Shown here one piece after another: positions 1-64,000 of a stretch of DNA of 64,000 bases. The stretch is from positions 1-64,000 of the forward strand of contig WHTJ01000004.1 of the NCBI GenBank assembly GCA_009377795.1. The letters run 5' to 3'. Below the pieces are notes generated by a model. It was not told where the DNA came from, searched no databases, and saw nothing but the letters and a program-made list of their open reading frames with translations. Source of the stretch: Propionibacteriales bacterium. GTDB taxonomy: Bacteria; Actinomycetota; Actinomycetes; Propionibacteriales; Nocardioidaceae. Within the stretch, counting starts at the first letter, position 1, and each line of letters opens with the position of its first letter. The position numbers and the translations under genes were made by a program.

Positions 1-54
1 CGACTCGCCCACGCCTACACGCGCACGGTCCGCACCTCCGCCCGAGCGCCCGCG

Positions 55-143
55 GCCACCGTTTCCCGACCCAATGCCACAAGACAGACCCGGAACGGCT
101 GATCCGGTCACGTATCCCGACCCGATGCCACAGGACGGACCCG
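55..143. repeat. Short repeat, two copies (family 4)
   Basis: Two related segments (about 55-85 and 109-136) share the core CCCGACCC-N-ATGCCACA at a period of 51 bp. On the minus strand the first reads GTCTTGTGGCATTGGG followed by TCGGGAAACGGTGGC. It matches a segment at 57865-57895 with about 3 mismatches in 31. The stretch 1-162 holds no gene I can defend. A plus-strand open frame runs from base 1 to a TGA at 100-102, but it shows no recognisable sequence. Confidence 0.5.
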
Positions 144-162
144 ACGCGCGTCCGCCTCCCGG

Positions 163-1170
163 TCATCCCTCGGGACCGGCCGGGCGACCGTCCCCGAGTC
201 GGCGGACCGCGAGATACGCCGTCCGCACCCCCACCGCGCGTTCGAGGTCGTGCGAGATGTGGGTGAAGAACTGCTCGCGGTAGGTCCGGTCAGTGACGGC
301 GTACACCGTGAAGTAGAGCCCGGCGAACCCCGCGAGGAACAGCGCCACGTGGAACAGTTCGGTGCTCACCAGCTTGACGTCGCCCACGTACCGCGGCTCG
401 TGTCCCAGCCAGGCGTCCACGACCTCCGGGGTGATCGCCAGCCGCCCGAACACGGCGAAGAACGCGAACACCGCGGTCGACAGCAGGAGCACCTGCACGG
501 CCTGCGCGAGCAGCAGCACCAGCAGCAGGTTGGCCCGCTGCAGGCCCCGTACGGCGTCGATGCCCGTGACGTCGCCCAGGCCGGACGCCACCTCGGCCAT
601 CGGCGTACCGGTGCAGCAGTCGGCGAGCCGCTGGTCGCGTACGTCGTGCTCGACCGCGTCCACCTCGTCCGGCAGCCGGGCCAGCAGGAAGGCGACCGCG
701 AGCGCCGCGAACAGGAGCACGGTCACCCACAGCAAGGGCTTGTCCATCGAGGACGCGACCTGCCAGACCTCGGTGTTGATGAACAGGAACGTGAGGAAGA
801 GCAGCAGCAGCGGCAGCGCGCGGGTGATCAGCGGGAAGACCAGGCCCAGGCTGGCGAGCGTACGGCGGACGGCCCAGCGCACGATCGACCACCCGCTCAG
901 CACAGAGAAGCTGTACGCCACGAGCACGACCCCACCGGTGACCAGGCCGGTGAACATCCCGAGCGTGGCGTCACCCCGCCAGAACCCGACGACCGAGCCC
1001 ACGCCGGCACCGACCAAGCCCGCCACGAGCAGCAGGCCCACCACCGGGGTCACGCGTAGTGCGGACGCCGCGCGGTCGCGCCGGTCGTCCACGAACCACG
1101 GCAGGCCGTGGTCGATGAACCAGTCCTCGGTCGCGTCGACCACTCCGGCCGCGTCCGCCGGCGGGCTCAT
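163..1170 (-). CDS. Multi-pass membrane protein of unknown function
   Basis: 335 residues. I do not recognise a named family. About six hydrophobic segments are visible: two between residues 35 and 90, one near 105-130, one near 145-165, one near 225-255 and one near 285-305. The N-terminus and C-terminus are charged, and the tail (RLGDGRPAGPEG) is short. The ATG at 1170 follows GAGGGCGATGCG, an adequate ribosome binding site. The same frame stays open far upstream through ribF, but that part is an out-of-frame shadow of ribF. It lies 22 bp downstream of ribF on the same strand, so it is probably the last gene of that transcript. The function is not deducible from sequence. Confidence 0.75.
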   Translation of the reverse strand: MSPPADAAGVVDATEDWFIDHGLPWFVDDRRDRAASALRVTPVVGLLLVAGLVGAGVGSVVGFWRGDATLGMFTGLVTGGVVLVAYSFSVLSGWSIVRWAVRRTLASLGLVFPLITRALPLLLLFLTFLFINTEVWQVASSMDKPLLWVTVLLFAALAVAFLLARLPDEVDAVEHDVRDQRLADCCTGTPMAEVASGLGDVTGIDAVRGLQRANLLLVLLLAQAVQVLLLSTAVFAFFAVFGRLAITPEVVDAWLGHEPRYVGDVKLVSTELFHVALFLAGFAGLYFTVYAVTDRTYREQFFTHISHDLERAVGVRTAYLAVRRLGDGRPAGPEG

Positions 1171-1192
1171 CGCATCGCCCTCGCGGCCGGGC

Positions 1193-2149
1193 TCACGTCT
1201 CCCCCGGCTCCGGCGCCCCCAGCACCGAACGCGCCCGGGACACGTCGTCGGCCATCTGCACAACCAGCTGATCGATCGAGTCGAACGTCTCCTGGCCGCG
1301 CAGCCGGGCGATGAAGGACGTCTCGATCTCGACGCCGTACAGCTCGAGGTCGTCGCGGTCGAGCACGTACGACTCCACATGATGAACCCGACCGTCGAAC
1401 GTCGGGTTGGTGCCGACGCTGATCGCGGCCGGCAGCCACGGGCCCTCGGACTCGTCGAGCCGGCGCAGCCAGCCGGCGTACACGCCGTCCTCGGGAACCG
1501 CGGTCGTCCCGCTGGTGGGCACGTTGGCCGTCGGGTAACCGAGCGCCCGCCCGCGCTTGTGACCCTCCACGACCACGCCGCGGACGGTGTACGGCCGCCC
1601 CAGCGCCTCGGCCGCCCCCTCGACGTCGCCGGCCGCGAGGCAGGTGCGGACGTACGTCGACGACCACACCTGCGGACCGCCGTCGAGCGGGACGCCCTCG
1701 ACCGTGAAGTCGCGGTCCTCGGCGAGCTCTCGCAACGTCGCCACGTCACCGGCCGCACGATGACCGAAGCGGAAGTTCGCGCCCACGACCACGGCCACTA
1801 CCCGGAGCGGGACGAGGACGCGGTCGACGAACTCCTCGGGACTCCAGGCGGCGACCTCCATGCTGAACGCGACGACGAACACGTGGTTGACGCCGGCGCC
1901 TGACAGCAGCTCGGCTCGCTGTTCGATCGACGTGAGCAGCGTGGGTGCGTGCTCCGGCCGCAGCACCGCGAGCGGATGCGGATCGAAGGTCACCGCGACG
2001 ACCGGCAACCCGCCGCGCTCCCCCGCGACCTCGCGGGATCGCCGGAGCACGTGCTGATGCCCGAGATGTACGCCGTCGAAGTTGCCGATCGTGACGACCG
2101 TCCGGCCGAGATCGGCCGGGACGTCGTCCCGACCACGCCACACGTCCAC
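1193..2149 (-). CDS. ribF: Bifunctional riboflavin kinase / FMN adenylyltransferase
   Basis: 318 residues, normal for RibF. The N-terminal FAD synthetase domain has the nucleotidyl-transferase signature NFDGVHLGH at residues 23-31. The C-terminal flavokinase domain has RGRALGYPTANV near residue 200. The enzyme phosphorylates riboflavin to FMN and adenylates FMN to FAD in the cytosol. The GTG start at 2149 is preceded by AGAAGGAG at good spacing, and the conserved domain begins directly after it. The open frame continues upstream to 2638 without homology. In many actinobacteria ribF follows truB; here truB and ribF are separated by about 5 kb of accessory genes, several of them broken. Confidence 0.95.
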   Translation of the reverse strand: MDVWRGRDDVPADLGRTVVTIGNFDGVHLGHQHVLRRSREVAGERGGLPVVAVTFDPHPLAVLRPEHAPTLLTSIEQRAELLSGAGVNHVFVVAFSMEVAAWSPEEFVDRVLVPLRVVAVVVGANFRFGHRAAGDVATLRELAEDRDFTVEGVPLDGGPQVWSSTYVRTCLAAGDVEGAAEALGRPYTVRGVVVEGHKRGRALGYPTANVPTSGTTAVPEDGVYAGWLRRLDESEGPWLPAAISVGTNPTFDGRVHHVESYVLDRDDLELYGVEIETSFIARLRGQETFDSIDQLVVQMADDVSRARSVLGAPEPGET

Positions 2150-2226
2150 GCTGGGGCCGCTCCTTCTGATTCGTCCGGTTGTCCAGGCCACAGCTTCCCA
2201 TGGCGGAGTACGGCGGCGGCACCGCC

Positions 2227-2897
2227 TTACGTGCCGGACTGGTCGATCTCGGCGGAGACCCGAGCCTCGGCCCGCTCGGCCACCGCCGGGGACAGGACAC
2301 CGGCGTCGACCATCTCCCGGAGGACCTCGACGGCGGCGATCCGGCTCAGCGCCTTGGCCTGCCGCCGGCGCAGCGTGTGCCGGTCGACCTCGGCCTCCTT
2401 GTCGAGGTGCTCGAGCACGGTCGCCGCGGACTCCTCCCAATGCATGAAGGTGCGCTTGGCCATGTCGACCCGGGCGGCGTCGACGTTGGGCAGCGTCTTG
2501 AACAGCTCGAGCTCCTCGGTCGCCTTGCGGGCGGCGAGCCGCCGGGCGCTGACCTCGATATACGCGACCCCGGTCAGGTCCTCGCCCAGCGGCTCCGGCA
2601 TGGCACCGAGAACCCACCGGTGCAGCCGCCCGTACCACGGGAGGTGCGCCCGCCGGGCGGCGTCTACCCTGAGCCGGCCCAGCTCGACCTCCTCGATCTC
2701 GTCGTCGATCTCCTGCAGCAGGGTGCGAGTCGCGATCGGCGGCAGCAGTCCGGCGTCGCCCAGGCTCTGGTACGCCTCCCGCTCGATGTGGAGTCCGCGC
2801 AGGGTGAGTACGTCGACCTCCTCCTGCTCGGACAGGTGCGAGCGGGAGAACTGATCCCTGGCGTCGATCTCGGCCACGTGGAGGTGCGCCTCCACCA
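2227..2897 (-). pseudogene. Detached 3' part of the Na+/H+ antiporter gene
   Basis: This is the C-terminal cytosolic part of the antiporter at 2664-4217, read in the other frame. It starts at LVEAHLHVAEIDARDQ and ends at EIDQSGT with TAA. It is a charged, helix-rich region with no start codon of its own. Joining it to the upstream frame gives KLGFEDP-LVEAHLHV and an antiporter of about 660 residues, usual for CPA1 antiporters with a cytosolic tail. The frames are joined by adding one base in the run of four G (plus strand 2898-2901). It is either a real disruption or a sequencing error. Confidence 0.75.
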
Positions 2898-4217
2898 GGG
2901 GTCCTCGAAGCCCAGCTTGTTCAGTCGTGCCCGGGCGCTCTGCACCGCGAGCAGGCGGGCCAGTGCACCCAGGTACTCGTCGGCGCGGCTGGGTTCGTCC
3001 AGCCTCAGCGAGTGCACGACCAGGGAGATCGTCGTGGCGTTGAACAGCAGGGTGACCAGCACCACCCCGCCGGTCATCGCGATGATCTGCTCGCGTACCT
3101 CTCCCAGGCCCTCCGGCAGCGCCAGCGCCAAGGCGAGCGCCACCCCGCCGCGCAGACCACCCCATACGACGACCATGGAGTTGCGGTGACCGACCTTGGG
3201 GATGTGCGCCCACCGCTCCAGCAGAGCCACGAGCGGAAAGACGGCCAGCGGCCGGGAGACCAGCACCGCGGCGACCGCGATGCCGATGGCCTCGAGGTTC
3301 TCCCGGATGAGGTCGAAGTCGAGGGCGAGCCCGATGAACAGGAACAGCAGCGCGTTGGCGATGAACCCGAGCGACTCCCAGAGCTCGTGCAGGAGATCCC
3401 TCGCCGCGTGTTCGGCCCGGCTCTCCAGCAGACCGCCCATCGCGACGCCCGCGGCGACGGTCGCCATCACACCGGAGACCTCCCACTCCTCGGCGAGGAC
3501 GAAGGACCCGAAGGCGACGGCCACGGACAGGGCGGCGGCCGGCAGCCGATGAAGCAGCGGCAGCAGCAGGACCGCCAACGTGCCGATCACGGCACCGATC
3601 AGCAGCCCACCGAGAGACACCACGACGAACCGCACGATCCCGTTGGCCACCGAGAGCGACTCGTGCCCGACGACCCCCACGGGCAGCGCGACGCCGAGCA
3701 GGATCCCGTACAACACGATCGCGACACCGTCGTTGAGCAGACTCTGCCCCTCCACGATGGTCAGCAACCGCTTGGGAACGCCGAGATCCCGGAACACCGC
3801 GACGACCGCGACCGGATCGGTCGCGGAGATCAGTGCGCCGAACAGCAGCGCCGCGGCGATCCCGGTGCCGAGTAGGAGGTTCAGTCCCAGCCCGACCAGG
3901 GCGGCGGAGATCGCCAGCGCCACCGTGGCCAGTGCCGTGATCGCGACCAGATTGCGCATGAACTCCCGGGTGGACAGCCCGAGAGCCGCCTCGAAGATCA
4001 GGATGGGCAGGAAGAGGTTGACCAGGAGTTCCTCGAACCCCTCACCACCGACGAAGGTCGCGATGACGAAGTCGCCGCCGAGCTCGGAGATGAGCAACCC
4101 CATCACGGCCAGCACGACCGTCAGCTGGATGTTGATCCTTTCGGCGACCAGCCCGAGGATTACGGCGACACTCAGCAGCAACGAGACCTGCAGCAACCCG
4201 GTCGCCAGATCCTGCAT
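2664..4217 (-). CDS. Na+/H+ antiporter, CPA1/NhaP type, frameshifted near the C-terminus
   Basis: Cation/proton antiporter of the inner membrane with about 12 transmembrane segments in residues 1-420. Family hallmarks seen are ATDPVAVVAVF (acidic ion-binding motif), LLNDGVAIVLYG (the NDG motif) and GLRGGVALALALALP. The ATG at 4217 has GGAGG 6 bases upstream. After LNKLGFEDP (about residue 440) the frame turns into Arg/Ser-rich nonsense and stops at 2664, while the expected tail continues in the neighbouring frame (see 2227-2897). The membrane domain is complete, so a truncated transporter might still be made. The proximal cause is one missing C in a 5-C run of the coding strand, now 4 C. Confidence 0.85.
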   Translation of the reverse strand: MQDLATGLLQVSLLLSVAVILGLVAERINIQLTVVLAVMGLLISELGGDFVIATFVGGEGFEELLVNLFLPILIFEAALGLSTREFMRNLVAITALATVALAISAALVGLGLNLLLGTGIAAALLFGALISATDPVAVVAVFRDLGVPKRLLTIVEGQSLLNDGVAIVLYGILLGVALPVGVVGHESLSVANGIVRFVVVSLGGLLIGAVIGTLAVLLLPLLHRLPAAALSVAVAFGSFVLAEEWEVSGVMATVAAGVAMGGLLESRAEHAARDLLHELWESLGFIANALLFLFIGLALDFDLIRENLEAIGIAVAAVLVSRPLAVFPLVALLERWAHIPKVGHRNSMVVVWGGLRGGVALALALALPEGLGEVREQIIAMTGGVVLVTLLFNATTISLVVHSLRLDEPSRADEYLGALARLLAVQSARARLNKLGFEDPWWRRTSTWPRSTPGISSPARTCPSRRRSTYSPCADSTSSGRRTRAWATPDCCRRSRLAPCCRRSTTRSRRSSWAGSG

Positions 4218-4326
4218 CGCGTGCCTCCGGTGCGCGTCCGCAGAACGCCCACGGCGATCTCATCCGCGCCTGCCCAGATCGTGACAGCGGCACCGGTGGA
4301 TGTCCAGATCCAGCAGCCACACTCGT

Positions 4327-4378
4327 GCCGAGGTTGCACATCTGGCCGACCCGGGTGGGCCAGATGTGCAATCTCGGC
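4327..4378. repeat. Interspersed palindromic repeat, family 1
   Basis: Arms of about 21 bp (GCCGAGGTTGCACATCTGGC on the left and its near-complement on the right, one mismatch) surround a short GC centre. It lies between the SRPBCC gene and the antiporter gene, both on the minus strand. Related copies lie at 20429-20480, 34447-34507, 36384-36433 and, degenerate, 37274-37301. No T-run follows. Confidence 0.85.
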
Positions 4379-4398
4379 GCGAAGGGAGTGTGCAGGAC

Positions 4399-4869
4399 CT
4401 AGCGCCCCTCCACGATCTCGGCCAACCGGTCCATGGTCTCGCTCGCGCCCTCCTGCATCCCGGACTGGACCATGCCGTCCCGGTCCTCGACCGACTGGAA
4501 GACCGACACAGCGACGTACTGCGTCTTCCCGTCGACCTCCTCCAGGGTGAGCGTCTCGAGCGACACCTGACCCGGCGCTCCTTCGAACTCGAAGGTCTGT
4601 ACGACGCGCTCCGGCGCCGCCACGTCGTGGATAACGCCTCTGAAGCCGTACTCCTCGCCGTCGTCGCCGCGGCTGACGAATCGCCAGCTCCCGCCCGGCC
4701 TGACGTCCGCGCGGTCGACGACGGTCTCGTACTTCGCCGGTCCCCACCAGTTGGGGATGAGGTCCGGGTCCGTGACAGCCTTGAACACGACGTCTCGCGG
4801 CGCGTCGTAAACCCGCTTGATGATGATGTCCTGCCTGCCTGGCTCGATGATGAACTCCGTCTCACTCAA
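4399..4869 (-). CDS. SRPBCC / AHSA1-type protein
   Basis: 156 residues of the START-like (SRPBCC, activator of Hsp90 ATPase homologue 1) fold. The usual motifs are present: an N-terminal strand RVYDAPRDVVFKAVTDP, then NWWGP, RPGGSWRFVSR, and the C-terminal helix MQEGASETMDRLAEIV. The exact ligand is unknown for this family. The start is placed at TTG (4869). This codon overlaps the stop of the ArsR gene and fits the domain boundary, and a purine-rich GGAAAGGG lies upstream. ArsR plus AHSA1 pairs with overlapping ends are common in actinobacteria, so the two are almost certainly co-translated. Confidence 0.88.
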   Translation of the reverse strand: MSETEFIIEPGRQDIIIKRVYDAPRDVVFKAVTDPDLIPNWWGPAKYETVVDRADVRPGGSWRFVSRGDDGEEYGFRGVIHDVAAPERVVQTFEFEGAPGQVSLETLTLEEVDGKTQYVAVSVFQSVEDRDGMVQSGMQEGASETMDRLAEIVEGR

Positions 4870-5209
4870 GGTTCTGCCCTTTCCGTTTGCGTTGGATCTG
4901 CTGGATCTGCTGATCGAGCCGGTCGAACTGGCCGCGCCAGTTCTCCCGGTAGTGCTCGATCCACTCCGAAGCGCTCTCCAGCGGTGCCGTCTCGAGGCGG
5001 CAGGGACGCCACTGCGCATCGCGACTCCGCGTGATCAGCCGCGCCCGTTCGAGCACCTTCAGGTGCTTGGAGATCGCCTGCAGGCTGATCGAGAACGGTT
5101 CGGCCAGCTCGTTGACCGTCGCATCGCCGTCGGCCAGACGCGCCAGGATCGCCCGGCGGGTCGGGTCGGCCAGCGCGGCGAAGGTGAGGCTGAGCTGATC
5201 GTCCGCCAT
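4862..5209 (-). CDS. ArsR-family transcriptional regulator
   Basis: 115 residues with a single winged helix-turn-helix. LADPTRRAILARL opens the domain and LQAISKHLKVLERARLI is the recognition helix. It has no obvious cysteine pair for metal sensing, so it belongs to the metal-independent, SRPBCC-linked ArsR group. The gene is the first of a two-gene operon with the AHSA1 protein, whose start overlaps this stop. There is no Shine-Dalgarno sequence before the ATG. Upstream sits a strong candidate promoter (TTGACA, 17 bp, AATACT) covered by an inverted repeat, consistent with autorepression. Confidence 0.93.
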   Translation of the reverse strand: MADDQLSLTFAALADPTRRAILARLADGDATVNELAEPFSISLQAISKHLKVLERARLITRSRDAQWRPCRLETAPLESASEWIEHYRENWRGQFDRLDQQIQQIQRKRKGQNLE

Positions 5210-5211
5210 TT

Positions 5212-5275
5212 ATACTCAATCTTTCAGTTGATTAACTAATAGGTTGAGTATTCAGGTCGGACGCGGGCCTGTCAA
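5212..5275 (-). promoter_or_regulatory. Promoter and candidate operator of the ArsR-AHSA1 operon
   Basis: On the minus strand TTGACA (5275-5270) and AATACT (5252-5247) are spaced by exactly 17 bp. An exact inverted repeat, ATACTCAA (5212-5219) and TTGAGTAT (5244-5251), lies across it, so one arm overlaps the -10 box. The AT-rich content stands out from the surrounding DNA. This is a typical arrangement for ArsR autorepression; binding is inferred. Confidence 0.7.
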
Positions 5276-5340
5276 GGGGTCAGGGAAACGAGGTACGGAC
5301 CCCGGCCGGAGCGGCGGGATCGCCCTCGTACGTCCGGAGG

Positions 5341-6371
5341 TCAGCTGGACTCGCGCACCACGATCTCGGTGTCGAGGACCACCCTGTCGTCGAGACCGGC
5401 ATGGTCCTCGATCTGGGCGATCAGGAGCTCCACCATTCTGCGTCCCATCTCCACCGCGGCTGGTGCACGGTGGTCAACGGCGGGTCGGTGAGCCGCGACA
5501 CCGGCGAATCGTCGAAGCCGACCAACGCGACGTCGGCCGGCACCCGCCGCCCGCGGGCCCGCAGCACGCCCAGCGCGCCGGCCGCCATCGGGTCGTTCGC
5601 GGCGAAGACCGCGTCGAGATCGGGGGCCCGGTCGAGCAGCTCGCGCATCCCGCGTACACCGCTCTCCTCGCTGAAGTCGCCCGGACTCACCAGCGGCCCG
5701 CCGGCGTCCGGGCCGTACCCGTCCAGCGCCCGCAGGTAACCCTCCAGCCGTTCGAGGCCAGCCATCGTGTCCTGTGGGCCGGTGATCGTGCCCACCCGGC
5801 GGCGTCCGCGTTCGAGGAGATGCTCGGTGGCCGCACGGGCGCCCGCGCGGTTGTCGACGTCGACGTACCTGCCGTCGAGCCAGCCGCTGGGTCGTCCGAA
5901 GAGCACCATGGGCAGGCCACATCGCAGGAGGTGTGCGGCAGCGGGTCGTCGCCGCGGAGCGAGAGCAGCAGTACGCCGTCGACCTGCTGACCGGTGAGGT
6001 AGTGCTCCAGCCGGGACGCCTCGTCCGGCGCCTGCGCCATCGCCAGCAGGAGCTGCCGGGAGCACGCCCCGATCGCCGTGCTGATGCCCCGGATGATGCC
6101 CGCGAAGAACGGCTCGCCGAAGATGCGCTCGTCCGACTCGGAGATCAGCAGCGCCACGGTGTCGGTCCGCCGGGCCACGAGCGCCCCGTGCCGTGCGGTT
6201 GGGCACGTAGTCGAGCTCCTCGATCGCGCGGAGCACCGCCTCGCGCGCGCGATCGGACACCTGCGGCGAGCCGTTGATGACCCGGGAGACCGTGCCGCGT
6301 GCCACACTCGCGCGCGCGGCGACCTGCTCGATGGTCGGCGGCCCCTGCGCCGGTCCGCTCACCCGATTCAC
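5341..6371 (-). pseudogene. LacI-family regulator broken by three frameshifts
   Basis: Joined across three frames this is a full-length LacI/GalR regulator (about 343 codons). The N-terminal HTH (TIEQVAARASVARGTVSRV) is in frame A. The first half of the sugar-binding domain (RRTDTVALLISESDERIFG) is in frame B. The middle (GLPMVLFGRPSGWLDGRYV to VALVGFDDSPVSRLTD) is back in frame A, and the C-terminus (EMGRRMVELLIAQIED to RESS) is in frame C. The indels are one extra base in the C-run at 6184-6187, one missing base near 5930-5937 and one missing base near 5458. The rest of the sequence is well conserved, so the damage is recent or artefactual. GTG start at 6371. Confidence 0.85.
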
Positions 6372-6392
6372 CTCACCACTGTCATGCGGATC

Positions 6393-6408
6393 GTGCGCTA
6401 TGGCGCAC
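6393..6408. promoter_or_regulatory. Inverted repeat upstream of the LacI-type gene
   Basis: GTGCGC-TATG-GCGCAC, a perfect 6-bp inverted repeat, 22 bp upstream of the GTG of the LacI-family gene. LacI proteins usually bind short palindromes and often autorepress. No binding consensus is known here, so this is only a candidate operator. Confidence 0.35.
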
Positions 6409-6542
6409 GGACCGCCTGACTGGCTCCCTCACGAGGAGATGATTCCGCGCCGGCGACGATCCGGCATCCAGCCAGACCGGACGAAAATACCCGCGCAGCG
6501 AGACCACGACGGCGCGTCACGCGAGGCCGTTCACCGGATCGG

Positions 6543-7247
6543 TCAGTCGACCACGCCGGTCAGCCGGCACGCGTCGGTCCAGCGCGCGTCGTCCACCGGG
6601 AGCTCGGCCCGCTCCAGCTGCACCCAGGACCGGGCGTCCGCGATGGTCTCGTCGAGCAGCCGCACCAGAAGGTCGTCGGGTTCCGGCACGCACGCCTCGG
6701 CGATCCCTTCCACGGCGTGATGGACGATCCAGGGAGCCAGCCGGTCGGGGAAGCTGATCGTGTCGTCGCCGGCCTTGCGCATGAAGTCCCGGGCCCACAT
6801 CGTCGCGAGCGGGACCTGGTTCAGGACCCGCCGGCTGGACGGTTGGAGCCTGTCCTGCGGACGGCCCTCGAGCTCGGCCAGCTTCTGCTCGCAACGGAGC
6901 ACCGCCACGGCCATCACCCGCTGGCGCTCCTCCGCGACCACGGGCAGGGCCGCCCAGGCGGCCCGCAGCGCGATCCGCGCGGTCAGGCGACGGTCGTCGC
7001 TGGTAAGGCCGATCACCGCGGGGATCAGCGGCGCCAGCAGTTGCCGACTTCCGTCCGACACATAGTCGTTGACGTCGCGGGCCAGCGCGGCGAGCAGCGA
7101 GTGGGTGCAGGACGGGTGATCGGACCACTTCTCGCCGGCGAGGTAGGACGCCAGCTCCATGAAACAAGCGCCCTTGCGTGGATTGCGGTGTTTCCCGCGA
7201 GATAGGACGGGAACTACGTCGGGGGGCCAGTCTTCACGCGTATGCAT
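6543..7247 (-). CDS. Conserved actinobacterial protein of unknown function
   Basis: 234 residues, soluble and mainly helical. I recall similar actinobacterial proteins with the N-terminal stretch SRGKHRNPRKGACFMELASY followed by GEKWSDHPSCTH, but know of no assigned function. The conserved Cys and His residues (GACFME, HPSCTHSLL) could bind a metal; this is speculation. The ATG at 7247 has CGGGAG at correct spacing, so I prefer it to the TTG at 7310 that keeps the frame open. It lies between truB and the broken LacI gene on the same strand. No transmembrane segment or signal peptide is visible. Confidence 0.75.
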   Translation of the reverse strand: MHTREDWPPDVVPVLSRGKHRNPRKGACFMELASYLAGEKWSDHPSCTHSLLAALARDVNDYVSDGSRQLLAPLIPAVIGLTSDDRRLTARIALRAAWAALPVVAEERQRVMAVAVLRCEQKLAELEGRPQDRLQPSSRRVLNQVPLATMWARDFMRKAGDDTISFPDRLAPWIVHHAVEGIAEACVPEPDDLLVRLLDETIADARSWVQLERAELPVDDARWTDACRLTGVVD

Positions 7248-7418
7248 CGGCAACTCCCGGAGATCAAGGGCTTGCCCTTCTAGTTTGCGCCTACTTGGCG
7301 CCTTCGACAACGCCTATACCCACGGTGAACGGCTCGGGGCGAGGCGAAGAAGTGGGTGCAGGCGTCCGGCGCCGGCCGGGTACGCGATCTGGGCAAGCCC
7401 GACCGCGACGAGTAGGTC

Positions 7419-8321
7419 CTACACCCCGGTCCCGGACGTGTCTGCGGCGAACACGGCGAGTGCTCGGGCATCGCGTCCGCGTTGCTCGTAGAGCGCGAGG
7501 AACCGTCCCTCCGGATCCACGATCGCCACCGGACCCTCCGGCCCGAAGTCGGTGTCGCGAAGCGGGCGGCCGTGGGTCACCCAGACCGCCTGCTCGGCGT
7601 TCACGCCGTACGTCGCGAAGGCCCGACGGGCCACCTCGTCCAGCGGTACGACGACGAGCCCGCGCTCCGACTCCTCCAACGAGCGCGCCTCCGCGAGACT
7701 GAACACCCCCACCCGGGTGCGCCGGAGCCTGGTGAGGTGGCCGCCCACTCCGAGCGTGCTGCCGATGTCGCGCGCGAGCGCCCTGATGTACGTGCCGCTG
7801 GAACACGTCACGGAGACGTCGACGTCGACCGTCGTACCCTCCCGGCGTACACCGGAGATCTCGATGCCGGCCACGTGGACCGACCGCGGCTTCAGCACGA
7901 CATCCTCACCCGCACGCACCCGCTGGTAGGCACGCCTGCCGTCCACCTTCACCGCGGACACCGCCGACGGCACCTGCTCGATGTGGCCCACGAACCGCCC
8001 TGCGGCCGCCCTGATGTCCGCGTCGTCCAGTCCGCTCGCGTCCGCCGATCCGGCCGTCTCGCCCTCGGCGTCGTCCGTGATCGTCGACTCCCCGAGCCGG
8101 ATGGTCGCGGCGTACTCCTTGTCGGTCGCCGCCAGGTGGCCGAGCAGCCGGGTGGCCCTGCCGACTCCCAGCACGAGCACGCCGGTCGCCATCGGGTCCA
8201 GCGTGCCGGCGTGGCCGACCCGCCGGGTCCCGGCCAGCCGGCGCACACGCGCGACGACGTCGTGCGAGGTCCACCCCGGCGGCTTGTCGACGACCACGAT
8301 GCCGCTTGGGACATCGCTCAA
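7419..8321 (-). CDS. truB: tRNA pseudouridine(55) synthase
   Basis: 300 residues. The catalytic aspartate is D42 in [17 protein letters not shown]. The family motif [12 protein letters not shown] (12-23) and the [10 protein letters not shown] strand follow, and a small PUA-like C-terminal domain ends the protein. It isomerises U55 in the T-loop of tRNAs. The TTG start at 8321 overlaps the stop codon of rbfA and is preceded by GAGGAGG, so translation is coupled to rbfA. It is the last gene of the rimP-nusA-ylxR-infB-DUF503-rbfA-truB operon. A gap of about 170 bp without a gene separates it from the next gene. Confidence 0.96.
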
Positions 8322-8761
8322 GGCGTGGAATCCTCCTCGCCCTCGGAGGGCGGCGAGCGGTAGGGGTCCGCGTCGCCCGCGTACTGCGCGTCCGCGGCCG
8401 CCGCGGCGACCTCGGCGTCCGAGGCCCGGACCCGGGCGAGCAGCTCGTCGATGTGCGCGGCCGACTCCGGAAGCGCGTCGAGCACGAACTCCAGCGTCGG
8501 CGTGTGCCGCATGCCGAGCTGCTTGCCGACCTCCGAACGCAGCAGCCCGGCGGCGCTTCGCAACGCCGCCTCGGTCGACGCGCGGTCCGCGTCATCGCCC
8601 ATCACGGTGTAGAACACGGTGGCGTGCTGGGTGTCCCCGCTCACCCGGACGTCGGTGACCGTGACGAATCCCAGTCGGGGATCCTTGATCCGCCGCTCGA
8701 GCATCTCGGCCACGATCACCTTGATCCGGTCGGCGATCCGGCGTACTCGATCCGAACTCAT
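8318..8761 (-). CDS. rbfA: 30S ribosome-binding factor A
   Basis: 147 residues with the single KH-like fold of Rbf[21 protein letters not shown], then [17 protein letters not shown], and [20 protein letters not shown]. An acidic low-complexity tail of about 30 residues follows, as in many actinobacterial RbfA proteins. It binds the 5' helix of 16S rRNA during late 30S maturation and cold adaptation. The ATG at 8761 is supported by AAAGGGGA; the frame stays open farther upstream without homology. It sits between the DUF503 gene and truB. Confidence 0.95.
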
Positions 8762-8793
8762 CTGGTCCCCTTTCCGCTCGTCGAGAGCCTGTC

Positions 8794-9087
8794 TCAGTCG
8801 TCGATCGAACGCAGCTGCCGGTTCAAGCCGACCAGGTCGGCCTCCGGCCTCGCCGCGAGCCACCGCTCGACCGTGTCCAGCACCGTCGTGCAGTGCGCGG
8901 GCTCACCGGCGACCACGGCCACGCCGATCTCCGTACGCCGGTACAGGTCGTGGTGCCCGGTCTCGGCCGCCGCGACACCGTACCGCCGCTGCAGCTCCGC
9001 CACCAGCGGGCGTACGACGGACCGCTTCTGCTTGAGCGTCGACACCTCGTGCAGCAGGAGATCGAACGCCGCCATGCCTACGAACAC
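8794..9087 (-). CDS. DUF503 family protein
   Basis: 97 residues, the usual size of DUF503 (YlxP-like) proteins. The conserved stretch [19 protein letters not shown] and the later [12 protein letters not shown] are present. The start is placed at GTG 9087 because the family begins with a short strand (VFVG..) followed by the Leu-rich element. The longer frame to 9135 would cover the MITE-like repeat. The gene lies between infB and rbfA, its usual place in actinobacteria and Firmicutes. The function is unproven, probably ribosome- or RNA-linked. A 78-bp repeat element separates it from infB. Confidence 0.9.
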
Positions 9088-9097
9088 GGAAATCGAC

Positions 9098-9175
9098 CTA
9101 GGGCCTGTCTGACGGACCGGGCTTCCGGGTTGCACGGGGTAGCGCGGCGGAAATGGTCCATCAAACAGCCCCTAG
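9098..9175. mobile_element. 78-bp MITE-like element at the infB stop codon
   Basis: CTAG stands at both ends (9098-9101 and 9172-9175). The outer 21 bp on each side are inverted repeats with 18 of 21 matches: CTAGGGCCTGTCTGACGGAC on one side and the near-complement of CTAGGGGCTGTTTGATGGAC on the other. The right CTAG supplies the infB TAG stop. There is no coding capacity. The form suggests a miniature inverted-repeat element with a 4-bp target duplication, as made by some IS5-type transposases; a structured intergenic hairpin is the alternative. Confidence 0.55.
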
Positions 9176-12051
9176 CTGCGCGGGACTTCCCGCATCTCGA
9201 AGGTCTCGACCACGTCATCGACCTTGATGTCGTTGTAGTTGCGCAACGTCAGACCGCACTCGAAGCCATCGCGAACCTCGGTCGCGTCGTCGGCGAACCG
9301 CTTCAGCGACGAGATGTCCAGCTGGTCCGCGACGACCGCGCCGTCGCGCAGCAGCCGGGCCTTCGACCTGCGGCGGATCACGCCGCTGGTGACCATGCAG
9401 CCGGCGATGTTGCCCACCTTGGACGAGCGGAACACCTCGCGGATCTCCGCCGTACCGAGTTGGATCTCCTCGAACTCCGGCTTGAGCATGCCCTTGAGCG
9501 CGGCCTCGATCTCCTCGATGGCCTGGTAGATCACCGAGTAGTACCGGATGTCGACGCCCTCGCGCTCGGCCAGGTCGCCGGCCTTGCCGGCGGGCCGCAC
9601 GTTGAATCCGATGATGACGGCCTCCGAGGCGATCGCCAAGTTGACGTCGTTCTCGTTGATCGAGCCGACACCGCGGTCGATGACTCGCAGCGAGACCTCC
9701 TCGCCGACCTCGATCTGCAGGAGCGCGTCCTCGAGCGCCTCGACCGAACCGGAGACGTCGCCCTTGAGGATGAGCAGCAGCTCCTGGCTCTCGCCCTTCT
9801 CCATGCTGGCCATGAAGTCCTCGAGGGTACGCCGCGCACGCCGCCGGGCGTTCGCCGCAGCGCGGGCCCGCGCCTCGCGCTTCTCCGCGATCTGCCGGGC
9901 CATCCGGTCGTCGTCGACCACGAGGAAGCTGTCGCCCGCTCCCGGCACGGCGGTCATGCCGAGGACCAGGACCGGCCGGGACGGCAGAGCCTCCTCGACG
10001 TTCTCGCCGTGCTCGTCGAGCATCGCACGCACCCGGCCGTACGCCGGGCCGACCACCATCGAGTCGCCGACCCGCAACGTGCCGCGCTGCACCAGCACGG
10101 TCGCCACCGGGCCGCGACCCTTGTCGAGGTGCGCCTCGATCGCCACGCCCTGCGCGTCCTGCCCGGGGTTGGCATGCAACTCGAGTGCCGCGTCGGCGGT
10201 CAGCACGATCGCCTCGAGCAGGCCCTCGATGTTCTCCCGGCCCTTCGCGGACACGTCGACGAACATCGTGTCGCCGCCGTACTCCTCCGGCACCAGGCCG
10301 TACTCCGCGAGCTGGCCACGGACCTTCGCCGGATCCGCACCGGGCACGTCGATCTTGTTGACCGCCACCACGATCGGGACGCCGGCCGCCTTCGCGTGGT
10401 TGAGCGCCTCGATCGTCTGCGGCATCACGCCGTCGTCGGCGGCGACCACCAGGATGACGATGTCCGTCGCCTGCGCACCACGCGCGCGCATCGCGGTGAA
10501 CGCCTCGTGGCCCGGGGTGTCGATGAACGTGATCCGGCGTTCCTGGGCGTCGACCTCGGTGGCCACCTGGTAGGCGCCGATGTGCTGCGTGATGCCGCCG
10601 GCCTCGTGCGCCACCACGTCGGCGCTGCGGATGGCGTCCAGCAGCTTGGTCTTGCCGTGGTCGACGTGACCCATGACGGTGACGACCGGCGGGCGGGCGG
10701 CGAGATCCTCGACGCCTCCGGTGTCCTCACCGAACTCGATGTCGAACGACTCCAGGAGCTCGCGGTCCTCGTCCTCGGGCGACACGATCTGGATGTCGTA
10801 GTTCAGCTCCTCACCGAGCACCTTGAGGGTGTCCTCGTTGACCGACTCGGTGGCGGTGACCATCTCGCCGAGATGGAACAGCACCTGGACCAGCGACGCC
10901 GGCTCGGTGTCGATCTTCTCCGCGACGTCGGTGAGCGACGCGCCCCGCGGCAACCGGATGGTCTCTCCGTCGCCCTTGCGGACACGCACGCCGCCGATCG
11001 CCGGCGCCTGCATCTCGTCGAACTCCTGGCGCCGCTGCCGCTTGCTCTTGCGGCCGCGGCGAGACGGGCCGCCGGGACGGCCGAAGGCGCCCTGGGTGGA
11101 CCCGCGACCCCCGCGGCCACCTGGACCGGGACGACCACCCGGACCACCCGGACCACCCGGACCACCGGGGCCACCGGGGCCACCGGGGCCACCGGGACCG
11201 CCCGGGCCGCTCGGCGCTCCGCTGCGACCACGACCGCCGCTCGTCCGGCCCCGGCCGCCCGCGCGCCCGGGCGGAGCGCCCTGGGACGGCGCGCCGCCGC
11301 CGCGGCCGAGCGACGGCGACGTCTGGCGCGGCATCATCGCCGGGTTGGGACGCGGAGCCCCGGGAACACCACCGCCGGAGCGGCGATCACTGCGCCCGGT
11401 GCCGTGCCGCTCGCCGCCGCCGGTGCGGCCGCCGGCCGGGCGGGGGGTCTGGCCCTGTCCGGAACGCCCGCCACCGGGGCGGCGCATGCCCTGCGTGGTG
11501 GAGAACGGGTTGTTTCCCGGGCGCGGCGCACCCGGACGTGGCGCCGGCGGCCGGGGGGTCGGCCGCGGTGTCGGGGTCTCCGGTGCCTTGGCGGCCGGGG
11601 CGTCGACGACGCCGTCGCCGGGCTCGGTCGGTTCCGGCTGCGTGGCCTCCGGCTGTGCCGTCGGCGGTTCGGCGGGCTGGGGTTCGACCTCGGGAGCGGG
11701 CGTGGCCGGTGCGGTGTCCGCGGTCTCCGGTACGACGGCCTCGACCGTCTCGGCGGCCGGCGCTGCACCGTTGGCGTCGGCGGCCGGGGCCTCGGCGGGC
11801 TCCGGCTCGGCGGCCTTCTTGGCGGTTGTCTTCTTGGCGGCCGACTTCTTCGCCGCCTTCTTGGCGGCCTTCTCCGCGCCCAGGGCGCGCAGCTCTTCGC
11901 CGAAGTTCTCGTTGAGGCGGCGTACGACGGGGGCCTCCACCGTGGAGGATGCCGATCGTACGAACTCACCCATATCTGTGAGCTTGGCCAGAACGGCCTT
12001 GCTCTCTACACCGAACTCTTTTGCGAGCTCGTAGACCCGGACCTTTGCCAC
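9172..12051 (-). CDS. infB: Translation initiation factor IF-2
   Basis: 959 residues. IF2_N ([15 protein letters not shown]) is at the start, followed by a long Ala/Pro/Glu-rich linker, a basic Gly/Arg/Pro-rich section and a collagen-like (GGP)n tract near residues 280-307. A second N-terminal helical module comes next, then the GTPase domain with G1 GHVDHGKT (about 459), G3 DTPGHEAF (about 509) and G4 NKID (about 567). Domains II, III and the fMet-tRNA-binding C-terminal domain follow. It places initiator tRNA in the 30S P-site. The GTG start follows GGGAGA. The operon position after ylxR is canonical. The TAG stop lies within a MITE-like element. Confidence 0.97.
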
Positions 12052-12213
12052 TACTCTCCCTCTCGGCCCGGATCTAGACGATGCCGGACCGTTAGTCGAC
12101 GGACGTACTCATCGCGAAGAACTCATCGCTGGTTCATGAGCTAGTGCTCCGCTTCCTCTCGGTCGCTGCATCTGTGTGATGCCGCGTGACTGTCTGGCAG
12201 CCGCTTACGGCGG

Positions 12214-12537
12214 CTACCGTACTGCCTTCCGGGTGCCGGCCGGCGCCCGGGCCTGGACATAGGCCCGCAGCGCACTCAGGTCGAACGGTCCCTCGACCCG
12301 GAAGGCTCGAGAGAACACTCGACGGCGCTCGGCTTGGTCCAGACACGCCACCGCGAGGTGCAGGTGCGCCCCGCGGCCCGCTGCCGTGCCGAGTGGATCG
12401 GGTGCGACGGCCTTGACGACCGCATCACCGTGCACCACAAGACGCAACAACTCGGACTTCGGCGATCGCTCGCGACATCCCATACATGTGCGCATCGGCT
12501 TTGCAGGCGCGGAATCAGACGCGGTCGATCGACCCAC
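12214..12537 (-). CDS. YlxR family RNA-binding / regulatory protein
   Basis: 107 residues of the YlxR (DUF448) fold: MRTCMGCRERSPKSELLRLV and then GRGAHLHLAVACLDQAERRR. Both are signatures of the family, which lies between nusA and infB across Gram-positives, as here. Homologues are reported to bind RNA or act as nucleoid-type regulators. The start is uncertain: GTG 12537 is the longest choice and lacks a good ribosome binding site, while the ATG at 12495 begins exactly at the conserved domain. The stretch 12052-12213 between it and infB contains no gene. Confidence 0.9.
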   Translation of the reverse strand: MGRSTASDSAPAKPMRTCMGCRERSPKSELLRLVVHGDAVVKAVAPDPLGTAAGRGAHLHLAVACLDQAERRRVFSRAFRVEGPFDLSALRAYVQARAPAGTRKAVR

Positions 12538-12571
12538 CGCGACGAGTCTACCCGGTATCGTCCAAACCGGC

Positions 12572-13579
12572 CTAGTCGGCGGTCGGCGACGAGGGCTGCG
12601 GGGAGTGCGGGGCGGTGTCCGAACGGATGTCGATCCGCCATCCGGTGAGCCGCGCCGCCAGCCGGGCGTTCTGGCCCTCCTTGCCGATCGCGAGGGACAG
12701 CTGGAAGTCCGGGACGGTCACCCTCGCGGCGCGGGCGACCGGATCCACGATCTCCACCGCGGACACCCGGGCCGGCGACAGCGCGTTCGCGATCATCTCG
12801 GCCGGGTCCTCGGACCAGTCGACGATGTCGATCTTCTCCCCGTGCAGCTCGCTCATGACGTTGCGGACCCGCTGGCCCATGGGGCCGATGCAGGCGCCCT
12901 TGGCGTTGACACCGGCGCGCGCCGAGCGTACGGCGATCTTGCTGCGATGGCCGGCCTCGCGGGCGATGGTCGTGATCTCGATGGTGCCGTCGGCGACCTC
13001 GGGGACCTCCAGCGCGAACAGCTTCTTCACCAGGTTCGGATGCGACCGCGACAGCATCACCTGGGGACCGCGCGGCCCCCGCCGTACGCTCACCACCAGG
13101 CACCGGATCCGGCTGCCGTGCTCATAGCGCTCACCGGGAACCCGCTCGGCCCTGGGCAGGAGGGCCTCCAGCCGTCCCAGGTCGACCATCACGTCGTCGG
13201 CGGTCTGGCCCTGCTGGACGATGCCGGAGACGATGTCGCCCTCGTGCTGGGAGAACTCGCCGAACTTCGCCTCGTCCTCGGCGTCCCGAAGCCGTTGCAG
13301 GATGATCTGCCGCGCGGTGGTGGCCGCGATCCGGCCGAATCCCTCCGGGGTGTCGTCGTACTCCCGGTACTCCGGCTCGACGCCCTCACCGGTCGGCTCG
13401 CGCGCGAGCACCGTGACGTGTCCTGACTTGCGATCCAGGTGGACGCGCGCGTCCTGCTGAGCACCGGGGGTGCGGTGGTAGGCCACCAGCAGGGCCTGCT
13501 CGATCGCCTCGACCACGACGTCGAGGGAGATGTCCTTCTCCCGCTCCAGCACCCGCAGGGCATTCATGTCGATGTCCAC
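12572..13579 (-). CDS. nusA: Transcription termination/antitermination factor NusA
   Basis: 335 residues, the usual short actinobacterial NusA without the C-terminal acidic repeats. Order: N-terminal RNAP-binding domain ([20 protein letters not shown]), S1 domain ([20 protein letters not shown]), KH1 ([20 protein letters not shown]) and KH2 ([19 protein letters not shown]). It controls pausing and termination and supports rRNA antitermination. The GTG at 13579 lies 4 bp after the rimP stop with an AGAGGG site inside rimP, and the homology begins there. The open frame extends upstream to 13747 without meaning. Confidence 0.96.
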
Positions 13580-13583
13580 GCGG

Positions 13584-14099
13584 TCAGCCCTCTTCTCGGT
13601 CGTCCGCGGAGGCGTCCGCGGAGGCGTCCGCTTCGGCGGTCGCCGGATTGAACTCGACCTGGATGTGCGCCTTGGCGACGTCGGTGTACACGATGTCGTG
13701 GGATACACCGTCGACGTCGATCCGGGCCGCCGACTCGCCGGCCTCAACGATCCGGCCCGTGAGCGGCTCGTGGTGTGGGCGGGACACCTTCACCAGACGG
13801 CCGACGTTACGGCGCCAGTGCCGGGGTTCGGTCAGTGGACGGTCGGTTCCGCGTGAGGTGACCTCCAGGGTGTACGACATCTCCCCCATGAGGTCCTCGG
13901 CATCGAGCCGACGGGACACCAGCCGGGTGGTGTCGGCGATGTCATCGAGGGTGACGCCGCCATCCCGGTCGACCACCACCCGTACGACCCGGCGGCGGCC
14001 CGCGGTGGCCACCTCGATGTCCTCCAGGTCCAGCCCAGCGCCTTCAACGGCGGGGCGCAGCGCATCGACGAGCCGGTCACGAGTGGCGATGAAGCTCAT
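13584..14099 (-). CDS. rimP: Ribosome maturation factor RimP
   Basis: 171 residues. The N-terminal domain has [20 protein letters not shown] and [18 protein letters not shown]; the C-terminal SH3-like domain has [20 protein letters not shown] and GRLVKVSRP. It assists 30S maturation. The ATG at 14099 has GAGGAGG at ideal distance. It is the first gene of the rimP-nusA-ylxR-infB-DUF503-rbfA-truB operon; the promoter must lie in 14100-14218, which it shares with the divergent lipoprotein gene. An acidic Ala/Asp-rich tail of about 20 residues ([11 protein letters not shown]) closes the protein. Confidence 0.95.
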
Positions 14100-14204
14100 G
14101 GCGACCTCCTCGCTCTGCTGTTATGTGGTCACACCATATACACCCCACCCTCGCACTATCCCAGCTATGGATCGGTCCGGCTCGGCAGCGGCGCGGGCGG
14201 CCGG

Positions 14205-14221
14205 TAATCTCGGGTCTCATG
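14205..14221 (+). promoter_or_regulatory. Candidate leaderless promoter of the Tat lipoprotein gene
   Basis: TAATCT (14205-14210), a good actinobacterial -10 (TANNNT), ends 8 nt before the ATG at 14219. There is no Shine-Dalgarno sequence before that ATG. Transcription would start at or next to the start codon. Inferred. Confidence 0.45.
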
Positions 14222-14737
14222 CCGGCTCGTCCCTCTCGTCGTACCGTGTTGACGGCGGCCGTTCTGCTGCCGGGGTCGCTGGCCGCAGGCTGCACGCTGA
14301 GCGACGGGACGGCACCCGCGCGGCAACGTACCGCCGCTCCGGCGGACAATCCTGATCTCAGTCTGCTGGACGACGCGGTCGAAGTGAACGCCTCCCTGAT
14401 CGAGGTGTACGAGCGCACGATCGAACGGCATCCGGACCTAGAGCGGACGCTGCGCCCGCTGCTTCGTTCCCATCGCGCGCATGCGTCCGCGTTCGGCGAC
14501 GCCGCGCCGGCGGGCGCCGACCGGCGATCCCGAGGCCCGTCCGGGCGAGGCCCCCGCGTTCCGCCGCGCGCGGCGGCGGCGCTCCGCAACCTCAGCGACC
14601 ACGAGTCCGAGAACGAGCGCGGTTGCCAGATGCGGGCGCGGCGAGCGGCCTCCGGGGAGTTCGCGCGGCTGCTCGCGTCGATCGCGGCGTGCTCGGCTCA
14701 GCATCGGTGGGTGCTGGAACGGGCGGCGGTCTCGTGA
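14219..14737 (+). CDS. Twin-arginine lipoprotein, probable helical bundle
   Basis: 172 residues. The N-terminus RPSRRTVLTAAVLLPGSLAAGC combines a twin-arginine stretch with a lipobox (LAAGC), so it is predicted to be a Tat-exported lipoprotein. After a Thr/Ala/Pro linker come helices (LLDDAVEVNASLIEVYERTI; FARLLASIAACSAQHRWVL) reminiscent of the ferritin-like DUF4439 bundle of the next gene. The GTGA overlap with that gene (14734-14737) implies coupling; the pair is often found together. The central stretch GADRRSRGPSGRGPRVPPRA is low in complexity. No metal-binding motif is certain. Confidence 0.8.
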   Translation: MPARPSRRTVLTAAVLLPGSLAAGCTLSDGTAPARQRTAAPADNPDLSLLDDAVEVNASLIEVYERTIERHPDLERTLRPLLRSHRAHASAFGDAAPAGADRRSRGPSGRGPRVPPRAAAALRNLSDHESENERGCQMRARRAASGEFARLLASIAACSAQHRWVLERAAVS

Positions 14738-15135
14738 CGGCCGGGCGCGAGGCGTTGCAGCGCGCGCTCGCCGCGGAGCACGCGGCGGTGTACGGGTACG
14801 GCGTGGTCGGCGGCGTACTGGGAGAGGACTCGTCGCTCGCGACCACCGGCTACGCGGATCACCGCGGACACCGCGACCGGCTGATCGAGCTGATCGGCGC
14901 GGACGCCGTCGCGGCGGAGCCGGCGTACCAGCTGCCGTTCCGGGTGTCGAACGAGAGGCAGGCCGAGCGGCTGGGCATAGAGATCGAGCACCGCTGCGCG
15001 AAGGTCTATGCCGGGGTGGTGTCGCAGACGACCGGTAAGCACCGCATGCTCGCGGCGCGGTCGCTCGCCGAGTGCGCGGTCCGGGCGCTCGATTGGGGTG
15101 CCGACCCCGAGCCGTTTCCCGGCCTGGGCGACTGA
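14734..15135 (+). CDS. DUF4439 ferritin-like protein
   Basis: 133 residues, all-helical. The ferritin-like DUF4439 signature is REALQRALAAEHAAVYGYGV with the EHAA metal-ligand-like pair, followed by HRGHRDRLIELI and a third helix, IEHRCAKVYAGVVSQ. It lacks a signal peptide, so it is probably cytosolic or acts at the membrane with the upstream lipoprotein, whose stop overlaps its GTG start. The family has no proven role; a di-iron or structural bundle is possible. It converges on the M43 protease gene, and a palindromic repeat fills the junction. Confidence 0.85.
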   Translation: MTAGREALQRALAAEHAAVYGYGVVGGVLGEDSSLATTGYADHRGHRDRLIELIGADAVAAEPAYQLPFRVSNERQAERLGIEIEHRCAKVYAGVVSQTTGKHRMLAARSLAECAVRALDWGADPEPFPGLGD

Positions 15136-15184
15136 CGTCGCTACCGGCTCTTCCCTCCGCCAGGACAACGCCGAAACCGCCTTT

Positions 15185-15239
15185 GCGTGGCGCGTTCTGG
15201 CCGCGATCTGGCAATCTTCCGAGCCAGAACGCGCCACGC
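15185..15239. repeat. Interspersed palindromic repeat, family 2
   Basis: Perfect 17-bp arms, GCGTGGCGCGTTCTGGC and its complement, with a 21-bp centre. It lies at the convergent junction between the DUF4439 gene and the M43 protease gene. Relatives lie at 24826-24917 and 54464-54520. It could form a strong bidirectional hairpin; no T-run follows on either strand. Confidence 0.85.
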
Positions 15240-15258
15240 GTGCCAGGCTCAGACAGAC

Positions 15259-16230
15259 CTAGGCGCGGTAAGCCGCCCACATGTTGTTCATCCGCGAGTT
15301 CTGCCCGCTGGTGAACTGGTTGTAACAGGTGTCGTAGGAGTAGTCCATGTAGTTGTGGATCGGGTCCTTGCCGGATGATCCGCAGGTGTCCTTGCCTTCC
15401 GGACAACCCTGGCTCGGGGTGGCCTCGGCCGGCGTGTCCCCGACGTGGTCGCCGGGTGCCGCGCATCCGCCCTGGAAGGTGTGCCACAGACCCAGCCAGT
15501 GTCCCGACTCGTGGGTCGCGGTCTTGCCGCGGTTGTAGTGGGTCAAGGACCCGCCGGGAACCGACCGGAAATGCACCCGGATGCCGTCCAGCTTGGGGCG
15601 GTCGGCCTGCTGCCACGGGAAGGTCGCGATGCCGAGCACGTCGAGGTTGAGCGTCCAGATGTTCAGTGCGCGCCGACCGCCCTGGCGGGTGATGCGGCGC
15701 ATCTTGAGCGAGCGGTTGCCGTTGAACCAGCGGGTGTTGCGGTACCTGGTCCGGTCCTTCAGGTCGAATCGGAAGCTGGTGTTCGCGGCGGCGTCGGACT
15801 CCCGTCCGGCGTACGTTCGGTTGAGCACCTTGATCTGCCGGTCGATCCGCTTGTTCGACACGCCACCCTTGCCCGACTTGCTCCTGATCACATGGAAATA
15901 GACTGGAATCCGCCGGATCTCGGTGGCCTGGACGTCCCCCTGGGACCCGGCGGCCGCGTTCTTGCGGGCCAGGATCCGGTCGGTGCGCCGTTCGATCGCG
16001 GCCCGCTCGGCGGTGGTGTAGTGCCTGGTGTCGTGCACGTCGCGCCCGATCCGGCCCCGCGCTGCGTCGGCGGCGTCCGCGGACTCGTCCGCGCACCGGT
16101 CGGGCGGCCGCGCGGGTGCGGGCTCGGCCGCCGGCGCGTACCCCGGACCGGATCCCCCGACGCCCACGAAGGCGAGCGCCGACAGCACGGCGACCGCACG
16201 GCGGCTCACGCGGCGTGATCGCCAGAGCAT
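15259..16230 (-). CDS. Secreted zinc metalloprotease, M43 (pappalysin-like) family
   Basis: 323 residues. An N-terminal signal (RRVSRRAVAVLSALAFVGVG) precedes an Ala/Pro linker and a pro-region. The catalytic motif HESGHWLGLWHTF (HExxHxxGxxH, about residues 239-251) and the Met-turn region HNYMDYSYDTCY identify a metzincin of family M43B (cytophagalysin/PAPP-A like). Strand RRIPVYFHVI is the usual start of the catalytic domain. Paired cysteines suggest disulfides after export. The ATG has GGGAG. The gene is monocistronic, with a 347-bp gene-free region upstream. Confidence 0.93.
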   Translation of the reverse strand: MLWRSRRVSRRAVAVLSALAFVGVGGSGPGYAPAAEPAPARPPDRCADESADAADAARGRIGRDVHDTRHYTTAERAAIERRTDRILARKNAAAGSQGDVQATEIRRIPVYFHVIRSKSGKGGVSNKRIDRQIKVLNRTYAGRESDAAANTSFRFDLKDRTRYRNTRWFNGNRSLKMRRITRQGGRRALNIWTLNLDVLGIATFPWQQADRPKLDGIRVHFRSVPGGSLTHYNRGKTATHESGHWLGLWHTFQGGCAAPGDHVGDTPAEATPSQGCPEGKDTCGSSGKDPIHNYMDYSYDTCYNQFTSGQNSRMNNMWAAYRA

Positions 16231-16577
16231 GTGCGACTCCCGGATTCAAGCAACTACCGGACCGATTTGACCCGGTTCGCACTCTAGGTTGGCAGCCGGC
16301 CGGTGTGAAGGGGGGCGCACGCATCCGTCTCGGCTGGTGAGCCCGTCGACGTGACCGACACTACGTCCCGGCGGGGCTCCGCGCGACGGCCAGATGTCCG
16401 GATCAGGACATTCGGCCGCATCAGAACCGTCCAGCCGGTTGACTACTGTCTGTCGTCGCTGCCGGAGGGAGCGTCGCGCAAGGGCTCAGCCGCACTCCCG
16501 CCGCAGAGGAGTGGGTATGTGGTGACGTCGCAGGGGTACGGCACCGCATGCCCACCCGACGACTACCCACCCGCCGG
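16231..16577. other. Gene-free region upstream of the M43 protease gene
   Basis: 347 bp without a supported gene. It must carry the protease promoter and the end of the LuxR gene transcript. One exact inverted repeat, ATGTCC-N6-GGACAT (16394-16411), is visible, plus an isolated TTGACT near 16438. Nothing else stands out. Confidence 0.5.
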
Positions 16578-17312
16578 CTACACCAGGCCGTACCGGGCGG
16601 CCACGACTCCGAGCTGGAACCGGCTGTCCACCCCGAAAATGCGGCACAATCGGGCGATCTCCCGCCGGATGGTGCGGTCCGTCACCCTGAGATGGCGCGC
16701 GATGACCGCATCACTGAGACCGGAGCTGAGCAGGCTCAGGATCTCCTGTTGCCGTCCGGAGACCTCGCGGCCGGTGCTGTCCGGAACCAGCTCACCCAGG
16801 CGCACAGCGCGCTGCCACGTGACGTCGAACGCCCGGTGGATCGGCCGAAGGAGCGGCGCGTCGCGGACGAGCAGCGCCGCCTGGACGGTCGGAACACCGG
16901 GTACCGGCACCAGGGCGGCGGTCTGGTCGTAGGCGAGCATCTGCTGGATGGGCAGTTCCTCGGCCGCCCGCAGGTCGTCGCCCACCGCGGTCAGCGCGCG
17001 GAGGTACGCCGGTGAGGTCTGTCCGGCCAGCCGTTCGGGAGGCGAGAGGCTCTGTTGTACGACGCCGCGCTCGGACATCTGGGCGACGTCCCTGATCCGC
17101 CTGCTATGCGACTCGTTGCGGGGAAGCGGAGGGCTGGAATGGATCGCGCGGGTGCGGGACTGGCACCCGTCGGTCAGCTCGTCGCGCACGCGATGGATCT
17201 CGCCCAGACCGTCGAGCCGCCGCACTCTGGGATCGTCCGGCCGCGCCGCGATGTCCGCGAACTCCCGCAACGCCTGGGTCAGCTCGCGCTTGACCCGCCT
17301 GGCATCGGACAT
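16578..17312 (-). CDS. LuxR-type transcriptional regulator
   Basis: 244 residues. The C-terminal 65 residues are a LuxR/NarL helix-turn-helix (GREVSGRQQEILSLLSSGLS, then DAVIARHLRVTDRTIRREIA). The N-terminal half is a helical region plus a domain with PIQQMLAYDQTAALVP and an RAAEELPI motif, as in actinobacterial TrmB/LuxR-type regulators that have no receiver phosphorylation site. The signal is unknown. The ATG at 17312 follows GGAGGGAGGACGG, a very strong ribosome binding site; the frame stays open to 17462 without homology. It neighbours the M43 protease and proS on the same strand, but no functional link is shown. Confidence 0.88.
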   Translation of the reverse strand: MSDARRVKRELTQALREFADIAARPDDPRVRRLDGLGEIHRVRDELTDGCQSRTRAIHSSPPLPRNESHSRRIRDVAQMSERGVVQQSLSPPERLAGQTSPAYLRALTAVGDDLRAAEELPIQQMLAYDQTAALVPVPGVPTVQAALLVRDAPLLRPIHRAFDVTWQRAVRLGELVPDSTGREVSGRQQEILSLLSSGLSDAVIARHLRVTDRTIRREIARLCRIFGVDSRFQLGVVAARYGLV

Positions 17313-17557
17313 CGACCGTCCTCCCTCCTGCGCGCGGCACCTCGTCATAGTGTCCTTAGTCGACTGCCGAACGTCCAGATCTGAACTCGAGCAATGTCCG
17401 TGACCTCCATCGCCCCTGACCGAGACCACGCCGCGACCGCGGAATGTCACTGTACGAAACAAAAACCGCGGTCAATCCGATGCACCGCGACGCCGTCTGC
17501 GAACCCTGCACATGTGGCGAAGCCCACATCGCGTTGAATGCGCGGCGGCCGGAACAC

Positions 17558-19327
17558 TCAGTCGTCACGGACGATCCGCGCCAGGTGCTCGACGGCGGAA
17601 TCGACCGGTATGTCCTCGCGCTCACCGGTACGGCGGTCCTTGACCTCGACCACCCCGTCAGCGAGCCGGCGGCCCACGACGACGATCGTGGGTACGCCGA
17701 CCAGCTCGGAGTCCTTGAACTTCACCCCCGGCGAGACACCGCGCCGGTCGTCGTACAAGACCGAGAGGCCGGCGTCCTCGAGCCCGCCGACCAGCCGCTC
17801 GGCGGCCGAGAACACGGCGTCGTCCTTGCCCGTGGCCACGACGTGCAGGTCCGCGGGCGAGATCTGACGCGGCCAGATGATGCCGTCCTGGTCGTGCGAG
17901 TTCTCCACGATCGCGGCGACGGCACGCGATACACCGACGCCGTACGAACCCATCGTGACCGTGACGAGCTTGCCGTGCTCGTCGAGTACACGCAGGTCCA
18001 GCGCCTCGGCGAACCGCCGGCCCAGCTGGAAGATGTGCCCCATCTCGATACCTCGTGCCGACTCCAGCGGGCTGCCGCACCGGGGGCACGGGTCGCCGTC
18101 GCGGACGTTCGCGGCCTCGATGGTGCCGTCGCCGGCGAAGTCCCGCCCGGATACCAGGTCCAGGACGTGGCTGCCCTCCACGTCGGCCCCGGTGACCCAG
18201 CGGCTGCCCTCGACGACCCGCGGGTCGAGCAGGTACCGGATGCCGCTGGCGTTCTCCTCCCCCAGTACGCCGGGGCCGATGTAGCCCTTCACCAGCGCGG
18301 GGTTCGCCGCGAAGTCGGTCTCCAGGAAGGGCTCGACCTCGGCGGGCAGCACCTGCGCCTCCAGCCGCTTGAGGTCGACCTCGCGGTCGCCGGGAACGCC
18401 GACGGCCAGCGGCTCCCGACGACCGTCCGCGTGCACCAAGGTGACCACCACGTTCTTCAGCGTGTCGCCGGCCGTCCATTCCCGGCCGTCGTGGCGCGGG
18501 AACTTGGCGTTCAGGTGGTCGACCAGGGTCTCGATAGTGGGCGTGTCGGGGGTGTGCTCAGCGTGCACGTCCGGGACGTCGTCGTGCGGGACCGGGTCGG
18601 GTACGGCGACGCGGACCGCCTCGACGTTCGCGGCGTAGTCGCAGCTGGTGCAGCGCACGTACGTGTCCTCGCCGTTCTCCGCGGTCGCCAGGAACTCCTC
18701 GCTGGCGGAGCCGCCCATGGCACCGGACATCGCGGCGACGATGACGTAGTCGAACCCGAGCCGGTCGAAGATCCGGATGTAGGCGTCACGGTGTGCGTTG
18801 TAGGACTTCATGAACGCCTCATCGGAGACGTCGAAGGAGTAGGAGTCCTTCATCACGAACTCGCGGCCGCGCAGGATGCCCGCACGCGGACGCGGCTCGT
18901 CGCGGTATTTCGTCTGGATCTGGTAGAGGTACAGCGGCAGGTCCTTGTACGACGAGTAGAGGTCCTTCACCAGCAGGGTGAACATCTCCTCATGCGTCGG
19001 CCCGAGCAGGTGGTCGGCGCCCTTGCGGTCCTTGAGCCGGAAGATGTTGTCGCCGTACTCCGTCCAGCGGTTCGACGCCTCGTAGGGCTCCCTCGGCAGC
19101 AGGGCCGGGAAGTGCACCTCCTGCGCGCCCATCGCGTCCATCTCCTCGCGGATGATCCGCTCGACGTTGCGATAGACCCGATAGCCCAGCGGCAGCCAGG
19201 AGTAAATGCCCGGCGCGGCCCGCCGGATGTAACCGGCGCGCACGAGCAGCCGGTGGCTCGGCACCTCGGCGTCCACCGGGTCCTCGCGCAGGGTGCGCAG
19301 GAACAGTGTCGACATCCGCAGAGCCAC
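17558..19327 (-). CDS. proS: Prolyl-tRNA synthetase
   Basis: 589 residues, bacterial-type ProRS with the inserted editing (INS) domain. Class II motif 1 lies near the N-terminus ([20 protein letters not shown]), then GPTHEEMFT, motif 2 ([20 protein letters not shown]) and motif 3 ([20 protein letters not shown]). The INS domain spans about 240-400, with the Cys pair CPRCG just after it. The C-terminal anticodon-binding domain ends IVRDD. GTG start at 19327 with AGAGGAG. The usual actinobacterial order is dxr-rseP-ispG-GNAT-proS; here several genes intervene, so proS is probably transcribed alone. Confidence 0.97.
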
Positions 19328-19418
19328 GAGAACTCCTCTGAGTAGGGAGACCAGGTCGGTTGCGACAATATCTGGCCGGTCGCGGCGCCGACATCCGGTT
19401 TGCCGACCGGCGTCCCCA

Positions 19419-19434
19419 TAGGCTGACCGGCGTG
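19419..19434 (+). promoter_or_regulatory. Candidate leaderless promoter of the aldo/keto reductase gene
   Basis: TAGGCT (TANNNT) at 19419-19424 ends 7 nt before the GTG at 19432, and no Shine-Dalgarno sequence is seen. This suggests a transcript beginning at the start codon. Inferred. Confidence 0.4.
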
Positions 19435-20412
19435 GAGTACGCCAACCTTGGTTCGTCCGGTCTGAAGGTGTCCCGGATCTGTCTGGGCATGATGAGCTAC
19501 GGCGATCGGGCGCAACGCGAGTGGTTCCTGGACGAGGCGGCGGCCGAGCCGATCGTACGCCGCGCGGTCGAGTCCGGCGTGACGTTCTTCGACACCGCGA
19601 ACGCGTACTCGGACGGTGTCAGCGAGGAGATCACCGGCCGCCTGCTCCCCAAGCTCTTCCCGCGGCGGGAGGACTACGTGCTCGCGACCAAGGTGTACAT
19701 GCCGATGGGTCCCGGACCGAACGACCGCGGGCTCTCCCGCAAGCACATCATGGCCGCCATCGACGCCTCGCTCAGCCGGCTGGGCCACGACTACGTCGAC
19801 CTGTACCAGATCCATCGCTGGGACTACGACACTCCGATCGAGGAGACCATGGCGGCGCTGCACGACGTCGTAGAGGCCGGGAAGGCCCGCTATGTCGGCG
19901 CCTCCAGCATGTTCGCCTGGCAGTTCGCGAAGGCGCAATACACCGCCGAGGCGGCCGGCCTGACCCGGTTCGTGTCGATGCAGAACCACTACAACCTGGT
20001 CTATCGCGAGGAGGAGCGGGAGATGATCCCGCTGTGCGTCGACCAGGGCGTGGGCATCATCCCCTGGAGCCCGCTCGCCCGCGGCCTGCTCACCGGAACC
20101 CGCGAGCGCGGCGGTCCGCCGCAAACCGTCCGGGCGGGCAACGATGGGTTCGCGGAGCGGATGTACGACGACGCCGACTTCGACGTGGTCGAGGCCGTAC
20201 GCGCGGTCGCGGATCAGCGCGACGTGCCTCCCGCGCAGCTCGCGCTGGCGTGGCTGCTCCGTCAGCCGAACGTGGTCGCGCCGATCATCGGCGCGACGAA
20301 GGAGAGCTACCTGGACGACGCGGCCGCCGCGGTCGAACTCACGTTGACCGATGACGAGGTCGAGCGGATGGAGGCGCCGTACCGGCCGCACCCGATCCGC
20401 GGCCACTCCTGA
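19432..20412 (+). CDS. Aldo/keto reductase
   Basis: 326 residues, an (alpha/beta)8 NADPH-dependent oxidoreductase of the YajO/YghZ-like group. Conserved features are [19 protein letters not shown] at the start, [13 protein letters not shown] (catalytic D and Y of the DxxxxY motif), K in LATKVYMP, H in [14 protein letters not shown], and the cofactor end [12 protein letters not shown]. The physiological substrate is not predictable. The GTG at 19432 gives the family start ([10 protein letters not shown]). The gene is oriented away from proS and is followed by a family 1 palindrome that could end the transcript. Confidence 0.92.
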
Positions 20413-20428
20413 GCGTTGCGGGCGTATT

Positions 20429-20480
20429 TTCGCACCGAGATTGCGCGTCTGGTCGACCAGATGTGCAATCTCGGCGCGAA
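20429..20480. repeat. Interspersed palindromic repeat, family 1
   Basis: A 52-bp near-perfect palindrome centred on GGTCGACC, with arms TTCGCACCGAGATTGCGCGT on the left and GATGTGCAATCTCGGCGCGA on the right. It lies 16 bp after the aldo/keto reductase stop and upstream of the manganese riboswitch. It is a close relative of the perfect copy at 36384-36433. Confidence 0.9.
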
Positions 20481-20582
20481 AGGTTCTGCGCGTCCCGAGA
20501 TGCGTTCGTGGCCGGAATCACGGCGTCGCGGGGGCGCTTCAATTTCCGAGACCGGCCACGCTACTGGTAGCGTCTTTTCCAA

Positions 20583-20719
20583 CGAAGGGGAGTAGTCCCC
20601 AACAGCATCGTCGACATACTGGCCGGCTCGCCGGCCCGGCGATGCGGCCCGTACCGGCTGGTGCGAGGCGGACGAGACCTTCGACCGGCACGAACATTCA
20701 TGACGTGCCCGGTCGAAGG
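20583..20719 (+). promoter_or_regulatory. yybP-ykoY (manganese) riboswitch with expression platform
   Basis: It contains GAAGGGGAGTAG near the 5' end, CATCGTCGACATACTGG in the middle and ACGAGACCTTCG at the 3' end, all recognisable parts of the yybP-ykoY aptamer. P1 pairs CGAAGG (20583-20588) with CCTTCG (20678-20683). The same 3' P1 strand can instead pair with CCGGTCGAAGG (20709-20719), a 14-bp hairpin (20679-20718) just before the gene. Mn2+ binding would hold P1 and release this region. It stands upstream of a UPF0016 family exporter, a known partner of this riboswitch. Confidence 0.88.
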
Positions 20720-20757
20720 GCATGTCTGCTCCGAGGCCGGGCGGGACGGAGTTCTTC

Positions 20758-21324
20758 GTGGAGGCATTCCTCCTCAGCACCGCGGTTATCTTCTTGGCCG
20801 AGCTCGGCGACAAGAGCCAACTGATGGCACTCACGTTCGCCAGCCGGTTCCCCGCCCGTACAGTCCTGCTCGGCATCACGATCGCGACCGCCGTGGTCCA
20901 CCTGGCGTCGGTGGTGTTGGGTGCCGCGGTGGGCGTGACGCTTCCGACCACCGCGATCTCGATCCTCGCCGGTCTGGCGTTCTTCGGTTTCGCCGCCTGG
21001 ACACTGCGCGGCGACTCTCTGACCGAAGACGAGCGCACGAAGGTGCAGCGCGCCACCGGCCAGGCCCTGCTCGTGATCGGTACGACGTTCTTCCTCGCCG
21101 AGCTCGGTGACAAGACGATGCTGGCCACCATCACGCTGGCCACGGACAACGGCCTGGTCGGAACCTGGGTCGGCAGCACGGTGGGAATGGTGATCGCCGA
21201 CGCCCTGGCGATCGGTGCCGGGCTGGCTCTGGGCAGGCGGCTCCCGGACAAGGTCGTGAGGTATGGCGCGGCCGCCGCGTTCGCGGTCTTCGGCGTGCTG
21301 CTCATCTGGCGGGGGTTGTCGTAG
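20758..21324 (+). CDS. TMEM165/GDT1 (UPF0016) family manganese exporter
   Basis: 188 residues, about six transmembrane helices in two repeats. Each repeat holds the signature ExGD(K/R)(S/T): FLAELGDKSQLMALTFASRF in the first and FLAELGDKTMLATITLAT in the second. The family exports Mn2+ (or Ca2+) against protons, and the manganese riboswitch in front supports manganese. I place the start at GTG 20758, which has GGAG at good spacing and matches the family N-terminus. The ATG at 20722 would add 12 atypical residues and has its purine box too close. The gene converges on the next gene with only 7 bp between them. Confidence 0.93.
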   Translation: MEAFLLSTAVIFLAELGDKSQLMALTFASRFPARTVLLGITIATAVVHLASVVLGAAVGVTLPTTAISILAGLAFFGFAAWTLRGDSLTEDERTKVQRATGQALLVIGTTFFLAELGDKTMLATITLATDNGLVGTWVGSTVGMVIADALAIGAGLALGRRLPDKVVRYGAAAAFAVFGVLLIWRGLS

Positions 21325-21331
21325 CCGTCGC

Positions 21332-22294
21332 TCAACTCGGCGATCGTTCGGCCTGGAACCGCCGTACGAAGTCCTCGATGTGCGCCCGCCACGCCGCCAG
21401 GCCGACGGAGCGTTGCCCGGCCAGCTCGGGCGGGCCGGTCTGGGTGACCGTGATGCGGGTGCCGGCGGGGGTGCTGGACAGCTCCCATCGCACCCGGCCG
21501 GCGGTCCGATCCTCGCACTGCCAGTCGTACTCCAGAACGGTCGGCGCCTCGGCCGCCGTGACCGGGCCCGACGGGACGCGCGCGGTGGTGAAGCCGTCCG
21601 GTGGCGGGTCGCCGACGGCCGGCGCGGTTACCTTCTCCGGTGGTACGCCGGGATCGGCGCCTTTCAACGCAGCCCACACCTGCTCGACCGGATGCTCGAC
21701 CGGCGTGGTGGCCGACGCCTGCATGAGCTGCCGGTCGAAGCGCACCCGCCAGCCGTCCGGTGTGTCCTCCGTCGACCCGCGGTTGAGACCGAACTTCTCC
21801 ATGAACGCCTCGAAGTTCTCGACCATGTGCTCCGGCCATTCGACCGGGCGCTCGTCCAGCACCATCTCCAATGCGTTGAGGCAGTCCGTCCAGCCGGCCG
21901 CATAGCTGGCGGCGAACGGCCGGTCGTAGAACATGTGGGTGAAGACCAGCAGACAGCCGTCGCCGTCGGGGCGCAGCTCGAAGTGGTTGAGATTGTCGCG
22001 CTCGTTCTCGAGCACGTCACCGGCCGGCGTACTGAACGCGAAGACCCGCGGCGGGTCGCACTCGGTGACGGTCCCCTCCATGGTCGACTGCCCGGGCATG
22101 TTCGGGTCGCCGCCCACGTCGAAGCCGATCGTGCCGCCGACCCGGAGGTCGATCCTCGTCGCGGGCATGGGGTACCACTGGTTGAGGTGCTCGGGCTCGG
22201 TGATGGCCCGCCACACCTTCTCCTGCGGATGGGCGAGCCGGCGCTCCATCCGGAGTACGCAGCGGTCGCCGGCCGTACGCAGGGTCTCGTTCAC
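21332..22294 (-). CDS. Double-domain SRPBCC (AHSA1-like) protein
   Basis: 320 residues with two START-like domains in tandem. The first (about 1-150) has ERRLAHPQEKVWRAITEPEH and FTHMFYDRPFAASYAAGWTD. The second (about 185-320) has DRQLMQASATTPVEHPVEQV and SSTPAGTRITVTQTGPPELA. No ligand or enzyme activity can be named. The GTG at 22294 overlaps the stop of the ArsR gene (GTGA) and has GAGGAG in front, so translation is coupled. This is the second ArsR-SRPBCC pair in the window, here with a duplicated domain. Confidence 0.88.
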   Translation of the reverse strand: MNETLRTAGDRCVLRMERRLAHPQEKVWRAITEPEHLNQWYPMPATRIDLRVGGTIGFDVGGDPNMPGQSTMEGTVTECDPPRVFAFSTPAGDVLENERDNLNHFELRPDGDGCLLVFTHMFYDRPFAASYAAGWTDCLNALEMVLDERPVEWPEHMVENFEAFMEKFGLNRGSTEDTPDGWRVRFDRQLMQASATTPVEHPVEQVWAALKGADPGVPPEKVTAPAVGDPPPDGFTTARVPSGPVTAAEAPTVLEYDWQCEDRTAGRVRWELSSTPAGTRITVTQTGPPELAGQRSVGLAAWRAHIEDFVRRFQAERSPS

Positions 22295-22632
22295 GGCTGC
22301 TCCTCGTCGTTCGGCTTATCGGGGTCGTCGGGCATGACGTCCAGGTGTCGTTCGAGGGCGTCGAGACGCTCCTCCCACATCCAGCGGTACGGCGTGAGCC
22401 ATGCGTCCAGCTCGGCCAGTGGCTCGGGGCGCAGCTCGTACCAGCGGCGCTGCGCATCCCGCCGGACCGTGACCAGCCCGGCCTCGCGCAGCACGCGGAG
22501 ATGCTTCGACGTGCCCGGCTGGGTCAGCCCGAGCCGCTCGGTGAGCTCACCGACCAGGCGCGGCTGCTCCCGGAGGAGATCCAGGATCCGCCGCCGGGTC
22601 GGCTCTGCGAGTACCTCGAACGGTGCGGGCAT
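22291..22632 (-). CDS. ArsR-family transcriptional regulator
   Basis: 113 residues with a winged helix-turn-helix: LAEPTRRRILDLLREQPRLV, then LTQPGTSKHLRVLREAGLV as recognition helix and a C-terminal dimerisation helix (WMWEERLDALERHLDVM). There are no metal-binding cysteines. It is co-transcribed with the double SRPBCC protein, probably as its autoregulated repressor. ATG start at 22632. An AT-rich patch (GATGGTTATATAGC) directly upstream could hold the promoter or operator. Confidence 0.92.
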   Translation of the reverse strand: MPAPFEVLAEPTRRRILDLLREQPRLVGELTERLGLTQPGTSKHLRVLREAGLVTVRRDAQRRWYELRPEPLAELDAWLTPYRWMWEERLDALERHLDVMPDDPDKPNDEEQP

Positions 22633-22686
22633 GGGTCCAACATACTGAGATGGTTATATAGCTGTCAAGGCATACAGAGCTCCGAG

Positions 22687-23901
22687 CTAGCGGGCCAGCC
22701 GGAGCCCGTGAGATCTCGCGCCGAGCAGGTTCACCGCCTCGTTGACCCGCGCCAGGGAGGCGGACAGGGCCCGCGCGCTCGCGTCCGGGTGGCCGGTCTC
22801 GAGGGCGCGGGTGGTCCGCAGCAGGCGCATCCGCGGCGTTCCCGGGTCGTATGGCGTGATGTACGTCGGGATGTACTCCGCCTTGTGAACCGCGAACCGG
22901 CCGCCACGGCGCTCGCGGAACGTGAAACGCGCCGTCACGCCCTCATAGACCCCGGTGACGTCGGTCTCCTGCTGCGCCACCATGTTCCCGAGGCCGTAGG
23001 CCACCCACTTGCCGCCGATCCGCTCGAACGGCTGCGCCACATGGGCGTGGTGCCCGTACAGCAGGTCCACCGCGGCCGAACGCAGCAACCGCCGGGCGAT
23101 GGACCGCTGCTCGGGTGTCGGTTCGCTCTGGTACTCCAGACCCCAGTGCAGCCCGACCAGCACCACGTCCGCACCCGCCGCACGGGCCGCACGGGCACGC
23201 CGCAGGATGTCCGCGGTGTCGATCACCTGCACAGACCACGGCCTCTCGACCGGCAGCCCGACCCCGTACGTCTGGCTCACCAGCCCCACCCTCGCCCGGC
23301 CGACCCGGACGATCACCGGACGCCGGGCCTCCCCCGGCGTGCGCGCCGTACCGGCATGCGCGACCTGGTGCGCATCGAGCGTGTCCAGCGTCCTCCTGAT
23401 CCCGCCGAGGCCCTGGTCGACACTGTGGTTGGAGGCCGTCGTACAGGCGTCGAACCCGGCCCAGGCGAGCGCGGGAACGATCTGCGGCGGCCCGCTGAAG
23501 ATCGGATAGCCCGAGTACGGACCGCCCCTCGGTGCCAGCGGCACCTCCAGGTGGCACACCGCCAGATCGGCGCCGTCCACCACCGCACGCATGCCGCGCA
23601 GCAGCGGCCGGAAGTCCATCCCCGACCGACCGGCGACCGTGGCATCACGTCGCGCCGTCACCCAAAGACCGTCGTGCAACAGGACGTCGCCGGCCATCAC
23701 CACGGTGAACTCCCGCGGCGGCCTCGGGTCGGGCGTGCGGTGCGGCTCCGTGGGGCGTTCGCCGGGACTGCCCGTACCGGGGGAAGGAGACGGGACGGCC
23801 GTCGTCGTCTCGGGCGGCTCGCTCGCCGGCTCGCCCGTGGTCGTGCACGAGGCCAGGATCACCACGAGGTACGCCGCGGCACACCTCGACCCGAGTCTCA
23901 C
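22687..23901 (-). CDS. CapA-family (PGA synthesis) lipoprotein
   Basis: 404 residues. A lipoprotein signal with lipobox LASC is followed by a Pro/Thr/Ser-rich linker of about 45 residues. A metallophosphatase-like CapA/PgsA domain comes next: FTVVMAGDVLLHDGLW, then DLAVCHLEVPLA, TASNHSVDQGLGG, GLHWGLEYQSEPTPEQ and YGHHAHVAQPFE. These are the metal-binding motifs of the family, named from poly-gamma-glutamate capsule synthesis, but many homologues act on other envelope polymers. No capB/capC genes are near. GTG start at 23901 with a weak ribosome binding site. Confidence 0.9.
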   Translation of the reverse strand: MRLGSRCAAAYLVVILASCTTTGEPASEPPETTTAVPSPSPGTGSPGERPTEPHRTPDPRPPREFTVVMAGDVLLHDGLWVTARRDATVAGRSGMDFRPLLRGMRAVVDGADLAVCHLEVPLAPRGGPYSGYPIFSGPPQIVPALAWAGFDACTTASNHSVDQGLGGIRRTLDTLDAHQVAHAGTARTPGEARRPVIVRVGRARVGLVSQTYGVGLPVERPWSVQVIDTADILRRARAARAAGADVVLVGLHWGLEYQSEPTPEQRSIARRLLRSAAVDLLYGHHAHVAQPFERIGGKWVAYGLGNMVAQQETDVTGVYEGVTARFTFRERRGGRFAVHKAEYIPTYITPYDPGTPRMRLLRTTRALETGHPDASARALSASLARVNEAVNLLGARSHGLRLAR

Positions 23902-23921
23902 CGCCGGCCCCGAGTCACGGT

Positions 23922-24767
23922 TCAGAACAAGATCGTGGTGAACCAGGTGTGCTCCCGGAAACCCACCCGCTCATAGCATCGCCGGGCAGCCAGGTTGTGC
24001 TCGTTGACGTACAGCGTCACGACCGGCGCGATCGACCGCAGGGCCTCCGCCATCACGGCCGCCGTACCGGCGACCGACAACCCCTCACCGCGCCGCTCGC
24101 GCCGCACCCACACGCCCTGCGCCTGGCAGGCGCGAGGAGTCGCCGCGCCGATCTCGGCCTTGAAGATCACCTCGCCGTCCTCGATGCGCGCGAACGCCAT
24201 GCCGGCGGAGATGAGCTGGCGTACCCGCGCCTGGTAGAGCTCCTTGCCGCCACCGGCCTCGGGCGAGACGCCGACCTCCTCGGTGAACATCTTCACGCAG
24301 GCCGGATAGAGGATGTCGAACTCGTCCGGACGCACCCGGCGTACGAGCGGGTCCGGTTCGACCCGGGGCGCGGTGTCGAGCACCAGGAACGGCTGGTGGC
24401 CGCGGACCAGCCGGGCCGGACCCCAGTATGGCTCGAGCGCCTCCCACATCTGGTTGACGCTGTCCTCCGGGCCGACGATCGAGGAGCACGACCGGCCCTT
24501 GGCGACTGCACGGTCCGCGAAGGCGCGTACGGCGTCCGGGGTGGCGTGGACCGGCACCAGGTTGGCCGCCGCGTGGCACAGGGAGACCAGGTTGCCGTCC
24601 TCGACGTACCCCCACATCTCACCACCGAGCCAGCGGGACTGGAGCCGGGTCAGGCGCACCCGGTGGTCGACGAAGACGTGGGTGATCGGTTCCCGCTCCA
24701 GCAGGGCCTCCACCTGCGGCAGGTCGGCCGGCCCGAGAAGCCGGATCCCGCTCCTGGTCTTCAGCAT
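23922..24767 (-). CDS. DUF4081 / GNAT N-acetyltransferase
   Basis: 281 residues. The N-terminal DUF4081 domain (IRLLGPADLPQVEALLEREP to about 130) is followed by a GNAT domain with VWVRRERRGEGLSVAGTAAV (acetyl-CoA binding) and a C-terminal CYERVGFREHTWFTTILF. This gene follows ispG in most actinobacteria. The acceptor is unknown. The ATG at 24767 starts the domain and has TACGCT 6 nt upstream, suggesting a leaderless message. The longer open frame to 24920 would read through a palindromic repeat. Confidence 0.92.
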   Translation of the reverse strand: MLKTRSGIRLLGPADLPQVEALLEREPITHVFVDHRVRLTRLQSRWLGGEMWGYVEDGNLVSLCHAAANLVPVHATPDAVRAFADRAVAKGRSCSSIVGPEDSVNQMWEALEPYWGPARLVRGHQPFLVLDTAPRVEPDPLVRRVRPDEFDILYPACVKMFTEEVGVSPEAGGGKELYQARVRQLISAGMAFARIEDGEVIFKAEIGAATPRACQAQGVWVRRERRGEGLSVAGTAAVMAEALRSIAPVVTLYVNEHNLAARRCYERVGFREHTWFTTILF

Positions 24768-24779
24768 GGAGTGAGCGTA
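24767..24779 (-). promoter_or_regulatory. Candidate leaderless promoter of the GNAT gene
   Basis: On the minus strand TACGCT (24779-24774) ends 6 nt before the ATG at 24767, with no Shine-Dalgarno sequence between. Fits an actinobacterial -10 at a leaderless start. Inferred. Confidence 0.4.
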
Positions 24780-24825
24780 CGCCGGAACCCGACCCGTCCG
24801 CGCCCCGGCGCCGTTGCCGGCCCCA

Positions 24826-24917
24826 CGTTGCGCGGCGCGAAATGGCTGCCAGATCTCCGAAATCACAGCCAGAACGCGCCACGCGAATTGCGACAGCAGC
24901 CAGTTCGCGCCACGCGA
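24826..24917. repeat. Interspersed palindromic repeat, family 2, composite copy
   Basis: The left arm (GCGCGGCGCGAAATGGCTG) is followed by two copies of the complementary arm, AGCCAGAACGCGCCACGCGAA (24867-24887) and AGCCAGTTCGCGCCACGCG (24897-24915). Either can pair with the left arm. The element lies between ispG and the GNAT gene. Confidence 0.75.
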
Positions 24918-24938
24918 CAACCGAGGCGGACCGAGGGG

Positions 24939-26099
24939 TCAGCCGACGGTGACCGACGGACCGGTGTCCGCGCCCTCGACCGGCTCGCCCATCTCGTCCG
25001 CGATCCGCATCGCCTCGTCGATCAGCGTCTCCACGATCTTGGACTCGGGGACGGTCTTGATCACCTCGCCGTTGACGAAGATCTGGCCCTTGCCGTTGCC
25101 GGACGCCACCCCGAGATCGGCCTCGCGGGCCTCCCCCGGCCCGTTCACCACGCAGCCCATCACCGCGACCCGCAGCGGCACCTCCATGCCCTCGAGCCCG
25201 GCGGTGACCTCGTCGGCCAGCTTGTACACGTCGACCTGAGCCCGGCCGCACGACGGGCAGGACACGATCTCCAGCTTGCGCGGCCGCAGGTTGAGCGACT
25301 GCAGGATCTGCAGCCCGACCTTGACCTCCTCGACCGGCGGCGCGGACAGCGAAACCCTGATGGTGTCGCCGATACCCTTCGCCAGCAGGGCACCGAACGC
25401 CACCGACGACTTGATCGTCCCCTGGAACGCCGGGCCCGCCTCGGTGACGCCGAGGTGCAGCGGCCAGTCGCCGCGCTCGGCGAGCATCTCGTACGCCTGG
25501 ACCATCACGACCGGGTCGTGGTGTTTCACCGAGATCTTGAAGTCGTGGAAGTCGTGCTCCTCGAACAGCGACGCCTCCCAGACCGCCGACTCCACCATGG
25601 CCTCGGCGCTCGGCTTGCCGTACTTCTCCAGCAGCCGCTTGTCCAGCGAGCCGGCGTTGACCCCGATCCGGAGGGAGACCCCGGCGTCCGACGCCGCATT
25701 CGCGATCTCCTTCACCTGGTCGTCGAACTTGCGGATGTTGCCGGGATTCACCCGCACCGCTGCGCAGCCGGCCTCGATCGCGGCGAAGACGTACCGCGGC
25801 TGGAAATGGATGTCGGCGATCACCGGGATCTGCGACTTCTGCGCGATCGCGGGCAGCGCGTCGGCGTCGTCCGGGCTCGGGCACGCGACCCGCACGATGT
25901 CGCATCCGGCGGCGGTCAGCTCCGCGATCTGCTGCAGGGTGGCGTCGATGTCGGTGGTCGGCGTGGTGGTCATCGACTGCACCGACACCGGCGCGTCGCC
26001 GCCGACCAGCACCTTGCCGACGCGGATCTGGCGCGACTTGCGCCGCTCGGCGAGGGTCGGCGGCGGCGCGGAGGGCATGCCCAGCTCGATCGAGGTCAT
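24939..26099 (-). CDS. ispG: 4-hydroxy-3-methylbut-2-en-1-yl diphosphate synthase
   Basis: 386 residues. The TIM-barrel domain includes [19 protein letters not shown] and RVNPGNIR. The iron-sulfur domain has the [4Fe-4S] ligands CPSCGR and [13 protein letters not shown]. It converts MEcPP to HMBPP in the MEP isoprenoid pathway, two steps from the end. ATG start at 26099. It normally follows dxr and rseP directly; here an aldehyde dehydrogenase remnant, an amidohydrolase and an agmatinase lie between rseP and ispG. Confidence 0.97.
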
Positions 26100-26172
26100 G
26101 ACCTTCCTTTGCGGGATCGGGCTTCTCGGGTGTACGCCGTCCAGCTTAAGGCGTACCGGTAAACGCTCCCGC

Positions 26173-26277
26173 TCACGCGTCGAGGCTGGTCATGACGTGC
26201 TTGATCCGGGTGTAGTCCTCAAGGCTGTACATCGAAAGATCCTTGCCGTGGCCGGAGTGCTTGAACCCGCCGTCAGC
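26173..26277 (-). pseudogene. C-terminal remnant of an aldehyde dehydrogenase
   Basis: 34 codons and a TGA encode GGFKHSGHGKDLSMYSLEDY and then [12 protein letters not shown], the very C-terminus typical of gamma-aminobutyraldehyde dehydrogenases (GGxKxSGxGKDxSxY). There is no start codon or catalytic domain upstream. The frame stays open back to the amidohydrolase stop but reads unrelated residues there. A deletion that removed the body of a dehydrogenase at the end of the agmatinase-amidohydrolase operon is the simplest explanation. The rest of 26100-26388 holds nothing I recognise. Confidence 0.8.
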
Positions 26278-26388
26278 CTCCTCCGGTCGGGGACGCACGT
26301 TCTCGTCGCAGTAGACAGCTGGCTGCTGGTTTCGATAGTACGTCGGCAGCTCACGACGGAATTCGTCGTCGATCGCCGCGGCCTCGGC

Positions 26389-28035
26389 TCAGGCGAGATA
26401 GACCGGATCGCCGTCGACGTACGTCGCCACCACCCGCGCGTCCGCGATCTCGTCCGCGCGGCCGGTGAACGGGTCGCGGTCGAGGACGGCCAGGTCCGCG
26501 CGGTTCCCGGCGGCGATCACGCCCGTGTCGTCGAGATGGTTCAGGTACGCCGCACCGGCCGTGTACGCCGTCATCACGGTCGCCAGGTCGAGCGCGTACT
26601 CCGGGTAGAACGCGGGGTACTCCCCCTGGCCCGCGGCCGGCGGCAGCCTGCGGTTGACCGCCACGTGCATGCCCCACAGCGGGTTCGCGCTGCTCACCGG
26701 CCAGTCGCTGCCACACGCCAGCGTCGCGCCGGTGGCCAGCAGGTCGGCGAACGGGTACTGCCAAGCCGAGCGCTCCGGGCCGAGCACCGGTATCGCGAGG
26801 TCGGTCATCTGCGGTTCGTACGCCGCCCACAGCGGCTGCAGGTTGGCCGTCACGCCCAGCTCCCGGAACCGCGGCCGGTCGTCGGGATGGATCACCTGGA
26901 GGTGCGCGATGTGATGCCGGTGGTCGTTGACCCCATTGGCCGCCCGCGCCGCCTCGAATGCGTCCAGCGCCTCCCGTACGGCGCGGTCGCCGATCGCGTG
27001 CAGGTGTACCTGGAATCCCTCGGCGTCCAGCATCGTGACGTACCGGCGCAGCGCCGCGGCGTCCACGAACGACAGGCCCCGGTTGTCGGTCACCCGGCCG
27101 GACGGGTCGAGGTACGGGTCGAGCATCGCGGCCGTGCCGTTCTCGGGCACGCCGTCCTGCATGATCTTCACGCTGGTCGCGGCGAACCGGCCGACCCGCA
27201 GGGCGGCGCGGCGCTCCACCAGCTCGGAGACCAGGGACTCGTCGGCGTCCCGCTCCCACCACAGCGCCCCCACCACGCGCGCGGTCAGCGCCCCCGAGCG
27301 CGCGGCCTCCAGATAGATCGCCGACGTGTCGACGATGTTGGCGTACTCGCCGATGATCGCGTCCTGCCATGCCGTGATGCCGAGCGAGTGCAGGTGTCGC
27401 TGCGCCTCCAGCAGGCCGGCCGCCAGCTCCTCGGGGGTCGCGGGCGGTACGAGGCGGCCGACGAGGTCCATCGCGCCCTCGTGCAGGGTTCCGCTGGGTA
27501 CGCCGTCGGCGTCCCGGGCCAGCCGGCCGTCGGCCGGGTCCTCGGTGTGCGATCCGACCCCGGCCCGCTTGAGCGCGACGGTGTTGACCCATGCGTCGTG
27601 GTGTGCGGTGTTCGGCAGGAACACCGGCCGGTCCGGTACGACGGCGTCCAGCTCGTGACGGGTCGGCATGCCATCCGGGAACGCGGGCGACTCCCAGCCG
27701 CCGCCGGTGATCCACTCCCGGTCCGGGTGCTTGTCGGCGTACGCGCGGATCGCGTCGAGGTACTGCTCGCGGGTGGTCAGCTCGGACAGGTCGCAGGACA
27801 GGCGCTCCAGCCCGCCCTGCACCGGATGTACGTGCGCGTCCTGGAACCCCGGCGTGAGCAGCCCGCCCGCGAGGTCGACCACCTCGGTATCGGGACCGAC
27901 CAGGTCGCGGACCTCGTCGTGCCCGACCGCCATGATCCGGCCGTCGCGCACGGCCACTGCGGTGGCGAACCGGCGTACGGCGTCCGCGCAGAACACCCGG
28001 CCACCGGCGAAGACCCGGTCGGCGTACCGGGTCAT
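26389..28035 (-). CDS. Amidohydrolase, YtcJ-like (Amidohydro_3)
   Basis: 548 residues. It has an N-terminal small beta-domain, GFQDAHVHPVQGG (HxH metal ligands), a long TIM-barrel with HLHAIGDRAVREALDAFE, and the distal AHLQVIHPDDRPRF and ACGSDWPVSSANPLWGM motifs. The family hydrolyses amide or ester bonds; the substrate is unknown, but the position behind agmatinase suggests an amine or guanidino derivative. The ATG at 28035 overlaps the agmatinase stop (ATGA), so the two are translated together. It was once followed by an aldehyde dehydrogenase, now a remnant. Confidence 0.92.
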   Translation of the reverse strand: MTRYADRVFAGGRVFCADAVRRFATAVAVRDGRIMAVGHDEVRDLVGPDTEVVDLAGGLLTPGFQDAHVHPVQGGLERLSCDLSELTTREQYLDAIRAYADKHPDREWITGGGWESPAFPDGMPTRHELDAVVPDRPVFLPNTAHHDAWVNTVALKRAGVGSHTEDPADGRLARDADGVPSGTLHEGAMDLVGRLVPPATPEELAAGLLEAQRHLHSLGITAWQDAIIGEYANIVDTSAIYLEAARSGALTARVVGALWWERDADESLVSELVERRAALRVGRFAATSVKIMQDGVPENGTAAMLDPYLDPSGRVTDNRGLSFVDAAALRRYVTMLDAEGFQVHLHAIGDRAVREALDAFEAARAANGVNDHRHHIAHLQVIHPDDRPRFRELGVTANLQPLWAAYEPQMTDLAIPVLGPERSAWQYPFADLLATGATLACGSDWPVSSANPLWGMHVAVNRRLPPAAGQGEYPAFYPEYALDLATVMTAYTAGAAYLNHLDDTGVIAAGNRADLAVLDRDPFTGRADEIADARVVATYVDGDPVYLA

Positions 28036-29036
28036 GACCTGCCCTCGAGCAGCGGGCCCGCCGGGTCGTGGGAGATCCCGTGCCTGCGGGCGGCCATCGC
28101 CGACAGCGCCTCCAGCACGACCCGGTTGGCCAGGTAGGCGGTGATCTCCGAGTGGTCGTACGGCGGCGAGACCTCCACCACGTCCACGCCGACGACCGGC
28201 AGCTCGAGACAGATCCGGCGTACCGAGTCCAGCAGCTGCCGGGCCGAGAGCCCACCGGGTTCGGGCGTGCCGGTGCCCGGTGCGTGACCGGGATCGCACA
28301 CGTCGACGTCCACCGACACGAACACGCCCTCGCACTCGTCGGTGGCGATCCCGAACGCCTCGGTGAGGCAGGCCTCGAGCCCGCGGGCGCCGATCTCGGT
28401 CATCTCGTACGACCGCATGCGCTGCTCGGCCATCCAGGCCAGCGTCGGAGGCTCGGGCCAGTAGCCGCGCAGCCCGAGCTGGAGGAACCGGTCACCGCGT
28501 ACCGCCCCGGACTCGATCAGCCGGCGCATCGGCTGCCCGTGGCCGTAGAGCGAGCCGAAGGCGATGTCGCCGGTGTCGGCGTGCGCGTCGAAGTGCAGCA
28601 GGGACAGGTTGCCGTAACCGAGGTGCCGCGCGACACCGGTCGCGTCCGGCAGCGTGATGGTGTGGTCGCCGCCGAGTACGACGGGTACGGCGCCGGAGGA
28701 CGCCACCTGGTAGACCGCCGCCTCGAGCGACCGGATCGCGGTCTCGACGTCACCGGAGTACATCTCCACGTCCCCGGCGTCCAGCACCCGCAGGTCGCGC
28801 AGCGCGTCGACCCTCAGGGCGAGGTGCGGACGCGAGCCGTCCTGCGGCAGGTAGCAGGTCTGCCGGATGGCCTGCGGCCCGAAGCGGGTACCCGGGCGGT
28901 GCGAGGTGCCGCCGTCGAACGGCGCGCCGACGATGACCGCGTCCGCGCCGGCGTACGTCGACCGATCGCCCAGGTCGCATCGGTCGACGCCGAGAAACGT
29001 GAGGTCCGGCCCGAACTGGGCGCCGTAGCGGCTCAT
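28032..29036 (-). CDS. speB: Agmatinase / ureohydrolase
   Basis: 334 residues of the arginase fold. The manganese ligands lie in GGDHTITLPDA, HFDAHADTGD and SVDVDVCDPGHAPGTGTPEP. These motifs and the length fit agmatinase or guanidinobutyrase better than arginase. It would release urea and putrescine (or GABA) from the guanidino substrate. ATG at 29036, with only a weak AGG upstream. It heads the operon with the amidohydrolase and the lost aldehyde dehydrogenase, a gene set expected for guanidino amine use. The gene symbol is by family; the exact substrate is not proven. Confidence 0.88.
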   Translation of the reverse strand: MSRYGAQFGPDLTFLGVDRCDLGDRSTYAGADAVIVGAPFDGGTSHRPGTRFGPQAIRQTCYLPQDGSRPHLALRVDALRDLRVLDAGDVEMYSGDVETAIRSLEAAVYQVASSGAVPVVLGGDHTITLPDATGVARHLGYGNLSLLHFDAHADTGDIAFGSLYGHGQPMRRLIESGAVRGDRFLQLGLRGYWPEPPTLAWMAEQRMRSYEMTEIGARGLEACLTEAFGIATDECEGVFVSVDVDVCDPGHAPGTGTPEPGGLSARQLLDSVRRICLELPVVGVDVVEVSPPYDHSEITAYLANRVVLEALSAMAARRHGISHDPAGPLLEGRS

Positions 29037-29079
29037 GCGCCCATCCTGCCCCCTCGCGGACGCACGATAGGGCCCGGCG

Positions 29080-30393
29080 TCACAGTCCCAGACGGATCGG
29101 GTTCACCAGATCGGCGTAGATCAGCAGCACGCCCATGCAGATCAGGATGCCGGCCATGGCGTACGCCACCGGCAGCATCTTGGCCACGTCGACGTACCCG
29201 GGATCCGGCCGCCCACGGACCCGGGCGATGCCGCGCCGGACCGCCTCGTAGAGCGCCCCGGCGATGTGCCCGCCGTCGAGCGGCAGCAGCGGAATGAAGT
29301 TGAACAACGCGACGAACAGGTTGACGATCCCCAGGAGCTGGATGGCGCCCGCGATCTTGTCCCCGACGATCAGCTGGTCGGTGCTGGCGATCTCGCCCGC
29401 GACCCGGCTGGCGCCCACCACACTGACCGGGCTGTCCTGCTCGCGCTCGCCGCCGAAGGCCGCCTCGAACACCCCAACCATCCGCTGGGGGAGCTGGATC
29501 AGCGCCTCCCCGGTGGCCTTGGTGTAGTCCCACATCGATGCCATGACGTACACCGGGCCCTGCCGCTCGCGCACCTGCTCGGGAGTCACGCCGAGGAAGC
29601 CCACCTCGACGTACTCCGCCTGGTCCTCCAGGTCGGGGCGCACCGAGACCGTCGTATTGGTGCGCAGGGTCATCGGCCGGCCGTCGCGCATGACGCCGAT
29701 CGCGGCCACGCCATCCTCGTTGCCGCGGATCAGGCCGGTCAGCTCGTCCCACGACCCAACCCACTCGCCGTTGAAGCTCACGATGCGGTCGCTCGACCGC
29801 AGGCCGGCATCCCGGGCGGGTGACACCGTGTCGCCGCCCTCGCACGTGCGCTCGGGATCGGCCGCCACCTCGTCAGCCGGGATCACGCAGTCCGACACCT
29901 GCGCCACGACCGGGCGCGGCTCGTATACGCCGTAGAGCATCCAGATGCCGCCGAGCAGCATGACCGCGATGACCACGTTGACCATCGGCCCGCCGGTCAT
30001 CACGATCAGCTTCTGCCACCACGGCTTGCGGTAGAACAGCCGGTCGGTCTCGCTCGGGTCGACGTGTTCGTACTCCGCCTGCCGGGCGTCGGAGATCAGC
30101 TGGGTGAACAGCCCGGTGTTGGACTTGCGTACGGTGGTCGGATCGGCGCCCTTCTCCGGGGGCAGCATGCCGACCAGCTTCACGTACCCCCCGAGCGGGA
30201 TCGCCTTCACGCCGTACTCGGTCTCGCCGCGCTTGGTCGACCACAACGTGCGGCCGAAGCCCACGAAGTACTGCGTGACCTTGACCCCGAACTTCTTGGC
30301 CGGCCACATGTGCCCGACCTCGTGCAGGGCGATGGAGGCGATCAGGCCGATCGCGAACAGCAGCACGCCCAGCGTGTAGGCCAGCATGGTCAT
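29080..30393 (-). CDS. rseP: RIP metalloprotease (site-2 protease)
   Basis: 437 residues, a membrane-embedded zinc protease. The active-site helix has HEVGH at residues 24-28, a PDZ domain sits near 190-290 ([20 protein letters not shown]), and the distal [19 protein letters not shown] supplies the third ligand motif. At least four transmembrane segments. It cleaves anti-sigma factors and signal-peptide remnants within the membrane. The ATG at 30393 overlaps the dxr stop (ATGA); a second ATG two codons later is possible. Order dxr-rseP is canonical. Confidence 0.95.
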
Positions 30394-31607
30394 GAGGTCG
30401 AGCCCTTCGTGATCTGTCGCGCCCGGTCCCGAGCCCAGGCGTCCGCGGCCAGCACCGACTCCAGGGTGAGCTCGCCGTCCTTCGAGGGTACGTCGTCCCT
30501 GGCCAGCACGCTCGCGACCGTGTCCAGAATAGAGATGAACGGCAGCGTTCCGGCGCGAAACGCCTCGACGCACACCTCGTTGGCCGCGTTGTAGACGGCC
30601 GGGGCCGTACCGCCGCGGGCGGCCGCCTCCGCGGCCAGCCGTACGGCCGGAAACGCCTCGTGGTCGAGCGGGAGGAACTCCCAGGTCGAGGCCGCGGACC
30701 AGTCACAGGCCGGGGCGACGTCCGGCACCCGGTCCGGCCAGGCGAGGGCCAAGGCGATCGGTATCCGCATGTCGGGCGGCGACGCGTGGGCCAGCGTGGA
30801 GCCGTCCACGAACTCGACCATCGAGTGCACGACCGACTGGGGGTGCACCACCACCTCGATGCGGTCCAGCGGAACGTCGAACAGCAGGTGCGCCTCGATC
30901 ATCTCGAGTCCCTTGTTGACCAGGGTGGCGGAGTTGATCGTCACCACCGGGCCCATTTCCCAGGTCGGGTGGGCCAACGCCTCTTCGGGCGTCACGCCCC
31001 CGAGCTGGTCGCGGGTACGGCCGCGGAACGGTCCTCCGGACGCGGTGAGCACCAGGCGCCGTACCTCCCGGGCGGCACCGCCCCGCAGGCACTGCGCGAG
31101 CGCGGAGTGCTCGGAGTCCACCGGCACGATCTGGCCGGGCGCGGCGACGCCGCGCACCAGGTCGCCGCCGATGATCAGGGACTCCTTGTTCGCCAGGGCG
31201 AGCGTGTTTCCGGCCTGCAACGCGGCCAGCGTCGGCTGGAGACCGACGGCACCGGTGATCCCGTTGAGCACGACGTCGCACGGCAAGGCCGCGGTCTCCT
31301 CGGCCGCCTCCGGTCCGACCAGGATCTTCGGCAGCCGGAACCCGCCGGTGCTGTATCCGCGTTTCTTGGCCTGCGCGAACAGCGCCAGGTGGAGGTCCTC
31401 GGCCGCCGTACCCCGGGAGATCGCGACGACCGGGACGCCGAACTCCACCGCCTGCTGGGCGAGCAGCTGCGGGTCGGCTCCGCCGGCGGAGAGCGCCGCG
31501 ACCCGGAACCGGTCGGGGTTGCGGCGTACGACGTCCAGCGCCTGGACGCCGATCGAACCGGTCGACCCCAGGACGACGACGTCGCGTGGAGAGCTCACGC
31601 CGGCCAT
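30390..31607 (-). CDS. dxr: 1-deoxy-D-xylulose-5-phosphate reductoisomerase
   Basis: 405 residues. NADPH fold with [18 protein letters not shown] (residues 11-28), [14 protein letters not shown], the metal and substrate motif [23 protein letters not shown] and the flexible-loop motif HPTWEMG. It makes MEP from DXP, the committed step of the MEP pathway that ispG serves later. I choose the ATG at 31607 because the dinucleotide fold begins just after it; a TTG at 31628 is also in frame. It is divergent to the permease gene. Confidence 0.96.
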
Positions 31608-31725
31608 TGTCCCAGGCCGAAGTCTCAACGGAGTGCGCGGACAAGAGCGCGGACAGTAGCGCCGTAGACCGCCCGCATGGTAAGGATTTTGAGCTCTGTG
31701 TCCCCGACCTGGAAAGGTTCCGGCC

Positions 31726-33132
31726 GTGACTCAACCTCAAGACACCGAGAGCTTCGTCCGCATTCTGGGGAGGGGCGATGTGATCGCCGTGGCGTTCGGC
31801 GCCATGATCGGCTTCGGCTGGGTCGTCCTGACCGGGGAGTTCCTCAACGAGGCGGGGACGCTCGGTGCCGCGCTGGCGTTCGTCATCGGCGGCACCGTGG
31901 TCGCGCTGGTGGGACTCACGTACGCCGAGCTGGTCTCGGCGATGCCGAAGGCCGGCGGCGAGCACAACTACGTCCTCCGGGCGATGGGGTCGAGACCGGC
32001 GTTCGTCACGTCATGGGCACTCACGCTCGGCTACATCACGGTCGTGGCCTTCGAGGCGGTCGCCCTTCCGACGACACTGCTGCACCTGTTCCCGGACATG
32101 CTCGCCGGCCGGCTCTGGAGCGTCGCGGACTCCGACGTCTACGCGACCTGGGCGGCCGTGGGGATGGCCGGTGCCGTCGTCATGACCTTCCTCAACTACA
32201 TCGGGGTGCGGCCGTCGGCCATCTTCCAGAGCATCGCCGTGCTCTTCCTCGCCGTGGTCGGGGTGATGCTGATCACCGGGTCGTTCGTCGGCGGCGACAC
32301 CGGGAACATGGAGCCGCTGTTCACCGGCGGCACGGCCGGGGTGATCACCGTGCTGGTGGCGACGCCATTCCTGTTCGTGGGCTTCGACGTGATCCCCCAG
32401 TCCGCCGAGGAGATCAACCTTCCGCAGCGCATGATGGGGAAGCTGCTGATCGTGTCCGTGCTGTTGGCCGTCGTCTGGTACGCCACGATCATGGTGACCG
32501 TCGGTTCGGCCGTGCCGGCCGACGTACTCGCGGAATCCGGGCTGGCGTCGGCCGACGGCATGAGCGCGCTGTGGAGCAGCGACGCCATGGGCGACGTTCT
32601 GGTGGTCGGCGGCGTGGCCGGCATCCTCACCAGCTGGAACGGTTTCCTGATCGGAGCCAGCCGGCTGATGTTCGCCATGGGCCATTCGGGCATGCTGCCG
32701 AGCTGGTTCGGCCGTCTGCATCCGCGCTATCGCACGCCCGGCAACGCGTTGCTGTTGATCGGCGGTCTGTCCCTCCTGGCGCCGTTGTTCGGCTCGGAAA
32801 CCCTGGGCTGGCTGGTCAACGCCGGCGGGCTCAACATCATCGTTGCGTTCTTCATGGTGGCGCTCTCCTTCGTGGTCCTGCGCCGGCGCGAGCCGGAGAT
32901 GGAGCGGCCGTTCGAGGTGCCGGGCGGCACCCCGGTCGGGGTCGTGGCCGCGGTCCTGTCGATCGGGTTGGCGGTGCTCTACCTGCCGGGGATGCAGGCC
33001 GCGCTCGCCTGGCCGTACGAGTGGGTGATCGTCGGGCTCTGGTGGGCGCTCGGTTTGGTGTTCGTGCTCCGGGTGCCGTCGGTCCCGCCCGGTCCCGACG
33101 CCGAGCGGGAGATCCGGACCGCCAGGGCCTGA
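31726..33132 (+). CDS. APC-superfamily amino acid/amine permease
   Basis: 468 residues, about 12 transmembrane helices. The N-terminus has [20 protein letters not shown] (the helix 1 glycine-rich motif) followed by [20 protein letters not shown], typical of the APC family. It ends [14 protein letters not shown]. The downstream aminotransferase suggests an amine or amino acid substrate. GTG at 31726 with AAAGG at good spacing. A short direct repeat (GCGCGGACA at 31635 and 31647) lies in the shared dxr/permease region. The gap to the aminotransferase gene is 75 bp. Confidence 0.9.
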
Positions 33133-33207
33133 CCGGTACGGCGTACGAGCGGCTCAGCCCATCGCGTACCGTCTGTGGGGTCCACACGCACCGGAAAGGC
33201 AGGCCAG

Positions 33208-34443
33208 ATGAGCGCACTGTGGCATCCGTTCTCCGACATGGGGGCCGTCGAACGGGACGGCGAGTTCGTCGTCACCCGCGGCGAGGGAGTCCACGTCTGG
33301 GACGACAGGGGCAACCGCTACCTCGACGCCACGGCCGGGCTGTGGTTCACCAATGTCGGGCACGGCCGGGCCGAGCTGGCCGAGGCCGCGGCGGCCCAGA
33401 TCCGACGGATCGCCGCCTACTCGACGTTCGGGGACGTCGTCTCGCCGCCGACCGCCGAGCTTGCCGATCGGCTGGCCGCGATCGCACCCGTGCAGGGTAG
33501 CCGGGTCTTCTTCACCTCCGGCGGCTCGGATGCGATCGACACCGCGATGAAGCTGGCTCGCCGGTACTGGCACGAGGTCGGGCATCCCGAGCGCACGGTC
33601 GTGGTCGGGCGGACGAAGGCGTACCACGGCACGCACGTCGGCGGGACCGCGCTGGCCGGCATACCCGGCAACCGGGAGGGCTACGGCGAGCTGATGGCCG
33701 ACGCCGCCACCGTCGCATGGGACGACGCCGACGACCTGCGCGCCACCATCGAGCGGGTGGGTCCGGAGCGGATCGCGGCGTTCTTCTGCGAGCCCGTGGT
33801 CGGCGCCGGCGGTGTCCACCCGCCGCCGCTCGGTTACCTGGAGGCGGTCCGGAAGGTCTGCCGGGAGTACGACGTGCTCTTCGTGGCCGACGAGGTGGTG
33901 ACCGGCTACGGACGGATCGGAGGCTCGTGGTTCGCCAGCAGCCGGTTCGACCTCCAACCGGACATGGTCACGACCGCGAAGGGGCTGACGTCCGGCTACC
34001 TGCCGATGGGTGCGGTGCTGATCGCTCCCCGGGTGACCGAGCCGTTCTTCCGCCCGGACGCGGGAGTCTGGCTACGGCACGGCTACACGTACTCGGGTCA
34101 CGCGACCGCGGCCGCGGTCGCGCTGGCGAACCTCGACATCATCGAACGCGAGAACCTCCTGGACGAGGCGGCCCGGCTGGAGAAGTCGATCTCCGCCACG
34201 TTCGCACCGCTGGCCGAGCATCCGCTGGTGGAAGAGGTCCGTTCGGGGGTCGGCGCACTCGCCGCGGTGCAGCTCCTGGACGCCGCGCATGCCCCGGCGC
34301 TGGTCAACACGCTCCGCAAGCACGGCGTTTCCAGCCGCGCAGTCGGACAGGGCGCCGTACAGGTATCCCCGGCCTTCGTGATGACCGACGCACAGGTGCA
34401 GGAGCTGGCCGACGGGCTGCGCGCCGGGCTCGACGACCTCTAG
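33208..34443 (+). CDS. Class-III pyridoxal-phosphate aminotransferase
   Basis: 411 residues. The PLP lysine is about K258 in TTAKGLTSGYLPMGA. Other motifs are FTSGGSDAIDTAMKLAR (cofactor phosphate), AYHGTHVGGTAL and VADEVVTGYGRIG, with the conserved acidic residue that holds the ring nitrogen. The group includes beta-alanine, putrescine and omega-amino acid:pyruvate aminotransferases; its neighbour permease fits uptake of such an amine. ATG at 33208 with AGGCAGG. Together with the agmatinase on the other side of dxr-rseP it may serve polyamine catabolism, but this is inference. Converges on the endonuclease V-like gene. Confidence 0.9.
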   Translation: MSALWHPFSDMGAVERDGEFVVTRGEGVHVWDDRGNRYLDATAGLWFTNVGHGRAELAEAAAAQIRRIAAYSTFGDVVSPPTAELADRLAAIAPVQGSRVFFTSGGSDAIDTAMKLARRYWHEVGHPERTVVVGRTKAYHGTHVGGTALAGIPGNREGYGELMADAATVAWDDADDLRATIERVGPERIAAFFCEPVVGAGGVHPPPLGYLEAVRKVCREYDVLFVADEVVTGYGRIGGSWFASSRFDLQPDMVTTAKGLTSGYLPMGAVLIAPRVTEPFFRPDAGVWLRHGYTYSGHATAAAVALANLDIIERENLLDEAARLEKSISATFAPLAEHPLVEEVRSGVGALAAVQLLDAAHAPALVNTLRKHGVSSRAVGQGAVQVSPAFVMTDAQVQELADGLRAGLDDL

Positions 34444-34446
34444 AAA

Positions 34447-34507
34447 TTTCGCGCCGAGGTTGCACTTCTGGTCGCCTCCAATCGGCCAGATGTGCAATCT
34501 CGGCACG
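34447..34507. repeat. Interspersed palindromic repeat, family 1
   Basis: The left arm TTCGCGCCGAGGTTGCACTT and right arm GCCAGATGTGCAATCTCGGC flank a longer, less symmetric centre than the other copies. It starts 3 bp after the aminotransferase stop, at the convergent junction with the endonuclease V-like gene, so it could fold in both transcripts. Confidence 0.85.
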
Positions 34508-34527
34508 ACCAGGGAGTGTGCCCAGGC

Positions 34528-35202
34528 TCAGGATCGACGGGCGCGGCGGGCGACTCGCCGGGCCTGTCGGAGGGGTTCCGGCGTACGTCGTCCGGACAGG
34601 CAACCGGTCACCACCGCGACGGCGTCGTCCAGGCCGACCCGCCAGCCGGGATGGACCGCGAGGGGACGGGTCCCCTCGCGGGTTCGCAGCCAGCAGCCGA
34701 CCACCTCGCCACGGATCCGCAACGGACTCATCGCGCCGGCGCGATCGTCCGGCCACCCACCCTCCGCCTGCAGCGGGCGGTGCGTGACGCCCACCGTGGG
34801 CAGGTCGAGCCGCGCGCCGAGATGAACGGCCAGTCCGCAGCGCAGCGGATGATCGCGGCCCGTGGCGTCCACCAGTAGCACGTCCGGCGGATCGTCCAGT
34901 CCCCGTACACCATCCTCGAGCAGCCGGCCGATGCGGAGTGCCAGCAGCCCCGGCGTGTACGGCGCGTCCGCCTCGCCTCGGATCACGTGCCGGGCGAGCA
35001 TCCGGCTCCCCCGTATCACGACCGCCGCGACCCAGGCCGGGTCGCCCTCCGCACCCCGGCCCGTCAGGCCGCGCGGGAAGCACACCCAGCACGCTCCGAC
35101 CCGCGGGTCGGCCGGCGGTGACCACAGCCGCGGCTCCGCCGCGGCGAGCCCGCGCTGTGCCTCGACCAGGGTCTCGGCGTCGCGTGGCCACATGTACCCC
35201 AT
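34528..35202 (-). CDS. Endonuclease V-like protein, active site degenerate
   Basis: 224 residues that follow the endonuclease V (Nfi) fold: YTPGLLALRIGRLLEDGV, LLVDATGRDHPLRCGLAVHL, LDLPTVGVTHRPLQAEGG and the C-terminal HPGWRVGLDDAVAVVTGCLS. In active enzymes the catalytic carboxylates are a D in GVD/GAD, an E in FRE and a D in VDGxG. Here the first position reads VGACWVCF (no D) and the second LRIG (no E); only the third (VDATG) remains. It is therefore probably not a normal deoxyinosine nuclease. Start at ATG 35202; ATG 35193 is an alternative. Divergent from the radical-SAM gene. Confidence 0.8.
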   Translation of the reverse strand: MGYMWPRDAETLVEAQRGLAAAEPRLWSPPADPRVGACWVCFPRGLTGRGAEGDPAWVAAVVIRGSRMLARHVIRGEADAPYTPGLLALRIGRLLEDGVRGLDDPPDVLLVDATGRDHPLRCGLAVHLGARLDLPTVGVTHRPLQAEGGWPDDRAGAMSPLRIRGEVVGCWLRTREGTRPLAVHPGWRVGLDDAVAVVTGCLSGRRTPEPLRQARRVARRARRS

Positions 35203-35269
35203 CTTGTCCGCTCGGGCACCGGCAGTCGCACCCGGCGTACCGTGAGAGACGGAGCATGGAGCAGAACGG

Positions 35270-36382
35270 ATGACCGCCGAACTCGAGCTCAGCCTGGACG
35301 ATCCGTACACCGTGCCCACCCGATGGTGGCATCGGCTGGACGACGGCCGGATCCAGTGCGACGTCTGTCCACGGGCCTGCCGCCTGCACGAGGGCCAGCG
35401 GGGTCTGTGCTTCGTGCGCGCGCGGGTGGACGACCAGGTTGTACTGACGTCGTACGGGCGATCCTCCGGATTCTGCGTCGACCCGGTGGAGAAGAAGCCG
35501 TTGAACCACTTTCTTCCGGGCAGCGCGGTGCTGTCGTTCGGAACCGCCGGCTGCAACCTCGCCTGCAAGTTCTGCCAGAACTGGGACATCTCCAAGTCGC
35601 GAGAGATCGACACGCTGGCCGACGCGGCATCACCGGACACGCTCGCGGCGCTCGCCGACCGGGCCGGATGCCGCAGCATCGCGTTCACGTACAACGACCC
35701 GGTGATCTTCTGGGAATACGCCGCGGACGTCGCGGATGCCTGCCGGGAACGCGGGATCAGGTCGATCGCGGTCACCGCCGGTTACATGTGCCCGGAACCG
35801 CGGGCCGAGTTCTACCGGCACATGGACGCCGCCAACGTCGACCTCAAGGGCTTCACCGAGGAGTTCTACCACCGCACGTGCGCCGCGCACCTGGACGACG
35901 TGCTCGACACCCTGCGCTATCTCCGGCACGAGACCGGCGTGTGGTTCGAGATCACCACGCTGCTGATCCCCGGCCGCAACGACTCGGACGAGGAGGTCGA
36001 CGCCGAGACCCGGTGGATCGCGCAGAACCTCGGACTCGAAATGCCGCTGCACTTCACGGCGTTCCACCCCGACTACAAGATGATGGACGTGCCGCCCACT
36101 CCACCGGCCACCCTCACCCGGGCCCGCCGGATCGCGATGGCCAACGGCCTGCGGTACGTCTACACCGGCAACGTGCATGATCAGGAGGGCGGTACGACGT
36201 ACTGCGCGGGGTGCGGGGCGACCGTGGTGGTGCGCGACTGGTACCAGATGCGGCGATACCGGCTCACGGACGACGGCCGCTGCCGCTCGTGCGGGCACCC
36301 GGTCCCCGGTGTGTACGACGGCCCGGCCGGGCACTGGGGCGATCGCCGGCTTCCCCTCACCGTGGCGGGGATAGCGCACTGA
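35270..36382 (+). CDS. AmmeMemoRadiSam-type radical SAM enzyme
   Basis: 370 residues, similar to pyruvate formate-lyase activating enzymes. The [4Fe-4S] motif is CNLACKFC (C95, C99, C102). The N-terminus carries a short Cys motif (CDVCPRACRLHEGQRGLCFV), and the C-terminus adds a zinc-ribbon-like region (CAGCG, CRSCG). The family name derives from co-occurrence with AMMECR1 and MEMO proteins, but no such genes are seen here. The natural reaction is unknown. ATG at 35270 after GGAGCAG; a TACCGT box lies about 26 nt before the leader. The next gene also uses SAM. Confidence 0.9.
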   Translation: MTAELELSLDDPYTVPTRWWHRLDDGRIQCDVCPRACRLHEGQRGLCFVRARVDDQVVLTSYGRSSGFCVDPVEKKPLNHFLPGSAVLSFGTAGCNLACKFCQNWDISKSREIDTLADAASPDTLAALADRAGCRSIAFTYNDPVIFWEYAADVADACRERGIRSIAVTAGYMCPEPRAEFYRHMDAANVDLKGFTEEFYHRTCAAHLDDVLDTLRYLRHETGVWFEITTLLIPGRNDSDEEVDAETRWIAQNLGLEMPLHFTAFHPDYKMMDVPPTPPATLTRARRIAMANGLRYVYTGNVHDQEGGTTYCAGCGATVVVRDWYQMRRYRLTDDGRCRSCGHPVPGVYDGPAGHWGDRRLPLTVAGIAH

Positions 36383-36383
36383 C

Positions 36384-36433
36384 TCGCGCCGAGATTGCAC
36401 ATCTGGTCGACCAGATGTGCAATCTCGGCGCGA
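36384..36433. repeat. Perfect 50-bp palindrome, family 1
   Basis: TCGCGCCGAGATTGCACATC followed by TGGTCGACCA and the exact reverse complement of the first 20 bases: 25-bp arms with no mismatch and no loop. It lies 1 bp after the radical-SAM stop and 28 bp before the SAM hydrolase gene. Perfection implies recent copying or ongoing correction. No T-run follows. Confidence 0.95.
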
Positions 36434-36448
36434 AGGAATGGAGTGACC

Positions 36449-36464
36449 TAGTCTGCCGGGCATG
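36449..36464 (+). promoter_or_regulatory. Candidate leaderless promoter of the SAM hydrolase gene
   Basis: TAGTCT (TANNNT, 36449-36454) ends 7 nt before the ATG at 36462; there is no Shine-Dalgarno sequence. Placed directly behind the perfect palindrome, it would give the gene its own transcript. Inferred. Confidence 0.42.
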
Positions 36465-37274
36465 GCGCCGTACCGCTGCATCGGGTTTCTCACCGACTAC
36501 GGGCTCGAGGACGCGTTCGTGGCGGCCTGCCACGGGGTCATGATCGACATCGCGCCGCGGGCCCGCATCGTCGACATCACCCACCTGGTCCCGCCACAGG
36601 ACGTCCGGCGGGGCTCGGCGGTGCTGACGAGGGCGGCGCCGTACCTCGCGCCCGCCGTGTTCGTCGCGGTGGTGGACCCCGGGGTCGGCGGCGATCGCAG
36701 GCCGGTGGCGATCGAGGCGGGCGACTCGGTGCTCGTGGGTCCGGACAACGGCCTGCTGATCGATGCCGCCGAGGCGCTCGGCCCGATCACGGCCGCCGTC
36801 TCGTTGGACAACACCGCATGGTTCCGGCAGCCGGTCTCGGCGACGTTCCACGGCCGCGACGTCTTCTGCCCGGTGGCGGCCCATCTGTACGCCGGCCGGC
36901 CGTTCTCGTCCGCGGGTACACCGATCGACCCGGCGACCCTCGTACGCCTGCCCGCACCGCATCTCGTCGTCTCCACCGACTCCGTGGAGACGGAGACGAC
37001 CTACGTCGACCGCTTCGGGAACGTCCAGCTGTCCGCCGGAGCGGATCGTCTGGACGCGCTCGGGTTCACCGACGGCACCGCACTCACGATCGCGGGTCCC
37101 GGCGCGACGGTCACCGCCGTCGCGGGCGGACGGTTCGACTCCGTGGACGTGGGCGGTGTCGTGGTGTACGCCGACTCCGACCGGCGGATCGCGATCGCGG
37201 TCAACCAGGGACGGGCCGACGAACTGCTCGGCGTACGGCCCGGAGCCGTCCTGCGCATCACCCGCGCGCCATAG
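36462..37274 (+). CDS. SAM hydrolase / SAM hydroxide adenosyltransferase (DUF62)
   Basis: 270 residues. The N-terminal motif FLTDYGLEDAFVAACHGVM, then ARIVDITHLVPPQDVRRGSA, VDPGVGGDRRPVAI and GPDNGLL identify the DUF62 family related to fluorinase. Non-halogenating members split SAM to adenosine and methionine with water. The C-terminal domain has YVDRFGNVQLSA. Whether it halogenates cannot be decided by eye; the ordinary hydrolytic form is far more common. ATG at 36462. Its TAG is followed directly by a degenerate family 1 repeat. Confidence 0.9.
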   Translation: MAPYRCIGFLTDYGLEDAFVAACHGVMIDIAPRARIVDITHLVPPQDVRRGSAVLTRAAPYLAPAVFVAVVDPGVGGDRRPVAIEAGDSVLVGPDNGLLIDAAEALGPITAAVSLDNTAWFRQPVSATFHGRDVFCPVAAHLYAGRPFSSAGTPIDPATLVRLPAPHLVVSTDSVETETTYVDRFGNVQLSAGADRLDALGFTDGTALTIAGPGATVTAVAGGRFDSVDVGGVVVYADSDRRIAIAVNQGRADELLGVRPGAVLRITRAP

Positions 37275-37301
37275 TCGCGCCGCCCCCAGATCTCGGCGCG
37301 A
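37274..37301. repeat. Degenerate family 1 repeat (deletion derivative)
   Basis: Only the ends remain: TCGCGCCG (37274-37281) and CTCGGCGCGA (37292-37301), with 10 bp between. It sits on the TAG stop of the SAM hydrolase gene. It can still form an 8-bp hairpin. Confidence 0.65.
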
Positions 37302-37389
37302 AAAGGGCTTGACCGCCAGAGAGGTCGTGTCGGCGCCGGTCGCGACCGCCACCACGAGCCGGTTCACGACGACACCCTCTCATCCCGGT

Positions 37390-37445
37390 CGAGTGTGACG
37401 TTCTCGACGGGACGCGCCGGCGGGTCTGCCGAAAACGTCACGGTC
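37390..37445. repeat. Interspersed palindromic repeat, family 3
   Basis: The left arm GAGTGTGACGTTCTCGACGG and right arm CCGAAAACGTCACGGTC form an imperfect inverted repeat of about 25 bp each side. It lies at the convergent junction between the SAM hydrolase and DCC genes and overlaps the DCC stop by 2 bp. A sister copy lies at 61860-61914. Confidence 0.75.
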
Positions 37446-37821
37446 ACCGCTGGCCGGGCAGGCGGCACGTCGGCGTGCCGCCGGGGAGCCGGTGCCGGTT
37501 GCGGGCGATCAGGCGGTACGCAGGGTCCGCCGCCCGCAACGCGAGCGGCAGTGCGAGCACCCGGCCGATCAGACGCCATACAGGCCCGCCACTGGAGCGC
37601 AGGAACCCGGCGAGCGCCAGCGGGCCGCCCACTGGCCGCTCCCCCGCATCCACCCACTGCACCGACTCCCGACACGCGGTCTCGGTGAGCCCGAGCTCCT
37701 CGAGGTCCAGCCGCTGCCAGGGCTCGACCGCGGCCACCGTCGGCACCCATCTGACGAGCAGCCTCGCGGTCGACGAGCAGAAGGCGCAGTCGCCGTCGTA
37801 CACGAGGACCGGGCGCATCAT
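37444..37821 (-). CDS. DCC-type thiol-disulfide oxidoreductase (DUF393)
   Basis: 125 residues. The family motif DGDCAFCSS (DGxCxxC, residues 9-17) is at the N-terminus, followed by [20 protein letters not shown] and a C-terminal basic tail. DUF393/YuxK-like proteins resemble thioredoxin-fold thiol oxidoreductases; the partner is unknown. The ATG at 37821 overlaps the rlmN stop (ATGATG), so translation follows rlmN. It is the last gene of the rpsB-to-rlmN block. The second ATG one codon later is equally possible. Confidence 0.88.
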
Positions 37822-38966
37822 GCTCCGGTCGCAGCAAGCTGACCGCAGGCGCCGTCGATCTCCCGGCCGCGGGTGTCCCGGACCGTGGTGGGTACGCCGC
37901 GCGCCTCCAGCCGGCGTACGAACTCCCGCTCGTCCTCGGGCCGGGACGCCGTCCACTTCGAGCCCGGCGTCGGGTTCAGCGGGATGAGGTTGACGTGCAC
38001 CCAGCCCCAGTCGCCGTACGACGTGAGCACGTCCGCGAGCAGGTCGGCCCGCCATGCCTGGTCGTTGATGTCCTTGATCAGCGCGTACTCGATGGACACC
38101 CGGCGCCTCGTCCGGTCGGCGTACCTCCAGGCCGCCTCGACCGCCTCGCGCACCCGCCAGCGGGTGTTGATCGGCACCAGTTCGTCGCGCAGGTCGTCGT
38201 CCGGCGCGTGCAGCGAGAGCGCCAGCGTGACCGGCAGGCCCTCACCGGCGAGCTGGTCGATCCGCGGTACGAGCCCGATGGTCGAGACCGTGATGCCCCG
38301 GGCCGACATCCCGAGACCGTGCGGGCTGGGGTCGGTGAGCCGGCGCACGGCGCCCATCACCGCCCGGTAGTTCGCCATCGGCTCGCCCATGCCCATGAAC
38401 ACCACGTTGGAGATCCGGCCGGGGCCGCCGGCGATCTCGCCACGGGACAGCGCGCGGGCGCCGGCGACCACCTGCTCCACGATCTCGGCGGCCGACAGGT
38501 TGCGCTGCAGCCCGCCCTGCCCGGTCGCGCAGAACGGGCACGCCATCCCGCATCCCGCCTGGGACGAGACGCACATGGTGACCCGCCCGGGATAGCGCAT
38601 CAGCACGGACTCGACCAGCGTGCCGTCGAAGAGCCTCCACAGCGTCTTGCGGGTCGTGCCGTCGTCGCACTCGACATCCCTGACGGGGGTCAGCAGCGGC
38701 GGCAGCATCTCCCGCACGAGGTCCTGGCGCAGGGCAAGCGGGACGTCGGTCATCTCGGCCGGATCGTCCACCAGGCGGCCGAAGTAGTGGGTCGACAGCT
38801 GTGTGGCGCGGTACGCCGGCAGGCCCAGACCCTCGACGGCGGCCCTACGGTCCTCGGGCGTGAGGTCGGCCAGGTGGCGGGGCGGGCGCTTGCGTCCCCG
38901 CGGCTCGTCAAACACCAGGGGCAGGGTCGCGCCGGCGCCCGGGCTCGTCATCGCAGCATCAGTCAT
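37818..38966 (-). CDS. rlmN: 23S rRNA / tRNA adenine-C2 methyltransferase
   Basis: 382 residues, radical-SAM enzyme. The cluster motif [14 protein letters not shown] (CX3CX2C) is near residue 145, with SSQAG just before it. GMGEPMANY binds SAM, and the methyl-carrying cysteine lies in GACGQLA near the C-terminus. It methylates A2503 of 23S rRNA and A37 of some tRNAs. ATG at 38966 with GGTGGGG upstream; the frame is open farther upstream to 39539 without homology. Part of the frr-cdsA-rlmN-dxr order, with an accessory insertion before dxr. Confidence 0.96.
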
Positions 38967-39022
38967 GTCCCCACCAGTCTCCCACGCGCCGAGCGTACGT
39001 CCGGCGGCTCCGGCGGGACGAG

Positions 39023-39874
39023 TCACACCAGCCAGTGCAGGATCATCCAGGTGAACGCGACCGTGAACAACAGCGAGTCCAGCCGGTCCATCAGCCCGCC
39101 GTGGCCGGGCAGCAGCGACGACATGTCCTTGACCCCGAGATCCCGCTTGATCATCGACTCGCCGAGGTCGCCCATGGTGGCGGTGACGACCGTGACCAGA
39201 CCGAGGAGCACGCCGACCCACCACGCGCCGTCCAGCAGCACCGTCACCGCGGCGACTCCGGCCGCCGTACAGAGCACCACTGATCCGGCGACGCCCTCCC
39301 ATGACTTCTTCGGGCTGATCGTGGGCGCCATCGGATGCCGCCCGAACAGCACGCCCGCGGCGTAGCCGCCGATGTCCGAGCACGCGGTGACCACGATGAA
39401 CGTCAGCACCCGCCAGTGCCCGTCGTCCGGGCGCAGCATCAGTACGACGAACGTCGCCAGGAACGGCAGGTAGACCGCCGTGAAGACGGCCGCCGTGACG
39501 TCCCGTACGTAGCCGTGCGCGCCGCCCGGCAGCCGCCACCCGAGGATCGCGACGAAGGTCAGTGCCAGCACGACCATCGCGACCTGCATCCCGCCGAAGT
39601 AGGTGCCCACGATCATTACGGCGCAGCCGACCAGGAGAGGCGGCAACGGAACCCTGATCCGGTTGGTCGAGAGCGCGGTAGCCAGCTCCCAGACGGCCAG
39701 GCCGATGGCCGCCACCACGACGATGAGGAACAGAGCCCGCTCGAAGAACAGCGCGGCCCCGATGAGGGCGAGCAGGACGACGCCCACCGCGATCGCGGCG
39801 GGCAGATCTCGGCCGGCGCGGCCGGACGTCGAACCTGGTTCCTCGTCGGCTGCGTCGGATGGGTCTGACGTCAT
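39023..39874 (-). CDS. cdsA: Phosphatidate cytidylyltransferase
   Basis: 283 residues, about eight transmembrane segments. The C-terminal signature [20 protein letters not shown], followed by [10 protein letters not shown], is diagnostic. [13 protein letters not shown] and [13 protein letters not shown] are also conserved. It makes CDP-diacylglycerol for phospholipid synthesis in the membrane. The acidic N-terminus ([12 protein letters not shown]) is soluble. ATG at 39874, 8 bp after the frr stop codon, with GAGG inside the frr end. Confidence 0.96.
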
Positions 39875-39881
39875 GTGGGCG

Positions 39882-40439
39882 TCAGACCTCAAGAAGCTCG
39901 GATTCCTTATGTTTGAGCAGCTCGTCGATCTCGTCGACATGCTTCTTGGTAAGGCCGTCGAGCCGCTTCTCGGCTCCGATGACGTCGTCCTTGCCGACCT
40001 CGCCGTCGGTCGCCAGCTTCTCCAGCGACTGCTTGGCGTGCCGGCGTACGCTGCGGAGCGCGACCCGGCCATCCTCCGCCTTGCTGCGGGCGAGCTTAGT
40101 GTACTCCTTGCGGCGCTCCTCGGTCAGCTCCGGCATCACGACCCGGATCACGTTGCCGTCGTCGGTGGGGTTGACACCGAGATCGGAGTCCCGGATGGCC
40201 TTCTCGATGGCCGCGCTGGCCTGCTTGTCGTACGGCTGGATGAGCACCGTTCGTGCCTCGGGCGACTGGAACGACGCCAGTTGCTGGATCGGCGTCGGCG
40301 TACCGTAGTAGTCCGCGGTCAGCTTGCTGAACATCGCGGGGTGCGCCCGGCCGGTCCGGATCGCCGCGAACTCCTCTTTGGCGACCTCCACCGTCTTCCT
40401 CATCTTCTGGTCTGCCTCGCGGAGAGTCTCGTCGATCAC
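39882..40439 (-). CDS. frr: Ribosome recycling factor
   Basis: 185 residues, exactly family length. The three-helix bundle is seen in MIDETLREADQKMRKTVEVA, the conserved FAAIRTGRAHPAMFSKL, YYGTPTPIQQLASF and the C-terminal coiled segments RRKEYTKLARSKAEDGRVAL and DEIDELLKHKESELLEV. Together with EF-G it splits the post-termination ribosome. GTG start at 40439. It follows pyrH by 88 bp, the usual order. Confidence 0.97.
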   Translation of the reverse strand: MIDETLREADQKMRKTVEVAKEEFAAIRTGRAHPAMFSKLTADYYGTPTPIQQLASFQSPEARTVLIQPYDKQASAAIEKAIRDSDLGVNPTDDGNVIRVVMPELTEERRKEYTKLARSKAEDGRVALRSVRRHAKQSLEKLATDGEVGKDDVIGAEKRLDGLTKKHVDEIDELLKHKESELLEV

Positions 40440-40527
40440 GCCGGCTCCTCAGTCTCGCTGGCGGCACGCGCCTGACGCGCCGCACCGTGTACGTCGTACG
40501 GCACCAACAACTTAGACCTCTTGGTAT

Positions 40528-41289
40528 CTAAGCATTCTCGGGCCCCACGACGGTGCCGATCTTCTCACCGCGGATAACCCGGGCGATATTCCCCTCGCCC
40601 ATGAGACCGAACATCACGATCGGCAGTCCGTTGTCACGGCACAGGCTGACGGCGGTCGCGTCGGCGACCTTCAGGCCACGGGCGAGGAACTCGTCGTAGC
40701 TGAGGAAGTCGAACTTCACCGCCTGCGGGTTGGTGTTCGGGTCGGAGTCGTACGCCCCGTCGGTGCCCTGCTTGCCCAGCAGCAGTACGTCCGCTCCGAC
40801 CTCGAGGGCCCGCTGCGCGCCGACCGTGTCGGTGGAGAAGTACGGCATACCCGAGCCCGCGCCGAAGATCACCACGCGCCCCTTCTCCATGTGCCGGATG
40901 GCCCGACGCGGGATGTACGGCTCGGCGACCTGGCCCATCGTGATCGCGGTCTGCACCCGGGTCTCGATCTGGAGCTTCTCCAGGGAGTCCTGCAGAGCCA
41001 GGCAGTTCATCACAGTGCCGAGCATGCCCATGTAGTCGGCCCGGCTGCGGTCCATGCCCCGTTCCTGGAGCTCTGCGCCGCGGAAGAAGTTGCCCCCGCC
41101 CACGACGACCGCCATCTGTACGCCGGTGTCGACCACGTCGCCGATCTGGCGGGCGATGAGGTTCACCACGTCCGGGTCGACGCCGAGCTTGCCGCCGCCG
41201 AACACCTCACCGGACAGCTTGAGCAGGACGCGCCGGAAGGCGGGCGTGGCCTCGGCGGCCGGATCGACGTTGACGTCCACCTGTCCCAC
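40528..41289 (-). CDS. pyrH: Uridylate kinase
   Basis: 253 residues of the amino acid kinase fold: [16 protein letters not shown], then [48 protein letters not shown]-like [16 protein letters not shown] and [16 protein letters not shown]. It phosphorylates UMP to UDP as a hexamer. GTG start at 41289. The N-terminal extension ([16 protein letters not shown]) is short. It lies 60 bp downstream of tsf. Confidence 0.97.
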
Positions 41290-41349
41290 GGATCCGGCCT
41301 CCTCGTACTCGAACCTGCTCGCGTACCAGCTGTTGCTGGTCAGTCTGCC

Positions 41350-42171
41350 TCAGGCGGGTCCCACTTCGAAACGCGCGAAACGGGTGACGGTGACGCCGGC
41401 CTCGTCGAGAACGGCCCGCACGGTCTGCTTCTGGACCTGCACCGAGGCCTGCTCGAGAAGCACGGTCTCCTTGAAGAAACCGTTGACCCGGCCCTCGACG
41501 ATCTTCGGCAGCGCCTGCTCCGGCTTACCCTCCTCGCGTGCCGTCTCCTCCGCGATCTCCCGCTCCTTCGCGACGACCTCCTCCGGGACGTCCTCCCTGG
41601 TGAGGTACCGCGGGCGCATGGCCGCGATCTGCATCGCGATGCCACGGGCCGCCTCGAGGTTGTCGCCGGAGTACTCCACGAGCACGCCGACCGAGGGCGG
41701 CAGGTCGCTGGCCTTGCGATGGAGGTACGACGCCACCTGGCCGTCGAACACGGCGACCTGGCCCAGCTCGAGCTTCTCGCCGATCACGGCCGCCAGGTCT
41801 GCGATGGTCTGCTCGACGTCCTTGCCGCCGGCCAGCTCGACCCGCTTCAGCTCCTCGACGTCGGCTGGCCTCGCCCGGTCGGCGGCCTCCGCGACCTGGC
41901 CGGCCAGCTCCACGAACTGCTCGCTCTTGGCCACGAAGTCGGTCTCGCAGTTCAGCTGGACCAGCGCGTTGCCGGAGACGGCGACGAGGCCGGCGGCCGC
42001 GGTGCGCTCGGCACCTCGCTTGGCGACCTTGGCCGCACCCTTCACGCGCAGGATCTCACCGGCGCGTTCCATGTCACCGTCGGCCTCGGTGAGAGCGTTC
42101 TTGCAGTCCATCATGCCCGCGCCGGTCTGGTCGCGCAGCCTCTTGACGTCCGCAGCGGAGAAGTTCGCCAT
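41350..42171 (-). CDS. tsf: Translation elongation factor Ts
   Basis: 273 residues. The N-terminal UBA-like module [20 protein letters not shown], then [19 protein letters not shown], matches the family, followed by the core domain with [13 protein letters not shown] and [20 protein letters not shown]. It exchanges GDP for GTP on EF-Tu. ATG at 42171; the frame is open upstream to 42270 but the extra residues are not family-like. It follows rpsB in the standard order; the intergenic gap is 140 bp. Confidence 0.97.
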
Positions 42172-42311
42172 GAGCTTGATCTTTCGTGTCGTCGTGCCCG
42201 GCCGGTCGCCGGGATTCGTTCGTGAGGGCCAGCCCCGCGTGGGTCTCACGAGACTGCGTCCCCGGACCATCCGGGGTCCCGTGAGGCGCCCGGGATCGTC
42301 GTACTTGTCGG

Positions 42312-43412
42312 TCAGGGTTTCTCAGGTGCCGGCTCCGCGGCCGCGTCGGTCGCCGGCTCCGTCGGCGTAGCGTCGGCGGACGGCGTACCGGCCTGGTCAG
42401 CCGCGGCCGGGGCGCCCGGCTGGGCCGACGCGCCCGTGTCGGCCGTCGGTGCGTCCGAAGCCGCCGGGCTGGCCGACGCGTCCGTGTCGGCCGTCGGCGC
42501 GGCCACCGTCTCCGAGGCTGTCGGGCTGGTCGGAGCGTCCGAAGCCGCCGGGCTGGCCTGTGCCTCCGCGGCCACCTCGGCCACCGGAGCTCCCGCCTCG
42601 GCCTTCGCCTCCGCGGCCGCCTCGTCGGCCTCGCTCCGGGTGAGCAGCTCGCGCTCCCACTCGGCGAGCGGCTCCTCGGCACCCAGCTCGGCGCCCGCGG
42701 GCTCGTCGCCGGTCTTCGCACCGGAGCGGGCCATCAGGCCCTCGGCTACCCCATCGGCAACGACCCGGGTCAACAGGGTCACGGCGCGAATGGCGTCGTC
42801 GTTGCCCGGGATCGGGTAGTCGACCTCGTCCGGGTCGCAGTTGGTGTCCAGGATCGCGATGATCGGGATGCCCAGTTTGCGGGCCTCGTCGACGGCCAGG
42901 TGCTCCTTCTTGGTGTCGATGATCCAGACCGCCGAGGGCGTGCGCGACATGTCACGGATCCCGCCGAGGCTCCGGTCGAGCTTGTCGCGCTCGCGCCTGA
43001 GCTGCAGCAGCTCCTTCTTGGTCTTGCCCGCGCTCGTCGCGTCGTCGAAGTTGATCTCCTCGAGCTCCTTGAGGCGCTGCAGCCGCAGGTGAACGGTCTG
43101 GAAGTTGGTGAGCATGCCGCCCAGCCACCGCTGGTTGACATACGGCATGCCGACCCGGGTGGCCTGCTCGGAGATCGCCTCCTGCGCCTGCTTCTTCGTA
43201 CCGACGAACATCACGGAGCCACCGCCGGCGACGGTCCCCTTGATGAACTCGAAGGCGCGGTCGATGTAGGACAGCGACTGCTGCAGGTCGATGATGTAGA
43301 TACCGTTGCGCTCGGTGAAGATGAAGCGCTTCATTTTCGGGTTCCAGCGGCGGGTCTGGTGACCGAAATGTACGCCGCTCTCCAGCAGCTGTCGCATGGT
43401 GACGACTGCCAT
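42312..43412 (-). CDS. rpsB: 30S ribosomal protein S2 with long acidic C-terminal tail
   Basis: 366 residues, against about 230-290 in most bacteria. The S2 core is complete to about residue 255: [40 protein letters not shown] and [20 protein letters not shown]. The last 110 residues are Ala/Asp/Glu/Thr/Pro-rich and contain related repeats of SPAASDAPT and PTADTDAS. The tail is unlikely to be folded. ATG at 43412 after GGGAG. S2 is essential and often autoregulates rpsB-tsf; here the leader is long and structured (see 43459-43629). Confidence 0.96.
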
Positions 43413-43737
43413 CGTCGTACTCCCTGATCTGGCGCCCCACGGGCGCGGTTCGGTTCTTGCTCACACCGGCGGTGTGAGCCCTGACGCCCGGCACGCTGCT
43501 GCCCGCGGGTGGATACCCGCCGGACCGAACTGGCGTGCCCGTGCAGCCGCACGGCTATGCGGGCGTGCGATGTCAACTCGACAGGCGAGTTGCTCGATCG
43601 ATTGTAGAGCACGCGGGGTGGTGAACCAATCCAGGCCGGAGGCCGGGTTCTGTCCACAACCGCGGCTTCACCCGGGCTTTTCCACAGCCGGAGCCGGGAC
43701 GGTTCCCCGCGGCGATACGGCGTCGAAGGATCGGGGC
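43413..43737. other. 325-bp intergenic region between rpsB and the M23 peptidase gene
   Basis: It holds the rpsB promoter and leader. On the minus strand TTGGTT (43629-43624) and TACAAT (43606-43601) are 17 bp apart, a good promoter. The predicted transcript starts near 43593 with the hairpin CAACTCGCCTGTCGAGTTG (43592-43574), followed by a GC-rich hairpin near 43500-43520 and the one at 43459-43479. The peptidase gene has an AAGGA ribosome binding site at its start, but I see no clear promoter for it. Confidence 0.6.
43459..43479 (-). promoter_or_regulatory. Hairpin in the rpsB leader
   Basis: GCTCACACCG-C-CGGTGTGAGC on the minus strand: perfect 10-bp arms around one base, 47 bp before the rpsB ATG. 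It could be an S2-binding or attenuation element. No T-run follows, so it is not a simple terminator. Confidence 0.6.
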
Positions 43738-44702
43738 ATGACTGCAGCGAATCACCTCCTCCGCATCGTGTCGTCGGCGCTGGTCCCCGCGCTGGTCGTG
43801 GTGTCTGGTGCCTCCGCCCCGGCGCTCGCCGACGACACATGGAGTTGGCCGCTGCAGCCGTGCCACCGGTGGCCCGTTCCTTCGATCCCCCATCGGAGCC
43901 GTGGCTCGCGGGCCACCGGGGCGTCGACCTCCGCGGCCGTCCCGGCCAGCCGGTGCTGTCCCCCGCCGCGGGCACGGTGCGCTATGCCGCCGTGCTCGCG
44001 GGGCGGGGTGTCGTCGTGGTCGAGGCCGGCGGGTTGCGGCTCACCTTCGAGCCGGTGGACGCGGTGGTCTCGATCGGAGACGAGGTCCGTGCGGGCGAGG
44101 TGATCGGCCATCTCATGTCCACGCACAGTCACTGCCTGCCGTCGACCTGTCTGCACTGGGGCGTCAAGCGCGGCCAGGCGTATCTCGATCCGTTGCGGTT
44201 CGTGGGTGACGCCGAGATCGTGCTGCTGCCGTTCGGGGACGTCCGGCCGGCCGACGGTTCGTGGGCGGCCCCGGATGCCGAGCTCGACGCCCCGCCGGCC
44301 TCCGGCGGCTGGGTCTCCGGCGTTCCGCCGGGCGGTTCCGGGGCCGCTTCGGTCGCGGTGCAGTTCGCGTTGGGCCAGCTCGGTGATCCGTACGTCTGGG
44401 CCGCCGAGGGCCCGGACACCTGGGACTGCTCCGGCCTGACGATGGCGGCTTGGGGCGCGGCCGGGCGGGCGCTTCCGCACTACAGCGCGGCGCAGTACCT
44501 CGCGACCACCCCGATCGCCCGGGACCAACTGCGGCCAGGGGATCTGGTTTTCTGGGCCGAGTCCGGCGCGCCGCCGGGGATCTACCACGTCGCGCTCTAC
44601 CTCGGCGACGGCCAGGTGGTCCACGCTCCTCGCCCCGGGGAGGTGGTGCGAATCGAGAGCATGACGTCGTGGGACGAGCCGGACTACTTCAGCCGGGTGT
44701 GA
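43738..44702 (+). pseudogene. Secreted M23/NlpC-P60 peptidoglycan hydrolase, frameshifted after the signal peptide
   Basis: The signal peptide (NHLLRIVSSALVPALVVVSG, then ASAPALA) and the first mature residues WSWPLQP are encoded from ATG 43738. The mature enzyme continues in the next frame from about 43860 (PPVARSFDPPSEPW). One missing base near 43858-43860 explains the break. The M23 (LytM) domain has GHRGVDL and STCLHWG; the NlpC/P60 domain has the catalytic DCSGL and YHVALYLG. The intact part (43839-44702, 287 residues) could be translated from ATG 43839 only without export. It sits divergently next to rpsB, the usual place for such a peptidase in actinobacteria. Confidence 0.85.
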
Positions 44703-44734
44703 CCAGCGCCAATTCCCGAGGACCGGGGATGGGG

Positions 44735-45679
44735 TCAGGCGCGTGGATGCGCCTGCTCGAAGGCCTGGCGCAGCCGCTCGGCCGAGACGTGGGTGTAGAT
44801 CTGCGTGGTGGCCAGCGAGGCGTGACCGAGCAGTTCCTGCACGCTGCGCAGGTCGGCTCCGCCCTCGAGCAGGTGCGTCGCCATGGTGTGGCGGAGTCCA
44901 TGCGGTCCGATATCCGGAGCGTCGGGCACGTCCTCGATCCGGGCGTGCACCATCCGGCGTACGGCGCGCTGACCGATCCGGCCACCCCGTGCACCGAGGA
45001 ACAACGCGGCTCCGGAATCGGCCGTGACCAGCGACGCCCGGCCTCGACCGATCCATTCCCGAAGGGCGACCGCCGCCGGCTCCCCGTAGGGGACACTGCG
45101 CTCCTTGCGGCCCTTGCCGAACACCCGCAGGAGCCTGCGCTCGGTGTCGAGGTCGTCGATGTCGAGCCCGGTAAGCTCCCCCACCCGGATACCGGTCGCA
45201 TAAAGCGCTTCGAGGATGGCGACGTCCCGCAGGCCGACCGCACTACCGTCGAGTGCAGCCTCGGTGGCGGCCTCGAGCAGCGAGCGCACCTCGCTCTGCC
45301 GGAGGGCGGACGGCAGAGGCCGAGACGACTTCGGCGGAAGCAGCGGCGCTCCCGGATCGCCCGGAGCGCGTCCCGTGCGGTGCGCCCATGCGGTGAAGAC
45401 CCGTGCTGCCGAGGCGCGCCGGGCCATCGTCGTCCGGGCCTTCCCGAGGGTCTGCTGCTTGGCCAGCCAGCTGCGCATCAGGCGAACGTCGACGTCGGCC
45501 AGCGACTCGACGCGCTTCGCGGAGGCGTGCCGTAACAGCGACTCGATGTCGGTGAGATACGCACGTACGGTGTGCGGGGTGAGATCGCGCTCGGCACGAA
45601 GATGGCGTTCGTACTCCACCAGCAGCTCGGCGAAGCCGTCAGGGAGCGGCCGATCGGATCCCTCCGGCGAAGTGCTCAC
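44735..45679 (-). CDS. xerC: Tyrosine site-specific recombinase XerC
   Basis: 314 residues. The N-terminal core-binding domain has EYERHLRAERDLTPHTVRAY. The catalytic domain has R in YATGIRVGELTGLDI, HGLRHTMATHLLEGG, the LGHASLATTQIYTHVSAERL end with the tyrosine nucleophile, and the K in FGKGRKERSVP. It resolves chromosome dimers at dif with XerD. I choose GTG 45679 for family length; the frame extends to 45742. Order yraN-comM-dprA-xerC matches other actinobacteria, with one small gene between dprA and xerC. Confidence 0.93.
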   Translation of the reverse strand: MSTSPEGSDRPLPDGFAELLVEYERHLRAERDLTPHTVRAYLTDIESLLRHASAKRVESLADVDVRLMRSWLAKQQTLGKARTTMARRASAARVFTAWAHRTGRAPGDPGAPLLPPKSSRPLPSALRQSEVRSLLEAATEAALDGSAVGLRDVAILEALYATGIRVGELTGLDIDDLDTERRLLRVFGKGRKERSVPYGEPAAVALREWIGRGRASLVTADSGAALFLGARGGRIGQRAVRRMVHARIEDVPDAPDIGPHGLRHTMATHLLEGGADLRSVQELLGHASLATTQIYTHVSAERLRQAFEQAHPRA

Positions 45680-45771
45680 CGTGCGACCATGCAGCGCGAA
45701 ACGCCGTCCGGCAAGACGACCCGCCGCACACCAACCAGACACCGCGGTTGTCGAGCGGGCGCACGACTGTG

Positions 45772-46272
45772 TCAGACGCGGTACGCGTCCACACGCTCGA
45801 CATCGAAGTCGCTCACCAACCAGGTCCGGCCGTCGATCGTGACCAGATCGAGCGTCACGGTGACCGGCCCGTCATCGGAGGTCAGCTCCACCGTGGCGTG
45901 CACGTGACCAGCGATCTCCGGGGACACCTCGACATCCCCCAGCTCCACGTCGGCCGGGATGCTGAGCCCGAACCGCTCCCATACATCCGACTCATCCGAG
46001 CAGTCGCGGGCCCCCTGGAAGAGAGCGTCGGTTCCGAGACGCTTCATCTCGGCGCAATCGCCCGCGGCCATCGCCTCGCCGAAGTCACCGGCAATCGCGG
46101 CGGCTTCGTCGCTGCTGCTGTCGGTGCCGAACACACCGAGGAACGCGAGCAACGTTCCGGCGCCCAGCAACACCATCGCCGCCGCGACACCGAGCACGAC
46201 GAGAAGGCCACGCGGATACAGCGGCGGCACCGCTGAGCTCGCCGGTGGCAGGGGCGGGCCAGCCCGATCCAT
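45772..46272 (-). CDS. Membrane-anchored protein with NTF2-like domain
   Basis: 166 residues. After a Pro-rich N-terminus (PPLPPASSAVPPLYPRGLL) comes one transmembrane helix (VVLGVAAAMVLLGAGTLLAF), then an extracellular domain of about 105 residues with FGEAMAAGDCAEMKRLG and VTVTLDLVTIDGRTWLVSDF, resembling small NTF2-like/DUF4878-like lipoprotein domains. One Cys pair (DCAEM, DCSDE) could form a disulfide. The ATG at 46272 is supported by GAGGGGAGGG. Function unknown. It separates dprA from xerC. Confidence 0.8.
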   Translation of the reverse strand: MDRAGPPLPPASSAVPPLYPRGLLVVLGVAAAMVLLGAGTLLAFLGVFGTDSSSDEAAAIAGDFGEAMAAGDCAEMKRLGTDALFQGARDCSDESDVWERFGLSIPADVELGDVEVSPEIAGHVHATVELTSDDGPVTVTLDLVTIDGRTWLVSDFDVERVDAYRV

Positions 46273-46423
46273 CGCGCCCTCCCCTCGACACCGGCGCACG
46301 AATGTATCCAAGGGTACGGTGCATGGATCACCGGCACCCCGAACACCCGGCAATCGCGCCACCAGTCCGGGACACTCCAGCACAGCCCGGACACTCCGGC
46401 CCCGGCCCCGGCCGACTGCGCAG

Positions 46424-46483
46424 GCGGGCCACCTCTACCGTGCCGACCGCGCGGCGGGCCACCTCTACCGTGCCGATCGCGCT
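46424..46483. repeat. 30-bp tandem duplication behind dprA
   Basis: Two copies (46424-46453 and 46454-46483) of GCGGGCCACCTCTACCGTGC followed by CGACCGCGCG, 28 of 30 identical. It begins at the dprA stop codon. It encodes nothing defensible. Confidence 0.8.
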
Positions 46484-47646
46484 CAGCTACCGCCCGCGGG
46501 TTCTTCACACCGCTCGGAACGCGCCAGCCGCCAGCCCGACTCGCGGTGCTCGACCAGACCCCGCAGCAACAGCAAATCGAGCGCTCTCGTCACCTCGTCG
46601 ACCGGAATGCCCGCGAGAGCGGCGATGTGCTCCGGCGCCGCCGGTCGGACGGCCGGAACCGCCTCCAGCACCTGCGAGGGAACCTCGGAGAGCCGGTCGC
46701 GTTCGCGTGACTCGCCGCGCTTCACGGGCGGAAGATTGATGCCGATGGGCGACACCGCGGCGAGCGCCTCGGCCGCATCCGTGACCAGCTCGGCCCTGTT
46801 CTCCCGAAACAGCTGGTGCACACCGGCCGACGTGGGCGACGTCACGGGACCCGGCACGGCCAGAACCGGCCGCATCATCTTCTCGGCCCAGCCAGCCGTG
46901 TTCAGTGCACCGGAGCGCAGGGCCGCCTCGACGACCAGCGTCCCCTGCGACAGCACGGCGATGATCCGGTTGCGGGTGAGAAACCGCAGCCGGCTCGGCG
47001 CGCATCCCGGGGGCAGCTCGCTCACCAGCAGGCCCTCGTCGGCGATCCGCGACAGCAGCGCGACGTGACCGCGCGGATAGCCGATGTCAACCCCGCACGC
47101 GAGCACCCCCACCGTCGCCGACTCGGCCGCGAGCGCGCCGCGATGCGCGGCGGCGTCGATGCCGTACGCCCCTCCCGAGATGACGGTGACCCCCTCGAGC
47201 GCCAACCCGTAAGCGAGATCACCGCCCACGGTTGTGCCGTACGGCGTCGCGCTGCGCGAACCGACGATCGCGACCGACGTATGGCAGAGCTCGTCCAGCC
47301 TGCGTCGCCCCCGGACCCACAACCCGACCGGCACTCCTCCACGCCCGTCATGGGACCGGACGTCCGAGCCCTCCAGACCGCCCAGCTGCTCCGGCCACTC
47401 GTCGTCTCCAGGACAGACGAGTCGTGCACCGACGCTCGCCGCGGAGTCCAGGTCGGTCTGCGGGTCGCTCCTGTCCAGACGCACCCGCCACCTCGCGGAG
47501 CGGGAGGTGGCGATATGGTCGTGCCGCACGTCGTCCAACACCTGCTCGGGCCCGTCACGCTGGACGAGCTCCAGCAGCTCGGCGTCTCCGGGCTCGGCGA
47601 TCCGGGTCAGCGTTGCCCGCGCCGCCCGTTCGGAGTCGCCGATCAT
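46483..47646 (-). CDS. dprA: DNA-processing protein DprA
   Basis: 387 residues. The Rossmann-like core shows SVAIVGSRSATPYGTTVG, VISGGAYGIDAAAHRGAL and RFLTRNRIIAVLSQGTLVVE, all standard DprA/Smf motifs. A C-terminal winged helix (ALAGIPVDEVTRALDLLLL) follows. It loads RecA on incoming single-stranded DNA during transformation. The ATG at 47646 overlaps the comM stop (ATGA). Full competence machinery is not visible in this window. It ends in the 30-bp tandem duplication. Confidence 0.95.
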   Translation of the reverse strand: MIGDSERAARATLTRIAEPGDAELLELVQRDGPEQVLDDVRHDHIATSRSARWRVRLDRSDPQTDLDSAASVGARLVCPGDDEWPEQLGGLEGSDVRSHDGRGGVPVGLWVRGRRRLDELCHTSVAIVGSRSATPYGTTVGGDLAYGLALEGVTVISGGAYGIDAAAHRGALAAESATVGVLACGVDIGYPRGHVALLSRIADEGLLVSELPPGCAPSRLRFLTRNRIIAVLSQGTLVVEAALRSGALNTAGWAEKMMRPVLAVPGPVTSPTSAGVHQLFRENRAELVTDAAEALAAVSPIGINLPPVKRGESRERDRLSEVPSQVLEAVPAVRPAAPEHIAALAGIPVDEVTRALDLLLLRGLVEHRESGWRLARSERCEEPAGGS

Positions 47647-49220
47647 GAGGCCCTCCGGCGAAGCAGCACCCCGAGCGGCACACCGGTGCGCAGCTCGAGA
47701 GCCTCATCCACCTGCTCGGACCCGGGCGGGTCGACGCCGGCGAGGTCTGCAAGCGTCCATGAGATCCGCACGACGCGGTCCGCCCCACGGGCCGTGAGGA
47801 CGCCCTGCTGCACCAACTGGTACGGCACCCGCATCGCTCGCGGCGCGACCGGGAACCGCCGCCGCAGCTCCGGGCCGGGAATGTCCCCGTTGCGCCGCCA
47901 CGGCAGGCCGGACAGGCGCTCCCACTGGCGCTCGCGCGCCACCCGCACCCGCGCGGCCACGGTGGCGGACGTCTCGACACTCTGTAGCTCGGATCGCATC
48001 TGGTGCGGCGTCAGCGGGTGCATCACCTGCGTGACGTCCACCCGATCGCGAACCGGACCGGACAGCCGGTTGCGGTAGCGGCGCTGGACCGCCGGCGTAC
48101 ATTCGCACAGCAGTCCCTTGCCGTAGTTGCGGCCGCACGGGCACGGGTTGGCGGCCAGCACCAGCACGATCCGCGCTGGAAACCGGGACTGCGCGGCCGC
48201 CCTCCCGACGACGATCTCGCCGCTCTCCAGCGGCTGCCGCAAGGCCTCCAGCGCATCGGCGCGGAACTCGGGAGCCTCATCCAGGAACAGGACCCCTCGG
48301 TGCGCCAACGAGATCGAACCCGGCCGGATGACTCTGCTCCCGCCACCCACGATCGAGACCGTCGACGCGGTGTGATGCGGATCGACGAACGGCGGGCGGG
48401 TCAGCAGTGGAACATCGGCCGGCAGCGCCCCGGCCACCGAGTGCACCGCGGTCACCTCCAGCGACTCCGCCTCGTCGAGATCCGGCATCAGCCCCGGCAG
48501 TCTCTCCGCGAGCATGGTCTTCCCGGCCCCGGGCGGCCCGTCCAGAAAGAGGTGATGCCCGCCGGCCGCCGCCACCTCGACCGCCCGGCGCGCGAGCACC
48601 TGACCCACGACGTCGGCCAGGTCGATCCCGCGCAGCCGCTCGTCCCCACGCCACGAGAGCGCTCCCTCATCGGCCAGCGGCGGCACCGGCGGCGCCTCCG
48701 GCGGTTCCTCGTCGCGCAGCACCGCCGCTGCCTGCGCCAGCGACCGCGCACCCAGTACCGCGACGCCGGTGACCAGCGCGGCCTCGGAGGCGTTGGCCTC
48801 GGGCACGATCACCTGGTCGATCCCAGCGCGGTGGGCGGCGAGTGTCGCCGGAAGAACGCCGGGTACGGCGCGCAGCCGGCCGTCCAGCGCCAGCTCACCG
48901 AGAACCATCACGCCCTCGATCCGCTCACGCGGGACGACGTCGTACGCGGCGAGCACGGCGAGCGCGATCGCCAGGTCGTAATGGGAGCCCGTCTTGCGCA
49001 GCGACGCCGGAGACAGGCCCACCGTAAGCCGCCGGTTCGGCCAGTCGAAGCCGCTGTTGGACACCGCCGCCCGGCACCGGTCGCGCGACTCCGCCACCGA
49101 GGCGTCCGGAAGCCCGACCAGGGTCGTGCCTGGCAGACCCTGGCCGATGTCCGCCTCGACCTCCACCACCCGACCCTGGACCCCGGACAACGCGACCGAG
49201 CGGGTGCGGGCCAGCGGCAT
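47643..49220 (-). CDS. comM: YifB/ComM Mg-chelatase-like AAA+ ATPase
   Basis: 525 residues. The N-terminal Lon-protease-like domain has VEVEADIGQGLPGTTLVGLP, followed by the AAA+ domain with Walker A GPPGAGKT, RPFVDPHHTAS, and LAANPCPCGRNYGKGLLCEC, whose cysteines are typical. ComM is a helicase for branch migration in natural transformation. The ATG at 49220 shares a base with the yraN stop. The yraN-comM-dprA order is canonical. Confidence 0.96.
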   Translation of the reverse strand: MPLARTRSVALSGVQGRVVEVEADIGQGLPGTTLVGLPDASVAESRDRCRAAVSNSGFDWPNRRLTVGLSPASLRKTGSHYDLAIALAVLAAYDVVPRERIEGVMVLGELALDGRLRAVPGVLPATLAAHRAGIDQVIVPEANASEAALVTGVAVLGARSLAQAAAVLRDEEPPEAPPVPPLADEGALSWRGDERLRGIDLADVVGQVLARRAVEVAAAGGHHLFLDGPPGAGKTMLAERLPGLMPDLDEAESLEVTAVHSVAGALPADVPLLTRPPFVDPHHTASTVSIVGGGSRVIRPGSISLAHRGVLFLDEAPEFRADALEALRQPLESGEIVVGRAAAQSRFPARIVLVLAANPCPCGRNYGKGLLCECTPAVQRRYRNRLSGPVRDRVDVTQVMHPLTPHQMRSELQSVETSATVAARVRVARERQWERLSGLPWRRNGDIPGPELRRRFPVAPRAMRVPYQLVQQGVLTARGADRVVRISWTLADLAGVDPPGSEQVDEALELRTGVPLGVLLRRRAS

Positions 49221-49588
49221 CAGCCGACCCCTCGTACGTGCTCGACCAGCGCCGAACCCCGCGCCGCCAGAAGCACGCTCACGACGTCGATGCGCACCTC
49301 GGGCGCACGGCGACCGGACTGTTCGATCCAGCGCACCGCCAGCCGGCGCAGCCGCCGCACCTTGCGCGCGGTCACCGCCTCCGACGGAGTGCCGTATCCG
49401 ACCCCGCGACGGGTCTTCACCTCGCAGATGACCAGCGCGTCGCGGTCACGTGCCACCAGGTCGATCTCACCGAGCTCGCAGCGCCAATTGCGGTCGAGGA
49501 TCTCCATCCCGGCCTCGGTCAGATGCCGTGCCGCGATCTGCTCGCCGTAACCGCCCACTGCGGTGCGTTGCCGATATGTGCTGCCCAC
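49220..49588 (-). CDS. YraN family putative nuclease (UPF0102)
   Basis: 122 residues with the restriction-endonuclease-like fold: GGYGEQIAARHLTEAGMEIL, the ELGEIDLVARD motif with the D and the EVKTRRG lysine motif. The family is usually found next to comM. The start is placed at GTG 49588, preceded by GGAGGTGGAGG; the open frame reaches 49660 without homology. The cellular role is unknown. The TGA overlaps the comM ATG by one base. Confidence 0.92.
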   Translation of the reverse strand: MGSTYRQRTAVGGYGEQIAARHLTEAGMEILDRNWRCELGEIDLVARDRDALVICEVKTRRGVGYGTPSEAVTARKVRRLRRLAVRWIEQSGRRAPEVRIDVVSVLLAARGSALVEHVRGVG

Positions 49589-49753
49589 GCCTCCACCTCC
49601 GAGGCCGAGCCTGGCCGGAACGACCAGGAGGAGGCCACGGCGGCATGACCGGCTGTGCACAACTCGGCCCGGGTACCGCGTGGTGGATGAAAACCGGCCC
49701 GCTCGCGGACGACGCGCGAGTCGCCGACATCAGCCAGAATCAGCCGCCCAGCA

Positions 49754-50077
49754 TCAGCCGGATAGATCGTCGGTCTTGGGCGGCTCGAGATCGCTGGGCG
49801 TGAGCTCCTCGATGTTGACGTCCTTGAAGGTCACGACCTTGACGTTCTTCACGAACCTCTTCGGCCGGTAGATGTCCCAGACCCACGCGTCGGACATGGT
49901 GACCTCGAAGTACGCATCGTTGCCCTCGGTGCGTACCTTCAGGTCGGCGGTATTGCAGAGATAGAAGCGCCGGTCGGTCTCCACGACGTACTTGAAGATG
50001 CCCACCACGTCGCGGTATTCGCGGTAGAGCTGCAGCTCCATCTCCGCTTCGTACTTCTCGAGGTCTTCGGCACTCAT
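49754..50077 (-). CDS. DUF2469 family protein
   Basis: 107 residues, a small acidic protein that is highly conserved in actinobacteria: MSAEDLEKYEAEMELQLYRE, then YRDVVGIFKYVVETDRRFYL and DAWVWDIYRPKRFVKNVKVV. It always lies next to rnhB, as here. The ATG at 50077 overlaps the rnhB stop (ATGA). Function unknown; the size and phylogenetic range suggest a conserved cytosolic adaptor. The 165 bp between it and yraN show no gene. Confidence 0.94.
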   Translation of the reverse strand: MSAEDLEKYEAEMELQLYREYRDVVGIFKYVVETDRRFYLCNTADLKVRTEGNDAYFEVTMSDAWVWDIYRPKRFVKNVKVVTFKDVNIEELTPSDLEPPKTDDLSG

Positions 50078-50829
50078 CGCGACATCTCCGGTTCGGCAAT
50101 CGGGTCGGTTTCCACGCTCGCCGACAGCTCGTCCTCGAGCGTCGGCATCTGCTCTTCCATGGTCACCACGGTCTGGTCGGCGGACGCTGCCCGGCGTACG
50201 TTGACGAACCTGCGGCGATGCTCCGCACAGGGACCGTGTTCGGCCAACGCGGTCTGGTGCTCCTCGGTCACGTAACCCTTGTGCGTCGCGAAGTCGTACC
50301 CGGGATACACGTCGTCCATCTGCTGCATGATCCGGTCGCGGGTCACCTTGGCGATCACCGACGCCGCGGCGATGCACGCCACCACCCGGTCGCCCTTCCA
50401 CACCGCGAGGCCGGGCAGACCCAGCCCGTCCACCGGGAAGCCGTCGGTCAGCACGTACGCCGGGGGCTCGGACAACCTCGCCAATGCCCGGCGCAGGGCC
50501 TCCACGTTGGCGACGTGCATGCCGAGCCGGTCGCACTCGGCCGCGGGTACGACGACCACCGACCAGCTCAACGCCCGGCGCACGACCTGGTCGTAACAGC
50601 GCTCCCGGGCCCGCGCGGTCAGCAGCTTCGAGTCCGCCAGCCCGGGCACCTGGCCCGACCTGCTGTCCCGCAGTACGACGGCCGCCGCCACCAGCGGACC
50701 CGCGCACGCGCCCCGGCCGGCTTCGTCCACCCCGGCGATCGGGTCGAACCCGGCCCGCCGGAGGGCGCGCTCGTAGCCGTAGAGACCGGCGTCGCGCCGC
50801 ACGGTCACTCCGCGAGGCAGATCACTCAT
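50074..50829 (-). CDS. rnhB: Ribonuclease HII
   Basis: 251 residues. The active-site motif GVDEAGRGACAGPLVAAAVV (D35, E36) is followed by YVLTDGFPV and AAASVIAKVTRDRIMQQMDD and the conserved YPGYDFATHKGYVTEEH. It cuts RNA at single ribonucleotides and RNA-DNA junctions. An acidic C-terminal tail (TLEDELSASVETDPIAEPE) is extra compared with the core. The ATG at 50829 has CGGAGGAT. It lies downstream of the first signal peptidase gene by 32 bp. Confidence 0.96.
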   Translation of the reverse strand: MSDLPRGVTVRRDAGLYGYERALRRAGFDPIAGVDEAGRGACAGPLVAAAVVLRDSRSGQVPGLADSKLLTARARERCYDQVVRRALSWSVVVVPAAECDRLGMHVANVEALRRALARLSEPPAYVLTDGFPVDGLGLPGLAVWKGDRVVACIAAASVIAKVTRDRIMQQMDDVYPGYDFATHKGYVTEEHQTALAEHGPCAEHRRRFVNVRRAASADQTVVTMEEQMPTLEDELSASVETDPIAEPEMSR

Positions 50830-50861
50830 ATCCTCCGAGCCTAGATCACGAGGCGTGCCAC

Positions 50862-51650
50862 TCAGCCCCGGCTCGCCCCAGCGGAGGATGGCGTCCTGAC
50901 GATCGGTTCGTCGGGCGCCGGCCGGTCGCGGTCGGGTACGTCACGGAACGTGTCCGGCCTGCCGAGGCCCTTCCAGTCCCTCACCGGCCACACCGTGGCG
51001 AGGGCCTCCCCGACCAGGTTGTCCAGGGGCACGAACGCGGTCTCGTTCCGGCGCGAGTCGCGGGAGTTCGGGCGGTTGTCGCCCATCACCCACACGGCGT
51101 CCTTCGGCACCACCACGTCGAACTCCTCGTCCGACGGCTCAACGCGCGGCGGCAGGTAGTCCTCCTCGAGCAGGGGCGAGCCGTTGACCGTCACCCGGCC
51201 GTTTCGATCGCAGCACTTGACCCGGTCGCCGGGCTCAGCGATCAGCCGCTTGACCAAATACCCCTTGTCCGTCGCCGGGAGCACGCCCACGAACTCGAGG
51301 AACCTCGGCAGGACGCCGGTCTGCTCCGCCGGGCGCTCGGCCGCGGTCAGCCAGCCGCCGGGATCCTCGAACACCACCACGTCGCCGCGGTCGACGTCGC
51401 CCAGCTTGGTCACGGCGATCCGATCGCCCTCCTGGATCGTCGGCAGCATGGACCCGGTCGGTACGACGAACGCCTGCACGACGAATCCCCGCAACAAGGC
51501 GGCCAGGACGATCGCGATGACGAGGATGATCGCGGTCTCCCACAAGAAGTGCACCAGCCGCTTGCCCGCACCCGGTGGCTTCGGATCCCCCCTGCGGCTC
51601 TGGCCGCCCCCCTCGTCGGTCCTGCCGGATGTGCTCAAGATATCGACCAC
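50862..51650 (-). CDS. lepB: Signal peptidase I (first copy)
   Basis: 262 residues. One N-terminal membrane anchor (WETAIILVIAIVLAALLRGF). The catalytic serine is S67 in VPTGSMLPTI, and the lysine lies in YLVKRLIAEPGDRVKCCD. Box E is VMGDNRPNSRDSR. A Cys pair (KCCD) follows box D, as in several actinobacterial LepB proteins. It removes signal peptides outside the membrane. GTG start at 51650, ribosome binding site weak. The sister gene at 51730-52572 suggests duplication. Confidence 0.95.
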   Translation of the reverse strand: MVDILSTSGRTDEGGGQSRRGDPKPPGAGKRLVHFLWETAIILVIAIVLAALLRGFVVQAFVVPTGSMLPTIQEGDRIAVTKLGDVDRGDVVVFEDPGGWLTAAERPAEQTGVLPRFLEFVGVLPATDKGYLVKRLIAEPGDRVKCCDRNGRVTVNGSPLLEEDYLPPRVEPSDEEFDVVVPKDAVWVMGDNRPNSRDSRRNETAFVPLDNLVGEALATVWPVRDWKGLGRPDTFRDVPDRDRPAPDEPIVRTPSSAGASRG

Positions 51651-51729
51651 TCGCGATCGCCGTCCTTGGATGCCGGTGTCGAGACCTCCCTATCACGCCC
51701 GCCGACCACCCGGCCGTCGTACGCTCCCA

Positions 51730-52572
51730 TCAGCCGCCTCCGGCCTCGAGCCGGGTGAACGTCTCCGGCCGATCCGTGATCGCAGCCCGGCCGAGCGGCC
51801 ACACGGTCGCCGCGACCCGGCCGACGACCATGTCCTCGGGAATGGTCGCCAGTACCGGGTCCTTCTTCCGTTCGACGTCCGTGGTCTCGGGGTCGTCGTA
51901 GAAGAGATGGGCGCGCGAGTCGGCGGAGTTGACCCGGTTGTCACCCATCACCCACAGGCGGTTCTCGGGAACCCTGACCTTGAACGTCTGCAACGAGGGT
52001 TTCACGGAATTGGGCAGGTACGTCGACTCGTCGATCGGCTCGCCGTTGACGAGAACGCGGCCCTCCCGGTCACAACATCGCACCCGGTCACCGCCGACGG
52101 CGATCACCCGTTTGACCAGATGGTCGCCCGCCGGATACAGGCCGAAGAACTCCATAACCCCCGTGATCGGGTTGCCCGAATCGGCAGTCTGCACGGGCAA
52201 CCAGCCGCCGGGATCGGAGAAGACGACGATGTCGCCGCGCTGAGGCTCGCCGAACCAGAAGGACACCTTCTCGACCGCGATCCGGTCGCGCTCGATGAGG
52301 GTGTCGTGCATCGAGGCGGACGGGATGTAGAACAGCTGTACGAACAGGGATTTGAGCAGGATCGCCAGACCGAGGGCGATGCAGAGCAGGATGACGAGCT
52401 CCTGCCACAGTGGCAGCTGCTTGCGTTCGAGCCGTCGTTTACCCCTGGTCGGGGCCTTGGACCTGCTCCTGTTGTGCTGAGCGTCGTACCGCGCGTCGTG
52501 CTTCGCCCGCGAGGACCGCGAACCACCGGTGTAACCGGTGACGCGGCCTCGAAGGTCGTCGGCGTCAGGCAC
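51730..52572 (-). CDS. lepB: Signal peptidase I (second copy)
   Basis: 280 residues, with a longer basic N-terminus (SRSSRAKHDARYDAQHNRSR) before the anchor LVILLCIALGLAILLKSLFV. Catalytic residues: IPSASMHDTL (serine), HLVKRVIAVGGDRVRCCD (lysine) and VMGDNRVNSADSR. Compared with its neighbour the substrate-binding loops differ, so the two may have different clients. GTG start at 52572, 24 bp downstream of the rplS stop. Both copies sit behind rplS, as in many actinobacteria. Confidence 0.95.
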   Translation of the reverse strand: MPDADDLRGRVTGYTGGSRSSRAKHDARYDAQHNRSRSKAPTRGKRRLERKQLPLWQELVILLCIALGLAILLKSLFVQLFYIPSASMHDTLIERDRIAVEKVSFWFGEPQRGDIVVFSDPGGWLPVQTADSGNPITGVMEFFGLYPAGDHLVKRVIAVGGDRVRCCDREGRVLVNGEPIDESTYLPNSVKPSLQTFKVRVPENRLWVMGDNRVNSADSRAHLFYDDPETTDVERKKDPVLATIPEDMVVGRVAATVWPLGRAAITDRPETFTRLEAGGG

Positions 52573-52596
52573 TCCGTGAGCCTAACTCGGCAAGCG

Positions 52597-52959
52597 TCAC
52601 GCGCTGCCGGTCGGCTCGCGGCGTTCCTTGATCTTGGCGGCCTTGCCGCGCAGGTTCCGGAGGTAGTAGAGCTTGGCGCGGCGTACGTCGCCTCGCGCGC
52701 TGACCTCGATCTTCTCGATCACCGGGGTGTGCAGCGGGAACGTCCGCTCCACGCCGACACCGAAGCTGATCTTGCGGACCGTGAAGGTGCGCCGGATGCC
52801 GGAGCCCTGCTGCCGGATGCAGACGCCCTGGAAGACCTGGATTCGGGAGCGGCTGCCCTCGACGACCCGGACATGGACCTTCAGGGTGTCACCGGGCCGG
52901 AACTCGGGAATGTCGTCGCGGGCGACTGCCGCGTCGACGGCGTCGATCGCGTTGGCCAT
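52597..52959 (-). CDS. rplS: 50S ribosomal protein L19
   Basis: 120 residues. The core shows [60 protein letters not shown] and [19 protein letters not shown], all diagnostic for L19. The ATG at 52959 gives the family start; the longer frame to 52986 begins with ALARKRAI. It lies 196 bp downstream of trmD, the standard rimM-trmD-rplS order. The intergenic gap may carry its own promoter. Confidence 0.97.
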
Positions 52960-53155
52960 GATGGCTCGCTTCCTCGCAAGTGCCATGGGTCACCCACGGA
53001 CGTGGGGCGGGTCGGTATGGCGGCCTGCGCGTCGTTCGGATGCTCCCCCCATGGCAGGAGCACGACGCACGGCGCCGACGGACCAGTGTGCCATAGCCGG
53101 ACCGATGACGAGAAATCGCCCGGGCGCGACAACCGGCGTCGAGCCGGACGCGGCG

Positions 53156-53914
53156 TCAGTCTTCGGGCCGGTCGAGCGCGTCCAGGTCCGCGGGGTCGAG
53201 GTCGTCGCGCAGCCTGTCGATCAGGTCCGGGCGGCGCTGCGCCGTACGCCGCAACGCCTGGTCGCGACGCCAGCGCGCCACCTGGCCGTGATGCCCGGAC
53301 AGCAGAACCTCCGGCACCCGCAACCCGCGCCACTCCGCGGGCTTGGTGTAGAGCGGGTACTCCAGCAGGCCGCCCCGCTCGCCGGTGCTGTGCGACTCCT
53401 CGCGCAGCGACTCCGGGTTGCCCAGGAAACCGGGCAGCAGCCGTACGACTGTCTCGATCACCACCAGCGCGGCCGCCTCGCCACCGTTGAGCACGTAGTC
53501 GCCGATGCTCACGTCGTCGACCGGCATCCGGGCGGCGGCATGGTCCACGACCCGCTGGTCGAGACCCTCATAACGAGCACAGGCGAACAACAGCCAGGGT
53601 TCACCCGCCAGCTCCTCGGCCAGCCGCTGGTCGAACCGGCGGCCGGACGGCGTCATGACCAGGAGCCGCGGCGGTGGTTCCGCGTCGGCCGGCGCGAGCG
53701 CGTCCAGGGCCTCGCCCCAGGGTTCGGGACGCATCACCATGCCGGCACCGCCGCCGTACGGCGTGTCGTCGACCGTGCGATGGCGATCGTGCGTCCACTG
53801 CCTCAGCTCGTGAGCGTGGACCTCCAGCAGGCCCACCTGCTGGGCCTTGCCGACCAGCGACAGGCCCAGCGGGGCGAGGTACTCGGGGAAGATCGAGACG
53901 ATGTCGATGCGCAT
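53156..53914 (-). CDS. trmD: tRNA (guanine(37)-N1)-methyltransferase
   Basis: 252 residues. The deep-knot SAM site shows [39 protein letters not shown] and [20 protein letters not shown], all conserved. It methylates G37 next to the anticodon to prevent frameshifting. GGAG lies 8 bases before the ATG at 53914, which also fits the conserved [13 protein letters not shown] start. A GTG three codons earlier overlaps the rimM stop and is possible. The enzyme lies between rimM and rplS. Confidence 0.95.
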
Positions 53915-53919
53915 CGCGT

Positions 53920-54447
53920 TCACTCCATCATCTCGGGTTCGAGCAGCCCTGGGCGGTTCGCGATGGTGAGCCGGCCGGACGGGATATCGACCTCGGGCAC
54001 GAGATCCGACACGAAGGGCACCATGGCCTCGCCGCCGGAGTTCCTGCGTACGACCAGCACATCGTGCGCGGGATGATGCAGCACTCGCACCACCTCGCCC
54101 ACCTCCGCACCGTCGGCCTCGACCCGCAGCCCGACCAGCTGATGATCGTAGAACTCGTCCGGACCGGGCGGCACCGCCGCCGGATCGGCCTCGACCGTCA
54201 GGAGAACACCGCGCAGGCCCTCGGCCGTGCCGCGGTCGGCCACCTCCTCGAACGACACCAGTAGCCGATCGCCGTGCGCCCGGACCGCGGACACCGTGAG
54301 CGGGCCGGCGGCGGGAGGATCGGTCAGGAGTACGGCGCCCGGCGCGAACCGCCGGTCGGGCTCCTCGGTACGCGACTCGATCGAGACCTCACCGCGGACG
54401 CCGTGCGCTCTTCCGATCCGGCCGATGACCACGTCCACGGGTGCCAT
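53920..54447 (-). CDS. rimM: 16S rRNA processing protein RimM
   Basis: 175 residues. The N-terminal barrel has [20 protein letters not shown]; the PRC-barrel half has [31 protein letters not shown] and [14 protein letters not shown]. It binds S19 during 30S head maturation. ATG at 54447, with a purine-rich GAGAGAAG close to it. Between it and the KH gene lie a family 2 palindrome and the 53-bp tandem repeats, an unusually long gap (about 200 bp) for this operon. Confidence 0.94.
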
Positions 54448-54463
54448 CTTCTCTCGGCGTCAT

Positions 54464-54520
54464 TGTGTGGCGCGTTCTGGCGGGCAAATCAGACACCGCT
54501 CCGCCATTTCGCGCCACGCA
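54464..54520. repeat. Interspersed palindromic repeat, family 2
   Basis: The left arm TGTGTGGCGCGTTCTGGCGG and right arm CCGCCATTTCGCGCCACGCA (54501-54520) match as an inverted repeat at about 16 of 20 positions. The 3 to 4 differing bases are exactly where the two arm types of this family (GTTCTGGC and GAAATGGC) differ. Located between the KH gene and rimM. Confidence 0.75.
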
Positions 54521-54530
54521 ATGCGGACCT

Positions 54531-54670
54531 CCGACCGCCTACCGGCGGTCTACGTCGACGCGGCGTCATCTGCTTCGTCTCCTCCGACCGCCTACCGGCG
54601 GTCTACGTCGACGCGGCGTCATCTGCTTCGTCTCCTCCGACCGCCTACCGGCGGTCTACGTCGACGAAGT
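54531..54670. repeat. 53-bp tandem repeat duplicating the end of the KH gene
   Basis: Three units at 54531, 54584 and 54637, each starting CCGACCGCCTACCGGCGGTC and continuing TACGTCGACG; the last unit is the 3' end of the KH gene and breaks off after TACGTCGACG. The first two copies appear identical. On the minus strand each carries AGGAGA and an ATG 8 bases later. Confidence 0.9.
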
Positions 54671-54884
54671 CGACCCGCGCGCCGCCCTTGCCGGCCAGTG
54701 CGCTGATCACAGTGCGGAAGGCGGTGGCCGTACGGCCTGAGCGGCCGATGACCTTGCCCAGGTCGTCGGGATGCACGCGCACCTCGAGCAGCCGGCCGCG
54801 GCGGGTGTTCTTGGACCGGACCGTCACATCGTCGGGGTGTTCGACGATGCCCCTCACCAGGTGCTCCAGCGCCTCGGCCAGCAC
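54645..54884 (-). CDS. KH-domain RNA-binding protein (KhpA/YlqC-like)
   Basis: 79 residues, one type-II KH domain: EALEHLVRGIVEHPDDVTVR, then RLLEVRVHPDDLGKVIGRSG with the GxxG-like GRSG loop, and TATAFRTVISALAGKGGARV. KhpA pairs with KhpB in small-RNA regulation and cell-length control in Gram-positives. The GTG at 54884 lies 2 bp after the rpsP stop codon. Order rpsP-khpA-rimM-trmD-rplS is conserved. The last 30 bases of the gene are the last unit of the 53-bp tandem repeat. Confidence 0.94.
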   Translation of the reverse strand: MLAEALEHLVRGIVEHPDDVTVRSKNTRRGRLLEVRVHPDDLGKVIGRSGRTATAFRTVISALAGKGGARVDFVDVDRR

Positions 54885-54886
54885 GC

Positions 54887-55498
54887 TCAGGACTCGCCGT
54901 TCTCTTTGGAGTCGGAGCCGGCCGGAGCCGGCTCGTCGCCCTTGGGCTCGTCGGTCTTGGGCTCGTCCGCCGTACTCGCCTCGTCCGCCGTACTCGCCTC
55001 GTCCGCCGTACTCGCCTCGGCGGACGTCTCGCTCGCCTCCGTGGCGGTCGCCTCCGTGGCGGTCGCCGCGCCCTTCTCCTCGGCCTTGGCGTCGGCCTTC
55101 GCGGCCTTCGTGGCCTTCGAGGTCTTCTTCGGCGTGGTCGCCCGCGACTTGGGCTCGCCCGTGGCGTCCTTGAGCGCCTCGTTGAAGACCTCGGTCTTGT
55201 CGCGCTTCGTCTCCGGTACGCGCATCGGCTCCGGAGCCGCCTCGCCCTTGAACTGCTGCCAGTCGCCGGTCACCTTGAGCAGCGCGGCCACCGGCTCGGT
55301 GGGCTGGGCGCCGACGCCGAGCCAGTACTGCGCGCGCTCCGAGTCGACGTGAATCGTCGACGGGTCGGTCTTGGGGTTGTAGGTCCCGATCTCCTCGATC
55401 ACGCGGCCGTCGCGCTTCTTGCGCGAGTCCACGACCACGACACGGTAAAACGGCGTACGGACCTTGCCCATACGCTTCAAGCGGATCTTGACGGCCAC
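54887..55498 (-). CDS. rpsP: 30S ribosomal protein S16 with extended acidic tail
   Basis: 203 residues, more than twice the usual 80-90. The S16 core ([20 protein letters not shown], then [20 protein letters not shown], and [20 protein letters not shown]) is intact to about residue 90. After a Lys/Ala linker ([20 protein letters not shown]) the tail becomes Glu/Thr/Ala/Ser-rich. It contains three exact 18-bp repeats (54963-55016) encoding STADEA units and 15-bp repeats near 55036-55066. GTG start at 55498. The tail must project from the 30S body. First gene of the rpsP-khpA-rimM-trmD-rplS cluster. Confidence 0.95.
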
Positions 55499-55694
55499 AG
55501 GTGTGGTGTCTCCCTCGGGGTCAGATGTGGGTGAGAGGCCACCGACCGCGTGGGGCCACGGCCCGGCCTACTCGGCGGATCCGGCCGCCGTGTGGTTGAG
55601 AGGGTCCGCACGCGACCAGAGTCGGCGGACATTGTGCCAGATCGGGCCGCGTCCACTCCAATCCGGTCCCGCGGACCGTGCCGATCACCCGGCC

Positions 55695-56780
55695 CTAGCG
55701 AACCACCCGGCCACGCAGGATGACCCGGGACGGCTCGCGCAAAACTCCGACGTCCAGGGTCGGGTCCGCCGGGTAGACCACCAGGTCGGCCGGCGCGCCC
55801 TCCTCGAGGGTGGGGTTGTGGCCGAGCCATTCGCGAGCCCGCCAGGAGGCGGCGCCGAGCGCGTCGTACGCCGACATGCCGTGACGCACCAGCTCTGCGA
55901 TCTCCTCCCCGATCAGGCCGTGCGGCAGGACCGCACCGGCGTCGCTGCCGGCGTACATCGGGACCCCGGCCTCGTACGCCGCGGCGATCGTCTGCTTGCG
56001 CTGCTCGAAGAGCGCCAGCATGTGCCGGGAGTACTCGGGGAACTTCTCCCCGGCCTGTTCGGCGTACTTGGGGAAGTTGTTCAGCTGCCACGCGGTCGGA
56101 ACCAGCGCGACCCGGCGTTCCGCCATGGTCGCAATCAGGTCGGGACCCAGACCGGTGCCGTGCTCGATGCAGTCGATCCCGGCGCCGATCAGGTCCGGCA
56201 GTGCGTCCTCGCCGAACACGTGCGCCGTGACCCGGGCGCCGTGCTCGTGGGCGGCGGCGATGCCCTCCTCGAGCGCGGCGCGAGGCCAGCACGGAGCAAG
56301 GTCGCCGATATCGCGGTCGATCCAGTCGCCGACCAGTTTGACCCAGCCGTCGCCGCGTCGCGCCTCCTGCTTCATGTACGCCGGCAGCTCCTCAGGCTCG
56401 ATCTCGTGGGCGAAGTTGCGCATGTAGCGCTTGGGCCGGGCGAGAAACCGACCGGCCCGGATGAGCCTTGGCAGGTTGTCGCGCTCTTGGATCCAGCGCG
56501 TGTCGCTGGGCGAACCGCAGTCCCGCAGCAGCAGGGCACCCGCGTCCCGGTCCGACGTGGCCTGCTGCTCCTGGACGTCCTCGGGTATGCCGCCATGCTC
56601 GCCCAGTCCCACGTGGCAATGCGCGTCGACCAGCCCGGGGACGATCCACCCCTCAGCAACCGTCGAGGCGCCGCCCGACGGTACGTCGTAGGTCACCCGG
56701 CCGTGCACGACGTACACATCTCGGTGCTCGCCCTCGGGCAACACCACACCACGAACTCGGATCACGTCAGCCTCAGTCAT
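55695..56780 (-). CDS. Metal-dependent amidohydrolase
   Basis: 361 residues. The small beta-domain opens with RVRGVVLPEGEHRDVYVVHG, then IVPGLVDAHCHVGLGEHGGI (HxH ligands), VKLVGDWIDRDIGDL (lysine position), AHEHGARVTAHVFGEDALPD, CIEHGTGLGPDLI and GSDAGAVLPHGLIGEEIAEL. These are the metal ligands of imidazolonepropionase/prolidase-type (COG1228) amidohydrolases; the substrate is unknown. ATG at 56780. Divergent from the GDPD gene, with only 67 bp between them. Not part of the ribosomal operon. Confidence 0.9.
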   Translation of the reverse strand: MTEADVIRVRGVVLPEGEHRDVYVVHGRVTYDVPSGGASTVAEGWIVPGLVDAHCHVGLGEHGGIPEDVQEQQATSDRDAGALLLRDCGSPSDTRWIQERDNLPRLIRAGRFLARPKRYMRNFAHEIEPEELPAYMKQEARRGDGWVKLVGDWIDRDIGDLAPCWPRAALEEGIAAAHEHGARVTAHVFGEDALPDLIGAGIDCIEHGTGLGPDLIATMAERRVALVPTAWQLNNFPKYAEQAGEKFPEYSRHMLALFEQRKQTIAAAYEAGVPMYAGSDAGAVLPHGLIGEEIAELVRHGMSAYDALGAASWRAREWLGHNPTLEEGAPADLVVYPADPTLDVGVLREPSRVILRGRVVR

Positions 56781-56835
56781 GACCCCGCAGGTTACTGGTC
56801 GTCCGTTCTCCGTTTCGCTCCCGGGGGAAGTGCAA

Positions 56836-56850
56836 TACGCTGCGGCCATG
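56836..56850 (+). promoter_or_regulatory. Candidate leaderless promoter of the GDPD gene
   Basis: TACGCT (56836-56841) ends 6 nt before the ATG at 56848. The only purine-rich box (GGGGGAAG) is too far away to serve as a ribosome binding site. Inferred. Confidence 0.42.
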
Positions 56851-57852
56851 TTCAGTCGGCTGCGGGGTCGGGCTCTGGCCTCGGTCTTCGTCCTGGCGGT
56901 GGCGACGGCCGGGTTGGGCGGTACGACGTCCTACGCGACACCGACCGCCGACCGCGGTGAGCGCACCACGACTGCCAACCCCTGGCTGGACCGCCGGGTC
57001 ATGAACATGGCTCACCAAGGCGGTGAGGCGGAGGCGCCGTCGAACACGCTGTACGCCTTCAAGCGGGCCGTCGAGCTCGGGGCGGACATGATCGAGCTCG
57101 ACGTGCACTCGACCAAGGACGACAAGCTCGTGGTGATCCACGACGCCACCGTGGACCGCACGACCAACGGCACCGGGCGCGTGCGCGACATGACCCGCAA
57201 GCAGGTGCAGGCCCTCGATGCGGCGTACGACTTCGACCCCGAAGGCGGCTATCCGTTCCGCGGCGTGCGCACCCGTGACGTGCCGCCGCCCGAGGGCTAC
57301 AAGGCCGACGACTTCAAGATCCCCACCCTGCGCGAGGTCTTCAGGGCGTTCCGGGACGTGCCGATCAACATCGAGATCAAAGGCACGGCCGACACCGATA
57401 CCCAGTCGTTCCTGCACAACGCCGAGCTGCTGGCGGAGTTCCTCAATCGGCGCGACCGCACGGACGTGATCGTGGTGTCGTTCGAGCAGCTGGCCGTGAC
57501 CTACTTCCACCAGCTGGCGCCGCAGATCGACACCGCACCAGGCACCGCCGGCCTGGCGGCGTACTGGGCTCTCGGCATCCCACCGGGGTTCGGCACCAAG
57601 GCTCTGCAGGTGCCGATCGAGTACCAGGGCGTCACGGTCACCACCCCCGAGTTCGTGCAGCGGGCGCACACCGACGGTTTTGCCGTGCACGTCTGGCTGA
57701 GTAGCCAGGAGGAGAACGAGGACGTCTACAACCAGCTGATCGACATGTGTGTCGACGGCATCATGGCGGCGTACCCGACCCGACTGGAGAAGGTCCTCGA
57801 CGACCGCGGGATCACGCGGCCAGGTGAGCCCGGCGTCGACCCCTGCATCTAG
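56848..57852 (+). CDS. Secreted glycerophosphodiester phosphodiesterase
   Basis: 334 residues. The signal peptide (LRGRALASVFVLAVATAGLG) is followed by the GDPD TIM-barrel. Motifs are NMAHQGGEAEAPSNTLYAFK (the HRGG-like site reads HQGG here), EL-D pairs in ADMIELDVHSTKDDKLVVIH, DRTTNGTGRV and INIEIKG. It hydrolyses glycerophosphodiesters to glycerol-3-phosphate outside the cell. The second position of the HR motif is Q instead of R, which may change activity. Start at ATG 56848. Converges on ffh, with a family 4 repeat in the junction. Confidence 0.92.
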   Translation: MFSRLRGRALASVFVLAVATAGLGGTTSYATPTADRGERTTTANPWLDRRVMNMAHQGGEAEAPSNTLYAFKRAVELGADMIELDVHSTKDDKLVVIHDATVDRTTNGTGRVRDMTRKQVQALDAAYDFDPEGGYPFRGVRTRDVPPPEGYKADDFKIPTLREVFRAFRDVPINIEIKGTADTDTQSFLHNAELLAEFLNRRDRTDVIVVSFEQLAVTYFHQLAPQIDTAPGTAGLAAYWALGIPPGFGTKALQVPIEYQGVTVTTPEFVQRAHTDGFAVHVWLSSQEENEDVYNQLIDMCVDGIMAAYPTRLEKVLDDRGITRPGEPGVDPCI

Positions 57853-57864
57853 GCACCCCGCATC

Positions 57865-57895
57865 GTCTTCCGCCATTGGGTCGGGAAACGGTGGC
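57865..57895. repeat. Short interspersed repeat, family 4
   Basis: The core CATTGGGTCGGGAAACGGTGG is identical to the reverse complement of the segment near 55-77, at the far end of the window. It lies at the GDPD/ffh convergent junction. The outer GCCA..TGGC ends are complementary. Confidence 0.6.
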
Positions 57896-57939
57896 AGATC
57901 TGGGGCCCACCTCAGCGCGGAAGCAAGGGTCCGATGGGA

Positions 57940-59523
57940 CTACTTGCCCATCAGGTCGCGCATTTCCTTGGGGAGCTCGAAATCCGCAGCCTCTTCGGCA
58001 TCGGCGGAGTCGCCGCCGAAGCCGAACGCCGCACCGGGCGGCGTGCTCTGCTCGGCCTGCTTCGCGGCGGCCTCCTGCTGCGCGCGCTTGGCGGGGTTGC
58101 CCGAGCGGCGCTTCGTGCGCCCCTTCTTCGGCGCCTGTCTCGCCTTGGCCCGCTTGCCCATGCCCGGCATTCCCCCGGGCATCCCTGGCATCCCACCGGA
58201 CATGCCCGGCATCCCGCCGCCCTTGGCCATGGCGACCATCATCTTCCGGGCCTCGAAGAACCGGTCGACGAGACCGTTGACCTCGCTCACTTCAACACCG
58301 GAGCCGCGCGCGATCCGGGCCCGCCGCGACCCGTCGATGATCTTGGGATCGTCGCGCTCAGACGGCGTCATCGACTGGATGATGGCGCCGACCCGGTCGA
58401 TCTCCTTCTCGTCGATGCTCTCGATCTGGTCGCGCATCTCGGCCATGCCCGGGAGCATGCCGAAGATCTTCGACAACGAACCCATCTTGCGCATGGTCTG
58501 CATCTGCTGCAGGAAGTCGTCGAGGGTGAAGTCGCCCTCCTTGCCCTGCAGCTTGGCGGCGGTCTTCGCGGCCTCCTCGGCGTCGAAGGTCTTCTCCGCC
58601 CGCTCGATCAGCGTGAGCATGTCGCCCATGCCGAGGATGCGCGACGCCATCCGGTCGGGGTGGAAGACGTCGAAGTCGGTGAGCATCTCCCCCGACGACG
58701 CGAACATCACCTGCCGCCCGGTCACGTGGGCGACCGACAGCGCGGCGCCGCCGCGGGCGTCGCCGTCCAGCTTGGTGAGTACGACGCCGTCGAACCCGAC
58801 GCCGTCGAGGAACGCGTGCGCCGTGGTCACGGCGTCCTGTCCGATCATGGCGTCGACGACGAACAGCGTCTCGTCCGGAGACACGGCGTCCCGGATGTCG
58901 GCCGCCTGCTGCATCATCTCGGCGTCGACACCCAGCCGGCCCGCGGTGTCGACCACCACGACGTCGTGCAGCGTGCGCCGAGCCTCCTCCACGCCGCCGC
59001 GCGCCACCGCGACCGAGTCGCCGACCCCGTTGCCGGGCTCGGGCGCGTACACCGTGACCTCGGCCTGCTCACCGACCACCTGCAGCTGGTTCACCGCGTT
59101 CGGGCGCTGGAGGTCCGCCGCGACCAGCATCGGCGTGTGCCCCTGCTCCTGGAGCCAGCGCGCGAGCTTGGCGGCCAGCGTGGTCTTCCCGGAGCCCTGC
59201 AGGCCGGCCAGCAGGATCACCGTGGGCGGCTTCGACGCGAACCGCAGCCGCCGGGTCTCGCCGCCGAGGATGCTGATCAGCTCCTCGTTTACGATCTTGA
59301 TGACCTGCTGGGCGGGGTTCAGCGCACCGCTCACCTCGGCACCGGCGGCCCGCTCCTTGACCGCGGCGATGAACTGCTTGACCACCGGCAGCGCGACATC
59401 GGCCTCGAGCAGCGCGATCCGGATCTCGCGGCAGGTGGCGTCGATATCGGACTCAGACAGCCGGCCCTTGCCCCGGAGACTCTTGAACGTCGTCTCTAGC
59501 CGGTCCTGGAGGGTGGCAAACAC
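57940..59523 (-). CDS. ffh: Signal recognition particle protein Ffh
   Basis: 527 residues. The N-terminal helical bundle is followed by the G domain: G1 LLAGLQGSGKTTLAAKLARW (about 107-115), DTAGRLGVD, and TKLDGDARGGAAL. The methionine-rich M domain starts near 330 (MGDMLTLIERAEKTFDAEEA) and ends with the repeats GMPGMSGGMPGMPGGMPGMG before a basic tail. Ffh binds 4.5S RNA and signal sequences. GTG at 59523 with GAGGAC. FtsY, its receptor, lies nearby at the right edge of the window. Confidence 0.97.
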   Translation of the reverse strand: MFATLQDRLETTFKSLRGKGRLSESDIDATCREIRIALLEADVALPVVKQFIAAVKERAAGAEVSGALNPAQQVIKIVNEELISILGGETRRLRFASKPPTVILLAGLQGSGKTTLAAKLARWLQEQGHTPMLVAADLQRPNAVNQLQVVGEQAEVTVYAPEPGNGVGDSVAVARGGVEEARRTLHDVVVVDTAGRLGVDAEMMQQAADIRDAVSPDETLFVVDAMIGQDAVTTAHAFLDGVGFDGVVLTKLDGDARGGAALSVAHVTGRQVMFASSGEMLTDFDVFHPDRMASRILGMGDMLTLIERAEKTFDAEEAAKTAAKLQGKEGDFTLDDFLQQMQTMRKMGSLSKIFGMLPGMAEMRDQIESIDEKEIDRVGAIIQSMTPSERDDPKIIDGSRRARIARGSGVEVSEVNGLVDRFFEARKMMVAMAKGGGMPGMSGGMPGMPGGMPGMGKRAKARQAPKKGRTKRRSGNPAKRAQQEAAAKQAEQSTPPGAAFGFGGDSADAEEAADFELPKEMRDLMGK

Positions 59524-59640
59524 AGGTAGGTGTCCTCACAAACATGATCGCCTGGCGGGAAATCCCATCGGGGACCTTCCCCACAATTCCTGCCAGCCTA
59601 ATAGACGCCCCAGGGCTGGGTCCCGGCGCTGGGCCGCGGC

Positions 59641-61842
59641 CTAGCTCAACGCGCGGCGCACGGCGGCGGCCGCCCCCTCACCGCGAGCGGCCGGGAGCGG
59701 GCCCGTGCCGGGATCGGCCACGTAGAACACGTCCACGGCGCGCGGGCCCAGGGTCTCCAGGTACGCCGAGCGCACCTCCAGCCCGAGCCCGGCCATCGCG
59801 GAGCAGACGGCGTACACCAGGCCCCGCCAGTCGGCGGCGCGCACCTCGATCACGGTCGCCCGCGCGGATGCCTCCGGGTGCAGGGAGACATGCGGCGGCT
59901 CGCGGTCGTTCGGCGGGCTGAGCCGCGCCTCCACATCCACGGTTCCGCCGAGTACGCCGAGCAGCCGCTGACGAAACCGGGCCGGGTCGACGTACTCGTC
60001 CGAGAGCCGCCAGCGCGACCATCCCGTACCGCCGCGGGACCCCGCCCGCGCCGACCGTACCTGCAGCCCGCTCAACGCGATCGCCGCGGCGACCGAGGCC
60101 AGCAGGCCGACCCGGTCCGGGGCGCCGACCAGCAGCGTCGTCCCCTCCGCCGACGACTCCGCATCCACCCAGCAGTGGCCCACGTCCCGGCCAGGCCAGG
60201 ACGGCTCGGCCTCGGACACCGGCACGGCTTCGAGGGCATCGCGAGTACGACGTACCAGTCCCTCCACCAGCCCCCGCCGCCAGGCCGTCCACGCGGCGGG
60301 CGAGGTCGCCCTGGCGTCGCACTCGGTCATCGCCGCCAGCAGCTCCAGCACGCCGATACCGCCCACCCGCTCGGCGACCAGCGCGACCGTGGCCGGGTCG
60401 TCGGGATCCCGCCGGATCGCGGTGTGCGGCAGCAGGAGGTGGTGGCGTACGAGCCGCCCGATCATCGCGGCGTCCGGTTCGGTGAAGCCCCAGCGGCGCG
60501 CGATGCCGGTGGCCGTCTCCGCGCCGGCCACGCTGTGATCACCGGGCGCGCTCTTGCCGATGTCGTGCAGCAGGACGGCGACCAGCAGCAGGTCCGGCCG
60601 GCTCACCCGCTGCAGCAGCCCGCTCGCGTGCACGCAGGCCTCGATGAGGTGCCGGTCGACCGTGAAGCGGTGCACGGCCGACGTCGAGGCCAGCATCCGG
60701 ACCCCCGCCCACTCGGGCAGCAACGTCTCGACCGCTCCGACCTCCTCCAGGGTCTCCCACACCGCGACCAGCCCGGGTCCGGCGCCGAGCAACCGCACGA
60801 GCAGGTCGCGGGCCTCGCGCGGCCACGGCTCGGGAACCCGCGCGCCCTCCTGGGCGAGCCGTCGCGCGGAGGCCGGGGCCAGCATCAGCCGCCGCTCCGC
60901 GGCCAGTGCGGCGGCCCGCAGCAGGAGCAGCGGGGCGTCGGCCGGCTTGGCCGTCGACTCCAGCACGACCTCGTTGCCCGATCTCGCGAGCCCGGGAGAC
61001 AGCCATTCCAGGTCCGGCCGGCGGCGCCGCGGTCCGCGGCGCGGTGTCTCCAGCACGCCGTCCAGCCGGTGCCACGTGAGTGTCGTCAGGTGGTTCATCC
61101 GCCGTCCGAGCCCGCGTACGTGACGCTGGAACGCGTCCGGGTCGTCGTACCCGAGGTGTTCGGCGAGACCGGGCAGGACCTCGGGAAGCAGCCGGTCTCC
61201 GGGCTTGCCGGTCACCTCGTGCAGCGTGTCGCGGATCGCCAGCATCTGGTTGCGGCAGCGCTCGGCCTCGGCGTGCGGTACGTCGACCAGCCAGGTGGAC
61301 ACCAGCGCCCGCAGCATCACGCCGTCCCGCAGGCCGCCCTGCGACTCCTTGATGTCCGGTACCGCCGCGTACGCGAGCTGGCCGGCCCGACCAGCGCGCG
61401 CCTGCCAGTCCTCCCGGACCGCGGGGATTCGGCGGCGGGCGGCCGCCCGCCAGTCGGCAAGCACAGTGGACCGGAGCTGGACCGTGATCGCCGGATCGCC
61501 CGCGACGTGCCGGGCGTCGAGCATCCCCAGCGCGCCGCGCAGGTCGGACGACGCGACCTTGCGCATGTCGTCCAGGGTGCGTACGGCGTGGTCGAGACGG
61601 GTTCCCGAGTCCCAGAGCGGGTACCAGATCCGGCCCGCGATCTCGGCGATGTTCTGGACCGCGCCGGTGTGGACCAGCACGACATCCAGGTCGCTGAACG
61701 GCGACAGCTCACGACGCCCATAGCCGCCCACCGCGACCAAGGCGGTCCCCGAGGGATCGGGAACCGCCTTGGTCAGGAGCTCTCGCAGTCGCGCATCGGA
61801 GTCGTCGCTGCGCCGCTGCCGCCGCTCGGCCAGGGTCTTCAC
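59641..61842 (-). CDS. glnD: PII uridylyl/adenylyl-transferase GlnD
   Basis: 733 residues. The N-terminal nucleotidyltransferase has VAVGGYGRRELSPFSDLDVV. A helical connector follows, then an HD domain with LLHDIGKSAPGDHSVAGAET (about 428), and two C-terminal ACT domains (about 570-733; TTLLVGAPDRVGLLASVAAA, and TVIEVRAADWRGLVYAVCSA). It modifies PII (GlnB) according to glutamine levels; in actinobacteria the modification is usually adenylylation. GTG at 61842. The order amtB-glnB-glnD is canonical, here with a family 3 palindrome between glnB and glnD. Confidence 0.95.
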   Translation of the reverse strand: MKTLAERRQRRSDDSDARLRELLTKAVPDPSGTALVAVGGYGRRELSPFSDLDVVLVHTGAVQNIAEIAGRIWYPLWDSGTRLDHAVRTLDDMRKVASSDLRGALGMLDARHVAGDPAITVQLRSTVLADWRAAARRRIPAVREDWQARAGRAGQLAYAAVPDIKESQGGLRDGVMLRALVSTWLVDVPHAEAERCRNQMLAIRDTLHEVTGKPGDRLLPEVLPGLAEHLGYDDPDAFQRHVRGLGRRMNHLTTLTWHRLDGVLETPRRGPRRRRPDLEWLSPGLARSGNEVVLESTAKPADAPLLLLRAAALAAERRLMLAPASARRLAQEGARVPEPWPREARDLLVRLLGAGPGLVAVWETLEEVGAVETLLPEWAGVRMLASTSAVHRFTVDRHLIEACVHASGLLQRVSRPDLLLVAVLLHDIGKSAPGDHSVAGAETATGIARRWGFTEPDAAMIGRLVRHHLLLPHTAIRRDPDDPATVALVAERVGGIGVLELLAAMTECDARATSPAAWTAWRRGLVEGLVRRTRDALEAVPVSEAEPSWPGRDVGHCWVDAESSAEGTTLLVGAPDRVGLLASVAAAIALSGLQVRSARAGSRGGTGWSRWRLSDEYVDPARFRQRLLGVLGGTVDVEARLSPPNDREPPHVSLHPEASARATVIEVRAADWRGLVYAVCSAMAGLGLEVRSAYLETLGPRAVDVFYVADPGTGPLPAARGEGAAAAVRRALS

Positions 61843-61859
61843 ATGACCACCACCCCGTT

Positions 61860-61914
61860 GAGTGTGACGTTTTCACCGGGACACGCGAGCGTGTCCGTCG
61901 AAATCGTCACACTC
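61860..61914. repeat. Interspersed palindromic repeat, family 3
   Basis: GAGTGTGACGTTTTCACCGG (61860-61879) and, as its near-complement, CCGTCGAAATCGTCACACTC (61895-61914), around the shorter inverted pair GACACGCG/CGTGTC. It lies between glnB and glnD. The sister copy is at 37390-37445. It could fold in the amtB-glnB-glnD message and reduce glnD expression. Confidence 0.8.
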
Positions 61915-61930
61915 AGCGGCCGGGCCGTCT

Positions 61931-62269
61931 TCAGAGGGCCGCGGAGTCGCGCTCGCCCGTCCGTACCCGGACGACGGACTCGATCGGCATCACCCAGACC
62001 TTGCCGTCCCCGATCCGGCCGGTTTGCGCGGTCTTGGTGATGACTCCCACCACGTCGCCGGCGGAGTCGTCCTCCACGACGATCTCGACTCTGATCTTCG
62101 GCAGCAACGCGACGTCGTACTCGGCGCCTCGGTAGACCTCGGTGTGACCTTTCTGGCGACCGAATCCGCTGGCCTCGGTCACGGTCATCCCGGTCACGCC
62201 GAACGCCTCCAGCGCCTCCCGCACCTCGTCCCACTTGTGCGGCTTGATCACGGCGGTGACCAGCTTCAT
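61931..62269 (-). CDS. glnB: Nitrogen regulatory protein PII
   Basis: 112 residues, exact family length. Start MKLVTAVIKPHKWDEVREAL. The T-loop is GFGRQKGHTEVYRGAEYDVA with Y51 as modification site (and Y46). The B-loop TGRIGDGKVWV and C-terminal RVRTGE follow. It senses 2-oxoglutarate, ATP/ADP and glutamine, and controls AmtB by binding. The ATG overlaps the amtB stop (ATGA). The symbol glnB is used by habit; actinobacterial proteins linked to amtB are also called GlnK. Confidence 0.96.
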   Translation of the reverse strand: MKLVTAVIKPHKWDEVREALEAFGVTGMTVTEASGFGRQKGHTEVYRGAEYDVALLPKIRVEIVVEDDSAGDVVGVITKTAQTGRIGDGKVWVMPIESVVRVRTGERDSAAL

Positions 62270-63624
62270 GACTTCACGCTCCCTTCGGTCTGCCTGTCGG
62301 CATCGGCCCCGACTCCGGACGAGCCGGTCGCTCCGGCGGTCGCGCCGGTCAGCGTCCGGCCCGCGCCCGTGCTGACGTGCAGGTCGTAGCCGGTCTCGGC
62401 GTGGACCGCGAGATCGATGCCGCTGACCTCGTCGTCCTCGTCGACCCGGAAACCCACCGTCTTGTGCAGCAGGTACCCGATGATCAGTGTGACGACGAAG
62501 GAGTACGTCATCACCGAGACCGCTCCGACGACCTGTCTCCAGAGCTGGTCGACACCGCCGCCGTAGAACAGGCCGTCCACGCCCGCCGGGGCCGCCGCGG
62601 TGCCCAGGAAGCCCACCAGGATGGTACCGACCAGGCCGCCGACGAGGTGTACGCCGACCACGTCGAGCGAGTCGTCGTACCCGAGCCGGTACTTCAGGCC
62701 GACCGCCAGGGCGCAGAGAACACCGGCGATCGCGCCCAGCAGGATGGCGCCCACCGGCGAAACGGCGGAACAGGACGGCGTGATCGCCACCAGCCCGGCC
62801 ACGATTCCGGACGCCGCGCCGAGCGAGGTGGCGTGACCGTCCCGGATCTTCTCCGTGGCCAGCCAGGCCAGCGAGGCGGCACCAGTGGCCGTCATGGTGT
62901 TGACCCACGCGACCGCCGCGGTGTTGTCGGCGGCCACCGCGGATCCGGCGTTGAACCCGAACCAGCCGAACCACAGTATTCCGGCGCCGAGCATGACCAG
63001 CGGCAGGTTGTGCGGCCGCATCGGGTCCCGCGCGAACCCCTTCCGCTTGCCCAGCACGATCGCCAGCGCCAGGGCGGCCGCACCGGCGTTGATGTGGACC
63101 GCGGTCCCTCCGGCGAAGTCGATGGCCAGCAGGTCGTTGGCGATCCAGCCGCCGACGACGTCGCCGGCGTCGAACGCGAAGACCCAGTGTGCGATAGGGA
63201 AGTAGACCACCGTCGCCCAGATGCCGGCGAAGATCAGCCACGTGCCGAACTTCGCGCGGTCGGCGATGGCGCCGGAGATCAGTGCGACGGTGATGATCGC
63301 GAACACGGCCTGGAAGGCGACGAAGGCCATCACCGGCAGGCCGCCCTCCTCCGACGTGAGGTCCTCCATCAGGCCCCTCAGCCCGAAGAACTCGAACGGG
63401 TCACCCAGCATGCCGGCACCCACGTCGTTGCCGAATGCTATGGAGTAACCCCACAACACCCACAGAACGCTGATCAGCCCCAAGGCCCCGAAGCTCATCA
63501 TCATCATGTTCAAGACGCTCTTCGAGCGGACCATGCCGCCATAGAAGAGCGCCAGCCCGGGAGTCATCAGCAGCACCATCGAAGCGCTCGCGAGAAGCCA
63601 GGCAGTATCTCCGGTCGGGACCAT
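62266..63624 (-). CDS. amtB: Ammonium transporter
   Basis: 452 residues with 11 transmembrane helices. Conserved motifs are LMTPGLALFYGGMVRSKSVL (helix 1), IADRAKFGTWLIFAGIWATV, the pore histidines in FAGGTAVHINAGAAALALAI and DVVGVHLVGGLVGTILVGFL, and FGWFGFNAGSAVAADNT. It imports ammonium or ammonia and is blocked by PII. The C-terminal tail (GATAGATGSSGVGADADRQT) is long and unstructured. ATG at 63624 with GGAGG. First gene of amtB-glnB-glnD. Confidence 0.96.
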   Translation of the reverse strand: MVPTGDTAWLLASASMVLLMTPGLALFYGGMVRSKSVLNMMMMSFGALGLISVLWVLWGYSIAFGNDVGAGMLGDPFEFFGLRGLMEDLTSEEGGLPVMAFVAFQAVFAIITVALISGAIADRAKFGTWLIFAGIWATVVYFPIAHWVFAFDAGDVVGGWIANDLLAIDFAGGTAVHINAGAAALALAIVLGKRKGFARDPMRPHNLPLVMLGAGILWFGWFGFNAGSAVAADNTAAVAWVNTMTATGAASLAWLATEKIRDGHATSLGAASGIVAGLVAITPSCSAVSPVGAILLGAIAGVLCALAVGLKYRLGYDDSLDVVGVHLVGGLVGTILVGFLGTAAAPAGVDGLFYGGGVDQLWRQVVGAVSVMTYSFVVTLIIGYLLHKTVGFRVDEDDEVSGIDLAVHAETGYDLHVSTGAGRTLTGATAGATGSSGVGADADRQTEGSVKS

Positions 63625-63743
63625 CGGCCCGAGCCTCCTTTCATGCAGGGGCTAACCCGCGCGCGACCAGAAGACGCCGGTGTCTTCGCGCAGCAACGGA
63701 GGTCTTGGTTACGACATCGACCTTGCGGGTACGACGTTTCGGT

Positions 63744-63759
63744 ACGTGCGGCCGCACGT
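63744..63759. promoter_or_regulatory. 16-bp perfect palindrome upstream of amtB
   Basis: ACGTGCGG followed by its exact complement CCGCACGT, 120 bp upstream of the amtB ATG. Nearby GTAC motifs (63729, 63742, 63763) repeat around it. A regulator binding site is plausible. I did not find a convincing GlnR box. The region 63625-63842 has no gene. Confidence 0.5.
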
Positions 63760-63842
63760 TGCGTACAAGTGAAAACGAGGGACCTTGTGTTACGGACGTG
63801 TGAACAGGCGCTCCCGGACGACGCGACGCGACCGTGCGTCCC

Positions 63843-64000
63843 TCAGGTCAGCGAGCTCTCCCCGAGCAGCGCGTCCACGAACGCCTCCGGCTCGAACGGC
63901 GCCAGGTCGTCGGCGCCCTCCCCGAGTCCGACCAGCTTCACGGGTACGCCGAGCTCGCGCTGCACCGCCACCACGATGCCGCCCTTCGCCGTACCGTCGA
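63843..64000 (-). CDS. ftsY: Signal recognition particle receptor FtsY, 3' end only
   Basis: The last 52 codons of a minus-strand gene that enters from the right edge. They read DGTAKGGIVVAVQRELGVPV, then KLVGLGEGADDLAPFEPEAF and VDALLGESSLT. These are the G4/G5 end of the SRP GTPase domain, and the KLVGLGEGxxDLxPF motif is typical for FtsY. The start is outside the window. Its TGA at 63843-63845 lies about 220 bp upstream of amtB. The SRP partner ffh is 4 kb away on the same strand. Confidence 0.9.
   Translation of the reverse strand, partial: DGTAKGGIVVAVQRELGVPVKLVGLGEGADDLAPFEPEAFVDALLGESSLT

Follow-up and report, generated by a model that had tools for sequence, protein, structure and literature searches.

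A REP-like repeat family with helically phased spacing at gene 3′ ends in two actinobacterial genera whose assemblies hold no RAYT

The closest described counterparts of the repeat reported here are REP and REPIN sequences, which occur in hundreds of intergenic copies as singlets and inverted doublets at lineage-specific sites, the doublets having preferred lengths and compensatory changes (PMC3116915, PMC3733652). REPs lie close to the 3′ ends of unidirectional and convergent ORFs, and a CGTC-tagged group has been reported without a dedicated transposase (PMC3733652). The usual explanation for REP-like repeats is that a RAYT enzyme acts on single-stranded hairpins. We describe here a REP-like family (family 1) found in two actinobacterial genera without a RAYT, with a spacing that appears to be set by the B-DNA helix. 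It resembles REP, BIME, and REPIN sequences in number, placement, and turnover, and its inverted doublets likewise keep to preferred spacings and have arms that covary. In contrast to REPs and REPINs, it has no RAYT, no GTAG-tagged hairpin, and no palindromic single unit; it forms directional tandem arrays of ~32 bp, its pair lengths step by one helical turn, and a block of five variable bases (N5) is largely limited to complementary swaps. Since the palindromic single unit, the GTAG or CGTC tag, and the RAYT are all lacking, we did not file the family as REP. The CGTC-tagged REPs also differ, as they are short palindromes mostly from α-proteobacteria, whereas the family 1 unit is not a palindrome and carries no recognized CGTC tag. 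A search of open-licence papers returned nothing directly relevant on such repeats in actinobacteria.

The family was noticed in a stretch of 64,000 nucleotides (the window) of the source genome, hereafter G000 (4.58 Mb in 182 contigs, 96.8% complete; 69.4% GC in the sampled DNA). The initial annotation described five related copies located between genes, most of them close to a stop codon. All five are present, with edges slightly shifted from those first given, all five are intergenic, and their proximity to stop codons was borne out. The first (4323 to 4382) is a 60-bp inverted pair with N5 = CATCT in its arms, lying 16 nt after the stop of a minus-strand gene (4399 to 4869). The second (20430 to 20479), a 50-bp inverted pair with one diverged arm, lies 17 nt after the stop of a plus-strand gene (19432 to 20412), and the third (34449 to 34508), an inverted pair of 60 bp, sits between convergent genes, 5 and 19 nt from the two stops. 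The fourth (36384 to 36433), which starts 1 nt after the stop of a radical SAM gene (35270 to 36382), is a palindrome perfect over the full 50 bp, as had been claimed. It consists of two head-to-head units, TCGCGCCGAGATTGCA-CATCT-GGTCG, which overlap at GGTCGACC; the 16-bp core TCGCGCCGAGATTGCA of the left arm occupies 36384 to 36399 and its N5 block CATCT (an SWWSW word) 36400 to 36404, both on the plus strand, while the core of the right arm occupies 36418 to 36433 on the minus strand. The fifth, said to have lost its center, is indeed a 27-nt remnant of a decayed pair (TCGCGCC...AGATCTCGGCGCGA, 37275 to 37301), found directly (0 nt) after the stop of a SAM hydroxide adenosyltransferase gene (36462 to 37274). 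No T-run follows the copies, no transposase lies nearby, and the window has no Rfam match. The genes flanking the copies are ordinary: apart from the radical SAM and SAM hydroxide adenosyltransferase genes, they encode a Na/H exchanger, AHSA1, aldo-keto reductase, GDT1, class-III aminotransferase, endonuclease V, and a DCC1-like protein.

The palindrome and its relatives are real, but the repeating unit is one arm (about 26 to 32 nt) and not the palindrome. Elsewhere in the genome, single arms and direct tandem arrays of arms are present as well. Within the window, the arm has eight matches with up to three mismatches, as compared to 0.03 expected by chance. The consensus built from sampled G000 DNA (842 kb, later 1.2 Mb) is a directional unit of ~32 bp, comprising about four to six pyrimidines, TCGCGCCGAGATTGCA, N5, and GG(C/T)CG; no GTAG or CGTC tag is conserved at the unit ends in the base table of G000 units. 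The first 30 G000 loci included single units, direct tandems, and head-to-head pairs, and single units accounted for 33 of the 85 clusters in the first G000 sample. In the genome G009 (98% complete), from a different genus in the same taxonomic family, the units have diverged to TCGCGCCGAGGTTGCA-C(G/T/A)TATGTCCC, recur every 32 bp, and likewise follow stop codons. Direct neighbors are spaced by 31 to 33 bp in both genomes.

Statistics combine whole-genome pattern searches with samples of 1.2 Mb from G000 and 0.9 Mb from G009. A search of the whole genome and of its relatives revealed hundreds of copies in G000, mostly intergenic. The 14-mer GATTGCACATCTGG has 158 exact matches in G000 and its reversed control none; with up to three mismatches, the family 1 pattern gave 494 matches in G000 (reversed control, 4) and 266 in G009 (control, 5), and the other 293 genomes of the family were at background. 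Inverted pairs were absent, with none above background, among 394 other genomes sampled from the class (a sample that did not contain G009), and an exact 21-mer had no match in 84,980 species genomes. A looser pattern run across species genomes returned, among the matches listed, at least five single matches, which is about chance level. One genome, G305, was considered as a third carrier owing to a slight enrichment in the pattern count but was rejected, as it has no inverted pairs.

Placement was evaluated against genes called with a simple codon-usage script, for which starts are approximate and stops reliable. Units with at most one mismatch were intergenic in 174 of 186 cases in G000 and in 144 of 144 in G009, in samples that are each 87% coding; most of the G000 exceptions fall in a few called genes, some of them possibly false calls. 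Among gaps of at least 20 nt in G000, 57 of 492 codirectional ones contained units, as did 36 of 122 between convergent genes and 13 of 169 between divergent genes; the corresponding fractions for G009 were 25/305, 25/79, and 10/141. Near-exact units, at least 92% of them intergenic, typically lie ~10 to 15 nt after the stop codon, with a median distance from the TCGC end to the stop of 14 nt in G000 and 18 nt in G009. Their orientation is biased as well: in codirectional gaps where all units point one way, the TCGC end was directed at the stop in 31 cases and at the start in 9.

The variable block follows SWWSW in G000, and its deviations from CATCT amounted to 149 complementary swaps, 13 transitions, and 6 other changes, while the 16-bp core of the same units showed 48 transitions, 16 complementary swaps, and 4 others. 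When each distinct N5 word was counted only once, 33 of 45 were complementary (p = 6e-8, G000). The SWWSW rule was not seen in G009. Base pairs that only swap strands (C↔G, A↔T) leave the minor groove nearly unchanged, and for this reason the pattern fits a reading of the N5 stretch through the minor groove by a putative protein.

The two arms of a pair tend to agree with each other. They share N5 in 22 of 31 G000 pairs (permutation mean 6.4, maximum 15 in 20,000), and direct neighbors do so in 6 of 22. Furthermore, pairs fall into subfamilies, each with its own loop (GGTCGACC; GGCCGAC...GTCGGCC; GGTCGATCT.AGATCGACC). Thus, either pairs are copied as pairs or the arms correct each other. No excess of the flanking direct repeats that a target-site duplication would leave was found at 44 G000 pairs. 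To compare sites between the genera, we used 187 reciprocal best hits between G000 and G009 (median protein identity, 69%). Of 166 comparable gene tails, 5 carry units in both genomes, 23 in G000 only, 10 in G009 only, and 128 in neither; at two codirectional junctions that are syntenic and carry a G000 unit, the G009 genes are just 0 and 12 nt apart. Copies have therefore been gained or lost after the genera split. In a separate case (locus L184, positions 8588 and 10627 of G000 contig C27), two family 1 pairs ~2 kb apart share the left flank and most of the right one, and thus a longer local duplication copied the element.

Inverted pairs are spaced in register with the DNA helix. In G009, where all inverted pairs with intact cores were collected by a genome pattern search, the outer lengths of adjacent pairs were 39, 48 to 49, 57 to 61, 68 to 71, and 78 to 80 bp, with nothing between. 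With 30 pairs, the vector strength R at 10.5 bp was 0.82; restricted to the 17 pairs with distinct loops, it was 0.85. Near 10.2 to 10.5 bp, R reached 0.82 to 0.87 (p < 1/20,000 versus jittered sets); these p-values treat pairs as independent when some belong to subfamilies, yet the distinct-loop test holds. The fitted period was 10.3 bp (bootstrap 95% CI, 9.9 to 10.8), and a sampled set allowing mismatches agreed with the phasing. In G000, pair lengths are almost entirely 50 and 60 to 62 bp, one turn apart, with core-to-core spacings of 33/43/44 in inverted doublets; this genome alone offers few independent length classes, with a collapsed p of about 0.01 to 0.1. Together, the whole-turn pair lengths and the direct spacing of 31 to 33 bp suggest a protein on double-stranded DNA, and the N5 block, restricted almost to C↔G or A↔T swaps, likewise points to a reader of double-stranded DNA. 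These data point to a spacing set by the B-DNA helix; whole-turn steps are not something that RNA or single-stranded hairpins would explain.

The initial annotation had proposed REP-like units moved by a RAYT-type protein. The likeness stands, with high copy number, intergenic location at gene 3′ ends, and genus-specific sites, but neither G000 (96.8% complete) nor G009 (98% complete) contains a RAYT. A search for a RAYT or IS200-type gene flanked by the repeat ends yielded only an unrelated IS200/IS605 element. The sole Y1 locus of G000 is a frameshifted IS200/IS605 tnpA beside tnpB with unrelated hairpin ends (CCCCGGACTTCAGTCCGGGG), and that of G009 is of the same tnpA-tnpB type, with no family 1 unit in the 3.4 kb examined around it. 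The G000 element (L031, C26:2172-5381) comprises the frameshifted tnpA and a tnpB-like ORF and lies next to an IS3-type integrase ORF that seems intact. As the motor, a RAYT or any other Y1 enzyme was rejected for these assemblies, although the enzyme could sit in the missing few percent. A transposon bounded by units was rejected as well, as only host-type genes lie between units in the sampled DNA (1.2 Mb from G000, 0.9 Mb from G009), and within the same samples, no autonomous parent element with family 1 ends was detected. Inspection of divergent gaps for a self-regulating DNA-binding gene near the units revealed no common theme.

A RAYT-free family with helix-set spacing makes a double-strand-binding protein the natural suspect. 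We tentatively favor the view that family 1 is a REP-like repeat without a RAYT, whose units are phased sites for a putative double-stranded DNA-binding protein, dispersed downstream of stop codons. The palindrome would be two head-to-head copies of the directional ~32-bp unit, each unit binding a sequence-specific protein that reads double-stranded DNA. The bound protein may contact neighboring units along the same face of the helix, perhaps cooperatively, and such contacts would account for direct units lying three turns apart and inverted pairs differing by whole turns. By a copying mechanism that probably takes inverted pairs as pairs, the units would disperse and be gained and lost in the manner of other REP-like interspersed repeats. 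They would survive mainly beside gene 3′ ends, where insertion harms least. Cooperatively bound phased operator arrays are similar in having direct sites three turns apart and inverted sites whole turns apart, but family 1 differs from them in its hundreds of copies at gene ends rather than promoters and in that its protein is putative. One observation runs counter to a pure protein-site model: shared N5 in the arms is not required by it and fits hairpin selection or whole-pair copying too. The lack of the SWWSW rule in G009 and the small number of independent length classes in G000 also weigh against the favored view. Protein bound at gene 3′ ends could also be a polar roadblock or boundary, with a possible effect on transcription. 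The fuller version, in which the putative protein on phased, oriented ~32-bp arrays would block or insulate transcription with polarity at sites spread by RAYT-free copying, is comparable in principle to repeated terminator-protein sites, and we regard it as improbable. The family is relevant to the origin and persistence of dispersed palindromes, and to the question of whether some bacteria rely at their gene ends on bound proteins instead of RNA hairpins.

Two alternatives invoke a hairpin. Pair-wise copying or arm correction is the best argument for a REPIN-like, non-autonomous element whose hairpin doublets would be mobilized in single-stranded form by a RAYT or a different Y1 transposase, since lost or missing from the assemblies. 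The doublets, with their discrete lengths, recurring loop subfamilies, and covarying arms, do resemble REPINs (PMC3116915), the units lie beside the 3′ ends of unidirectional and convergent genes as REPs do (PMC3733652), and their sites differ between genera. However, a RAYT is lacking from both genomes, each of which has one Y1 locus that belongs to an IS200/IS605 element with unrelated ends; one unit alone does not form a significant hairpin, direct tandem arrays are frequent, and whole-turn spacing is left unexplained by single-strand recognition. This origin seems unlikely. Hairpin terminators, as suggested at first, leave the single and direct-tandem units unexplained, since these fold no better than shuffled sequence (z-scores of −0.76, +0.77, and −0.50 for three single units). 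Paired units reach folding energies of −40 to −54 kcal/mol, with z-scores of about −9 to −12. Strong folding of pairs just after stops and the covariation of their arms would suit transcription terminators or mRNA 3′-end stabilizers of the I-shaped type, that is, a long hairpin without a U-tract. The pairs, but only they, share with actinobacterial I-shaped intrinsic terminators a long, GC-rich, U-run-free hairpin just after the stop; in contrast to these terminators, family 1 repeats the same primary sequence in hundreds of copies, many unpaired, at positions that are not conserved. Single and direct-tandem units, a large share of the clusters, cannot form a hairpin, and RNA gives no expectation of a helically phased pair length. 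In addition, some syntenic junctions with a G000 unit have only 0 to 12 nt in G009, and the unit is therefore not an ancestral operon terminator there. We consider the terminator explanation unlikely.

Two further alternatives were weighed. Inverted ends with phased lengths, multiple copies, and lineage-specific sites could be expected if family 1 were a MITE-like element served by a cut-and-paste DDE transposase, with copies so short that their ends would need to be in helical register. No target-site duplication was found around family 1 pairs, no unit-flanked gene looks like a transposase in the 2.1 Mb sampled from the two genomes, lengths of 39 to 50 bp leave little room for paired-end synapsis, and direct arrays stay unexplained, all of which makes this origin quite doubtful. 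A genome-wide signal for DNA uptake, chromosome segregation, or recombination would agree with the high copy number and with a fixed motif that has inverted pairs downstream of genes. Uptake sequences share these last two features and are also located in genes. Near-exact family 1 units, however, are almost absent from coding sequence, and the unit is far longer than such signals, so a role of this kind is very improbable.

Other repeats accompany family 1. A second palindromic family, GCGTGGCGCG-(TTC/AAA/AAC/TTT)-TGG...CCA...CGCGCCACGC, usually 55 bp long, has window copies at 15185 to 15239, 24830 to 24884 (plus 24906 to 24915), and 54465 to 54519; its arms pair completely (TTC/GAA) or have a three-base mismatch (TTC/TTT), and exact pairs number 17 in G000, with none among 55 relatives. 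A third family, CCCG(T/G)TGAGTGTGACGTTTTCGAC...GTCGAAAACGTCACACTCA, occurs in the window at 37384 to 37449 and 61853 to 61918. In G009, it forms 16 loci (L217 to L232) with nearly identical 51-bp cores, each having a pyrimidine flank on its left side and a purine flank on its right; like family 1, it is common to G000 and G009, and it is absent from 54 other relatives. Further palindromes lie at gene 3′ ends in G009 (L201, L172, and L092; for example, TTTTGGTACGGGGGCGCCCCGTTCCA...TGGAACGGGGCGCCCCCGTACCAAAA), one of them at a junction where G000 has a family 1 pair. Last, the window contains tandem repeats at 54528 to 54686, with a 53-nt unit (two exact copies and a partial one), and at 54962 to 55033, with the 18-nt unit CTCGTCCGCCGTACTCGC.
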